Below are positions 1 through 44,988 of a DNA stretch of 44,988 nucleotides, piece after piece. This DNA is from Bacteroidota bacterium (GTDB taxonomy: Bacteria; Bacteroidota; Bacteroidia; Flavobacteriales_D; Sanyastnellaceae). Each line of letters begins with the position of its first letter. The stretch's first letter is position 1. Made by a program: the position numbers and the translations under genes. The stretch spans positions 1 to 44,988 of the forward strand of contig JAQCJQ010000006.1 of assembly GCA_027593035.1 (NCBI GenBank), written 5' to 3'. The notes under the pieces were generated by a model that worked only from the letters and a program-made list of their open reading frames with translations, was not told where the DNA came from and did not search any database.

Positions 1-19
1 TGATGCCAACATAAGCTAG

Positions 20-616
20 TCTTCTCTCTTCTTCCAATGCACTATCACCTTTTTCTACGACGCGGATTTCGTTCCCGTTGGAAAAGACCAATTGCAGCAT
101 TTGGAGATGACCCGGGATGTCGCCGCGCGTTTCAACCATCGCATGGGCGAAACTTTTGTGGTTCCTCAAGAAATGACCCGGACAGAGACCATGCTCATTC
201 CCGGTTTGGATGGGGCCAAGATGTCGAAATCCAAAGGCAACACGTTGAATGTTTTCGATGAGCCCTCAGCCCTGAAAAAACGCATCAACAAAGAAATCAT
301 CACCGACGCCACGCCGTTGGAAGAGCCGAAAGACCCAGACAGCGCGGTGGTTTGGCAGCTCTATCAAGCCATCGCAGGTGAAGCTCAAAGCCAAGAGATG
401 GCAGAGAAGCTGCGCGCCGGAGGCTACGGATGGGGGCACGCAAAAAAAGATTTACTCGAAGCCATTGTCGATGGATTCGCCGCGGAACGTGCTGAATTCA
501 ACCGCTGGATGGAGGACCGCGGAGGGCTCGATGCAGAGCTGTCGAAAGGGGCCGCTCAAGCCAGGGAAGTCGCGTCGTCCGTACTCGACCGCGTGCGCAC
601 CAAAATCGGATACTAA
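20..616 (+). CDS. trpS: Tryptophan--tRNA ligase, 3' part
   Basis: This is the C-terminal part of class I tryptophanyl-tRNA synthetase, which charges tRNA-Trp in the cytoplasm. The frame reads YDADFVPVGKDQLQHLEMTRD from about base 56, then KMSKSKGN, the class I KMSKS loop, at about base 220, and ends at TAA 614-616. The N-terminal Rossmann half with the HIGH-type motif is missing. Upstream of base 56 the frame stays open only back to a TAG at 17-19, and those residues do not resemble the family, where MAADIL-type sequence normally precedes YDAD. No start codon is therefore assigned. The first 50 or so bases may be a contig-end artefact or a real disruption. Identity is very secure; the left boundary is not. 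Confidence 0.93.
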   Translation, partial: SSLFFQCTITFFYDADFVPVGKDQLQHLEMTRDVAARFNHRMGETFVVPQEMTRTETMLIPGLDGAKMSKSKGNTLNVFDEPSALKKRINKEIITDATPLEEPKDPDSAVVWQLYQAIAGEAQSQEMAEKLRAGGYGWGHAKKDLLEAIVDGFAAERAEFNRWMEDRGGLDAELSKGAAQAREVASSVLDRVRTKIGY

Positions 617-649
617 CCTCTCTTTTCTTTTTGGCATGTTCCTTGGTTG

Positions 650-676
650 GTTGGGTTGAAATCAATCCAACCCAAC
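650..676. repeat. Inverted repeat just before the DUF4139 gene
   Basis: Bases 650-658 (GTTGGGTTG) and 668-676 (CAACCCAAC) form a perfect 9-bp inverted repeat with a 9-base loop, ending three bases before the ATG at 680. There is no T-run after it, so it is a poor intrinsic terminator for trpS. It could be a leader hairpin limiting access to the start codon, or a protein-binding site. No function is demonstrated. Confidence 0.4.
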
Positions 677-679
677 ACC

Positions 680-2620
680 ATGTTCAATTGCCGCCTTGCC
701 CTCTTGACCGCCATCCTCTGGATGGGATCTGTTATGCTCCCTTTGATGGCTTCTGCCAGTCAACCCACCAAAGCCCAAAGCGAGCAATTGCTTGAAACTT
801 CCATTGATCATGTCGTCGTTTACCAACAAGGGGCGCAAGTGGAACGCGTATCCGAGGTTCACATCCCCACAGGAACGTCCACGCTCATATTTTCAAAACT
901 CAACACGAGCATCGATCCATCGCAACTGAGGATTACCGGAGACGGCGATTTCAAAGTGATCAGCATTACGCACCGGTACCACACGGACACGCTCGGGGGA
1001 GCGGAATCTGCAGGCGAAAGAGCCCAATTGCAATTGTCTCGCAATGATTTGCAGCGGGACATCAACACCATTCAAAATCGGCGGGTTATTTTCGATCGGG
1101 AGGAACAACTGCTGCTCAACAACCAAGGGTTTTCGGTGAAAGACAACGGGGTCGATTTGGAACGCCTGATGCAAGCCTCCGTGTTTTACCGCGAACGCTT
1201 TCAAGCCATTCAAGCAGGCCGCCAGGCGCTTGACGAAGAAGTTCAATCGGTACAATTGAAAATGAATCAACTGGATGAGCAGGTGCGGCAACTTCCTCCT
1301 TTGCGAACGGAGTCCTTTTTGGAAGTTGTGGTGCGGGTAGAAGCGGACAAACCCACTTCGGGATCATTGATGATGAGTTATTGGATGCAACAGGCGGGTT
1401 GGAATCCATCCTACAATGCGCGCGTAGAAGCCATTTCCGATCCCTTGAAACTGGAATATCAAGCCCTGGTTTTTCAAAACACCGGGGAAGATTGGGAGCA
1501 TGTTGGATTGAGCATTGCAACAGGAACGCCGAGTAAAAATCGTTCCAAGCCCTCCTTGAACCCTTGGATGCTGGACGGAAATCAGGCCAATGCAATCGGT
1601 GGGTCCGCTGCTACGGCGAATGCGTGGTTGAAGGCGCAACCGTTCAATCCCAACGTACGACAAGTCCGTGGTCAGCTGTACGATTCCAATGGCAATCCTC
1701 TGATTGGCGCGCAAGTCGCCGCTGGAGGATCCCAAGTGGTGACGGACATCAATGGGTTTTATTCCCTGGATGTGCCCACGGGAGTGAGCAATGTTCAATT
1801 CAGCTCAATCGGTTATCGTGTGGAGGCCTTGAGCATCAGCGACCCGGTCATGAATGTCAATCTCGCACCGGCAATGGACATGCTCTCGAGCATCGAAGTG
1901 AGCGAAGACGCCACCCCGAAAGAAGCCCTCTTTGCAGCGCGACCTCGCAGAAGGGAAGCCTTTGACAATGCGGTTTCCATGCAATATGCTCCCGTGGCCG
2001 TAGAACACAGTCCGACGCAAACCCGATTTGATGTTGAGGCCCAGTACGATATCCCATCCGACGGAAAGCACCATGCCGTGCGTATTTTAGAGCATCAAAT
2101 CGCTGTGGATTACCTCTACCAATGCACGCCCAAATTGGATCCTCAGGTGTATCTCACCGCGCTGTTTACCGATTGGGAGGATTTGGATTTACTCAATGGG
2201 CGCATGCACATCTATTTCGAGGATGATTATGTCGGAGAAAGCCAGCTTAACTTGGATTTCGCTTCCGATACCTTGGCCATCTCTCTTGGACCAGATCCCT
2301 CCATTCAAGTCCGACGCAAACGCACGGCTCTGGAGGATCGTTCCAGTTTGATCAGCGGAAAACGAGAATCTCTTCGGGAATTCGCCTTCACCATTACCAA
2401 TCGGAAAACCGCTCCCATCCACATCCAAATCGACGATCAACTTCCGTTGGCCCAAAACGAGGACATCGAAATCAATCGCTTGAAGTTGGATGGTGCCGAC
2501 GTCGACAACACGACCGGCAGAGTGCTCTGGGATTTGCACGTCGATGCCGGAAAGGAAATCAAAAAGCTCTTCCGATTCGAGGTCAAGTCCCCTAAAGAAC
2601 TGATGGTACAGGTACGCTAA
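680..2620 (+). CDS. MuiA-like DUF4139 protein with carboxypeptidase-regulatory-like insert
   Basis: A 646-residue exported protein of the mucoidy inhibitor A / DUF4139 family, whose biochemical role is unknown. The ATG at 680 is preferred over an upstream TTG at 647 because it places a clear signal peptide first (MFNCRLALLTAILWMGSVML). The N-terminal DUF4140-like part (DHVVVYQQGAQVERVSEVHI) is followed by a probable coiled region around residues 120-200. DUF4139 begins with SYWMQQAGWNPSYNARVEA and resumes as a C-terminal half with many beta strands. Between the halves, at about residues 328-395, sits a carboxypeptidase-regulatory-like domain (VRGQLYDSNGNPLIGAQV), an arrangement I believe is common in Bacteroidota members. 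It lies 63 bases after trpS and converges with the amidohydrolase gene. No sorting domain is visible, so a periplasmic or outer-membrane location is only inferred. Confidence 0.85.
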   Translation: MFNCRLALLTAILWMGSVMLPLMASASQPTKAQSEQLLETSIDHVVVYQQGAQVERVSEVHIPTGTSTLIFSKLNTSIDPSQLRITGDGDFKVISITHRYHTDTLGGAESAGERAQLQLSRNDLQRDINTIQNRRVIFDREEQLLLNNQGFSVKDNGVDLERLMQASVFYRERFQAIQAGRQALDEEVQSVQLKMNQLDEQVRQLPPLRTESFLEVVVRVEADKPTSGSLMMSYWMQQAGWNPSYNARVEAISDPLKLEYQALVFQNTGEDWEHVGLSIATGTPSKNRSKPSLNPWMLDGNQANAIGGSAATANAWLKAQPFNPNVRQVRGQLYDSNGNPLIGAQVAAGGSQVVTDINGFYSLDVPTGVSNVQFSSIGYRVEALSISDPVMNVNLAPAMDMLSSIEVSEDATPKEALFAARPRRREAFDNAVSMQYAPVAVEHSPTQTRFDVEAQYDIPSDGKHHAVRILEHQIAVDYLYQCTPKLDPQVYLTALFTDWEDLDLLNGRMHIYFEDDYVGESQLNLDFASDTLAISLGPDPSIQVRRKRTALEDRSSLISGKRESLREFAFTITNRKTAPIHIQIDDQLPLAQNEDIEINRLKLDGADVDNTTGRVLWDLHVDAGKEIKKLFRFEVKSPKELMVQVR

Positions 2621-2629
2621 AGGCGCGTT

Positions 2630-3949
2630 TCAATCCAATACAGGTGCCCCGTACTTGTTTTGAAACTTCCGGTACAAGGCCCGCTGGCGGTTGTCCAAGT
2701 CAATGGAGCGGCCTTGAATGAACGCGTGCGACAACCGGTTGGTCATCATGTCCAAGGCGTCACCTTCTGAAATGAAGAGGGTGGCGTCTTTGCCGGTTTC
2801 AATGCTTCCGCATTGATCGTCGATTCCCAAAATGCGAGCCGTGTTCAACGTCACACTGCGAACAGCTTGTTCATAGGTCAACCCATAAGCATGTGCTGTC
2901 CCGGCATAGAACGGCAAGTTCCGTGTCCCCATGTGCTCCATGTCACCTGCGTTTTGCAAGCAGTACAGGACGCCCTCATCTTCCAGTTGTTTCGGGATTC
3001 GGAAGGGCAGATCCACTTCATCTTCGGCGTAACGAGGCAATTCATGCACGCGACGCACCATCACGGATACGCCATTGTCTCGCAACAAATCCGCAACCAA
3101 AGGAGCGTCGTAGCCGCCGACAATGGTCAATTCCGGAATGCCAATCGCCCGCTTGAAATGCACCGCTTCTGTAATCTGACGAATGTCATCAGCGTGAACA
3201 TACAAGCGCAAACTGCCGTCAAACAAACCGCGCATGGCTTCCTGGCGCAAGTCCTTTTTGCTTGTCGCGTTGCGCTGTGGTTGCTGTGCATAGGCTTGAG
3301 CAGACTCAAAGAAATGGGTGATTTCTTGCAATTCCTGGTCGTAGGTTTTTCGCTTCTGTATATCCACTGTGCCATCGGTACGGTGGCGGTGATGCGTTCT
3401 CGGCCAGTTGACATGGACGCCATCCACCATCTTAATGGCAGCATCTTCCCAGTTCCATCCATCAAAATGCACGATGCAACTGGAGCCGCTCACCGTTCCG
3501 CCCCGCGGTGTGATTTGCCCCATCAACACCCCATTGGTTCGAACCGTTGGCGTGACTTCGCTATCCGTGTTGAATGCGATCACCGAGCGCACGTGCGGCT
3601 TGAATGTTCCGGTCTCTTGATCATCTCGCGTGGCCCGAACAGCTCCAATTTCCTGCAACCCCAGCGTCGAGTTGGGCGCAATGAATCCTGGATAAACATG
3701 CTTTCCGTGGGCGACGATGACCTCATCATAACGCGCGCGGTCTACGTCTTGAGCGAAGCCAACGAAATCGATGATCCCGTTGCGGAATCCAATGGCGGCA
3801 TCGTTCAAAACATCCCCTGTTCCCAAATGCGCAGTGCCGCCCAACACCAATACGGAAGCGGATTGCTCCGGCGCAGGTGTGGGTTGTGCGAATAGCCCCA
3901 ACGTCAATAGACAGCCGGTCAAAGCCAAAAAGTAGTGCCGTGATTTCAT
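2630..3949 (-). CDS. Amidohydrolase-family protein lacking the HxH motif
   Basis: A 439-residue exported protein (signal peptide MKSRHYFLALTGCLLTLGLFA) of the imidazolonepropionase-like amidohydrolase superfamily. The fold shows in the beta-sandwich start (SVLVLGGTAHLGTGDVLNDAAI) and the end (VTLNTARILGIDDQCGSIETGKDATLFI). At the usual metal-binding position the sequence is VYPGFIAPNST (residues 86-95), so the canonical HxH pair is absent. Its start codon overlaps the stop of the upstream 1041-residue amidohydrolase by four bases (3946-3949), implying translational coupling and perhaps a complex. A large and a small amidohydrolase in this order is, to my knowledge, a common Bacteroidota pair. 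The substrate is unknown; a peptidase-like or scavenging role outside the cytoplasm is possible. The missing HxH suggests a non-catalytic partner or altered metal binding. Confidence 0.85.
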   Translation of the reverse strand: MKSRHYFLALTGCLLTLGLFAQPTPAPEQSASVLVLGGTAHLGTGDVLNDAAIGFRNGIIDFVGFAQDVDRARYDEVIVAHGKHVYPGFIAPNSTLGLQEIGAVRATRDDQETGTFKPHVRSVIAFNTDSEVTPTVRTNGVLMGQITPRGGTVSGSSCIVHFDGWNWEDAAIKMVDGVHVNWPRTHHRHRTDGTVDIQKRKTYDQELQEITHFFESAQAYAQQPQRNATSKKDLRQEAMRGLFDGSLRLYVHADDIRQITEAVHFKRAIGIPELTIVGGYDAPLVADLLRDNGVSVMVRRVHELPRYAEDEVDLPFRIPKQLEDEGVLYCLQNAGDMEHMGTRNLPFYAGTAHAYGLTYEQAVRSVTLNTARILGIDDQCGSIETGKDATLFISEGDALDMMTNRLSHAFIQGRSIDLDNRQRALYRKFQNKYGAPVLD

Positions 3950-6900
3950 CGGTTCTCGTCTGTCAAAGTTTCACAATGGTAATCCACTCGAATGCGTTCG
4001 GTTGGCGCCCTGCCTCGACCGCCGTCTTCTCCCCCGCTTTGCTGCATTTTCATGGCCTGGGTCAAACGAGCCCGCTCCGCTCGCATCCAATCCCGCTTCG
4101 CCAAGTCATCTTCCAAATCAAAGTATTTCACGCCATCGACAAAGGTCTTCTCCGCCTGTGCGTAGATGCTCAGAGGATGGTCACTCCATACCACGACATC
4201 CGCATCCTTGCCGATTGCGAGTGAGCCCACTCGATGATCCACGCGGAGTAACTTCGCTGGATTCAACGTGACAAATTTCAACGCCTCCTCCTCCGATACC
4301 CCGCCATACTTGACGGCTTTGGCCGCTTCTTGATTCAGTCGGCGCGCCATTTCAGCATCGTCCGAATTGAATGCGGTCACGATTCCCTGACCATGCATGA
4401 CCGCCCCATTGTAGGGAATGGCGTCTTTGACTTCGTACTTGTATGCCCACCAATCACTGAAGCTCGATCCGCCTGCGCCGTGCGCGGCCATTTTATCGGC
4501 CACCTTGTACCCTTCCAAAATGTGCGTGAACGTGTTGATCGTGAATCCCATGGAATCGGCCACGTGCATGAGCATGTTGATTTCATCTTGCCGGTAGCTA
4601 TGGCAGGTCACAAACCGTTCACTATTCAAAATTTGCACTAAGGCCTCCAACTCCAAATCACGGCGTGGCGCCGCAGGAAGCGCGTTGTTGCGTTTGGCTT
4701 TTCGGCTTGCCGTCCGCAACATCTGAGCATGGTCTTTCCAAGCTTGCTCATACTCACGGGCCCGAATGAAATGGTCGTAGTACACCTGCTCCACACCCAT
4801 CCGGGTTTGTGGGAACCGTGAACGGTAGTCGTTGCCCCAATTGCTTTGTTTGACATTCTCTCCCAACGCAAACTTGATGAACGGTGGAGCAGCATCGAAC
4901 AGCATCGTTTGTGGTGATGCCCCCCAACGAAATTTGATCACAGCACTTTGGCCTCCAATCGGATTGGCCGATCCGTGCAAAATTTGTGCTGTAGTCACAC
5001 CGCCTGCGAGCTGGCGGTAAATGTTGACGTCTTCACTGTTGACGCACGTTTCAATGCTCACTTCGGCACTGCTCGCTTGCGTTCCTTCGTTGATTCCACG
5101 AGTGGCCGCAATGTGCGTGTGTTCATCAATGATGCCCGGTGTGACATGTTTTCCGCGACCATCCACGACTGCGTAAGGAGGAACCTTGCTTCCAAATACG
5201 TCCGCCTCATTCAAGTCTTGACCCACGGCAATGATCTTGCCATTTTGCATGATGACATCCGCTTGTTCGATGCGGCCTTCTGCTTCACACGTCCAAACCG
5301 TCGCCCCTCGGATCCACGTGGTCTCCGCTTCCGGATGCTCCGCATTGCCATAGGCTGTAAAGGGCCAAATCACTTCTCCGACTGCGGAAGGCTCCGTGAC
5401 CGGCTTATCCGGATCGGAGGCCTTGTCTTCTGCTGTATCGGCGTCTTGGCGAATCGCACTCCATTCAAACCAGGTGCCGTCACTGCGCTGGCCTTTCCCT
5501 TCCCAAATTCGGCTATCCATCCAAACGTTACCGGAAGCGCGCCACCAGCCATCCAGCCCCAAGGTGTCGAGTGTAAAGTCCAATCCTACCGTACGGCCAT
5601 CCAGTTCCAAATCCAATCGGAATTCAGTGGAGTCCAAAAGCAGGTGCGCTTTTGGTTTCTCAGCAGATCCTTTGACTTCCATGCGCCAAATCTGCTGGTC
5701 GAGCGTCACGTCATACATCCCCCGCACATCGACCGTTTTCCGGTCTTGGTACAAATGCTGCTGACCCTGAATCCAATGCTCATACAACACCGTTGAGGCA
5801 TCGAAGATGGGCCCGTCTGTAATGAGCAGATTCGCTTCGAGGCCGGGCTTGATTTGGCCGACGCGTTGCTCAGCACCCACCATGGCGGCCGGTACTTCTG
5901 TCAATGCCGCCAACGCCACTTCAGCAGACAACCCCTGTTCGATGCACTTGCGCACAGCAGCCCATGTTGAGCCAACATCACTCAACCCATCCGCCGTGAA
6001 TGCAAATCGAATGCCCGCATTGTGAACACGTGCTGCGTTCGAAGGGGCCAATTCCCAATGCTTCAGCTCGTCCAGTCCAATGAGCCGGCTCAAGTAGGGA
6101 TCGCTGACATCAAACGGCGTAGGAAAATCCAATGAAAGCACCAGATCCGATCCCGTTGATTGCACCTCTTCGAGGCGCTGGTACGTGTCGTTGCCTGCAA
6201 TCATGATGTAAGGAATGCTCAAACCGACCGCCTCTGCCACGGCCGAAGCCCGCAAGATGTCTTGCCATCCACCCGCCTCGAAAAATGCCGGAAGATTCCG
6301 TTGTGCATTGAAAGCTTCCAAGGAAAGGTTGGTCTCCAAGCGCTCATTCAAGCGGCTGGCATCAGCGTACCAAGTCGCATCGAAATGGGTTTGCTTGAGC
6401 AAAGCTGTCGTCCCCATCAATGAGCGCGGGTAATCCTGAGAGGATGTCCCTTTTCGGAAACTATAATGTGCAGAAGCCTCGGGCATAAGCAAGGCTCGCC
6501 GTGGGTCGTCTGACAACACCGCCAATGCGCCCGTGCCTCGAACTATGCCGTCCTGAACATGCGTGAGGACTGCCCCAAACCCTGCTTTCAAATACGTTGC
6601 TCGCTGCTTTCCCGCACCACCCGATGTGGGGTCAAGCAAATCCGCTGCTCTGGTTTCGGGACGAACCGCTTCGTTCCAGCCATACGCTCCTTTTTTGTCA
6701 CTCACATCTTGATTGCCCCGCTGGTATCGTTCTTCTTGGGCTGAGGGCATGCCCCAATTCGCGCTCACATCTACAAAAGATGGGTATACATGGAACCCCG
6801 TCAAGTCCTCGCGAACTGCTGGACCGTTGAGTTCCAACATCGCCGTTGGCACCACCGATTCGATGCGGCCTTGGTAGACGACCACCGACGCGTCTTGCAT

Positions 6901-7071
6901 GACTTCGCCGGAAGCCACATGCACCACCGCATGGTCAAACACCGTTCGGACCAAATCCTTGTCGACGACCCCATTGACAGGGAATGTTTCCTGGGCCCCT
7001 GCATGGAAGGCGAGGAAACAAAGGCTCAATACAACACCACGGATCAGACGAAATGGAATGGGACGGTTCAT
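3946..7071 (-). CDS. Two-module amidohydrolase, one module apparently inactive
   Basis: A 1041-residue exported protein made of two amidohydrolase modules. The ATG at 7071 is chosen over a TTG at 7098 because it gives a direct signal peptide (MNRPIPFRLIRGVVLSLCFL...). Module 1 (about 40-440) has the amidohydrolase start and end motifs but reads HVYPSFVDVSANWG at 94-107, where HxH should be, so it is probably catalytically dead. Residues 450-570 form a beta-rich linker. Module 2 (about 585-1020) reads TPGIIDEHTHIA, with the HxH pair at 651-653, and later CHSYRQDE, THILEGY and FNSDDAE, which can supply the remaining metal ligands. It should be a metal-dependent hydrolase; the substrate cannot be told. 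It is transcribed divergently from nfu across about 55 bases and leads into the smaller amidohydrolase by a four-base overlap. Confidence 0.88.
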   Translation of the reverse strand: MNRPIPFRLIRGVVLSLCFLAFHAGAQETFPVNGVVDKDLVRTVFDHAVVHVASGEVMQDASVVVYQGRIESVVPTAMLELNGPAVREDLTGFHVYPSFVDVSANWGMPSAQEERYQRGNQDVSDKKGAYGWNEAVRPETRAADLLDPTSGGAGKQRATYLKAGFGAVLTHVQDGIVRGTGALAVLSDDPRRALLMPEASAHYSFRKGTSSQDYPRSLMGTTALLKQTHFDATWYADASRLNERLETNLSLEAFNAQRNLPAFFEAGGWQDILRASAVAEAVGLSIPYIMIAGNDTYQRLEEVQSTGSDLVLSLDFPTPFDVSDPYLSRLIGLDELKHWELAPSNAARVHNAGIRFAFTADGLSDVGSTWAAVRKCIEQGLSAEVALAALTEVPAAMVGAEQRVGQIKPGLEANLLITDGPIFDASTVLYEHWIQGQQHLYQDRKTVDVRGMYDVTLDQQIWRMEVKGSAEKPKAHLLLDSTEFRLDLELDGRTVGLDFTLDTLGLDGWWRASGNVWMDSRIWEGKGQRSDGTWFEWSAIRQDADTAEDKASDPDKPVTEPSAVGEVIWPFTAYGNAEHPEAETTWIRGATVWTCEAEGRIEQADVIMQNGKIIAVGQDLNEADVFGSKVPPYAVVDGRGKHVTPGIIDEHTHIAATRGINEGTQASSAEVSIETCVNSEDVNIYRQLAGGVTTAQILHGSANPIGGQSAVIKFRWGASPQTMLFDAAPPFIKFALGENVKQSNWGNDYRSRFPQTRMGVEQVYYDHFIRAREYEQAWKDHAQMLRTASRKAKRNNALPAAPRRDLELEALVQILNSERFVTCHSYRQDEINMLMHVADSMGFTINTFTHILEGYKVADKMAAHGAGGSSFSDWWAYKYEVKDAIPYNGAVMHGQGIVTAFNSDDAEMARRLNQEAAKAVKYGGVSEEEALKFVTLNPAKLLRVDHRVGSLAIGKDADVVVWSDHPLSIYAQAEKTFVDGVKYFDLEDDLAKRDWMRAERARLTQAMKMQQSGGEDGGRGRAPTERIRVDYHCETLTDENR

Positions 7072-7114
7072 TTGGAAAGCTTCAAAAAGAAATGGCAAGT
7101 TAAGCGGTGCAAAC

Positions 7115-7122
7115 TACCTTTG
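7115..7122 (+). promoter_or_regulatory. Putative -7 element for nfu
   Basis: TACCTTTG matches the Bacteroidota -7 consensus TAnnTTTG but ends only four bases before the ATG at 7127, so the transcript would be essentially leaderless. No clear -33 TTG lies 17-23 bases upstream. It is a weak assignment resting on motif match alone. Confidence 0.3.
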
Positions 7123-7126
7123 CCAC

Positions 7127-7771
7127 ATGGCCATTCCAACAAGTGTATATGCAGAGATGACCCCCAATCCGGCGGTCATGAAATTTGTCGCCGATCGCCC
7201 CTTGATCGAAGGGGGATATCAAGCCGAATTGCGCTCGCAGGCCGAAGCAACTTTGTGCTCACCCCTCGCCGCAGAATTGTTCAATTTTCCGTTTGTGACT
7301 GGCATTTTCATCAGTGGACATTTCGTTTCTGTTACCAAAGACGAAAGCTTGGGATGGGAGATGATCGTGCAACAATTGCGCGAATACATTCGTGAATGGC
7401 TCATGGAAAACCCAATTGCCGTGGACACCGCGGCTTTTGAAAAGGTCATGGAACAATTGGCCAAGCCCGATCTACTCGACGCAAAACCGTCAGCCTCTAG
7501 CAACGTTGCTTTCTTGGACGAATCCGAGATGCTCCCGAGCGAATACGATGACGAAATCAAGCACCTCTTGGATGAGTTTGTTCGCCCAGCAGTGGAACAA
7601 GATGGTGGCGCCATTGATTTCAAAGCGTTCAAAGAAGGCAAGGTCTATGTGCACATGCGCGGTGCTTGCAGTGGTTGTCCTTCCAGCATGCAAACCTTGA
7701 AAGGGGGCATCGAGCAATTGCTTACTTCAAAGCTTGATGCGGTCGAAGAAGTGGTGGCCTTGGGCGTTTAA
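7127..7771 (+). CDS. Nfu-type iron-sulfur cluster carrier
   Basis: A 214-residue cytoplasmic protein with the two-domain Nfu layout. An N-terminal Nfu/NifU-N domain (about 1-95, starting IPTSVYAEMTPNPAVMKFV) is followed by a linker and a C-terminal NifU domain (about 140-214) with the cluster-binding CSGC at 181-184 in GACSGCPSSMQTLKGGIEQL. By family, a homodimer binds a 4Fe-4S cluster through CxxC and passes it to target enzymes; SdhB and other Fe-S proteins of the cell are plausible but unproven recipients. The ATG at 7127 matches the family N-terminus; the frame is open further upstream but without homology. It starts divergently from the amidohydrolase operon and converges with the repressor gene 16 bases away. 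Confidence 0.92.
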   Translation: MAIPTSVYAEMTPNPAVMKFVADRPLIEGGYQAELRSQAEATLCSPLAAELFNFPFVTGIFISGHFVSVTKDESLGWEMIVQQLREYIREWLMENPIAVDTAAFEKVMEQLAKPDLLDAKPSASSNVAFLDESEMLPSEYDDEIKHLLDEFVRPAVEQDGGAIDFKAFKEGKVYVHMRGACSGCPSSMQTLKGGIEQLLTSKLDAVEEVVALGV

Positions 7772-7787
7772 TATTCCTCTCGCAAAT

Positions 7788-8594
7788 TCAATCGTTGGCA
7801 GCGCCGCTTTGGATGGCACTGATCTCTTGACGCAATGCGTCGAGCGTTCCTTGAATCCTTTCCATTCCAGAAAATGCGGGCGTCGGCCAATCAAAGGCGA
7901 GGTACGCTTGCGCGCGCCAAACTTCAGAAATCTCATCGGGCTGCACGGAATAAGGGGGGTAATCCGGATTGTCTGAAATCATCCTGAAATCTTGATGGTC
8001 GGTGTCCAATCGATTTTCAATGCGCTTGAACACGATGCCCTCATTGCGCGTGACCACCACATAAGGTCGCATGCCGCCCGAATGGTTCCAGTCTGGTTCA
8101 AACGAAGCCAATATGTAGCTCCCGCTTGGGATGGGCAACATGCTATCCCCTTCTATCTGAAACAGCCGATACGTGCGGTATGGAGACACTTCTGGAATGG
8201 GCAAATCAAATGTGGGCAACGTCTGCACAAAATCCGGATCACCATAGCCCTCCAGATAACCCGCCGCTGCACGAACGGGAACCACCGCAACGTGTTCCTC
8301 ATTGGTTTCTTGGTTCACAGGGACCGTGAGGATGCGCAGTCGCTGGCCACTCGTCCGATTCGCCTCAACCTCCTTGGCATTGACCCCTCGCATCATCGCA
8401 TCCGCCGATACCCCCAGCAAATCGGCCATGGCCAATACGTTGGCCAACCTTGGTTCGGACCGGCCCTCCTCATAAGCACCCAGCGCAGCGCGCTTGATCC
8501 CCATGCGTTCCGCCAATTCCTGCTGCGTCCACCCCTTTTCCTTGCGCAAGGCTTTGAGATTCTTAGCAAACATGGGAAGCGAGGCGTTGGACAT
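7788..8594 (-). CDS. LexA-like XRE/S24 self-cleaving repressor
   Basis: A 268-residue regulator with an N-terminal XRE helix-turn-helix (about 8-62; KNLKALRKEKGWTQQELAER, then GIKRAALGAYEEGRSEP) and a C-terminal S24 LexA/UmuD/CI-type peptidase domain (about 103-235). The self-cleavage elements are visible: Ala-Gly at 111-112 in VRAAAGYLEGYGDPDF, Ser151 in EGDSMLP, and Lys190 in GIVFKRI. By family, RecA-ssDNA filaments trigger cleavage after DNA damage and lift repression. The ATG at 8594 follows the probable promoter by a usual distance; a second ATG at 8570 is an alternative. A TTGCTA-N7-TAGCAA palindrome covers its promoter and recurs before the polymerase operon, so autoregulation and control of that operon are inferred. 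A developmental or phage-type repressor is the alternative, but no phage genes are seen. Confidence 0.88.
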   Translation of the reverse strand: MSNASLPMFAKNLKALRKEKGWTQQELAERMGIKRAALGAYEEGRSEPRLANVLAMADLLGVSADAMMRGVNAKEVEANRTSGQRLRILTVPVNQETNEEHVAVVPVRAAAGYLEGYGDPDFVQTLPTFDLPIPEVSPYRTYRLFQIEGDSMLPIPSGSYILASFEPDWNHSGGMRPYVVVTRNEGIVFKRIENRLDTDHQDFRMISDNPDYPPYSVQPDEISEVWRAQAYLAFDWPTPAFSGMERIQGTLDALRQEISAIQSGAAND

Positions 8595-8605
8595 TTTTCG
8601 AAGTG

Positions 8606-8628
8606 TTTTGCTAACAAATGTAGCAATG
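8606..8628. promoter_or_regulatory. Candidate operator at the repressor promoter
   Basis: TTTTGCTA (8606-8613), seven bases (8614-8620) and TAGCAATG (8621-8628) form a palindrome with a perfect core TTGCTA-N7-TAGCAA. The same half-sites at the same spacing occur at 10147-10173. It covers a TACATTTG -7 element for the leftward repressor gene, so binding should block transcription. It also lies about 20 bases upstream of a possible TAATTTTG element (8649-8656) for the rightward metalloprotease gene, which may therefore be affected. Binding by the adjacent XRE/S24 protein is inferred. Confidence 0.65.
8615..8622 (-). promoter_or_regulatory. -7 element of the repressor gene
   Basis: On the minus strand these bases read TACATTTG, an exact match to the Bacteroidota TAnnTTTG element. 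Its end is 20 bases from the ATG at 8594, similar to the spacing in front of gltX, sdhC and rseP in this window. It lies inside the candidate operator. No convincing -33 TTG was found at 17-23 bases, so the promoter may be weak or the spacing atypical. Confidence 0.45.
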
Positions 8629-8677
8629 CCACGCAAAAGTGAGCTAAATAATTTTGAATTATCTTCATTGGCCCAAA

Positions 8678-10120
8678 ATGTCCTTGATGCTGCGCTTTCG
8701 TTTCGCTCCCTTGCTGCTGCTGGTCCTTGCTTCCGTTTGGGGACATTCGCTTCGCGCGCAGCTCTATTTTGGGAGCGGCATCCCGTGCCCTCACCCAAGT
8801 GCCTGCGGCACTGGACTGGTTGCGCTTGAAGCGAACGCCTTCACCTACACGCCCGCGCCCGCATGGCTCAATGACCTCACGGAACGGGATGCTTCATTCG
8901 TCGTGACGTACACCAATTTCCCCGCAGACGCCATGCTGGCATTTGACGCGGCCGTGGACATCTGGGGCGCCTTCTTGACCTCCGACATCCCCATTCACAT
9001 TGACGCCACATGGGAATCGCTGGCGGCCGGGACGTTGGCACAAGCAGGGCCCAACAACCTCCATGAGAATTTTCAAGGCGCGGCCTTCGCCGATACCTAT
9101 TATGCCGCGGCCCTGGCCAATGCGCTCCATGGCACAGATCTCAGTTCTCAGTCCGATCTCGCGTGTTCATTCAACAGTACCGCCAATTGGTATTTCGGCT
9201 TGGACGGCCAAACACCTGCAGGGCATTACGATTTCATCACCGCCGCGTTGCATGAAATCGGTCACGGAGTGGGGTTCATTGGAAGCGCCTATTTCATCAA
9301 CGGATTCGGATTCTTAGGCACGGCCAACACCCCGTATGTATATGATCATTTTACAGAAACCGCCGACTCCATCGCCTTACTGGACATCAGCAATGGTTCC
9401 TCTGCTTTGGGCAATGCCCTCACCTCGGACCAATTGTATTGGAGTGGTGACCATGGATCGGAAGGCGTCGGTGGAGGTCGCCCGCGTTTGCACGCCCCAG
9501 CCAGTTACGAGTCAGGGTCCAGCTATTCTCACCTCAACGAAACAACGTATCCCGCGGGAAGCCCCAATGCTCTGATGACTCCGGCTTTGAATGCAGCCGA
9601 ATCCAACCACAATCCCGGCCCCGCTTTGCTGGGGATGTTTGAAGACATGGGCTGGGTCATTGGCGGTTGCCAGTGGACAGACATCGCCCTCGGAACGCAA
9701 ACGGCCTGCAACGAGGAGCTGGGAACTTACAGCCAAGAGATTACACTCAGCTACCAAGCCAGTCCAACCACCGGCCTAATCCAAATCAACGGGGGCCTTT
9801 ATCTGCCCACCGAAAGCCCGCAAACCATCAACATTACCGGGCTTCAAGCCGATGGATTTCCCGTCGATGTGAGCGCTCATTTCACCGCCGAACCCACGTG
9901 CAGCGCCATCTTTGAAGGTGCATTTGTCGCCCCCATTGGGTGCCAGTGCATCACCGATTTGAGTGGAAACGGCCTGACGGACGTCCAAGACCTGCTCATT
10001 CTGTTGGCTGATTTCGGTTGCTTGGTCGGTTGCTCTGGCGATGTCACCGGTGATGGGGCGAGTTCAATCGCGGATATTTTAACGATGCTTTCGGCATTTG
10101 GTCAGCCCTGCTCGCTATAA
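8678..10120 (+). CDS. Secreted zinc metalloprotease with dockerin-like tail
   Basis: A 480-residue exported protein. The ATG at 8678 begins a signal peptide (MSLMLRFRFAPLLLLVLASV) ending near LRAQ; a TTG at 8654 is a less likely start. A metzincin-like zinc site, HEIGHGVGFIG, occupies about 192-202 (His192, Glu193, His196). The third ligand is not at the usual metzincin position; the His in SHLNETTYPAGSPNALMTP may serve, as in related PA-domain-type proteases. After EDMGW comes a beta-domain, then a C-terminal pair of calcium-loop-like repeats (DLSGNGLTDVQDLLILLADFG and GDVTGDGASSIADILTMLSAFG) resembling type I dockerin. No type IX sorting domain is evident. It starts divergently from the repressor across a shared control region and its stop codon overlaps the weaker operator site of the polymerase operon. 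Substrate and any link to DNA damage are unknown. Confidence 0.82.
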   Translation: MSLMLRFRFAPLLLLVLASVWGHSLRAQLYFGSGIPCPHPSACGTGLVALEANAFTYTPAPAWLNDLTERDASFVVTYTNFPADAMLAFDAAVDIWGAFLTSDIPIHIDATWESLAAGTLAQAGPNNLHENFQGAAFADTYYAAALANALHGTDLSSQSDLACSFNSTANWYFGLDGQTPAGHYDFITAALHEIGHGVGFIGSAYFINGFGFLGTANTPYVYDHFTETADSIALLDISNGSSALGNALTSDQLYWSGDHGSEGVGGGRPRLHAPASYESGSSYSHLNETTYPAGSPNALMTPALNAAESNHNPGPALLGMFEDMGWVIGGCQWTDIALGTQTACNEELGTYSQEITLSYQASPTTGLIQINGGLYLPTESPQTINITGLQADGFPVDVSAHFTAEPTCSAIFEGAFVAPIGCQCITDLSGNGLTDVQDLLILLADFGCLVGCSGDVTGDGASSIADILTMLSAFGQPCSL

Positions 10121-10130
10121 ATTTTAGCTA
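10112..10130. promoter_or_regulatory. Weaker second operator-like site before dinB
   Basis: TCGCTA (10112-10117), seven A/T bases (10118-10124) and TAGCTA (10125-10130) repeat the GCTA-N7-TAGC core of the two better sites, with one mismatch in each half. It overlaps the metalloprotease stop codon and its centre lies 39 bases upstream of the main site. It may give cooperative binding, or may be chance. Confidence 0.4.
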
Positions 10131-10146
10131 TTTTGCCATTTATAAT

Positions 10147-10173
10147 GGATTTGCTATGTATTTTAGCAAATCC
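10147..10173. promoter_or_regulatory. Main operator of the dinB-SRAP-dnaE operon
   Basis: GGATTTGCTA (10147-10156), spacer TGTATTT (10157-10163) and TAGCAAATCC (10164-10173) form a perfect 10-bp inverted repeat ending two bases before the dinB ATG at 10176. The core equals the palindrome at the repressor gene, including the 7-base spacer. TGGATTTG (10146-10153), one mismatch from TAnnTTTG and 22 bases from the ATG, could be the -7 element and would be covered. Operator function is strongly suggested by the recurrence; a hairpin in the leader is the alternative. Confidence 0.7.
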
Positions 10174-10175
10174 CG

Positions 10176-11408
10176 ATGAAAACACCCTCACAAAACCCTC
10201 AACGAGCCATTCTTCACCTCGACCTCGACACCTTTTTCGTGTCGGTCGAGCGACTCATGGACCGTCGTCTCAACGGCCAACCCATTCTGATTGGCGGAAC
10301 AGGCGATCGAGGAGTGGTTGCTGCTTGCAGCTATGAGACCCGGGCGTTTGGCGTTCACTCCGGGATGCCCATGCGGCAAGCCCGCGCTATGTGTCCCGAA
10401 GCGCTCGTAATTCGAGGGCACTCGAGCAACTACATGAAGCATTCGGCTTTGGTGACCGAAATCGTACGCGAAGCCGTCCCTGTTTGCGAAAAAACATCCA
10501 TCGATGAGTTCTATGCGGACCTCAGCGGGATGGATCGATTTTATGGCTGCTGGGATTTCTCACGGGAATTGCGCAACAAAGTGATCCGCGAGACCGGACT
10601 GCCCATCTCGTTCGGGCTCAGCACCAGTAAAACGGTGAGTAAAGTCGCCACGGGAGAAGCCAAGCCTTCTGGGAATATCCGCGTCGACAGTGGCACCGAG
10701 CGGCCCTTTCTCGGACCTCTTTCCATTCGGAAAATTCCCCAGGTGGGAACCAAAACCTACCAAACGTTACGGAATCTAGGCGTTCGTCGTATCCACACCA
10801 TCCAAGAGATGCCCGTGGAATTGATGGAGCAGGTCTTGGGTCAAAACGGCAGTGCCATTTGGCGAAAGTCCCATGGGATCGATACCAGTCCTGTGGTTGC
10901 GTTCAACGAGCGCAAATCCATTTCTACGGAACGCACCTTCGCCAAAGACACCACGGACGTCGAAAAGTTGCGCGGGATTTTGATCGCCATGGCGGAAAAT
11001 CTGGCCTACCAATTGCGGCGCGGCAACAAGCTCACGGCTTGCATCTCGGTGAAAATCCGGTACGCCGATTTCGACACCCGATCACTGCAATCCCGCATCG
11101 CTTACACCGCATCTGACCACATTCTCTTGCCCAAAATCAAGGCGCTCTTCGAACAGCTGTACGATCGAAGGGTGCAGGTCCGGCTCATTGGCATACGCTA
11201 TACACACCTCTTGGAGGGCGGGTGTCAAATGGATCTATTCGATGACACGGATGAGCGGCAGCATCTCTACCGGGCCTTAGACCGTATCCGAAACCAGTAC
11301 GGCGACCGCAGCATTGTCGCTGCCGCAGGCATTGAAGCCCGTACCATCGGACGCCCCAACCCTTTCAATGGAGAAGCGCCTTTGCTTCTTGCCAACCGTC
11401 ATCAGTAA
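10176..11408 (+). CDS. dinB: Y-family DNA polymerase (DinB/Pol IV-like)
   Basis: A 410-residue translesion polymerase. The palm begins with LHLDLDTFFVSVE (metal-binding Asp at about 16-18) and the second catalytic motif SIDEFYADLSG supplies Asp110-Glu111, so it should be active, unlike the non-catalytic ImuB. Conserved CSYETRAFGVHSGMPMRQA and SFGLSTSKTVSKVAT follow, then thumb and little-finger domains. QMDLF at 351-355 is a good sliding-clamp-binding motif, here inside the protein rather than at its very end. It is first gene of a three-gene operon, with 12 bases to the SRAP gene, and begins two bases after a perfect palindrome shared with the S24 repressor gene. Damage induction is inferred from that. 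The protein should insert bases opposite lesions in the cytoplasm at stalled forks, at the price of mutations. Confidence 0.93.
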   Translation: MKTPSQNPQRAILHLDLDTFFVSVERLMDRRLNGQPILIGGTGDRGVVAACSYETRAFGVHSGMPMRQARAMCPEALVIRGHSSNYMKHSALVTEIVREAVPVCEKTSIDEFYADLSGMDRFYGCWDFSRELRNKVIRETGLPISFGLSTSKTVSKVATGEAKPSGNIRVDSGTERPFLGPLSIRKIPQVGTKTYQTLRNLGVRRIHTIQEMPVELMEQVLGQNGSAIWRKSHGIDTSPVVAFNERKSISTERTFAKDTTDVEKLRGILIAMAENLAYQLRRGNKLTACISVKIRYADFDTRSLQSRIAYTASDHILLPKIKALFEQLYDRRVQVRLIGIRYTHLLEGGCQMDLFDDTDERQHLYRALDRIRNQYGDRSIVAAAGIEARTIGRPNPFNGEAPLLLANRHQ

Positions 11409-11420
11409 ATTTATCGCATC

Positions 11421-12251
11421 ATGTGTGGTCGCTACGTCACTGTCTCTTCTGTTCAAGCCATCGAAAAACGCTTCAACGTGCAATCGACTCCCGAAGTCAC
11501 CGCCGCTTGGCGCCCCAATGCCAACGTTTCTCACGGAGAACAGGCTCCCGTCATTGCCAGCGATGCTCCTCAAACGCTTCAAATGCAGCAGTTCGGCTTT
11601 ACACCGCGCTGGGCCAAGAAGCAGTTTTATATGATCAATGCCCGATCCGAAGGAGACCACAACAAAGAGGACGATCCGCGCTACACGGGGGCCATGGGCA
11701 TCATTCAAAAACCCATGTTTCGCCAATCCATCCGCGACCGGAGGTGCCTGATTCTCGCCGATGCTGTGATCGAAGGTCCCAAGCAGCAAAAACTCACCAA
11801 GCCCTACCTCGTCTATCCACGCAATGGTGTCAGGCCGTTTGCCATGGCGGGGATTTGGGACGAATGGGCGGATCCCAAAACCGGAGAAATCCTTCGGTCG
11901 TTTGCCATCCTCACCACGGTGGCCAACACCCTCCTGCAAACCATCGGGCACCACCGCTCACCGGTGCTCTTGCCAGAAGAGAACGAGCACGCTTGGCTCG
12001 ACCTGTCTACACCCCTCGCGGACATTACTGCCATGCTCGGGCCTTTCCCCAGTAATGCGTTCAACGCTTACCCCATTTCACCCGAAATCCGAGACCCCCG
12101 GGTCAACGGTTCCGATTTGCTGCAGCCCATTGGCCAACGCATTCACGTTGAACACGAATTCATGCTGCACCAGGAGCTCGAGCTGTTTGGCATGGGAGAG
12201 TCGCGCGCGCGCAATCGCCGTTCTGGGGAACAAGGAGCGCTGTTCTCCTAA
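11421..12251 (+). CDS. SRAP-domain protein (HMCES/YedK family)
   Basis: A 276-residue SOS response-associated peptidase-family protein. The catalytic Cys2 follows the initiator Met (MCGRYVTV), which fixes the start because family members use the processed Cys as N-terminus. Asn73 and Glu77 in MINARSEGDH, Glu118 in ADAVIEG and His177 or His178 in GHHRSPVLL fill the other active-site positions. HMCES and YedK form a thiazolidine crosslink with abasic sites in single-stranded DNA, shielding them from breakage and error-prone bypass. It sits between the two polymerase genes, 12 bases after dinB and 11 before the DnaE gene, and is probably co-transcribed with them. The insertion around residues 80-105 makes it longer than YedK (about 222 residues). 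Confidence 0.93.
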   Translation: MCGRYVTVSSVQAIEKRFNVQSTPEVTAAWRPNANVSHGEQAPVIASDAPQTLQMQQFGFTPRWAKKQFYMINARSEGDHNKEDDPRYTGAMGIIQKPMFRQSIRDRRCLILADAVIEGPKQQKLTKPYLVYPRNGVRPFAMAGIWDEWADPKTGEILRSFAILTTVANTLLQTIGHHRSPVLLPEENEHAWLDLSTPLADITAMLGPFPSNAFNAYPISPEIRDPRVNGSDLLQPIGQRIHVEHEFMLHQELELFGMGESRARNRRSGEQGALFS

Positions 12252-12262
12252 CCCGCAAATCG

Positions 12263-15200
12263 ATGCACTTGCACTGCCACTCGTGGTTTAGCCTGCGCCA
12301 TGGGCTCATGCGACCCGAAGAGCTCCTTACCGAAGCACAAGCTGTTGGGATCACGGAACTCGCATTGACCGACATTAACAACACTTCAGCCAACTGGGAT
12401 TTTGTCCGGCTCGCGCCGCGTTATGGAATTCGCCCCGTATTGGGAACGGACTTTCGAAACGATGGGAACATGCAATACATCGCGTTGGCTCACAACGTCG
12501 CCGGTTACCACGAACTCTGTGCGCACCTCTCAGAGCACCTCCACTCGGGCGCCCCCTTTCCTGACCGCGCCCCTGCCTTTGCCCATGCCTCCGTGATCTA
12601 TCCTTGGAGCACGATCAAGCACCGTGAATTCCCGCCCTTGCGCGAGCATGAATGGATCGGAGTGCGCCCATGGGAACAAGCTGAATTCAGAATCCTAGAA
12701 GGCAATCCCGCGCGGCGATCAGGCATTCCGTGGGAGAAGTTGCTCGCGCTGCAAACGTTTACGTTTCGTCACAAGCGGGATTGGAATTGCCACCGTCTTT
12801 TGCGGGCAATTGACCACAACACCTTACTCAGTAAGCTTTCCATCGATGCCACGGGCCATGCCTATGACCGGTTGTTGGACGCAGCCAATCTTCACCAGGC
12901 ATTCGCTGAACGCCCCGAGTGGATTCAGCGGTCCAAAGCGCTTCTGAGTCAATGCACCATCGCATTGCCTGAACCGGAAGCTGGGCGGATGCACAACAAC
13001 CAGCACACCTATACCGAAAGCGAAGAGGGGGATGAATCTCTGATCCGTAGCCTGTGTGCTGAAGGGCTTGCTTACCGGTATCCCGATCATGAGGAGGCCG
13101 TTTTGGAACGGATGGAGAATGAACTCCACATCATCCGGAAACAAGGTTATCTCGCCTATTTCCTGATCAACTGGGACATTACGAGCTACGCCCGCAGCCG
13201 GGGTTATTTCTATGTCGGCCGAGGAAGTGGAGCCAACAGCTTGGTGGCCTATCTCCTGCGCATCACCGATGTGGACCCCATCGAATTGGATCTGTACTTC
13301 GAACGGTTCATCAACCTCTACCGGACGAATCCCCCCGACTTTGACATTGATTTCTCCTGGACCGACCGGGATGACGTTACCCGGTACATTTTCGAGCGCT
13401 TTGAACACGTCGCCCTCGTCGGCGCATACAGCACCTTTCAACACCGCGCCATCGTCCGAGAATTGGGCAAGGTCTTCGGCCTTCCAAAGCATGAAATCGA
13501 CGCCCTTGCCGACGGGAAATTCAACCCCAATCAACTCAGCGATATGGCCCAATATGTCGTGCGTTATTCCGGCCACCTCCGGGAGTTTCCCAACGCACTG
13601 ACGGTCCATTCGTGTGGCATTCTGATTGCTGAACATCCCATCCATCACTACGGCGGCACATTCATGCCCCCCAAGGGGTTCCCGACCACCCAATTCGATA
13701 TGGTCGTGGCGGAAGACGTGGGGCTTTTCAAGTTTGATATTCTGAGTCAGCGGGGCCTCGGAAAGATCCGGGACACCTTGGACCTCATCGCTGTCCACTC
13801 GCCGGCCGTTGTCGCGTCCCTCGACATCCACGACATGCAGCGGTTCAAAGCCGACCCCAAAATTCAACACCTACTGCGCGAGGCATTGGCCGTCGGTTGT
13901 TTTTATGTCGAATCGCCTGCCATGCGGATGCTCATGCGCAAGTTGCAAGTCGACACCTATTTGGGACTGGTTGCCGCTAGTTCCGTCATCCGACCTGGTG
14001 TTTCCAAAAGTGGCATGATGCGCACCTACATCGAACGGCACCGCGATCCCAAACGGCGAAAAGAAGCCCACCCCGTCCTTCTGAAGTTGATGCCGGAAAC
14101 CTATGGCGTGATGGTCTATCAAGAAGACGTGATCAAGGTGGCCCACCACTTCGCTGGGCTCGATCTCGGGGAAGCCGATGTCTTGCGACGCGGTATGAGC
14201 GGGAAGTTTAGATCGCGCGATGAGTTTGCCAAGGCCCGAGACACCTTCATTGAAAAGGCCTTGGAACGCGGCCGGCCGACTTCCTTGGTTCATGAAGTTT
14301 GGGACCAAGTGGAAAGCTTCGCCGGGTACGCCTTTGCCAAAGGCCATTCGGCTTCTTACGCCGTTGAGAGCTACCAAAGCCTCTTTCTAAAGGCCCACTG
14401 GCCCCTGGAGTACATGACGGCTTGCATCAACAATTTCGGGGGGTTCTATCGCACCGAGTTTTATGTGCATGAAGCGCGTATGGTCGGTGCCCGCATGGAG
14501 GAGCCGTGCATCAACCGAGGCCACTGGGAAGCCACCGTTTACGCCTCTGAACTCCGAATCTTTCTGGGCTTCAACCTCGTGCGCGGGGTCGAGGCGCAAA
14601 CGGTCGAGGCAGTGATGCGAAATCGCGCGCAATGCGGTCCGTTCGCTTCACTGGAAGACGCCATTGAACGGCTTGGTTTGGGATTGGAGCAATGCTTGCT
14701 TCTGATCCGTTGTGGTGGATTTCGGTTTACGGACTTGAGCAAACAACAACTGCTGTGGGAGGCCCATTTTTTGCTTGGGCACCGCTCACGATCCGCCCCC
14801 GAAATCACGCTGTTCGCTCCCGAAGCACGACGCTTCACACTGCCCGCTTTGGAATCGGGGATACTCGAAGATGCCTTCGATCAAATCGAGTTGTTTGGCT
14901 TCCCCTTGGTTTCGCCCTTTCTACTGCTCACTGAGGAGGCGCAAGCAGTGGCGCAACGCAGTGTGAGAAGCGACGCGTTATCTGATTGCATTGGACAAAC
15001 GGTGGAAGTCGTCGGGTACCTCGTCACGGTCAAGGAAACAGCCACATCCAAAGGCGACCGGATGTGTTTTGGGTGCTTTGTCGACCGAGAAGGCGCTTGG
15101 CTCGACACAGTACACTTTCCGCCTTCATTGCGGACGTTTGGGTTTCGAGGCAAAGGCATCTATCGGATTCGCGGTCCCGTCCGTGAGGAGTACGGTTGCT

Positions 15201-15382
15201 ACCACGTCGACGCGTTGTGGATGGAAAAGATGGCTTACATCCCAGATCCCCGCTACGCCGAGGGTGGATTGCCGGGGCGTGACCCACGGCCCACCACTGC
15301 CTCGTCAAAGCGACGTCCCACCATGAGAGCCAACAGCAGTGGCGGACAACTCAAACGACAAATGCAATCCAAATCTCGCTAG
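12263..15382 (+). CDS. dnaE: Error-prone DnaE-type DNA polymerase III alpha
   Basis: A 1039-residue C-family polymerase, about 100 residues shorter than replicative DnaE and close in size to mutagenic DnaE2. The N-terminal PHP domain starts MHLHCHSWFSLRHGL; at 35-40 it reads ALTDINN where many PHP domains have TDHD, so one ligand seems lost. The palm has GRGSGANSLVAY (319-330), PPDFDIDF with catalytic Asp361 and Asp363, and LFKFDILSQRGLGKI with Asp492. A helix-hairpin-helix region and a C-terminal OB fold (about 915-995; QTVEVVGYLVTVKETATSKG) follow, then a basic tail. It is the last gene of the dinB-SRAP-dnaE operon, and by context a lesion-bypass polymerase acting with DinB, as DnaE2 does with ImuB elsewhere. 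It cannot be excluded that it is simply named DnaE1 in automatic annotation, but size and context argue otherwise. Confidence 0.92.
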   Translation: MHLHCHSWFSLRHGLMRPEELLTEAQAVGITELALTDINNTSANWDFVRLAPRYGIRPVLGTDFRNDGNMQYIALAHNVAGYHELCAHLSEHLHSGAPFPDRAPAFAHASVIYPWSTIKHREFPPLREHEWIGVRPWEQAEFRILEGNPARRSGIPWEKLLALQTFTFRHKRDWNCHRLLRAIDHNTLLSKLSIDATGHAYDRLLDAANLHQAFAERPEWIQRSKALLSQCTIALPEPEAGRMHNNQHTYTESEEGDESLIRSLCAEGLAYRYPDHEEAVLERMENELHIIRKQGYLAYFLINWDITSYARSRGYFYVGRGSGANSLVAYLLRITDVDPIELDLYFERFINLYRTNPPDFDIDFSWTDRDDVTRYIFERFEHVALVGAYSTFQHRAIVRELGKVFGLPKHEIDALADGKFNPNQLSDMAQYVVRYSGHLREFPNALTVHSCGILIAEHPIHHYGGTFMPPKGFPTTQFDMVVAEDVGLFKFDILSQRGLGKIRDTLDLIAVHSPAVVASLDIHDMQRFKADPKIQHLLREALAVGCFYVESPAMRMLMRKLQVDTYLGLVAASSVIRPGVSKSGMMRTYIERHRDPKRRKEAHPVLLKLMPETYGVMVYQEDVIKVAHHFAGLDLGEADVLRRGMSGKFRSRDEFAKARDTFIEKALERGRPTSLVHEVWDQVESFAGYAFAKGHSASYAVESYQSLFLKAHWPLEYMTACINNFGGFYRTEFYVHEARMVGARMEEPCINRGHWEATVYASELRIFLGFNLVRGVEAQTVEAVMRNRAQCGPFASLEDAIERLGLGLEQCLLLIRCGGFRFTDLSKQQLLWEAHFLLGHRSRSAPEITLFAPEARRFTLPALESGILEDAFDQIELFGFPLVSPFLLLTEEAQAVAQRSVRSDALSDCIGQTVEVVGYLVTVKETATSKGDRMCFGCFVDREGAWLDTVHFPPSLRTFGFRGKGIYRIRGPVREEYGCYHVDALWMEKMAYIPDPRYAEGGLPGRDPRPTTASSKRRPTMRANSSGGQLKRQMQSKSR

Positions 15383-15403
15383 GAGACCGGCTCCATGTTC
15401 GCA

Positions 15404-17785
15404 TTAATTCACTGAAGGTGGCAGGATGTTCCAGCGCAATCCCGCGTAGAGCATCCGTCCAAAGATGGGTGCATAGACCAAACTGGCATCAAAGTACTGG
15501 TTGAAATCACTGGCCGAAACCGGTGAGTCATCATAAACCGCTCCAATGATCGGACGGTCTTGCTTGTAATTCAAAGCATTCTCAACACCCGCATAGAACG
15601 AAAATGACGGGGAAAATTGACGCGTAGCCTGCAAATTCAACTGAGCAAAACCCGGTGCCTCGCCTGGACGTTCAAACAATTCCGGGTTACCATCCGTTCC
15701 TGGCAATCGCTGCGCGCCTACCCATTGAAACGTTGCATCTGCGAGCCACTGGCTCTGCTTTTCTGAGAGCGCCGAAGCATAGCTCCATTGAACAAATGAG
15801 CGGTGTTTTGAGACAAAGGGGTCCTGTTTTGAGACAAAGGACTCCTGTGTGGGATTCCCAACCCGATCTGTTTGAGCGTCAACCCAACGATAGGCAATGC
15901 GTAAATCAACCCGGCGGTGCACATCCCAATTGAATTCGGCCTGAGCGGATCGGGCAAAGGACTCGCCATTCAAATTGTACAGTCGAATCTGCTGGGCATC
16001 CGCATCGAGATCCACCACCACCTTATTCTCAAACCACGTGTTGTAAACGTCCAGTGCGAGGGACGCGTCACGATAATTCACCCGAAATTTACTGGTCAAA
16101 TTCAGTCCGGCATTCGTCGCAATTTCCGGCTGGAAATCACCGTATACATCGACATTCCATGTTCGCTGGCTCGCCCACGAGCCCAGTTGTTCCATGTAGG
16201 GATTCGGCGTTCTGAAGCCACGTCCAGCGGCCAATTTGAGCGATGTGTTTTCAGTAGCGCTCCAACGAGCGTGCAATCGAGGACTCCAAAATCCACCAAA
16301 CAAATTGTGTTGATCGTAGCGCACTCCGGCCACAACACTCAACCGCTCCGCATGGTTCAAGGTGAATTCAAAAAAGGCTCCGGGAACGACCTCATCCCGC
16401 TGTTGGGAAACGCTCCACGTATCTGACCGATGTACCTTCTCGTCAAACTGATCTGAAACAAAGCTGACTCCGGTCGTGAACGTGCGATTGGTGTTGCCCA
16501 GAATTCCTGAGTACAAAACATTTCCTCGGAAAAACCGCTCACTGCCCGTGTACTTCTGACGACCAAACTGGTGCGCATGTTGGTGATCTGAATACACAAA
16601 CTGGGTTCCAATGCTTCTCCATTCGGCATCTGGGAAAACAAACCCTGTTTTCGCTGAAACCTCCATCCTGTCAATGGCCGTAACGGCCGACCACCCCGAA
16701 TCTGAGGGTGATGCCAGCATGTCCATGACGCCTGACCAAGGCATGTCTTGATCAAAAGCAGCGACCTGTCCAGCAGCGGATTCCGTCTGGATCCAATTCA
16801 CGGCATATTCGCCACGAATTCCACGATCACCGATGAACTTCCATTCGCTGCGCCCGATGTAGTTTCGCTTCAGTGGACCATCTAAAAATCCGTCAGAATT
16901 CCGATCGTTCAACTGGTCGTTGCGCACAGCATGCGCCAGAAGAGCCGTACTCCATCTCCGGCTAATTCGATGTTTGCTCACATGGTTCCACTCCAATCGT
17001 CCCGCAGCATTTCCGTAGATGTTGACATGAAGCGGGGCTGCATTCTCCGGATTCTTCAATGCTACATTGATCTGACCTGTCATGCTCTCGTATCCTTGAG
17101 TCACCGTTCCAGCGCCCTTGCTGATATGAATTTCATGGATCCAATCACCGGGAATGAACATCAATCCTTGAAGGACATTCAATCCACGGGGTCCTGGCAG
17201 GTTGTCAACTTGTATTTGGCTGTACTTGCCGTCGAGTCCCAACATGCGGATCTGCCGTGTACCCGTCACAGCATCGGTAAATGAAGCATCCACTGATGCA
17301 TTGGTTTCAAAGGCCTCGGATAAATTGCAGCAAGCGGCCTTGGCCAGCTCCTTTCGATTCAAAGATTGGATGTTGAGCGGATCCAAAAGGGAAATTCTCG
17401 TGGCGCTCCGTTCGGCAGTCACCTCTGCAGATCCCAAGCTAACTCCTGATTCAAGCGGGATATCGACATACGACTGCCCCGTGTATACCAGCCCTGCCGT
17501 TTGATAGCCCACCATGCTCACAAGCAAGGTATCGCCCAATGCCGTCGGTCGGATCTTAAAGAAGCCGAATCCGTCGCTGATCTCAACCTCCAAAGGGGTG
17601 CTTGCCCAACGCACATAAGCTCCTGGTAGCGACACGTATTCCGGTTCATGCGCAGCTCCTCCCAGAGCAAGGTCATGGCCATCGTGCGACTCATAAAGCA
17701 CCTTCCCTCGAAGCGAATTGGTCTGCGAATAAGCACCCGTGCCAATCCCGAGCACACATAGAATCAGGCCGAGTAATCGCATCAC
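15404..17785 (-). CDS. TonB-dependent receptor paired with HMA protein
   Basis: A 793-residue outer-membrane receptor. A signal peptide (MMRLLGLILCVLGIGTGAYS) is followed by a carboxypeptidase-regulatory-like domain (about 25-112), a plug domain (about 118-255) and a 22-strand-type beta barrel to the end. The plug holds AKAACCNLSEAFETNASVD, with adjacent cysteines at 152-153, followed by SFTDAVTGTRQIRMLGLDG. I know this paired-Cys motif from Bacteroidota receptors next to heavy-metal-associated proteins, so a metal or metallophore ligand, copper being the usual suggestion, is inferred. It lies six bases after the HMA gene and is surely co-transcribed with it. A 7-residue in-frame duplication (FVSKQDPFVSKHRSF) occurs in a late barrel loop. 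It converges with dnaE over 21 bases. The specific ligand is not readable. Confidence 0.88.
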   Translation of the reverse strand: MMRLLGLILCVLGIGTGAYSQTNSLRGKVLYESHDGHDLALGGAAHEPEYVSLPGAYVRWASTPLEVEISDGFGFFKIRPTALGDTLLVSMVGYQTAGLVYTGQSYVDIPLESGVSLGSAEVTAERSATRISLLDPLNIQSLNRKELAKAACCNLSEAFETNASVDASFTDAVTGTRQIRMLGLDGKYSQIQVDNLPGPRGLNVLQGLMFIPGDWIHEIHISKGAGTVTQGYESMTGQINVALKNPENAAPLHVNIYGNAAGRLEWNHVSKHRISRRWSTALLAHAVRNDQLNDRNSDGFLDGPLKRNYIGRSEWKFIGDRGIRGEYAVNWIQTESAAGQVAAFDQDMPWSGVMDMLASPSDSGWSAVTAIDRMEVSAKTGFVFPDAEWRSIGTQFVYSDHQHAHQFGRQKYTGSERFFRGNVLYSGILGNTNRTFTTGVSFVSDQFDEKVHRSDTWSVSQQRDEVVPGAFFEFTLNHAERLSVVAGVRYDQHNLFGGFWSPRLHARWSATENTSLKLAAGRGFRTPNPYMEQLGSWASQRTWNVDVYGDFQPEIATNAGLNLTSKFRVNYRDASLALDVYNTWFENKVVVDLDADAQQIRLYNLNGESFARSAQAEFNWDVHRRVDLRIAYRWVDAQTDRVGNPTQESFVSKQDPFVSKHRSFVQWSYASALSEKQSQWLADATFQWVGAQRLPGTDGNPELFERPGEAPGFAQLNLQATRQFSPSFSFYAGVENALNYKQDRPIIGAVYDDSPVSASDFNQYFDASLVYAPIFGRMLYAGLRWNILPPSVN
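15805..15846 (-). repeat. 21-base in-frame tandem duplication in the TonB receptor
   Basis: TGTTTTGAGACAAAGG begins both 15805-15825 and 15826-15846, giving two 21-base copies that differ at about two positions near the end. They encode the repeated FVSK in ESFVSKQDPFVSKHRSFV. The near identity suggests a recent duplication, probably in an outer loop of the barrel, and possibly an assembly or strain-variable site. Confidence 0.75.
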
Positions 17786-17791
17786 TCTATA

Positions 17792-18148
17792 CTAGTCCTT
17801 GTGCTCGTCTTCAGCGCCACACTCGGCTCCATCTCGGTATTTGCAACATCCGTGCAGGCCCGCGTACGTCTCTTCCGATGCTTTGGCGATGTCCGTATCA
17901 TGCCCCGCATTTGCTGCAATCGCGTGCAACGCTTCGACTGAAAAAAATTTCGTTTTGTAGGCTACCGTCAGTTGCTTGGTTTCAAGATCCCAGTCAGCGT
18001 TCAGGATTCCTGGAAGGTCGTAAGCTTTTTCAATGCGCGATTCGCACATGCCACAAACCCCGTTGACGTTGAACGTGAGTTCCGCTTTTTTTTGTCCAAA
18101 TGCTGTGCATGCAATGCCCAACAGTGCGAATGAAATCAAATACTTCAT
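17792..18148 (-). CDS. Secreted heavy-metal-associated (HMA) domain protein
   Basis: A 118-residue protein with a signal peptide (MKYLISFALLGIACTAFG) and one HMA/CopZ-like ferredoxin-fold domain (about 22-92) with the metal-binding CGMC at 32-35 in VNGVCGMCESRIEKAY. A short Cys-, His- and acid-rich tail follows (HGCCKYRDGAEC, then GAEDEHKD), which could bind further metal. Being exported, it is probably a periplasmic metal carrier or sensor rather than a cytoplasmic chaperone. The TonB receptor begins six bases downstream, so the pair should handle the same metal, likely copper by family association. No metal-responsive operator was recognised upstream. Confidence 0.87.
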   Translation of the reverse strand: MKYLISFALLGIACTAFGQKKAELTFNVNGVCGMCESRIEKAYDLPGILNADWDLETKQLTVAYKTKFFSVEALHAIAANAGHDTDIAKASEETYAGLHGCCKYRDGAECGAEDEHKD

Positions 18149-18225
18149 GCCTCTAAATTACAAAAGGATGCCTGCACTTGACCCCCTCGGCAACGCCAAG
18201 AATTCAAAACAGAGGCCATGACCTG

Positions 18226-18978
18226 CTACTTTTTGCTCTTCACCGAGGCACTCATGAAGTCACGGTTCATGCGCGCGATGTTGCTCAAGTCAATGCCCTT
18301 TGGACATTCCACAGCGCATGCTCCTGTATTCGTGCAATTGCCAAACCCCTCCTTGTCCATCTGATCCACCATGCGTTGCACACGGGTTTCGCGTTCCGGT
18401 TGGCCTTGCGGCAACAACGCGAATTGCGACACTTTTGCTGATACAAAGAGCATGGCCGATGCGTTTTTGCATGAAGCCACACAGGCGCCACAACCGATGC
18501 AGGTCGCGGAACTGAATGCTTCGTCCGCATCTTGTTTCGGTATCGGAATGGCGTTGGCATCCATCGTCTTGCCCGAGGTATTCACGGAGATGTATCCGCC
18601 CGCCTGGATGATCCGATCAAAAGCACTGCGATCAACCGTTAAATCCTTGATCACCGGAAACGCCTTCGCTCGCCAAGGCTCAATCGCAATGGTATCACCA
18701 TCTTTGAAAGAACGCATGTGCAACTGGCACGTAGTGACCCCTCGGCCTGGACCATGCGCTTCACCGTTGATGAACATGGAGCACATTCCACAAATGCCCT
18801 CGCGGCAATCGTGATCAAAGGCAATCGGTTCACCGCCCGCTCGAATGATCTGGTCGTTGAGCATGTCCATCATTTCAAGGAACGACATGTCCGGAGACAC
18901 CCCTTCCAATGCATGCGTGTCCATGTGTCCTTTCGCTTCCGGGCCGTTTTGGCGCCAAACTTTCAATGTCAGATTCAT
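18226..18978 (-). CDS. sdhB: Succinate dehydrogenase iron-sulfur subunit
   Basis: A 250-residue subunit carrying electrons from the flavin to the quinone site of complex II. The 2Fe-2S ligands are in [12 protein letters not shown] and the later VTTCQLH; the 4Fe-4S and 3Fe-4S ligands are in [15 protein letters not shown] and [18 protein letters not shown]. It is the last gene of sdhCAB, seven bases after sdhA. The length and Cys pattern match the Bacteroidota/epsilon-type enzyme that uses one membrane subunit. Direction (succinate oxidation versus fumarate reduction) cannot be read from sequence. Confidence 0.96.
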
Positions 18979-18985
18979 GACCTTC

Positions 18986-20983
18986 TTACTTGTAGCTGCG
19001 TTGCTTCAACTCGATGTTTTCAAAAACCAAATCCTCCTTGATCAACTTGGATTCACTGGGGTCTCCCGCGAATTCCCAAGCCGACACAAAAGCAAAATTC
19101 TCGTCATCTCGAAGAGCCTCTCCTTCCGGGGTTTGATGCTCTTCACGGAAATGCCCTCCACAGGATTCCTCTCGGGCCAAAGCGTCCATGCACATCAGCT
19201 CTCCTTGCTCCAAGAAATCGGCGACACGCCCTGCCTTATCCAGTTCTGGATTGTAACTCGTCGCATTTCCTGGAACACGAACGTCCTTCCAAAATTCCTC
19301 ACGCAATGCGCGAATGTCCGCGATCGCCTTTTTGAGACCGGCTTCGTTTCGCGACATTCCACATTCATTCCACATGATGCGGCCTAAACGTCGGTGGAAA
19401 TCATCAACTGGCTTGGACCCGTTGTTGTTGATGAGATGGTCAATGCGCTCCTGCACCGCCTTTTCTGCCGCTTCAAACTCGGCTGAGTCTGATGAGATCG
19501 CCCCTGTGCGAATGTCATTTGCCAGGTAATCCCCAATGGTATAAGGCAATACGAAATAGCCGTCAGCCAGTCCTTGCATCAAAGCAGAAGCGCCCAATCG
19601 ATTCGCTCCGTGATCGGAAAAGTTGGATTCGCCTGTTGCATACAACCCCGATACGGAGGTCATCAGATTGTAATCCACCCAAAGCCCCCCCATGGTATAG
19701 TGAACCGCAGGATAAATCTTCATCGGTGTTTCGTAAGGATCGTCCGCTGCAATCTGCTTGTACATGTCGAAGAGGTTGCCATACTTCGCTTTCACCACCT
19801 CCTTACCCAATGTGACAATCTCTTCAGTCGATGGTTGAGACAGCCCGCGAATGCTCGCTTCTGTTTTGCCGTAACGTTTGAACGCGCTGGCGAAATCCAA
19901 GAAGACGGCTTCCCCCGTCTTATTCACGCCAAAGCCCGCGTCGCAGCGCTCCTTGGCGGCACGAGAAGCGACGTCCCGTGGGACCAAATTTCCGAATGCC
20001 GGATACCGACGTTCCAAATAGTAATCCCGATCAGCCTCTGCAATCTCCAATGCTGTTTTCGTTCCCTTCCGAATTGCTTCCGCATCCTCCTTCTTCGCCG
20101 GAACCCAAATGCGACCATCGTTGCGCAACGACTCCGACATCAATGTCAGTTTCGATTGATGCTCACCAGACACCGGAATGCACGTCGGGTGAATTTGTGT
20201 GAAGCACGGGTTGGCCATATGGGCGCCTTTTTTGTGCGCCTTCCAGGCTGCCGACACATTCGATCCCATGGCATTCGTGCTCAAGAAAAACACATTGCCG
20301 TAACCGCCGGTTGCCAATACAACCGCGTGCGCTGCGTGACGCTCCAATTCTCCCGTAACCAAATTCCGAGCGATGATTCCACGGCATTTGCCATCGAGCA
20401 TAACCACATCCATCATTTCGTGGCGGGTCAACATGTCGACCTTGCCTTTGGAAATCTGACGGCTTAACGCTGAATACGCTCCCAACAAGAGCTGCTGGCC
20501 TGTCTGGCCTTTCGCATAGAAGGTTCGTGAGACTAATACTCCTCCAAAGGATCGGTTGTCCAACAGACCTCCGTACTCGCGTGCAAACGGAACACCCTGG
20601 GCGACGCACTGATCGATGATGTTGGTCGAAACTTCCGCCAATCGATGCACGTTGGCTTCGCGACTTCGGTAATCGCCTCCCTTGACCGTATCGTAAAATA
20701 GCCGGTGAACAGAGTCCCCGTCATTTTGATAATTCTTCGCAGCGTTGATTCCGCCTTGTGCCGCAATCGAGTGAGCGCGTCGTGGGGAATCTTGGAAGCA
20801 CAGCGCCTTGACATTGTACCCCATTTCAGCAAGGGATGCCGCAGCAGAACTGCCGGCAAGTCCTGTTCCTACAACGATGACGTCAATGGAGCGCTTGTTG
20901 GCCGGATTGACCAGCTGAATGTGATCCTTATACTTCGTCCACTTGTCGGCCAATGGACCCTCAGGAATTTTGGAATCGAGCAT
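18986..20983 (-). CDS. sdhA: Succinate dehydrogenase flavoprotein subunit
   Basis: A 665-residue FAD subunit that oxidises succinate to fumarate on the cytoplasmic face of the membrane. The FAD-binding Rossmann motif [20 protein letters not shown] lies near residue 36, and [21 protein letters not shown] contains the flavin-linked His region. The active site is seen in [20 protein letters not shown], and the C-terminal FAD contact in [16 protein letters not shown]. It sits 11 bases after sdhC and seven before sdhB. No breaks are seen. Confidence 0.96.
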
Positions 20984-20994
20984 CGTTTCGAATC

Positions 20995-21687
20995 TTAAAG
21001 CTGGATGTAGAAAAGATAAACTGGAATGCTAGCAAATAGTGCCGGAACCACAATGCCGAACAACAGACCTGCACGTTCAATCAGCGGAGAATATTTTGAA
21101 TGGCGCAATCCCAAGGATTGAAAAGCACTTTGGAAGCCGTGGATCAGGTGAAATCCCAGGGCAAATTGCGCCAGAACATATCCCGCAACGGCTAGACCGG
21201 CTAACCCGTTTTCAGGGCCAAAAAAGCGCATGACGACCGCATGCAGATCCTTCAGTCCATCGGAGTCAAAATCAATGGGCCCGAAGTGCATCATGTACCA
21301 GAAGTTTTGCATGTGGCTCACCAAGAACACCAAAATGATGGTGCCGAGAATGCCCATGTTCCGGCTGGACCAAGAGGCATTGGCGGACCCTTTTTCTTTC
21401 ACATAACCGGTTGGCCGGGCTTTGCGATTTTGCAATGTGAGCGCGATGCCATCCACCACGTGGAATAACACAGCGGCATACGTCAAGTAACTCAGCAATT
21501 TGACCAGTGGGAATGTGGTCATAAAATGAGCGTATTCATTGAAGGCCTGTTGGCCCTCTTCGCCTGGTATGAAAAGCTGCAAGTTGCCGACCAGATGTCC
21601 CAAAAGGAACAGGCATAGAAAAAGCCCTGACAGGGCCATTACATATTTCTTGGCAAGAGAAGAACGCAAAATTCCGGAGTTACTCAT
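20995..21687 (-). CDS. sdhC: Succinate dehydrogenase cytochrome b subunit
   Basis: A 230-residue membrane anchor with about five hydrophobic helices, the single-subunit, di-haem b type, so no sdhD is expected and none is present. Helix 1 reads [22 protein letters not shown] and several His residues in or near helices ([34 protein letters not shown]) can ligate haem or lie at the quinone site. The ATG at 21687 is preferred over TTG at 21699, since it gives [14 protein letters not shown] and fits the promoter 22 bases upstream. First gene of sdhCAB. Confidence 0.93.
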
Positions 21688-21709
21688 GGTAAAAACCAAT
21701 TGGATTCCT

Positions 21710-21740
21710 CAAAGGTAACATCCCTTCCTCCGGCTACCAA
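21710..21740 (-). promoter_or_regulatory. Putative sdhCAB promoter
   Basis: On the minus strand TACCTTTG (21717-21710) matches the TAnnTTTG -7 element exactly, and a TTG (21740-21738) lies 20 bases upstream as the -33 element. The -7 element ends 22 bases before the sdhC ATG. This is one of the best two-part matches in the window. Confidence 0.5.
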
Positions 21741-21788
21741 CGCTTCTTCTACTGAAGGCCACAAGACACCCTGTTTCAGGGGATAAAA

Positions 21789-21817
21789 GGGGGTGCCATG
21801 GCTTTCATGGCACCCCC
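21789..21817 (-). terminator. Intrinsic terminator after ssb
   Basis: A perfect 12-bp stem (arms 21789-21800 and 21806-21817, GGGGGTGCCATG against CATGGCACCCCC) with a five-base loop. Read on the minus strand it starts six bases beyond the ssb stop codon and is followed by TTTT, as expected for a Rho-independent terminator of ssb. It also separates ssb from the sdh promoter downstream. Confidence 0.85.
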
Positions 21818-21822
21818 TGCCT

Positions 21823-22179
21823 TCAGCCTTCCGTAGACTCCACGGGACGACGATCGAGCATCAGCATCTCACTGGCCACGATTTCCGTGACATAGCGAGT
21901 GTGCCCCTCTCCGTCCTCGTAAGTGCGGTAAGCTAACCGGCCCTCGACGGCAATTTCAGCGCCCTTTTTAAGGTATTGACCAGCGACATCCGCCAACGCG
22001 CCCCACGTGACCACATCGTGCCATTGGGTTCGCTCCACACGTTCACCCTCACCATTGCGGAAAATTTCGTTGGTCGCTACCGGAAAAGAGCATTTGGTCT
22101 TGCCTTCATCGAAGCTCATCAATTCGGGATCTTTCCCGAGTCGTCCAATCAATTGGACCTTGTTTCTAAGTGCATTCAT
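21823..22179 (-). CDS. ssb: Single-stranded DNA-binding protein, short form
   Basis: A 118-residue SSB that is almost entirely OB fold (MNALRNKVQLIGRLGKDPEL..., with conserved TQWHDVVTWGALADVAGQYLKKGAEIAVEGRL). It binds ssDNA in replication and repair. The usual acidic C-terminal tip (DD-x-PF type), which recruits partner proteins, is absent; the chain ends DRRPVESTEG. Short tailless SSBs beginning MNxLRNKVQLIG are, to my knowledge, common in flavobacteria, often beside a longer SSB elsewhere. It is divergent from gltX across 139 bases and ends at a strong terminator. Confidence 0.93.
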   Translation of the reverse strand: MNALRNKVQLIGRLGKDPELMSFDEGKTKCSFPVATNEIFRNGEGERVERTQWHDVVTWGALADVAGQYLKKGAEIAVEGRLAYRTYEDGEGHTRYVTEIVASEMLMLDRRPVESTEG

Positions 22180-22267
22180 TTTGTTGAATAATCTGGGTCA
22201 AACATCCGGCGGCCTCCCGCCTAGAGCCGTAACCCGAACGGATGCGTTTACGGATTCGCTCCACAGG

Positions 22268-22296
22268 TTTGCCGGCGCCGCCAAGCCGTATCTTTG
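22268..22296 (+). promoter_or_regulatory. Putative gltX promoter
   Basis: TTTG (22268-22271) and, after 17 bases, TATCTTTG (22289-22296) match the Bacteroidota -33 and TAnnTTTG -7 elements. The -7 element ends 22 bases before the gltX ATG, the same distance as at sdhC. Confidence 0.5.
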
Positions 22297-22318
22297 CCAC
22301 CACATTTGAACAGTTTCA

Positions 22319-23836
22319 ATGGCTTCCAAGATCCGCGTCCGATTTGCTCCAAGTCCAACCGGCCCCCTGCACATGGGTGGCGTCCGAACGGCATTGTACA
22401 ACTACCTTTTCGCGAAGAAACACGGAGGCGATTTCCTCTTGCGCATCGAAGACACCGATCAAAAACGGTTTGTTCCTGGAGCTGAAGAATACATTCGAAA
22501 AGCCCTTGATTGGTGCGGCATTCCGCCGACAGAAGGCGACGGAATCGGTGGTCAACACGGCCCATACAAACAGTCCGACCGCAGTGCCTTGTACGCCACA
22601 GAACTGCAGCGGTTGTTGGCCTCTGGAAATGCCTACAAAGCCTTTGATACAGCCGAGGAGATGGACGCCATCCGGAAAGCGGTCGAGCAGTCCGGTGCGG
22701 TGTGGCAATACGATGCCAGCACGCGCATGTCCATGCGAAACTCGTTGTCTTTGGGGGCGGATGAATTGGCCCAATTGGAGGCCAACAACACCCCGTTTAC
22801 CATCCGTTTCCGGATGCCCGATGCTGCTCGCGACTTTGGATTCAATGATGCCATTCGAGGACACATCCGCGTTTCAACAGGTGTGCTCGATGACAAAGTG
22901 CTCATGAAAGCCGATGGCCTCCCCACCTACCATTTGGCCAATGTGGTCGACGATCACCACATGGCCATCAGCCACGTGATTCGTGGAGAGGAGTGGCTAC
23001 CAAGTGCCCCGCTTCACGGCTTGTTGTATGAGGCTTTTGGTTGGGACACCCCGGTATTTGCGCACTTGCCTTTGATCTTGAAGCCGACGGGCAATGGAAA
23101 ACTGAGTAAGCGAGATGGCGACCAAGGCGGGTTTCCCATCTTTCCTTTGGATTGGAAAGACCCGGAAACTGAGCAAATTTCGAGCGGTTATCGCGAGCAA
23201 GGCTATCTGCCGCAAGCTTTCACCAACATGCTGTTGCTATTGGGTTGGAGTAGCGGTGACGAGAAGGAGCTCTACACGATGGAAGAGGCCATCGCAGCCT
23301 TCGAAATGACAGGGGTCACCAAGTCAGGGGCTCGTTTCAATCCGGATAAGACCAAGTGGTTCAACGAGCAGTATCTGCGTCAATTGCCTCCGGTTGATGC
23401 CGTGGCTGCGCTCCGGGAGACTGCCGCGGGAGACGTTGCTCACTGGGGTGACGATCAATGTCTCCAAGTCATGGACATGATGTTGGAACGCGTGAGTTTC
23501 ATGCACGAAATCAGCACGCATCGGTATCTGTTTGAAGCCCCGGAAGTGCTGGATGAAAAGTTGGTTGCGAAGAAATGGAAGCCTGAAACAGCCGGCTATC
23601 TGCAGCAACTCAAAGCTGTCTTGGAAACCATTGAGCCATTCGAATCGAGCGCCATTGAGACCGCATTCAAGGCGTTTCTCGAGGAAAAAGAACTCGGTTT
23701 TGGCGCCGTTTTGTTGCCCTTGCGTTTGGTGCTAACCGGCACAGGGGGCGGACCTTCCATGTTTGATTTCGCCGCTTTCATCGGGCGGGAAGAGACCCTG
23801 CGCCGCATCGACCTCGGCCTCGCGAAGGTCAGTTAA
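22319..23836 (+). CDS. gltX: Glutamate--tRNA ligase
   Basis: A 505-residue class Ib synthetase that charges tRNA-Glu. The HIGH-type motif lies in [22 protein letters not shown] near residue 8 and the KMSKS-type motif in [14 protein letters not shown]-terminal anticodon-binding helical region follows. Length is normal. Its last eight bases overlap the end of scoB on the other strand. Upstream is a two-part promoter at a typical distance. I cannot tell from sequence whether it also charges tRNA-Gln. Confidence 0.96.
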
Positions 23837-24485
23837 TCTTCATCTCAGGCACCGCTTCGGGGACCACGAGTTTGCCCGCGGTAGCCGCGACAACATGCTC
23901 GACCGAAATGCCTGGAGCCACTTCGACTAGATGGAAAGCGCCCTCGCGAATGTCGAGCACCGCGAGGTTGGTCACGACGCGTCGCACGCATCCGACTCCG
24001 GTGAGCGGCAACGAGCAGTCTGCGAGCAACTTCGATTCGCCTGCACGGTTTGTGTGCATCATGGCCACTATGATGTTTTCAGCGCTTGCCACCAAATCCA
24101 TCGCCCCGCCCATTCCCTTCACCATTTTACCTGGAATTTTCCAGTTGGCGATGTCTCCGTTTTGCGAAACTTCCATCGCTCCCAAGACCGTCAACTGCAC
24201 GTGTTGGCCGCGAATCATGGCAAAAGAAGTGGCGCTATCGAAGTAAGCAGCCCCGGGCATGGCCGTGATGGTTTGCTTGCCTGCATTGATCAAATCGGCG
24301 TCCTCATTCCCTGCGAGGGGAAATGGCCCCATGCCCAAGATGCCATTTTCCGATTGAAATTCCACTTCCATTCCAGGCGGAATGAAGTTGGCTACAAGTG
24401 TCGGAATGCCAATCCCTAAATTGACATACCACCCGTCTCTAACCTCCTGTGCGATGCGTTGCGCGATGCCGTTTTTGTCCAACAT
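23829..24485 (-). CDS. scoB: 3-oxoacid CoA-transferase subunit B
   Basis: A 218-residue beta subunit of succinyl-CoA:3-ketoacid CoA transferase-type enzymes, which move CoA between succinyl-CoA and acetoacetate or related acids in the cytoplasm. The catalytic Glu is Glu46 in [31 protein letters not shown] and [17 protein letters not shown] are also family motifs. It follows scoA by 23 bases and overlaps the end of gltX on the other strand by eight. Acid specificity is not readable from sequence. Confidence 0.93.
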
Positions 24486-24508
24486 GGATGCTTGATTTGG
24501 GGCGGTGA

Positions 24509-25207
24509 TTAGGATTGAACCGTGCGTTGCTCGATGCGCTTTTCATAGCCCGAGCCCTGGAAAATTCGCTGGACAAAGATGCCCGGTGTGTGAATGGCAT
24601 TCGGATCGAGTTCCCCCAAAGGAACAAGCTCTTCCACTTCTGCGACCGTGATTTTTCCGGCCATGGCCATCATGGGGTTGAAATTGCGCGCGGTGGCCTT
24701 GAAGATCAAATTTCCCGCTGCGTCCCCTTTCCAAGCTTTGACGAAGGCAAAGTCCGCTGTGAGCGCGGATTCCAAAATGTGGGGCTTGCCGTTGAATTCC
24801 CGGACCTCCTTGCCTTCCGCGACTTCCGTGCCATAACCGGCTGGCGTGTAAAATGCGGGGATTCCCGCTCCTCCTGCCCGGCATCGTTCCGCCAAAGAGC
24901 CTTGAGGAATCAGATCCACCTCCAATTCTCCACTGAGCATTTGCCGTTCAAACTCATCATTCTCTCCGACATACGAGGAGATCATCTTGCGGATCTGACG
25001 TTGCTGAAGCAAGAGGCCCAGTCCAAAGTCATCCACCCCGGCGTTGTTGGAAATGCAGGTCAAATCCTGAACCCCCAAACGCACCAATTCTCCAATGCTG
25101 CATTCTGGTATGCCACACAATCCGAATCCGCCGAGCATCAGGGTCATGCCACTTTCGACGCCTTCGCAGGCTGCATAGACGTCACTCACTCGTTTTGAAA
25201 TTGCCAT
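24509..25207 (-). CDS. scoA: 3-oxoacid CoA-transferase subunit A
   Basis: A 232-residue alpha subunit partnering Sco[17 protein letters not shown] near residue 20 is the glycine-rich CoA-site signature, with [37 protein letters not shown] and [19 protein letters not shown] following. It begins 15 bases after the PBP1A stop codon, so PBP1A, scoA and scoB may share a transcript, although their functions do not obviously connect. Only a complete pair forms an active enzyme, and both genes look intact. Confidence 0.94.
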
Positions 25208-25222
25208 GGGTTTGTGTTCTGC

Positions 25223-27721
25223 TTATTCAAACAAATCCTCATCATCAAATCCCTCCCCTCCAAAAGTCGCCTGCTGCAATTCATGCAATTGCCTGCAATC
25301 CAGCGAGTCCATGCCCATTCCCTCCGGACGAACAAAGTCCGCTGTGCTCAAGCCAATGGCCGGATTGGCATACGCTGCCTTCATGTAGTAACCATAAATC
25401 GGCAAAGCTGTATTGGCTCCCTGACCATTGGCGATGGTGCTAAATCGGACCGTTGGGTCTTGCGCGCCCACCCACACTCCGGTCACCAAATCAGGCGTCA
25501 TCCCCATGAACCAACCGTCGGTATGGTTTTGGGTGGTCCCTGTTTTTCCCGCCATCGGAACTTTGATGCCGTCGTATTTGCGCCGTTCCAAATCCATGCG
25601 CAATCGGACGCCCGTGCCTTTGCGCTGGCCTGTTTCTGGATTGTACGCTCCGTCCACAACACCTTTCATCATGTCCACAATGGTATAGGCCGTGCGCTCA
25701 TCCAACCCCTGCCGCATTTCGAGTTCAGGAGTCCAAATGACATTGCCATATTTGTCTTCAATGCGCGCAATGATGGTCGGGGTAATGTGCACGCCACCAT
25801 TGACCAACGCCGCATTGGCCACCGTGATTTCTTTGAGTGTCAACTGCGAAGACCCCAAGGCAATGGAGGGCACCGCTGGGATTTCACTCTCAATTCCTAG
25901 CGCATGCGCCAATTGAATGACTCGTTCTGGGCCAAAGTCCTTGATCAGCTTGGCAGAAATGGTGTTCATGGAATTGGCCAAGGCGTATTCCAGATTGACC
26001 ACTTCACCGTATTTAAAATCCGAATTGTCCGGACACCAATCCGGTTGGTCTCCAGGCATCTCGACACAAATTCGTTGGTTGGGCAACTCCGAGCAACGCG
26101 ACATGCCATGACGCAGCGCCGTGGCATAAACAAACGGCTTGAAGATCGACCCGACTTGTCGACGGGATTGGGAGACGTTGTCGTACTTGAAAAACCGATA
26201 GTCAATGCCTCCGACCCACGCCTTGATGTGACCCGTTCTTGGCTCAATGGACATCAGTCCTGCGTGGAGCAAGCTCTTGTGGTATAGGATAGAGTCCAGG
26301 GGGGTGAGCGTCGTGTCGCGCGGTCCCTGATGACTGAACACCTTCATGTTCACGGGCGCACGGAATAGCTGGTCGATTTCCTTTTTACTTGGTCGATGCC
26401 AGGTGTGGCTGCAGCCTCCTTTTTCGGCATCGCAAACCCAGGTGTCGCCTGACTCATCGGAGCTCTTATCAATGTAAAATCCGGGGCGTTCGCATTCAGG
26501 GCATTCCTTGCCTGCATACTTCAAATAGCGCTTGCTCCGCTTGATAGCGGAATTGATGATGTTCTCTCGATCGGACCGCTCAATCCCCTCGTAAAACGGC
26601 CATTCTGATGAACTGCGGGACCGCAGATCGCGATTCAGGGTGGCCTGCAATTCTCCGCCCAAATGCTCATGGACGGCTTCTTCAGCCGCTTTCTGAAGTC
26701 GGCTATCAATGGTCGTGTGCACTTGAATGCCATCCCGGTACAAGTCGTAAGGCGACCCGTCGGCTTGATGGATGACCCAATCTCCAGTAGGGTCCTTTTT
26801 ACTCAACAACGTTTTCAATTCAGCGCGCAGAATCTCGCGGAAATAAGGAGCCGGTCCCGCATCGTGACTCACCCGCTGATAACTCAGCCCCAAAGGAAGC
26901 GCTTGCAACGAGTCGACTTCTTCCTTGGTTAGGAGGTCATATCGCGCCATTTGATTGAACACGACATTCCGGCGATTCTGCACCGATTCAGGCCGTCGCA
27001 AAGGATTGTACAGCGAACTGTTTTTGAGCATCCCGACCAACATCGCCGCTTCGTGCAGCTTCAGCTCCTCAACGTTCTTGTCGAAATAGATGTTGGCCGC
27101 TGACTTGATGCCCACCGCTTGGTTCAGGAAGTCATACCGATTCAAGTACAGCGCAATGATCTCACCCTTGGTATAAAATCGCTCCAAGCGTGCAGCAATG
27201 ATCCACTCCTTGGGTTTTTGCAAAAACGCCCGTTCCAACCAAGACGTTCGGTCGTATTGATCCGTGAACAGCTGCTTGGCCAATTGCTGAGTTACCGTGC
27301 TGCCGCCGCCGCGTTGACCGAGGTAAACAATTGCCCGAGTCAAACCAATGAAATCAATTCCACTGTGGCTTTCAAATCGCGCATCTTCGGTGCTGACCAG
27401 CGCGTCAACGAGGGCCTGAGGCAGCTCATCGTAACGAGCATCCGCCCGGTTTTCAGAATAGTATCGTCCAATAACCCGTCCATCGGATGAATAAACACGG
27501 GTGGCCAATTCTGTTTTGGGGTTGGCCAACGTTTCCGTGTTCGGTAGATCCCGAAAAGAAGCGAGCACGACCAATCCAGTGATTCCAAGCAAAGGAGCCA
27601 GACCAAACAGCCACATCCAGGCGCGTTGCCGGGGGTGCTTTTTAGCGCTCTTCTTAGCCGACGCAGTCGACTTGGGCTTGGGGGCCAATCGGGGTGATGC
27701 TTTGCGTTGTGTTTTCGCCAT
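25223..27721 (-). CDS. Class A penicillin-binding protein (PBP1A) with Cys4 insert
   Basis: An 832-residue bifunctional peptidoglycan synthase. The ATG at 27721 is preferred over earlier starts because it gives a short basic cytoplasmic tail and one membrane helix (about 35-55). The glycosyltransferase domain (about 75-250) has STEDARFESHSGID and GGGSTVTQQLAKQLF; the transpeptidase has Ser525/Lys528 in GSIFKPF and the KTGTTQNHTDGW motif. Between them residues 407-437 hold CPEC, then C-x6-C, a zinc-ribbon-like arrangement with nearby His, unusual for a periplasmic enzyme. By family it polymerises glycan strands and crosslinks stem peptides. It lies divergent from rseP across 126 bases and upstream of scoAB. 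Confidence 0.93.
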   Translation of the reverse strand: MAKTQRKASPRLAPKPKSTASAKKSAKKHPRQRAWMWLFGLAPLLGITGLVVLASFRDLPNTETLANPKTELATRVYSSDGRVIGRYYSENRADARYDELPQALVDALVSTEDARFESHSGIDFIGLTRAIVYLGQRGGGSTVTQQLAKQLFTDQYDRTSWLERAFLQKPKEWIIAARLERFYTKGEIIALYLNRYDFLNQAVGIKSAANIYFDKNVEELKLHEAAMLVGMLKNSSLYNPLRRPESVQNRRNVVFNQMARYDLLTKEEVDSLQALPLGLSYQRVSHDAGPAPYFREILRAELKTLLSKKDPTGDWVIHQADGSPYDLYRDGIQVHTTIDSRLQKAAEEAVHEHLGGELQATLNRDLRSRSSSEWPFYEGIERSDRENIINSAIKRSKRYLKYAGKECPECERPGFYIDKSSDESGDTWVCDAEKGGCSHTWHRPSKKEIDQLFRAPVNMKVFSHQGPRDTTLTPLDSILYHKSLLHAGLMSIEPRTGHIKAWVGGIDYRFFKYDNVSQSRRQVGSIFKPFVYATALRHGMSRCSELPNQRICVEMPGDQPDWCPDNSDFKYGEVVNLEYALANSMNTISAKLIKDFGPERVIQLAHALGIESEIPAVPSIALGSSQLTLKEITVANAALVNGGVHITPTIIARIEDKYGNVIWTPELEMRQGLDERTAYTIVDMMKGVVDGAYNPETGQRKGTGVRLRMDLERRKYDGIKVPMAGKTGTTQNHTDGWFMGMTPDLVTGVWVGAQDPTVRFSTIANGQGANTALPIYGYYMKAAYANPAIGLSTADFVRPEGMGMDSLDCRQLHELQQATFGGEGFDDEDLFE

Positions 27722-27823
27722 TCCAATTGCAAGATTACTACATCCCCCGCATTGCGGCTTCATTCGAAGAAACCTTTCACGGATATTCACCATTCCCATG
27801 TACCCGACCTCTCAAATGCTCAC

Positions 27824-27831
27824 TACCTTTG
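27824..27831 (+). promoter_or_regulatory. Putative -7 element for rseP
   Basis: TACCTTTG matches TAnnTTTG exactly and ends 16 bases before the rseP ATG at 27848. No convincing -33 TTG lies 17-23 bases upstream. Confidence 0.4.
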
Positions 27832-27847
27832 GCGCTCAAATCGCACC

Positions 27848-29185
27848 ATGGTCGCACTCATCAAAGCCGCTCAACTCCTTCTTAGTCTGTCGATTCTCGT
27901 CGTCTTGCATGAATTTGGGCACTATTGGGCTGCTCGCTTTTTCAAAACGCGTGTAGAGAAGTTTTATCTCTTCATGAATCCGGGGTTCTCGCTGTTCAAG
28001 AAGCAAATTGGAGAAACGGAATGGGGCATTGGCTGGTTGCCGCTCGGAGGGTATGTGAAAATTGCCGGTATGATCGATGAGTCGATGGACACCGAACAGT
28101 TGCAGGCTGAACCACAACCTTGGGAATTTCGATCGAAACCCGCCTGGCATCGACTCATCATCATGCTCGGAGGCATCATCGTCAACCTCATCTTGGGTTT
28201 TGCGATTTACAGCATGGTTTTGTTGGTGTGGGGAGAGACGGTACTGCCTGCAGACCGCATTCCTTATGGTCTCGAAGTGGACGATCGATTGGAGTCCGTT
28301 GGATTTCAAGATGGAGACCAAGTGCGTGCCATCAATGGGGAGGCGCCTGAGACATTCACGCAAATTCGACGGTCCCTCTTTTTTGATCCCGTGCGGGAAG
28401 TTGTTTTGGAGCGCAATGGAGAAGAGGTCATTCTCAACTTCGAACAAGATTTGGGACAACTCTTAGTAGACAGCGCCATACGAAGGCCTTTTGGTTTGCG
28501 CATGCCTTGCTTGGTGCAAGAGCTTGACCCCAATAAAGGTGCCGCTTTGGGCGGTATGATGGCCGGAGATCGCATTCTGGGATTGAATGGAGAGCCCCAT
28601 GTGTTTTACGGCGAGGTTACCTCCTTTTTGCAAGGACATCCCAATGAATCCGTCGAGGTAGAGGTTCAGCGAATGAATGGAACTTTGTCCTTACTCACGT
28701 GCCAAACAGACAGTTTAGGAGCGCTGGGATTCTCATCCGTGAATGCGTTGGAAATGAGCGAATTTCAACTTGAAGAGCGCACATTTGGCGTCGGTGAAGC
28801 GTTGATCAGCGGCTTCGCATTGGCCTCGACAACTTTGCAGGAATATGTCCTTTCCATGCGTTTCCTCTTCAGTAAATCAGGCGCATCACAAGTCGGAAGC
28901 CTGGTCACATTCGGCAGCATCTTTGATGGTGGTTGGGATTGGGAAATTTTTTGGCGCAACACCGCCTTTTTCTCCTTGATTCTGGCGTTCATGAACTTGC
29001 TACCCATCCCGGCGCTTGATGGTGGGCACGTTGTCTTCCTCTTGTATGAAATGGTTGCCGGAAAACCCGCCCCTGAAAAGTTCTTAGAGCGCGCCCAAAT
29101 GGTGGGAATCGTGTTGCTGCTCACACTCATGGTGTATGCTTTAGGCAATGATATTTGGCGATTGGTAACTGGACAGTTTAGCTGA
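27848..29185 (+). CDS. rseP: RseP-type site-2 zinc metalloprotease
   Basis: A 445-residue intramembrane protease. The zinc motif HEFGH is at residues 21-25 in the first membrane helix (SLSILVVLHEFGHYWAARFF), and the third ligand lies in LLPIPALDGGHVVFLLYEM near the C-terminus, the classical S2P LDG motif. Periplasmic PDZ-like segments lie between helices (for example LDPNKGAALGGMMAGDRILGLNG). The ATG at 27848 is chosen because the helix with HEFGH then lies correctly near the N-terminus. By family it cleaves anti-sigma factors or leftover signal peptides within the inner membrane; no anti-sigma gene is present here. The antiporter gene follows after 19 bases and probably shares the transcript. 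Confidence 0.94.
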   Translation: MVALIKAAQLLLSLSILVVLHEFGHYWAARFFKTRVEKFYLFMNPGFSLFKKQIGETEWGIGWLPLGGYVKIAGMIDESMDTEQLQAEPQPWEFRSKPAWHRLIIMLGGIIVNLILGFAIYSMVLLVWGETVLPADRIPYGLEVDDRLESVGFQDGDQVRAINGEAPETFTQIRRSLFFDPVREVVLERNGEEVILNFEQDLGQLLVDSAIRRPFGLRMPCLVQELDPNKGAALGGMMAGDRILGLNGEPHVFYGEVTSFLQGHPNESVEVEVQRMNGTLSLLTCQTDSLGALGFSSVNALEMSEFQLEERTFGVGEALISGFALASTTLQEYVLSMRFLFSKSGASQVGSLVTFGSIFDGGWDWEIFWRNTAFFSLILAFMNLLPIPALDGGHVVFLLYEMVAGKPAPEKFLERAQMVGIVLLLTLMVYALGNDIWRLVTGQFS

Positions 29186-29204
29186 GGTAGCTTAATTTCA
29201 GCCA

Positions 29205-30590
29205 ATGCTTTTCATGACAGTTTCAGACATCAACGCTTACGGACTGGTTATTGGTGGATCACTGGTAATCATCCTGAGTTACTTCGCCAACTTGCTTGCG
29301 AAGCGCACCAATATCCCCAGCGTCTTGGTATTGATCGCGATGGGCATCGCCATTCGGCAAGGCTTGAATGCTATGGGGCTCACGTCCATTCCTTTTGAAA
29401 GCTTGGTCTTGGAACTGCTTGGCACCATTGGATTGATCTTCATTGTTTTGGAGGCCGCTCTGGACCTGAACCTTTCCAAGGAGAAAATGCCGCTGATCAT
29501 TCGCAGTGCCTCGGTGGCTTTGATCGCGTTGATCGGAAGTTCCGCCGCCATTGCGGCCTTCTTAGGATACTCCATGGGCATGCCGTTGTACGAAGGATGG
29601 GTCTATGCCATTCCGTTGTCCATCATGAGCAGTGCCATCATCATCCCCAGTGTCGCGAGCTTGAGCGCCGAGTCCCGGGAATTCATGGTCTATGAAAGCA
29701 CGTTTTCGGACATCTTCGGCATCATGGCCTTTTATCTGCTCTTGGGCAATTCGGATGCTGAGTCGACGGAGACCGTGCTTTGGAGCATCGGCACAAACCT
29801 CCTCGTGACGTTGTTACTAGCCATCGTCGTGAGTTATCTCTTGGTCTATGTACTGCAAAAGATTACGAGTCCGGTCAAGTTGTTTTTGAGCATCGCCGTG
29901 TTGTTGTTGATCTACGCCATCCAAAAACTATTGCATCTCAGTCCGCTGGTTTTGATTTTGATTTTCGGATTGATGCTGAACAATCACCGCTTGTTCTTTC
30001 CCAAGTTGAATGTTTTCAAACCGAATGCCGCTGGACGCACTTGGCCTGAGCGCCTGTTGGATGACGGTCGGATGCATGATTTACACCGCGACTATCACAT
30101 GCTCACCCTCGAAAGTGCCTTCGTCATCCGAACGTTCTTTTTTGTCTTGTTTGGCATGACCGTTTCCTTGGCCACGTTGACCGATCTCCATGTCATTACG
30201 GAAGGACTCGTCATCTGCTGCCTCCTCTACATTGTACGTTTCGTCTGCCTTTTACTGCTCCAGCGACGCGTCATTTTTCCTCTGCTCTACATCGCACCGC
30301 GAGGATTGATTACCATCCTGCTGTTCTTCCAGATTCAAAGCACGTACCCGCAGTTTTTGCAACCCGCGTTCGATCAAGGCATTTTGCTGGTCATCATCCT
30401 GATCTCGAGCATCATCATGACCATTGCGCTGGTTCAAAATGGCATCACGCTCCGAGGGATTACCGTATTGCCAGAAATCATACCCGAGGATGGTGGATTA
30501 GCGCAACCGGCTACCAATCCTATCGCCGAGAAGGAGCCAGCCGAGACGGGATCACCAATGGAGGATTCAAACGACTTGTCCCCGAGCTGA
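29205..30590 (+). CDS. Cation/proton antiporter, CPA family
   Basis: A 461-residue inner-membrane protein with about 11-12 hydrophobic helices, of the Na+/H+ exchanger (CPA1/CPA2-like) superfamily. Features are AKRTNIPSVLVLIAMGIAIRQGL near the start, LIFIVLEAALDLNLSKEKM (the helix with an acidic pair before it), AIIIPSVASLSAESREFMVYESTFSDIFG in the ion-path region, and APRGLITILLFFQIQ late. The C-terminal 45 residues are polar and cytoplasmic, with no TrkA-N domain. Start is the ATG at 29205, or a second at 29214. It follows rseP by 19 bases; its last 24 bases overlap the end of dprA. The ion moved (Na+ or K+) is not readable. Confidence 0.85.
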   Translation: MLFMTVSDINAYGLVIGGSLVIILSYFANLLAKRTNIPSVLVLIAMGIAIRQGLNAMGLTSIPFESLVLELLGTIGLIFIVLEAALDLNLSKEKMPLIIRSASVALIALIGSSAAIAAFLGYSMGMPLYEGWVYAIPLSIMSSAIIIPSVASLSAESREFMVYESTFSDIFGIMAFYLLLGNSDAESTETVLWSIGTNLLVTLLLAIVVSYLLVYVLQKITSPVKLFLSIAVLLLIYAIQKLLHLSPLVLILIFGLMLNNHRLFFPKLNVFKPNAAGRTWPERLLDDGRMHDLHRDYHMLTLESAFVIRTFFFVLFGMTVSLATLTDLHVITEGLVICCLLYIVRFVCLLLLQRRVIFPLLYIAPRGLITILLFFQIQSTYPQFLQPAFDQGILLVIILISSIIMTIALVQNGITLRGITVLPEIIPEDGGLAQPATNPIAEKEPAETGSPMEDSNDLSPS

Positions 30591-31646
30591 GACCAACGGG
30601 ACGTACCAGCCGCCCGGCAGTCGTTGAACCTTGCCCGCCAATTCAAGCAAAAAGAGACGACGGGTCATTTGTTCCCGCGTGGCCTGGTGTTCCAGCATCA
30701 GTTGCTCCAACAGTTTCCCGGACGAGCCGGCCAAAGAAAGCCACACAGACCGCAGTGCTTCCGGCACATGCGCTTCCTTCGATTTGGGTGGCGTTCGGTT
30801 CGCAATCGCTCTGTCCATTCGCCCCACCAGATCCTCCGGATCGGACCACGCCGTATCCGGAAATGCCTCAATCAGCGCTTGATTTCCTTCCCATCGCCTA
30901 CTCCATTGTTTTGGTTGATACACCCACAAGTCCTGACCAGATTCAATCGCACAAGCCGCCGAAACCATCGCTCCACCCTTCTTCGGACTTTCCATCATAA
31001 CAAGGGCTTCACTCAGCCCCACTACCAACCGATTTCTTGCTGCAAATTGCCAAGGTGCTGGCTGGCTTCCCGGCAAGTATTCAGTGAGTAAGGCCCCTTC
31101 ATTTTTCACCATCGAATGGGCCAAGCGCCTATGCGCATTGGGGTAAATCCGATCCAAGCCATGGCCAAGACAAGCCACCGTAATTCCCTGCTCAAACAAG
31201 GCTCCTCGATGGGCTGCAGCGTCCACACCATGCGCGAGCCCACTGGCAATTGACCAGCCTTGTTTGACCAACATTCCACTGATCTTAAACGCTAAATTCG
31301 CTGCAAGCTCGGAGCATTTCCGTGTGCCGACAATGCCCACAAATGGATTTGAATTTCCAATATCATCCCGGCCCCGGCCATGCATGACCACAGGCGCGTC
31401 AGGCATCGCTCGCCATCTTGCTGGATAGCTTGGATCCTCCCACGAAATGGACCAATCACCTCGTTCATCCGCCATCTGAATGGCCTGTTCAATGCGGGTC
31501 ATCGCATTCGAGAATCCTGCTACCTCACGAGCGGCGTAATCCCACGCTCCATCCAAGGACCCCCTTGAAGCCACGAATTTCTTCACCCGCACAGAACCCC
31601 ATCCTGGCAATGCCGCCAAGGTCATCCATTTCCTCAATCGATTCAT
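30567..31646 (-). CDS. dprA: DNA-processing protein DprA
   Basis: A 359-residue DprA/Smf protein that loads RecA on incoming single-stranded DNA during natural transformation. The Rossmann-like core has FVGIVGTRKCSELAANLAF, SIASGLAHGVDAAAHRGAL and QFAARNRLVVGLSEALVMMES, all family signatures; an N-terminal helix-hairpin-helix-like part (LAALPGWGSVRVKKF) and a C-terminal winged-helix-like part (about 295-350) flank it. The ATG at 31646 is preferred to an upstream start at 31676 for homology. It converges with the antiporter gene with 24 bases shared and diverges from the TonB receptor gene across 110 bases. It implies capacity for DNA uptake or a RecA-mediator role, not proof of competence. 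Confidence 0.94.
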   Translation of the reverse strand: MNRLRKWMTLAALPGWGSVRVKKFVASRGSLDGAWDYAAREVAGFSNAMTRIEQAIQMADERGDWSISWEDPSYPARWRAMPDAPVVMHGRGRDDIGNSNPFVGIVGTRKCSELAANLAFKISGMLVKQGWSIASGLAHGVDAAAHRGALFEQGITVACLGHGLDRIYPNAHRRLAHSMVKNEGALLTEYLPGSQPAPWQFAARNRLVVGLSEALVMMESPKKGGAMVSAACAIESGQDLWVYQPKQWSRRWEGNQALIEAFPDTAWSDPEDLVGRMDRAIANRTPPKSKEAHVPEALRSVWLSLAGSSGKLLEQLMLEHQATREQMTRRLFLLELAGKVQRLPGGWYVPLVSARGQVV

Positions 31647-31756
31647 GCTGCAGGCAAGGTGATGCGATTTCAACAATCCGCTATGCCGAGTTCATGGTTT
31701 CAATAAAGGGCTTTGTGCGTGCATCAGCATCGCAGCATTTGTTGCATCTTGCATCC

Positions 31757-34198
31757 ATGAGGATAGCGATCATTGTCTGCTGCGTCTTGATCTGGTTCGG
31801 GGTTTCATCGGAGGCTCAAGCCCAGGCACTTGTTGGGAAGGTTGCTGATGATCAGGGCCTGCTCTTGCCCGGAGCCACCATCACCATTGCACCCGTCAAC
31901 GAACCGTTTAGTTCCGCATTGATTGGTGTCGTCACCACATTGGACGGAACCTACTCTGCCGACTTGAGTCCACTGTCAGGTCGGGATGTCATCGTTACCT
32001 GCAGCTACATCGGATTGGAAAAGAAGCAAGTCGAACTGAAAAACTTGCAGGGCAACGCGTATACCCTGGACTGGGTGCTCGCCGCTTCCGCGGAAATGCT
32101 GGAGCAGGTCGTCGTCAGCGCCGGAAGATTTGAGCAATCCGCGAAAAAAGTAACCGTCTCCGTTGATGTTTTACCTCCTCGCATCATCGAATCCCGCGGC
32201 ACAACCTCATTGGAAACCGCCTTGGAGCAAAACCCCGGAGTGAGTTTCGTGGATGGCGAGCCTCAAATTCGAAGCGGTAGCGGTTTTAGCTATGGTGCCG
32301 GATCTCGGGTGATGATGTTAGTGGATGATCTGCCTGTTTTGAGTGGCGATGCCGGAAGGCCCACTTGGGGGTTTCTCCCTTTGGAAAACATCGAGCAAAT
32401 CGAAATCATCAAAGGCGCATCTTCCGTCATGTATGGGAGTGCGGCGTTGAGCGGTGTCATCAACATCCGCACTCGTTACCCCGATGCCCGTCCATTGACG
32501 AGAATCAGTGTGCAACATGGCCTGTATTCTACGCCCCAGAGCGCGCAGGCCAAAACATGGGACGGCTTCGGGCAGCAATCCAACGTTCGCTTTGTTCACA
32601 GCCAGCGTGCCGGTAAATGGGACGTGGTCGTTGCGGGGAACATCTTGGGAGATGATGGGTTTTTATCGCCCTTGGTTGAAAACGAAACGGACACCGCATC
32701 GTCGGCCTATCGTCCATGGATCGTCGACCGCTACGGCGCTGAAAACCGAGCACGCGTCAATGCCAACATCCGCCGTCGAGAAACAGGCGTGGCGGGGTTG
32801 ACCTATGGTCTCAACACCAATTGGCAGCGCGGAGAATCCCAAAACACCTTGATTTGGGAAAGCGCTCCAGACCACATTTACGGCAGCTACCAAGGAGCTA
32901 CGACCCATGTGAATCAGACGGTCGGAACCGTGGACCCCTATATTGAATACGCGGCTCCCAGCGGTTTTCGCCATGCCTTACGCAACCGGTGGCAGTACCT
33001 CAACAATGACAACGACAACGACCAGTCCAACGCATCCCATGTTTTTTACTCCGAATATCAATTGAATGGCCATGGTCAGAATTGGGGGCTCGAGGGGTTG
33101 AACTTTTCAGCGGGATTGGTGCATCTGTTGGCCTTCAGCAATGCCGAATTGTACAGTGGAGGATCTTCTGACGGAAACAACAGAGGCCGCAACGTCGCGG
33201 CTTATCTGCAGGTTGACCAGTCCTTCGCAGAACGACTGAATGTGTCGGCGGGGATGCGTTATGAGCATTTCGAAGTCAATGGATCCGGTACCGGAAAACC
33301 GGTGTTCCGTGCGGGAGTCAACTACCAACTCGCCGAAGCCACATACCTGCGATCCAGCTTTGGACAAGGGTTCCGCTTTCCGACCATCGCAGAACGGTAT
33401 ATTCGGACAGGATTGGGCTCCTTGCAAGTGTATCCCAATGAGGAATTGAACCCTGAATTTGCAACATCAGGGGAGATTGGGTTGAAACAAGGAGTGAAAT
33501 TCGGCCGCTTCCAAGGCTTCCTAGACATGGCTGTTTTTCGTCAAGATTTTGACGACTACATCGAGTTCACCTTCGGGCAATGGGGACCTGACGACGGCGA
33601 ACCACCGACACTGGAAAATGCTCTGGGATTGGGATTTAAGAGCATCAACACGGGGAAAAGCCGCGTGACCGGAGCTGAAATTAGCACGACGGGTCGCATC
33701 GAGACGGACCGGGCGCGCTTCGACATCATTGCGGGGTACACCTACACGCGACCCATTAGCCTGACGCCAAATTACAATTACAATCCAGATTCAACAGGAA
33801 CGGTCACCACCTATTACAACACCAGCCACGACACGACCAACTTGATTCTGAAGTACCGCTCTCCCCATTTGGTGCGTATCGATGTGCAAGCCACCGGCGC
33901 CAAGTGGTTTGGAGGCGTCAGTGTGCGGTATCAATCCAAACTTCAAAACTTCGACGAGGCCTTCATCCTTTTTGAAGCTGAAGACATTGCTGACATTGAA
34001 TGGGGACTGGCTGGATGGCTCGATTCTCACCCACGATCTCCATGGCTTGTCGATGTTCGAATCGGCCGACAGTGGAATGAACACCACCGCCTTTCTTTGA
34101 TCGTCAGCAATCTGGCCAATAGCGAGTATGTCATTCGTCCGCTCGCCATTGAACAGCCCCGATTGACACAAATCATGTACACGTACGAAATCAAATGA
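31757..34198 (+). CDS. TonB-dependent receptor of unknown ligand
   Basis: An 813-residue outer-membrane receptor. The ATG at 31757 gives a good signal peptide (MRIAIIVCCVLIWFGVSSEA). A carboxypeptidase-regulatory-like domain (about 25-110, ALVGKVADDQGLLLPGATI), a plug (about 114-240; EQVVVSAGRFEQSAKKVTVS, and later IEIIKGASSVMYGSAALSGV) and a long beta barrel follow. The frame extends far upstream, but that stretch is antisense to dprA and has no homology. Its TGA overlaps the kdsB ATG by four bases, so the two are translationally coupled although one is a nutrient receptor and the other a lipopolysaccharide precursor enzyme. No nearby transport or catabolic gene reveals the ligand; vitamin, siderophore or peptide are all possible. 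Confidence 0.87.
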   Translation: MRIAIIVCCVLIWFGVSSEAQAQALVGKVADDQGLLLPGATITIAPVNEPFSSALIGVVTTLDGTYSADLSPLSGRDVIVTCSYIGLEKKQVELKNLQGNAYTLDWVLAASAEMLEQVVVSAGRFEQSAKKVTVSVDVLPPRIIESRGTTSLETALEQNPGVSFVDGEPQIRSGSGFSYGAGSRVMMLVDDLPVLSGDAGRPTWGFLPLENIEQIEIIKGASSVMYGSAALSGVINIRTRYPDARPLTRISVQHGLYSTPQSAQAKTWDGFGQQSNVRFVHSQRAGKWDVVVAGNILGDDGFLSPLVENETDTASSAYRPWIVDRYGAENRARVNANIRRRETGVAGLTYGLNTNWQRGESQNTLIWESAPDHIYGSYQGATTHVNQTVGTVDPYIEYAAPSGFRHALRNRWQYLNNDNDNDQSNASHVFYSEYQLNGHGQNWGLEGLNFSAGLVHLLAFSNAELYSGGSSDGNNRGRNVAAYLQVDQSFAERLNVSAGMRYEHFEVNGSGTGKPVFRAGVNYQLAEATYLRSSFGQGFRFPTIAERYIRTGLGSLQVYPNEELNPEFATSGEIGLKQGVKFGRFQGFLDMAVFRQDFDDYIEFTFGQWGPDDGEPPTLENALGLGFKSINTGKSRVTGAEISTTGRIETDRARFDIIAGYTYTRPISLTPNYNYNPDSTGTVTTYYNTSHDTTNLILKYRSPHLVRIDVQATGAKWFGGVSVRYQSKLQNFDEAFILFEAEDIADIEWGLAGWLDSHPRSPWLVDVRIGRQWNEHHRLSLIVSNLANSEYVIRPLAIEQPRLTQIMYTYEIK

Positions 34199-34953
34199 TG
34201 GAAACCACTCGCGTTCCTTTGGTAGGCATCATTCCCGCACGACTTGGCTCTACCCGATTTCCATCGAAGCCCCTGGCTTTATTGGGGGGAAAGGCCGTCA
34301 TCGAACGTGTTGTTGAACGAGCCCTAGAAGCAGGAGTGTGTCATCATGTCTTGGTGGCCACGGACGATGACCGCATTGCTGAGCAGGCCCGAAAAGCCGG
34401 AGCCGAATCCTTCATGACGGACCCGCAATTTGCCAACGGCACCCTGCGCAGCCATGATGCCTTGAAGCAATGGGAAGCCCTGCACAACATGGAGGCCGAT
34501 GCCGTGCTGAACATTCAGGGAGATGAACCTTTTGTCCATCCTGAGCAATTGCAAAAGCTCGCGCAGCTGATCCGCTTGCCCGGCGCATCCATTGCCACCT
34601 TGGCGCGACCCAAGGACGCCGAAGATCCCGAACGCACCAACCCAAACCGGGTCAAAGTCGTTTGCGACCTCAATGGCAGGGCCCTCTTTTTTAGCCGCGC
34701 GGCCTTGCCCGCGAGTCCTGGATCATGGTTTGAACATGTTGGCCTCTACGCTTTTACCCGTGGCGCATTGGAAGCCCTGTCCTTCCTTCACCCCTCACCG
34801 CTTGAAAAGCGCGAGCGCCTAGAACAATTGCGCTGGCTCGAACACGGTTGGCACATTCATGTAGGCAACACCTCTCACGCTACATACTCCGTCGACACAC
34901 CCGAAGACCTCGCCCATTTAGAGGGGCTTCTCAAATCAGGGGAACTCACGTAA
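34195..34953 (+). CDS. kdsB: CMP-Kdo synthetase with altered GTxR motif
   Basis: A 252-residue 3-deoxy-manno-octulosonate cytidylyltransferase, which activates Kdo with CTP for lipid A-core assembly in the cytoplasm. The nucleotide-binding IPARLGSTRFPSKPLA is at 13-28, NIQGDEPFV at 106-114 and WFEHVGLYAF later. The stretch that in most KdsB proteins reads SGT(E/D)R is NGTLR here (81-85), replacing a conserved acid by Leu. The protein is otherwise of normal length and intact. Two Met codons occur in a row; the first overlaps the TonB receptor stop by four bases. A different but related sugar (for example an amino-Kdo) is a possible alternative substrate, but this is inference. The oligopeptidase gene follows after 28 bases. 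Confidence 0.9.
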   Translation: MMETTRVPLVGIIPARLGSTRFPSKPLALLGGKAVIERVVERALEAGVCHHVLVATDDDRIAEQARKAGAESFMTDPQFANGTLRSHDALKQWEALHNMEADAVLNIQGDEPFVHPEQLQKLAQLIRLPGASIATLARPKDAEDPERTNPNRVKVVCDLNGRALFFSRAALPASPGSWFEHVGLYAFTRGALEALSFLHPSPLEKRERLEQLRWLEHGWHIHVGNTSHATYSVDTPEDLAHLEGLLKSGELT

Positions 34954-34981
34954 CTTCGCATTTCACTAGACGCCTCACTCC

Positions 34982-37192
34982 ATGACCTTAGCTCGCATCA
35001 CACAAGCCCTTGGTGTTTTCACCTTTGGTATTTTATTGCTCACTGCTTGCGGCCAATCGCCCGATTCTTCCATGTCTTCCCATACTCAACCTGTGCTGAA
35101 CCAAAGCCAATTCGATGCGCCGCCTGTTGCGCCTAAACAGCCCCATTCAACAGAAATTCACGGCGTTTCTTGGGAAGATGATTACTTCTGGATGCGCTTA
35201 AGCGACGCGCAAAAAGAAGCGGAAATTTCTGATGAGCAGACGACCGCGGTAGTGGACTATCTCAATCAAGAGAATGGCTATAAGGAAGCCGTATTGAAAT
35301 CAACAGATTCCTTCCAGGATTCACTATTTGACGAGATTGTCGGACGGATCAAGCAAGATGATCAGAGCGTTCCTCTCAAGGACAATGGCTACCATTATTA
35401 CAGCCGATACGAAGAAGGAAAAGAATACGCGATTTATTGCCGAAAAGAAGGCAGCCTAGACGCTGAGGAGCAGGTGATGCTCGACGTCAATGCGATGTCT
35501 GAAGGCTTCAGTTATTACGCCGTTGGCGGGCAAGCTGTGAGCACCAACAATGAAGTTTTAGCATTCAGCGTAGATACGGTCAGCCGACGAGAATACACGC
35601 TTCAGTTCAAGAATTTGACGACGGGTGAAATGCTCGAAGACCAAATTCCACTCACCACCGGTGGAGCCACTTGGGCCAACGACAACCGCACCGTGTTCTA
35701 CTCGAAAAAGGACCCTGTGACCTTGCGTTCATCCCGCATCTTCAAGCACGTTTTGGGAACAGATGCTGCACAGGATGAGTTGGTGTTTGAAGAGGCTGAC
35801 GAAACGTTCAGCTGCGGCATTGGCAAATCAAAGAGTGACCAATACTTGATGATTGCGAGTTACTCGACGATGAGCAATGAATGGCGTTATCTGGATGCCA
35901 ACAATCCCAATGGTGCGTGGCAGGTCGTCCAAGAGCGCCAGGAAAACCTCGAGTACAGCTGCAGCCATTATAAGGAGCATTTCTACATCGTGACCAACCG
36001 TGATGCACAGAATTTCAAACTAGTTCGGACCCCCGTCACGGCGACCGGCTTGGACAACTGGGTCGACGTGTTGCCTCACCGGGAGGCCACATTGCTCGAA
36101 GGCATCGAAATTTTCAAAGACTACCTGGTTTTGGAAGAGCGAACGGGTGGTTTGAATCAAATCCGCGTGAAGCGATGGGATGACCAGGCGGATTATTACT
36201 TGGAGTTTCCTGACCCCGCTTATTCTGCGTACGTCGGTGCGAATCCAGATTTTGAGACCAAGCGTTTGCGTTATGGCTACAATTCCATGACGACACCGAG
36301 TTCTGTGTTTGAAATGGACATGGAGGACAAGTCCGTTGACTTGCTCAAGCAGCAGGAAGTGTTGGGTGGAACGTTCGATCCCGCCAATTACACGAGCGAA
36401 CGGGTAATGGTCCAAGCCACGGATGGCACAGAAGTGCCCGTTTCCATTGTTTACCGCAAGGGCATCAAAAAGGACGGTTCAAACCCCTTCTTGCTTTACG
36501 CATATGGTAGTTATGGATACAGCATGGACGCTGGTTTCTCCAGCACCCGACTGAGCCTTTTGGATCGTGGGTTCGTCTATGCGATTGCCCACATACGAGG
36601 CGGCCAGGAAATGGGCCGAGCGTGGTATGAAGATGGTAAGATGTTCAACAAGAAGAACACGTTTACCGACTTCATTGACTGCGGCCGAGCCATGGTCGAT
36701 CTCGGATTCACTTCGCCAGAACATCTTTACGCCATGGGCGGTTCAGCCGGAGGATTGCTCATGGGTGCTGTCATCAACATGGCGCCTTCGCTCTTCAACG
36801 GCGTCATCGCGGCTGTTCCTTTTGTGGATGTGATCAACACCATGCTCGACGAGAGCATCCCATTGACGACCGGTGAATTTGACGAGTGGGGGAATCCCAA
36901 GAACAAGGATTCTTTCGATTACATGCGATCGTACAGCCCGTATGACAATGTTGTGGCACAAGATTATCCGCACATGCTCGTCACCACGGGCTACTGGGAC
37001 AGCCAGGTGCAGTACTGGGAGCCTGCTAAATGGATGGCCAAGTTGCGTGAAACGAAAACAGATGACAACCTGTTGATCATGCATTGCAACATGGAAACAG
37101 GGCACGGAGGTGCTTCCGGTCGATTCAAGCGTTTACGCGAAACGGCCATGGAGTATGCTTTCTTCATGATGCTCGAAGGCATCGAGGAATGA
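34982..37192 (+). CDS. ptrB: Oligopeptidase B-like lipoprotein (S9A)
   Basis: A 736-residue serine peptidase of the prolyl oligopeptidase family, oligopeptidase B branch. The N-terminus is a lipoprotein signal with lipobox LTAC, Cys23, so it is probably lipid-anchored in the periplasm, unlike cytoplasmic E. coli PtrB. An N-terminal motif DDYFWMRL leads into a beta-propeller (about 110-450) that gates access, then an alpha/beta hydrolase with Ser588 (GGSAGG), Asp673 (GYWDSQVQYWEP) and His708 (METGHGGASGR) as triad. TTGEFDEWGNP is a family signature. By family it cuts peptides up to about 30 residues, often after basic residues. A TAACTTCG at 34951, one mismatch from TAnnTTTG, might be its promoter. 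The DUF6495-like gene follows by 16 bases. Confidence 0.92.
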   Translation: MTLARITQALGVFTFGILLLTACGQSPDSSMSSHTQPVLNQSQFDAPPVAPKQPHSTEIHGVSWEDDYFWMRLSDAQKEAEISDEQTTAVVDYLNQENGYKEAVLKSTDSFQDSLFDEIVGRIKQDDQSVPLKDNGYHYYSRYEEGKEYAIYCRKEGSLDAEEQVMLDVNAMSEGFSYYAVGGQAVSTNNEVLAFSVDTVSRREYTLQFKNLTTGEMLEDQIPLTTGGATWANDNRTVFYSKKDPVTLRSSRIFKHVLGTDAAQDELVFEEADETFSCGIGKSKSDQYLMIASYSTMSNEWRYLDANNPNGAWQVVQERQENLEYSCSHYKEHFYIVTNRDAQNFKLVRTPVTATGLDNWVDVLPHREATLLEGIEIFKDYLVLEERTGGLNQIRVKRWDDQADYYLEFPDPAYSAYVGANPDFETKRLRYGYNSMTTPSSVFEMDMEDKSVDLLKQQEVLGGTFDPANYTSERVMVQATDGTEVPVSIVYRKGIKKDGSNPFLLYAYGSYGYSMDAGFSSTRLSLLDRGFVYAIAHIRGGQEMGRAWYEDGKMFNKKNTFTDFIDCGRAMVDLGFTSPEHLYAMGGSAGGLLMGAVINMAPSLFNGVIAAVPFVDVINTMLDESIPLTTGEFDEWGNPKNKDSFDYMRSYSPYDNVVAQDYPHMLVTTGYWDSQVQYWEPAKWMAKLRETKTDDNLLIMHCNMETGHGGASGRFKRLRETAMEYAFFMMLEGIEE

Positions 37193-37208
37193 TTCTGGAC
37201 CGGTTGCC

Positions 37209-37637
37209 ATGCGTTATCGACGTCTAACTCAAGCAGAACTTCAAGGAGTCGAGGCCGAATTCATTCGGTACCTCGCTTCGGAAGGGATCACTGCTGATGA
37301 TTGGAAAGCCAAGCTTGCGGCAACGTCGCCTGATGTCGACGCCTGTTTGGAGGACTTCAGTGAGATTTTTTGGGACGGCGCCACCAAAGCCATTGCTTGC
37401 GTTGAGCACCGCGCTTCAGAGTCCGATCTGTACGTATTCAACTTTGGTGAGCGTTCCGCTCAAGTCCTTCATTGCAAAAAAGACGCGGGCATTGCTCATT
37501 GGTCTCAAGGAGGGAAAGATTACGAGCCAGAAGCACGGGGACGGGAGATTTTTCTCTTGTTGGAGCAAGGAGCCAAGCCCTGCGGAGAAGACCGTTTCAA
37601 AGCGGTCCACGAGGAAATGGTCGCGGGTCTGAATTAA
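37209..37637 (+). CDS. Small DUF6495-like protein, function unknown
   Basis: A 142-residue soluble protein beginning MRYRRLTQAELQGVEAEFIRYLASEGITADDWKAKL. It resembles the DUF6495 family of Bacteroidota, recalled from memory, for which I know no function. It has no signal peptide or membrane helix, is rich in acidic residues, and has conserved-looking EIFWDGATKAIACVEHRASESDLYVFNFGE. It is probably in the transcript of kdsB and the peptidase gene, and overlaps the HAD gene end by four bases on the other strand. Confidence 0.75.
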   Translation: MRYRRLTQAELQGVEAEFIRYLASEGITADDWKAKLAATSPDVDACLEDFSEIFWDGATKAIACVEHRASESDLYVFNFGERSAQVLHCKKDAGIAHWSQGGKDYEPEARGREIFLLLEQGAKPCGEDRFKAVHEEMVAGLN

Positions 37638-38302
37638 GTCAATCGGAAGGCCGATTCGGGCAACTCAAACCCCCGATTCTTCAACCAAATAGCCACATCT
37701 GTGCTGACCGGGTGGTGCCAGTGCGTCTGCAATCCCGCGCGTTTCGCGCCGTTGACATGCTGTTCACTATCGTCGATAAACAAGGTGTTGGTTGGATCCA
37801 GTCTATGCTGCTTGCAGATGGCCAGAAAAGCGTCAGGATCGGGTTTACGTATACCCAACTCGTGGCTGTAATGGATGCCTTCAAATGCACCGCGAAACGC
37901 AGACAACCCTATGTGCTCTTCCATCCAAGCTTCGAAGACTCTGGCGTGGATGGTATTCGTATTGCTGAAAATGAACAGGCGTGTTTGTTGGCTCAACGCT
38001 TGTACCAATGGAATGCGGCAGGCCGGCATTCCTGTGAGAATGCAGTTCCATGCATCCACAACTTCAGCACGCTTCGTTCCAGGCCGACAATGTCCTTCCA
38101 AAAACGAATAGAACGCATCGGGTGCAATTTGTCCGCATTCCAATTCGTCGAATGCAGGTGACTGCGCCGCTTGGTGATACAACCCAGCGAAATCTTCCAG
38201 TCCCAATGCCCGAAAAGCCAGAACGGGCGCATCGTAATCGATGTCGTAGAGTACACCCCCGAAATCAAGGATGAGCGCTTCCGGTAAAGACGAGTTGGTC
38301 AT
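37634..38302 (-). CDS. HAD-superfamily hydrolase, YihX-like
   Basis: A 222-residue cytoplasmic HAD hydrolase. Motif I is LILDFGGVLYDID near residue 10, where the nucleophile Asp13 is kept but the usual second Asp is Gly, as in the YihX and epoxide-hydrolase/haloacid branch. Motif II is FIFSNTN, motif III IRKPDPDAF, and motif IV LFIDDSEQHV. A helical cap lies between. By family it would be a small-molecule phosphatase (YihX acts on glucose 1-phosphate), but the missing second Asp leaves the exact reaction open. The ATG at 38302 is favoured over 38344 for homology. It lies five bases after the SPOR gene, so the two are co-transcribed. Confidence 0.87.
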   Translation of the reverse strand: MTNSSLPEALILDFGGVLYDIDYDAPVLAFRALGLEDFAGLYHQAAQSPAFDELECGQIAPDAFYSFLEGHCRPGTKRAEVVDAWNCILTGMPACRIPLVQALSQQTRLFIFSNTNTIHARVFEAWMEEHIGLSAFRGAFEGIHYSHELGIRKPDPDAFLAICKQHRLDPTNTLFIDDSEQHVNGAKRAGLQTHWHHPVSTDVAIWLKNRGFELPESAFRLT

Positions 38303-38307
38303 GGTAT

Positions 38308-39423
38308 TCAGGCCTGGAAACGCTTCAACCAAGCGGTTGCCCAACGCTTGTCTTCCCGCAATTCGGCCAGTTTCTTCCGCGCAGCTGATTCCTGATCAAA
38401 CGCAGCGTACGTGACGACGTGAAGGCCATTGTCTTGTAAAAAGATTTCGGCGTTGAAACCTTCATTGCGCAAGCTTAAAGCCAATCGGTTGGCATTGTCT
38501 TCAACTGAAAACGCTCCTGCAACCAAGGCAAACATGCGTGCGGACGCGATCTCAGTAGCGGCCGTTTCTGTGGCGGCCTCTAGAGATTCCACGATAAGCG
38601 GTAAAACGATGGGAATGAAAGCCTCCTGGCCCTCCAACACCACCGGAACTCCATCAGGGGAGAGCGCCTCTGCTCTGAAGTCATAATGCACGACAGCAGC
38701 CCCTTCCACCGCATCGATGGCGGATCCAAAAACGGGTTCTGTTGATATTCCTGAGGGCAACACCGCTTCTTCTTCAAAACGCGGCTGGAATGTGGCGGAT
38801 TCCACGTGCTCGTAAAAGGAAGGAATGGCACTCATGAGTGACGCTTCCGTATCCCATTGGTCGGCAATGAACATCCCGGCACCACCCAAAATGGGAACGA
38901 CCATGGCAGCAGCGACCCGGGCCCATGGTCGCACACCCGCAGTCTGAGCCAATGGTGGCATGGCCAAAATCTTCGCTGAGTCTCGCTCCTTGACCTCTGG
39001 CTTCACCAAAGGTCGAAGTGGAATGCGCTGCAAGCCAAATGATCGCAACATCCGCTCCAATACTTCTTCTGGCATGAACAACATGCCACCGGCTTCGTTG
39101 CGATACAACCTTCCTACGTGCTCGATGCTCACCGTCTCCCCTGCCTGAACGCGCCGTTTCAGTTCAGTCGCCTCCTTCTCAATCGATTGCATGGCTTCGG
39201 CATAAACCAACCCTTCGTTCATGGCTACGGCTTGGGCCAAAACACCATCGTGATGAATCAATCGTTCATTGAACATCACGTCCCGTGTGGGAGGAACCAA
39301 TTCCTCGCGGCCCGCATCATAGCGAGCCGGAATGCGATTGCAAACAAAACCTCCCAATCCCGGTACCACCACGCAATCGTGGTCCAAAAAAAGCCGGTGA
39401 AGGTGCGTGTCGATGTGACTCAT
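38308..39423 (-). CDS. HU-CCDC81 and SPOR domain protein
   Basis: A 371-residue protein. The N-terminal 130 residues (MSHIDTHLHRLFLDHDCVVVPGLGGFVCNR...) resemble the paired HU-like CCDC81 domains of Bacteroidota. A probable single membrane helix lies near 168-187 (ARVAAAMVVPILGGAGMFIA), and a C-terminal SPOR domain spans about 296-371 (MFALVAGAFSVEDNANRLALSLRNEG). SPOR domains bind denuded septal glycan, so the protein may link a cytoplasmic DNA-binding-like module to the division septum through the membrane; this is inference. The ATG at 39423 is chosen because it starts the family sequence. The HAD gene follows after five bases. Confidence 0.87.
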   Translation of the reverse strand: MSHIDTHLHRLFLDHDCVVVPGLGGFVCNRIPARYDAGREELVPPTRDVMFNERLIHHDGVLAQAVAMNEGLVYAEAMQSIEKEATELKRRVQAGETVSIEHVGRLYRNEAGGMLFMPEEVLERMLRSFGLQRIPLRPLVKPEVKERDSAKILAMPPLAQTAGVRPWARVAAAMVVPILGGAGMFIADQWDTEASLMSAIPSFYEHVESATFQPRFEEEAVLPSGISTEPVFGSAIDAVEGAAVVHYDFRAEALSPDGVPVVLEGQEAFIPIVLPLIVESLEAATETAATEIASARMFALVAGAFSVEDNANRLALSLRNEGFNAEIFLQDNGLHVVTYAAFDQESAARKKLAELREDKRWATAWLKRFQA

Positions 39424-39443
39424 TGTGAATGAAGTTCCAGCCT

Positions 39444-39474
39444 CGAAAGTAACCACAACCCCTGATTGTTGCAA
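39444..39474 (-). promoter_or_regulatory. Putative promoter of the SPOR-HAD operon
   Basis: On the minus strand TACTTTCG (39451-39444) is one mismatch from TAnnTTTG, with a TTG (39474-39472) 20 bases upstream. The element ends about 20 bases before the ATG at 39423, the usual distance here. Confidence 0.35.
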
Positions 39475-39490
39475 CTTCCTGGACCGCTCA

Positions 39491-42400
39491 TCATCGAATC
39501 AAGGTTACGGTGCCGTCCAAAAGGCGTGGGCCGTCGCGCATTTCGTAGCGCAGTCTCCAGATATAAACTCCGTCGGGAACAAAGTATTCCGCTCCCGCCA
39601 ACTGGTTCTGACCGATCCAAGGTTCCTCTGGGTTTTCACTGTAAAAGAGCAAGTCTCCCCATCGGTTGAAGATCTCCAAACGATACCCCCGAGGGTCAAT
39701 GCCCTCAATGATAAATGCATCATTGAATCCATCGTTATTGGGTGAAAAGGCATTGGGCACATAGACGGGATAGAAGACATCAATGAAGACACTATCTGAA
39801 GCCGTACATCCCTCCGGTGAAATGGTTTGCAGCGTAAACCATCCTGGACCTTGCACCTCCACTTCTGGCGTTGGACAATCGCTACAGCTCAACCAATCCG
39901 TGGGTGTCCACCACATGGAATCAGCATCTGCCGATCCAAATAGACGCACACGATCCAACCAGTCAACCTCCCGATCGGGGCCAGCATTCACGTAGGGTGG
40001 TTGCCACACATTGACTTCCATTTCCGTGCTCCCTTGACAGCCGAATGCGTCCGTCACATAAACCGTGAAGGTGGTGGTTTCAAGGGGGAAAACTTCGGTC
40101 GTTTGGGAATAGGGATTCGCCGCTAGCGCCGGAGGTGACCACGTATAATTCAGCCCCTCCGAGCAACTCAACACCATTGTTTCGCCTCGACACATCCAAC
40201 CTCCTCCCGTGGCAGAAGCCGAAGGCGTCACCAATTCCACGGACACCGAGTCCACGCCAACGCCGCAGACATTGGCGATGCTCACCGTGAATGTGGTGTT
40301 TTCCGTGGGAGTCACGTAGGGGTTTTGAACCAAGGGATTGCTGACCAAGCTTGCGGGTGACCACAGATACGAATCCCCGTCTGCGGCGGACAGGAACACG
40401 CCTTGGCCGCTGCACAAACTCACCGTCGGATACACTTGCCCGCCTGGAAATGAGCTGACAACATAAATGTTCACGGACTCTTCGGCTGTGCAGCCCGCCG
40501 GTGACACGATGGTCGCCGTGTACGTCGTGGTCGACGCCGGACTTGCCGTGGTCGAAAGGTCGGAAGGCGATCCAAGTCCACCAATCGGACTCCACGTGGC
40601 ACTTTCTCCGCCGGTAACTTCCAGCTCAATCACATCGCCCAAACAAATGGACTGGTCGTTGGTGATATCGGTCAACATCACCTCGACTTCAACCGTTACG
40701 GAGGCGGTTTCCGTTCCACAGTCATTGGAGTCTTCAACGGTATACGTGGTCGTTTCCGCCGGAGATGCCAGCGGATTGGCGATGGTTGGATCGCTCAATG
40801 TCGGGTCCGCTTGCCAAACCAACGCATCCGTTCCATACGCCTGCAACGTGACCTCATCTCCAGGACACAGCACCGGAACCTCATCGATTGAAGGGTTGGG
40901 CGTTTCTTGAATGAACAGGGTGGCAAAGGCCGTATCCGGCTCCAAACAGCCCCCAGAACCACTGACGTCTGAGGCAATCAACATCACCTCCCATTCACCC
41001 GGTGTGGCATAGATGTATTCCGGATTCTCCTCATCGCTGCTGCTCAGATCTCCGAAGAACCACTCGAAGCTCGTTCCTCCGATGCTGGTGTTGACGAACT
41101 GAATCGGCTCACCGGCGCAAATCACATCCGGCGCGTCGATTTCGATGTCCGCAATCAACGAACCCAAATTGAATTTGAAGACCCCGAGGTTGCAATTGGA
41201 TGAGCCGTTGATGTCCTCCCATGCGCCTGCTGTAGTGGGGAAGTCATCCCATCCGCCGCAACCCGCACACACGGCCTGATACACCGTGCCATTCTTATCA
41301 AATCGTGAGGTTCCGCCATCGACGTGTTCATTGGAAAAGGATCCCCCGAAAAACGAACCGTACGTCAGATCAGCGGCATTGGGTGACAAAACTCCCAGCC
41401 AAAAATCACTGCCGTCCGTCCCCATCTGGTAGGCGTCTGTGGTGACCGGCATGCCACTGGTGGTGGAGCCGGAGGCAAAGGCACTGTTGGACTGTGTATC
41501 GCCCCCCCAACCGCTCAAGTACATCTCGTCGCAATCCGAAACCAAGAAGGCTGTTGGGCTGATATCAACGCCTGACATGGGCAAACCGATGCGGGTAATC
41601 CAGTCAACAAATTCTAAATTCTCGGTCAAACGGGCGACAAAAGTGCTTCCATTGGGGTTGGCGCTGTAAACATCCCCAACCAGGGCCATGCTAGAACCGG
41701 TGGTTTGGCCACAGATGTACGGACGATCCTCGGTGTCGAGCTGCACGAAATAGGCTTGGTCGTAATCATCCGTACCGAAGTACGAGACGACAGCAAGAAA
41801 TGGCGATGGGCCGGAATAATCCACGGAAGCGATGTAACCGTCGACGTCTCCTGCCAAGTCCGTTTGGTAAGCTCCCGGAGTTGCGGGCAGGTCATTGCTC
41901 TTTGTTCCCCCCGTAAAATAAGCGAGCCCGTCCGTATTGGCGGCAAACTGAATACCGAACGCCGCATCGTCGTCGTTGCCGCCGAAATAGCTGGAAAACT
42001 CTAGCGCTGCCAAGTCTTCGTCAAGGCGAAAAATAACGGCATCACACGTCCCGTTGAGCGCGGGATCCAATGCCTGAACCATCGGGAAATCAGAGCTTCG
42101 GGTGCTCGATGCTACCCAAACATCGCCCGTGCCATCCACGTTGATTTCTCCCCGACACACATCGCCGTAATTGTAATTCAGCTTGGCCCCGAGGTTGAGT
42201 CCATCATTGTCCGTTCCGCCTACAAATGTGGAGGCGTCCAAGGCCCCCGTTATTCCATTGAGTTTGGAAATGACGATGTCACACCCGGAATCAAATGACC
42301 CGTAAAAACTGTTCACTCCCAAATCGATAAACGGACCGCCGTTGAAACTCGGTTGGTAGGCATCGGTTGTCGTTGGGAAATCTGAAGAGCCCGATGTCCC

Positions 42401-43516
42401 CATCACATAAATATCCCCTTCCTCGTTGGTGACGATGCTGTGGGGATATTCCCTCTGAGTTCCGCCCAGGTATGTGCTGTATTCCAAGGTGGTCCCATCG
42501 GATGAGAAAACACTGATCCCAAAATCAAAATCACCGCCGTTGAAACTGGCATCGAAGGCTCCTGCGGTGGTCGGATAACCCGCTCCCCGAACGCCTGAAC
42601 CACCAATGAGACGACCATCGTTGTCATATGCTGCTGTGAATCCCCAGCTGTCTGCGGAAGACCCGACAAACGAGGCGAATTCAATTTCTGGATCGATGAT
42701 GAGCGGTCGAGTCTCATCATAGGGACCGATGTCAAAACCGATCTGCGTGGCACCGTCTTGTCCGGACTCCAGCCGATAGGAACAGCTGACTTCTTCCAAA
42801 ATTGAGCCGTTCATTTGATAGGCAAATGGCGCTTGCTCTACCAACTGACCCCAAACACCCGTTTTTTCTGCTCCTTCTCCTACGGATGGCCCAACGAGGT
42901 GCCTCAAGGATCCATCCTCGAGCAATAGGAATTCCATGCCTTCGTAGCGTGTGATAATTTGGGCCGGATCTGCTCCAGCAGCGACCACCCAATCGTATTT
43001 GACTCGGTCTGTTCGGCCCAATTGTCCGTTCATCACGAAGGTCACGCCCGACCACACTTCATGGTGCTTGAACTTGCCTGCGGGTTGAACGCCCGCTGCC
43101 CAATGACTCGGGTTGTCGCCTTTGTAGAATGAAACGTGATGTCGCGCGGGATTTTGGAAATCCACACTACCCGAAGCTGCATTGGCATTTACCCATTGCG
43201 CATCCAACACGAATTGCGTGAGCGGTCCAGCCGGGGTTTCATGCCGCCCGATTGCGTCATAACCCGGACCTAGCATGGCGGCCTTCCATCCGTGATCGGT
43301 CAACCAAAGGTCGCCTCCATGCACCCTCGCCGAGGCGTTCACTTCCGGATTCCACTGGCCTTCATTGGGAACGAACCAAACTCCGGACAAAGGAGGAGGT
43401 GCTTGGATGGTTCGAGGATTTTTTGAATTATTCGTATTCTCCTGGCCCATCAGTTCTTCTGCCCGCCCTACGGCAAGTATCAGAAGCAACCCAAGAACGA
43501 GGTAACGAGGGGTCAT
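39491..43516 (-). CDS. Large SBBP/PKD surface protein with type B sorting domain
   Basis: A 1341-residue secreted protein. After a signal peptide (MTPRYLVLGLLLILAVGRAE) comes a DUF7948-like domain (about 45-270, starting VWFVPNEGQWNPEVNASARV), SBBP-type beta-propeller repeats (about 275-800; for example STYLGGTQREYPHSIVTNEEG), a PKD domain (about 815-900; FEWFFGDLSSSDEENPEYIY), then four Ig-like repeats of about 72-75 residues sharing C-x-G-(D/Q/E) and SP-A-TTTYT-type motifs, plus one degenerate fifth. The C-terminus (VYVPNAFSPNNDGFNDAFIIE to GVYIWRLRYEMRDG) is the gliding-motility-associated type B domain that targets export through the type IX system. A role as adhesin or filament-like surface protein is inferred. 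No PorV/SprF-like partner gene is adjacent. The 67 bases between it and the SPOR gene hold that gene's promoter. Confidence 0.9.
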   Translation of the reverse strand: MTPRYLVLGLLLILAVGRAEELMGQENTNNSKNPRTIQAPPPLSGVWFVPNEGQWNPEVNASARVHGGDLWLTDHGWKAAMLGPGYDAIGRHETPAGPLTQFVLDAQWVNANAASGSVDFQNPARHHVSFYKGDNPSHWAAGVQPAGKFKHHEVWSGVTFVMNGQLGRTDRVKYDWVVAAGADPAQIITRYEGMEFLLLEDGSLRHLVGPSVGEGAEKTGVWGQLVEQAPFAYQMNGSILEEVSCSYRLESGQDGATQIGFDIGPYDETRPLIIDPEIEFASFVGSSADSWGFTAAYDNDGRLIGGSGVRGAGYPTTAGAFDASFNGGDFDFGISVFSSDGTTLEYSTYLGGTQREYPHSIVTNEEGDIYVMGTSGSSDFPTTTDAYQPSFNGGPFIDLGVNSFYGSFDSGCDIVISKLNGITGALDASTFVGGTDNDGLNLGAKLNYNYGDVCRGEINVDGTGDVWVASSTRSSDFPMVQALDPALNGTCDAVIFRLDEDLAALEFSSYFGGNDDDAAFGIQFAANTDGLAYFTGGTKSNDLPATPGAYQTDLAGDVDGYIASVDYSGPSPFLAVVSYFGTDDYDQAYFVQLDTEDRPYICGQTTGSSMALVGDVYSANPNGSTFVARLTENLEFVDWITRIGLPMSGVDISPTAFLVSDCDEMYLSGWGGDTQSNSAFASGSTTSGMPVTTDAYQMGTDGSDFWLGVLSPNAADLTYGSFFGGSFSNEHVDGGTSRFDKNGTVYQAVCAGCGGWDDFPTTAGAWEDINGSSNCNLGVFKFNLGSLIADIEIDAPDVICAGEPIQFVNTSIGGTSFEWFFGDLSSSDEENPEYIYATPGEWEVMLIASDVSGSGGCLEPDTAFATLFIQETPNPSIDEVPVLCPGDEVTLQAYGTDALVWQADPTLSDPTIANPLASPAETTTYTVEDSNDCGTETASVTVEVEVMLTDITNDQSICLGDVIELEVTGGESATWSPIGGLGSPSDLSTTASPASTTTYTATIVSPAGCTAEESVNIYVVSSFPGGQVYPTVSLCSGQGVFLSAADGDSYLWSPASLVSNPLVQNPYVTPTENTTFTVSIANVCGVGVDSVSVELVTPSASATGGGWMCRGETMVLSCSEGLNYTWSPPALAANPYSQTTEVFPLETTTFTVYVTDAFGCQGSTEMEVNVWQPPYVNAGPDREVDWLDRVRLFGSADADSMWWTPTDWLSCSDCPTPEVEVQGPGWFTLQTISPEGCTASDSVFIDVFYPVYVPNAFSPNNDGFNDAFIIEGIDPRGYRLEIFNRWGDLLFYSENPEEPWIGQNQLAGAEYFVPDGVYIWRLRYEMRDGPRLLDGTVTLIR

Positions 43517-43745
43517 CAGATTCTATCAATGGAAGTGAATGTACAATCTAATAACTCCACACTTCAACCGTCCGTTGCTTCTCTTCTGTTTTCATTCAAG
43601 ACGAATAAGTGATTCCAAGATTCTCAACGAGTGTTGCGTTTCGGAATCGCGATGGAAATACTGAGAAGAGCCTTTGTCCGAATCTGTTTTCGAAACGATT
43701 GTTGGAAGACCCCTTCAGAATTGATTCTAGCCAAGAACGAAAAAG
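43517..43745. other. Intergenic region upstream of the large surface protein
   Basis: About 230 bases between the start of the 1341-residue protein gene and the terminator of the gene to the right. I see no convincing ORF, RNA gene or strict TAnnTTTG element on the minus strand; TAGATTGT around 43539-43546 is only a poor match. The promoter of the large surface protein must nevertheless lie here. Confidence 0.5.
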
Positions 43746-43769
43746 AAAAAGGGGCTCGCGCCCCTTTTT
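43746..43769 (-). terminator. Intrinsic terminator, possibly bidirectional
   Basis: AAAAAGGGGC (43746-43755), loop TCGC, GCCCCTTTTT (43760-43769) form a perfect 10-bp stem. On the minus strand it lies about 24 bases past the stop of the type A sorting protein and is followed by TTTTTCTTTT. T-runs on both sides would allow termination in either direction. Confidence 0.88.
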
Positions 43770-43793
43770 TTTTGTCTTGAATTTTCGCAATCC

Positions 43794-44987
43794 TTACTGG
43801 ACGATCAAGCGCTTGGTGGTCACTTGACTTCCCATGGACATGCGAATGAAATAACACCCCCGAGCCCATTGCGCTGTGTTGAGCGTCAAGGAATTTGAGC
43901 CTGTCTGTGAGGCTTTGGTGACTTGATGTGTTTGCAGGCCGGCCAAGTTGAATGCTTCAATGCTTGCTACGGCATTGCTGGTTCCTTCCCATTGCAACTG
44001 GATGTCCCCTCCAGTGGTCGGGTTGGGGAACATGGTCATGGAGGCCAATGCAGCATTCGCTTCAATCACATTGGCGGGATTGCCCGTTGGTCCTCCCATC
44101 ACAATCAGTGTAAAGCCGCTCATGAATCCTAAGAATCCATCTTCATTGAGTTCAATTTCTTCGCAATAAGTCGCTGTGCAAGCCGATGTGGTGTCCAGCA
44201 CGGTGAGGCAGAGGGTGTACGGCCCACTCGTCTCATAATCCCAAGTTGGGAAGGGATCCGTGCTTGTTCCTTCGTTACCGAAACTCCAGAAATACGTCAA
44301 GTCCTCATCGTAAGCATTCATATAGACCCAAACTTCATTGGGGATCAATGTGCTGTCTTCAGCCATCCCTTGCACCACAGTAAAGGAAGCATCGCAATCC
44401 ATGAACGTGCCGTTGCCCCAGTTATCGCCCCAGCCATCCACGATACCATCAAGTTCTTCGCAGGCAAGCGAATCTCCCTCCAGGCAATCATTGGCCAATT
44501 CCAAAATCCCACAAAACTCCCCGTTGTTGGCAATGTCCCCGGCGCATTGGTCTTCCAACCAATCCATCAATTGATCCCAATCAAAGTCATTCCCTCCAGT
44601 CGAATCTCCGCAGTCTTCGTAAAAGTCATCATTGAGTACAAACACAAACCCTGCGAAAGTCTGAGCACACGTGAAGTTTTCACACTCATCTTCTGAGACG
44701 ATCAGTTGCTCATAAGGGGCGTAGAAATTGCCCTCATCATCATAGCATCCAGCGTCACCGCCTGTTGGATTGCCGTTTCCGTCGTCGTCGTCGTTCCCAT
44801 CATCATCGCTCTCGTCGTCGTCGTCATTTTCGTCGGTCTCGTCTTCTCCGTCATCATCATCGCTCTCGTCGTCGTCGTCCCCGTTTCCATCGGTCTCTTC
44901 TTCTCCGTCATCATCATCGCTCTCGTCGTCTCCATCATTTTCGTCGGTCTCATCGTCGTCCCCGTCATCGTCGTCCCCGTCATCATC
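43794..44987 (-). CDS. Type A sorting-domain protein with acidic repeat, 5' partial
   Basis: The reading frame is open to the right edge, so only the last 397 codons are present and no start is seen. From the edge it encodes an Asp/Glu-rich tract of about 69 residues, then GNGNPTGGDAGCYDDEGNFYAPYEQLIVSEDEC, a Cys-containing acidic middle (DWDQLMDWLEDQCAGDIANN), a PKD-like domain (DLTYFWSFGNEGTSTDP, SGPYTLCLTVLD) and a C-terminal type A type-IX sorting domain (MTMFPNPTTGGDIQLQWEG ... ARGCYFIRMSMGSQVTTKRL). A GTG at 44645 inside the frame is not taken as the start because the acidic tract continues in frame beyond it. By family it is exported by the type IX system and released or anchored at the surface. 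The acidic repeat suggests calcium binding, which is inferred. Function is unknown. Confidence 0.85.
   Translation of the reverse strand, partial: DDDGDDDDGDDDETDENDGDDESDDDDGEEETDGNGDDDDESDDDDGEDETDENDDDDESDDDGNDDDDGNGNPTGGDAGCYDDEGNFYAPYEQLIVSEDECENFTCAQTFAGFVFVLNDDFYEDCGDSTGGNDFDWDQLMDWLEDQCAGDIANNGEFCGILELANDCLEGDSLACEELDGIVDGWGDNWGNGTFMDCDASFTVVQGMAEDSTLIPNEVWVYMNAYDEDLTYFWSFGNEGTSTDPFPTWDYETSGPYTLCLTVLDTTSACTATYCEEIELNEDGFLGFMSGFTLIVMGGPTGNPANVIEANAALASMTMFPNPTTGGDIQLQWEGTSNAVASIEAFNLAGLQTHQVTKASQTGSNSLTLNTAQWARGCYFIRMSMGSQVTTKRLIVQ
44781..44987 (-). repeat. Acidic low-complexity repeat tract
   Basis: On the plus strand the tract is made of GTC/ATC trinucleotides with a longer unit, ATCATCATCGCTCTCGTCGTC, recurring about every 51-60 bases around 44799, 44853 and 44913. 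In protein it gives DDDD-x-ESDDDDG and ETDENDD-like blocks with Gly and Asn, similar in composition to thrombospondin type 3 calcium loops but without a strict loop pattern. It continues to the window edge. Such tracts are prone to slippage and misassembly. Confidence 0.8.
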
Positions 44988-44988
44988 G

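Follow-up and report, generated by a model that had tools for sequence, protein, structure and literature searches.

Why should a cell-wall synthase of the periplasm carry four cysteines arranged as in a zinc ribbon, and what might they hold there? The question arises from a penicillin-binding protein (PBP) encoded in a 44,988-nucleotide stretch of a Bacteroidota genome (the window). An earlier note, drawn from the sequence alone, had described a Cys4 insert between the glycosyltransferase (GT) and transpeptidase (TP) domains of this PBP1A. The insert lies where it was placed: positions 26387-26521 are exactly residues 427-471, and the note's own residue numbers, 407-437, give the region from Cys433 to Cys463 once counting starts at Met27. 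The two motifs it had read, CPEC and C-x6-C, are formed by Cys433, Cys436, Cys456 and Cys463, and the nearby histidines it mentioned are present as His465 and His468, just after the last cysteine. Met27 is also an alternative start of the protein, and the first 26 codons of the reading frame (27722-27799), with a CGGC motif made up by Cys17 and Cys20, are perhaps untranslated. The gene of an M50 protease starts divergently near this 5' end.

The protein has the architecture of a class A PBP, namely a GT51 domain followed by a TP domain, both behind a single N-terminal membrane helix (Table 1). The columns of the SxxK, SxN and KTG motifs are invariant or nearly so in an alignment of 51 rows, which consists of the window protein and 50 of 64 Cys-bearing loci after removal of near-duplicates, fragments and L077, a sequence that contains an X. 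A Pfam search of PBP1A at E-values up to 1 returned Transgly and Transpeptidase only; PF17092, which we take to be the PBP1A OB domain, was not among the matches. The best of 15 NCBIfam models is TIGR02074 (PBP_1a_fam); the score of 454.2 bits falls short of the model's cut-off (508.75), and this may apply to the whole lineage and not to the window protein alone. A domain search found PBP1A to be the sole GT51 match within its own genome. Enzymes with GT51 and TP domains are extracytoplasmic. Because the predicted membrane helix follows a Lys/Arg-rich N-terminus, as sequence and the established topology of PBPs would have it, the remainder of the protein, insert included, should be periplasmic.

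Table 1 Features of the PBP1A gene and its product in the window. Residues are numbered from the first in-frame ATG.
Feature	Position in window	Strand	Basis
PBP1A, class A penicillin-binding protein, 858 aa	25223..27799	minus	ORF from first in-frame ATG (27799)
Met27, alternative PBP1A start	27721	minus	In-frame ATG
Predicted membrane helix, residues 63-81	27557..27613	minus	Helix 2-20 of model (model residue + 61)
GT51 glycosyltransferase domain (Pfam Transgly), residues 107-284	26948..27481	minus	Pfam match
Cys4 ribbon insert, about residues 431-470, tip of helical hairpin between GT51 and TP	26390..26509	minus	Alignments; model strands 36-41, 44-49, 59-61
Cys433 (putative ligand 1)	26501..26503	minus	Invariant, 58/58 rows
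Cys436 (putative ligand 2)	26492..26494	minus	Invariant, 58/58 rows
Cys456 (putative ligand 3)	26432..26434	minus	Invariant, 58/58 rows; missing in L046, which was outside that alignment
Cys463 (putative ligand 4)	26411..26413	minus	In 69/73 insert-bearing rows
Transpeptidase (TP) domain (Pfam Transpeptidase), residues 518-770	25490..26248	minus	Pfam match; SIFK (SxxK), SMN (SxN), KTG present
Cys578 and Cys589, TP domain, disulfide-type pair, internal control	26033..26068	minus	Both 76, neither 180, single 0 of 256

How widespread is the insert, and how old? We compared 257 distinct PBP1A sequences, that is 260 rows minus L185, L186 and L209, which duplicate another row or form part of one (L105, a further duplicate, had been dropped earlier). 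The insert is found in 73 of them and is missing from 184. In 145 of the latter, two helices are joined by a turn of 12 residues at the place where the window protein has 49, so the Cys4 module would measure about 37 residues and cap a helical hairpin at its tip.

PBP1A matches were obtained in all 60 genomes of relatives that were scanned. The earlier note had made its case depend on conservation in close relatives, and this is what we observe: all four cysteines are there in each of the 22 genomes read from the genus, the window's among them, and in all 15 others of the family. The order supplied 23 further genomes. Judged by the best copy, the insert is present in 17 of these (four cysteines in 13, three in three and two in one) and absent from five; G048 was not read. 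In a scan of the class, it was detected in the best-matching copy of 13 of the 76 genomes having a PBP1A match, a set that includes G000, G025 and G044 from the window's own order. Outside the class the scan covered 61 genomes of the phylum, and none of the 30 that were read at this point contains the insert. The best 80 by similarity of a larger number of named public loci include ten with the insert, all of them from metagenome-assembled genomes labelled Flavobacteriales or Bacteroidota; it is absent from the remaining 70, which include Flavobacterium, Prevotella and other named isolates. When the trait is placed on a tree of 180 rows, for which the insert columns were excluded, it requires 6 changes; 50 label shuffles needed 53 on average and never fewer than 45. 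This pattern marks the insert as an old module that was passed on mainly by vertical inheritance, with a few gains or losses, and it resides in some branches of one Bacteroidota class. An insert-bearing and an insert-less PBP1A are present together in at least seven members of the order (G038, G039, G045, G049, G050, G056 and G057).

All four cysteines are complete in 69 of the 73 insert-bearing sequences, so that two Cys pairs are conserved together, as in zinc ribbons, and the insert is usually present or absent as a unit. An alignment of inserts, comprising 58 of 63 rows, shows Cys1, Cys2 and Cys3 to be invariant and Cys4 to be kept in at least 90% of the rows; L046 and L077 had already been excluded, and 'invariant' consequently leaves out L046 with its two cysteines. 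Since the mean column identity of these inserts is 41%, the conservation of the cysteines exceeds what chance would give. The spacing between Cys3 and Cys4 is more relaxed. In the 69 complete rows it amounts to 2 residues in 6 rows, 4 in 20, 6 in 42 and 9 in one, with the cysteines kept throughout. C-x4-C and C-x6-C are less usual as a second knuckle than CxxC, which counts against a zinc ribbon. Classical CxxC...CxxC members exist in L047, L049, L050, L054 and L055. Both the tolerance in spacing and these classical members fit the behaviour of a zinc ribbon. The histidines are less constant than the cysteines: a His two residues after Cys4 occurs in 47 of the 69 complete rows. The incomplete members are of two kinds. 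L046 has the first knuckle only, its whole second half being lost, a further point against the ribbon. In L048, L051 and L052 Cys4 is gone and Cys3 retained, and in each a His comes after 5 or 6 further residues; judged by position, it could be what remains of the usual His or else a replacement ligand.

What fold would such a module adopt? AlphaFold2 yielded a pLDDT of 87.2 for the whole protein (51 rows) and of 90.2 for the insert together with its hairpin (58 rows). In the second model, helices span positions 2-14, 16-22 and 65-73, and the insert is modelled as a three-stranded β ribbon (strands in Table 1), which answers the structure prediction proposed by the earlier note. Fold comparisons add a hint. 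With the whole model, a fold search had nothing but PBPs among the 50 matches listed, which is uninformative on the insert. With the insert alone Foldseek found no match at E ≤ 0.001, and the 50 matches listed mix zinc ribbons, WW domains, aerolysin and other non-zinc folds. VIA-align returned 32 rows for the insert with a best Z of 4.0, within the chance range; we take most of these rows to be zinc ribbons, among them initiation-factor chains, RPB9, TFIIB, RNase P and topoisomerase I. When PDB sequences were searched with the insert profile, 16 matches came up with E-values of 0.11-5.5, to be read in the light that a CxxC-containing profile favours zinc proteins; the matches are presumably zinc-binding proteins, for example uS14 type Z, RPC10, RPB9, GATA factors and topoisomerase I. 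For 34 insert members, the Pfam matches include DUF2387 ('probable metal-binding'), with E 4e-4 in the best member, and several zinc ribbons or fingers alongside unrelated families; no family was matched by more than one or two members. For the window's own insert stretch, Pfam returned nothing at E 5, and NCBIfam one sub-threshold domain at E 0.037. The indications of a zinc protein are weak one by one, but they lean in one direction.

The closest resemblance is to the zinc-ribbon group around eIF2-beta/eIF5, RPB9/RPC10, the N-terminus of TFIIB and the C-terminus of topoisomerase I, which shares with the insert model two Cys knuckles and a three-stranded β ribbon. Chains of this group head the insert's weak fold lists, with matches that are not significant. 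There are also clear differences: the members of the group are intracellular nucleic-acid or polymerase proteins, whereas the insert belongs to a periplasmic enzyme and its second knuckle varies from C-x2 to C-x9. Could the metal be another one? Four cysteines with a CPxC element also suit a mononuclear iron as in rubredoxin, but zinc proteins make up most of the fold and profile matches listed and no entry among them bears the name of a rubredoxin, a weak argument, and the setting offers no hint of a redox partner. We regard iron, or any metal in place of zinc, as very improbable.

A different possibility, raised already by the earlier note, is that no metal is bound at all. In the periplasm Cys433 could pair with Cys436 and Cys456 with Cys463, or the pairs could be crossed, forming a metal-free disulfide knot. 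The extracytoplasmic location is in favour of this, and so is the TP domain, which provides an internal control. Its cysteines (window 26033-26095 and 25295-25297) resemble two disulfides: Cys578 and Cys589 are strictly paired, as the counts in Table 1 attest, and Cys569 and Cys835 nearly so, with 214 rows having both, 12 a single one and 20 neither among rows without gaps. Such conserved pairs suggest that disulfides do form in PBP1A. The insert behaves in a somewhat different way. Cys456 or Cys463 stands single in 3 of the 72 rows having either, namely the three that lost Cys4 and kept Cys3, compared with 0 of 76 for Cys578 and Cys589; this speaks against a knot, but it is suggestive only, as the difference is not significant (Fisher p 0.11). 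Further points against it are the CxxC...CxxC forms in the family and the strain of CxxC as a structural disulfide. Neither DsbA nor DsbB nor VKOR had a match in the protein's own genome, which likewise argues against a knot, with the caveat that this genome is 93.6% complete and the absence therefore uncertain. VKOR was detected in 1 of 60 relatives and in 3 of 80 genomes of the class and is thus rare with or without the insert, so the absence of Dsb and VKOR is a background and explains nothing. For the same reason the oxidase content, as represented by VKOR, was rejected as an account of which genomes have the insert. Altogether, the knot appears unlikely and ranks below a zinc site.

A Cys4 zinc site is, to our mind, the most likely reading, and we hold it with good confidence from what the sequences offer. 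It can be extended to a more complete explanation, which we consider likely, of a structural zinc ribbon with an exposed interaction surface at the tip of the hairpin. The two knuckles, C-x2-C and C-x2..9-C, would clamp one metal ion, most likely Zn2+. The clamped metal would hold the three-stranded β ribbon on the tip of the hairpin that links the GT and TP domains. Its role would be purely structural, and the ribbon would present a rigid, exposed surface for interaction, possibly for docking.

Is zinc in a PBP without precedent, as the earlier note implied when it called the arrangement unexpected in a periplasmic wall synthase? The zinc-ribbon-like nature of the insert is supported by conservation and by the β-ribbon model, but the surprise has to be qualified. 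The class B enzymes PBP2, PBP3 and SpoVD of C. difficile (PMC9334274) and PBP2 of A. baumannii (PMC9974482) are reported to be zinc-binding serine PBPs, with the metal close to the active site and a Cys at the X of an SXN or SXD motif as one of its ligands. They resemble the window PBP1A, with its putative zinc, in that they are extracytoplasmic wall synthases whose zinc is held partly by Cys. In contrast, the window protein is of class A. Because the X of its SXN motif is Met (SMN), where the active-site zinc site has a Cys, and its four cysteines lie outside the TP domain, it is outside the group of active-site zinc PBPs. Among the papers listed in searches of the open-access literature, none described a class A PBP with a zinc ribbon, judged by titles and the starts of abstracts. 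Zinc in PBPs is known, then, and the Cys4-ribbon form is apparently new so far as these searches reach.

Might the metal also do more than support a fold? Thiolate zinc sites are oxidisable, and the Cys4 site could bind zinc under normal conditions and release it on oxidation or in zinc starvation, with wall synthesis being turned down as a result. For the class B zinc PBPs, a switch of this kind has already been put forward as a hypothesis (PMC9334274, PMC9974482). Against it, VKOR does not track the insert, and Cys1-3 are near-invariant across families, as they would be in a structural site. We therefore think a redox or zinc switch improbable and return to the structural ribbon.

What would a structural ribbon be for? 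Other class A PBPs offer a comparison of position. When the profile is aligned with the solved PBP1A chains 3udf, from A. baumannii, and 4oon, which we take to be PBP1A of P. aeruginosa, the match breaks off at position 316-319 and resumes at 447, leaving chain residues 282 to 387 (3udf) and 279 to 395 (4oon) in between. About 104 and 115 residues thus remain unaligned between the profile positions that flank the insert. Presumably, this gap is where the ODD of E. coli PBP1A lies. ODD is the outer membrane PBP1A docking domain, to which the outer-membrane lipoprotein LpoA binds (PMC3060616); both are reported there as limited to gamma-proteobacteria, and unrelated proteins are suggested to activate class A PBPs in other phyla. 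ODD and the Cys4 insert are alike in being extra modules of class A PBPs between GT51 and TP domains, as the gap in the alignment with 3udf and 4oon indicates. They differ in that the insert has Cys4, another predicted fold and a Bacteroidota host, and are comparable in place, not in descent. In the Pfam search at E up to 1, no similarity to ODD or to the PBP1A OB domain was found.

The same spot accommodates other modules. In 6 of the 184 insert-less rows (L084, L091, L092, L102, L109 and L127) Cys-free loops of 77-107 residues occupy the position of the insert, so this spot accepts modules repeatedly. The six loops are apparently helical or coiled-coil. Since the insert coincides with the gap in 3udf and 4oon and the spot has taken up modules several times, a docking module of PBP1A is our best guess at its function, a tentative one by analogy that may well prove wrong.

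If the ribbon docks, which partner could be recruited? The lipoprotein GldH (TIGR03511) was considered, since 12 of the 23 genomes of the order that fall outside the window's family (G037-G059; loci L190, L192, L073 and L076) encode it directly upstream of a PBP1A and in the same orientation. Such proximity suggests a functional link between GldH and PBP1A, perhaps an Lpo-like one. As a partner specific to the insert, GldH did not find support. It has matches in 60 of 60 relatives regardless of the insert (55 over the cut-off), it also adjoins insert-less copies in G038, in G046 and at the first of a tandem pair in G056, and within the window's own family, with 37 genomes covered, it neighbours no matched PBP1A. 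The locus in G056 (C11:21140-26820; L060 and L055) contains GldH, an insert-less PBP1A and an insert-bearing PBP1A in tandem.

One may speculate further, on a scenario that we hold to be unlikely as a whole. Some Bacteroidota would have evolved their own docking module of PBP1A, a periplasmic zinc ribbon at the position of ODD, which recruits a partner from the outer membrane or the elongasome and makes class A wall synthesis zinc-dependent; GldH would be a candidate member of the same complex.

The activation of class A PBPs has been worked out mainly in proteobacteria, with their Lpo proteins, and in some Gram-positives. The Cys4 ribbon, conserved and placed between the GT and TP domains, provides a concrete place to look for the control of these enzymes in Bacteroidota. 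The genomes that own both kinds of PBP1A, at least seven including the tandem of G056, are natural controls. If the zinc-ribbon reading is true, PBP1A of these bacteria would join the class B enzymes as another kind of zinc-dependent PBP, one that differs from them in structure.
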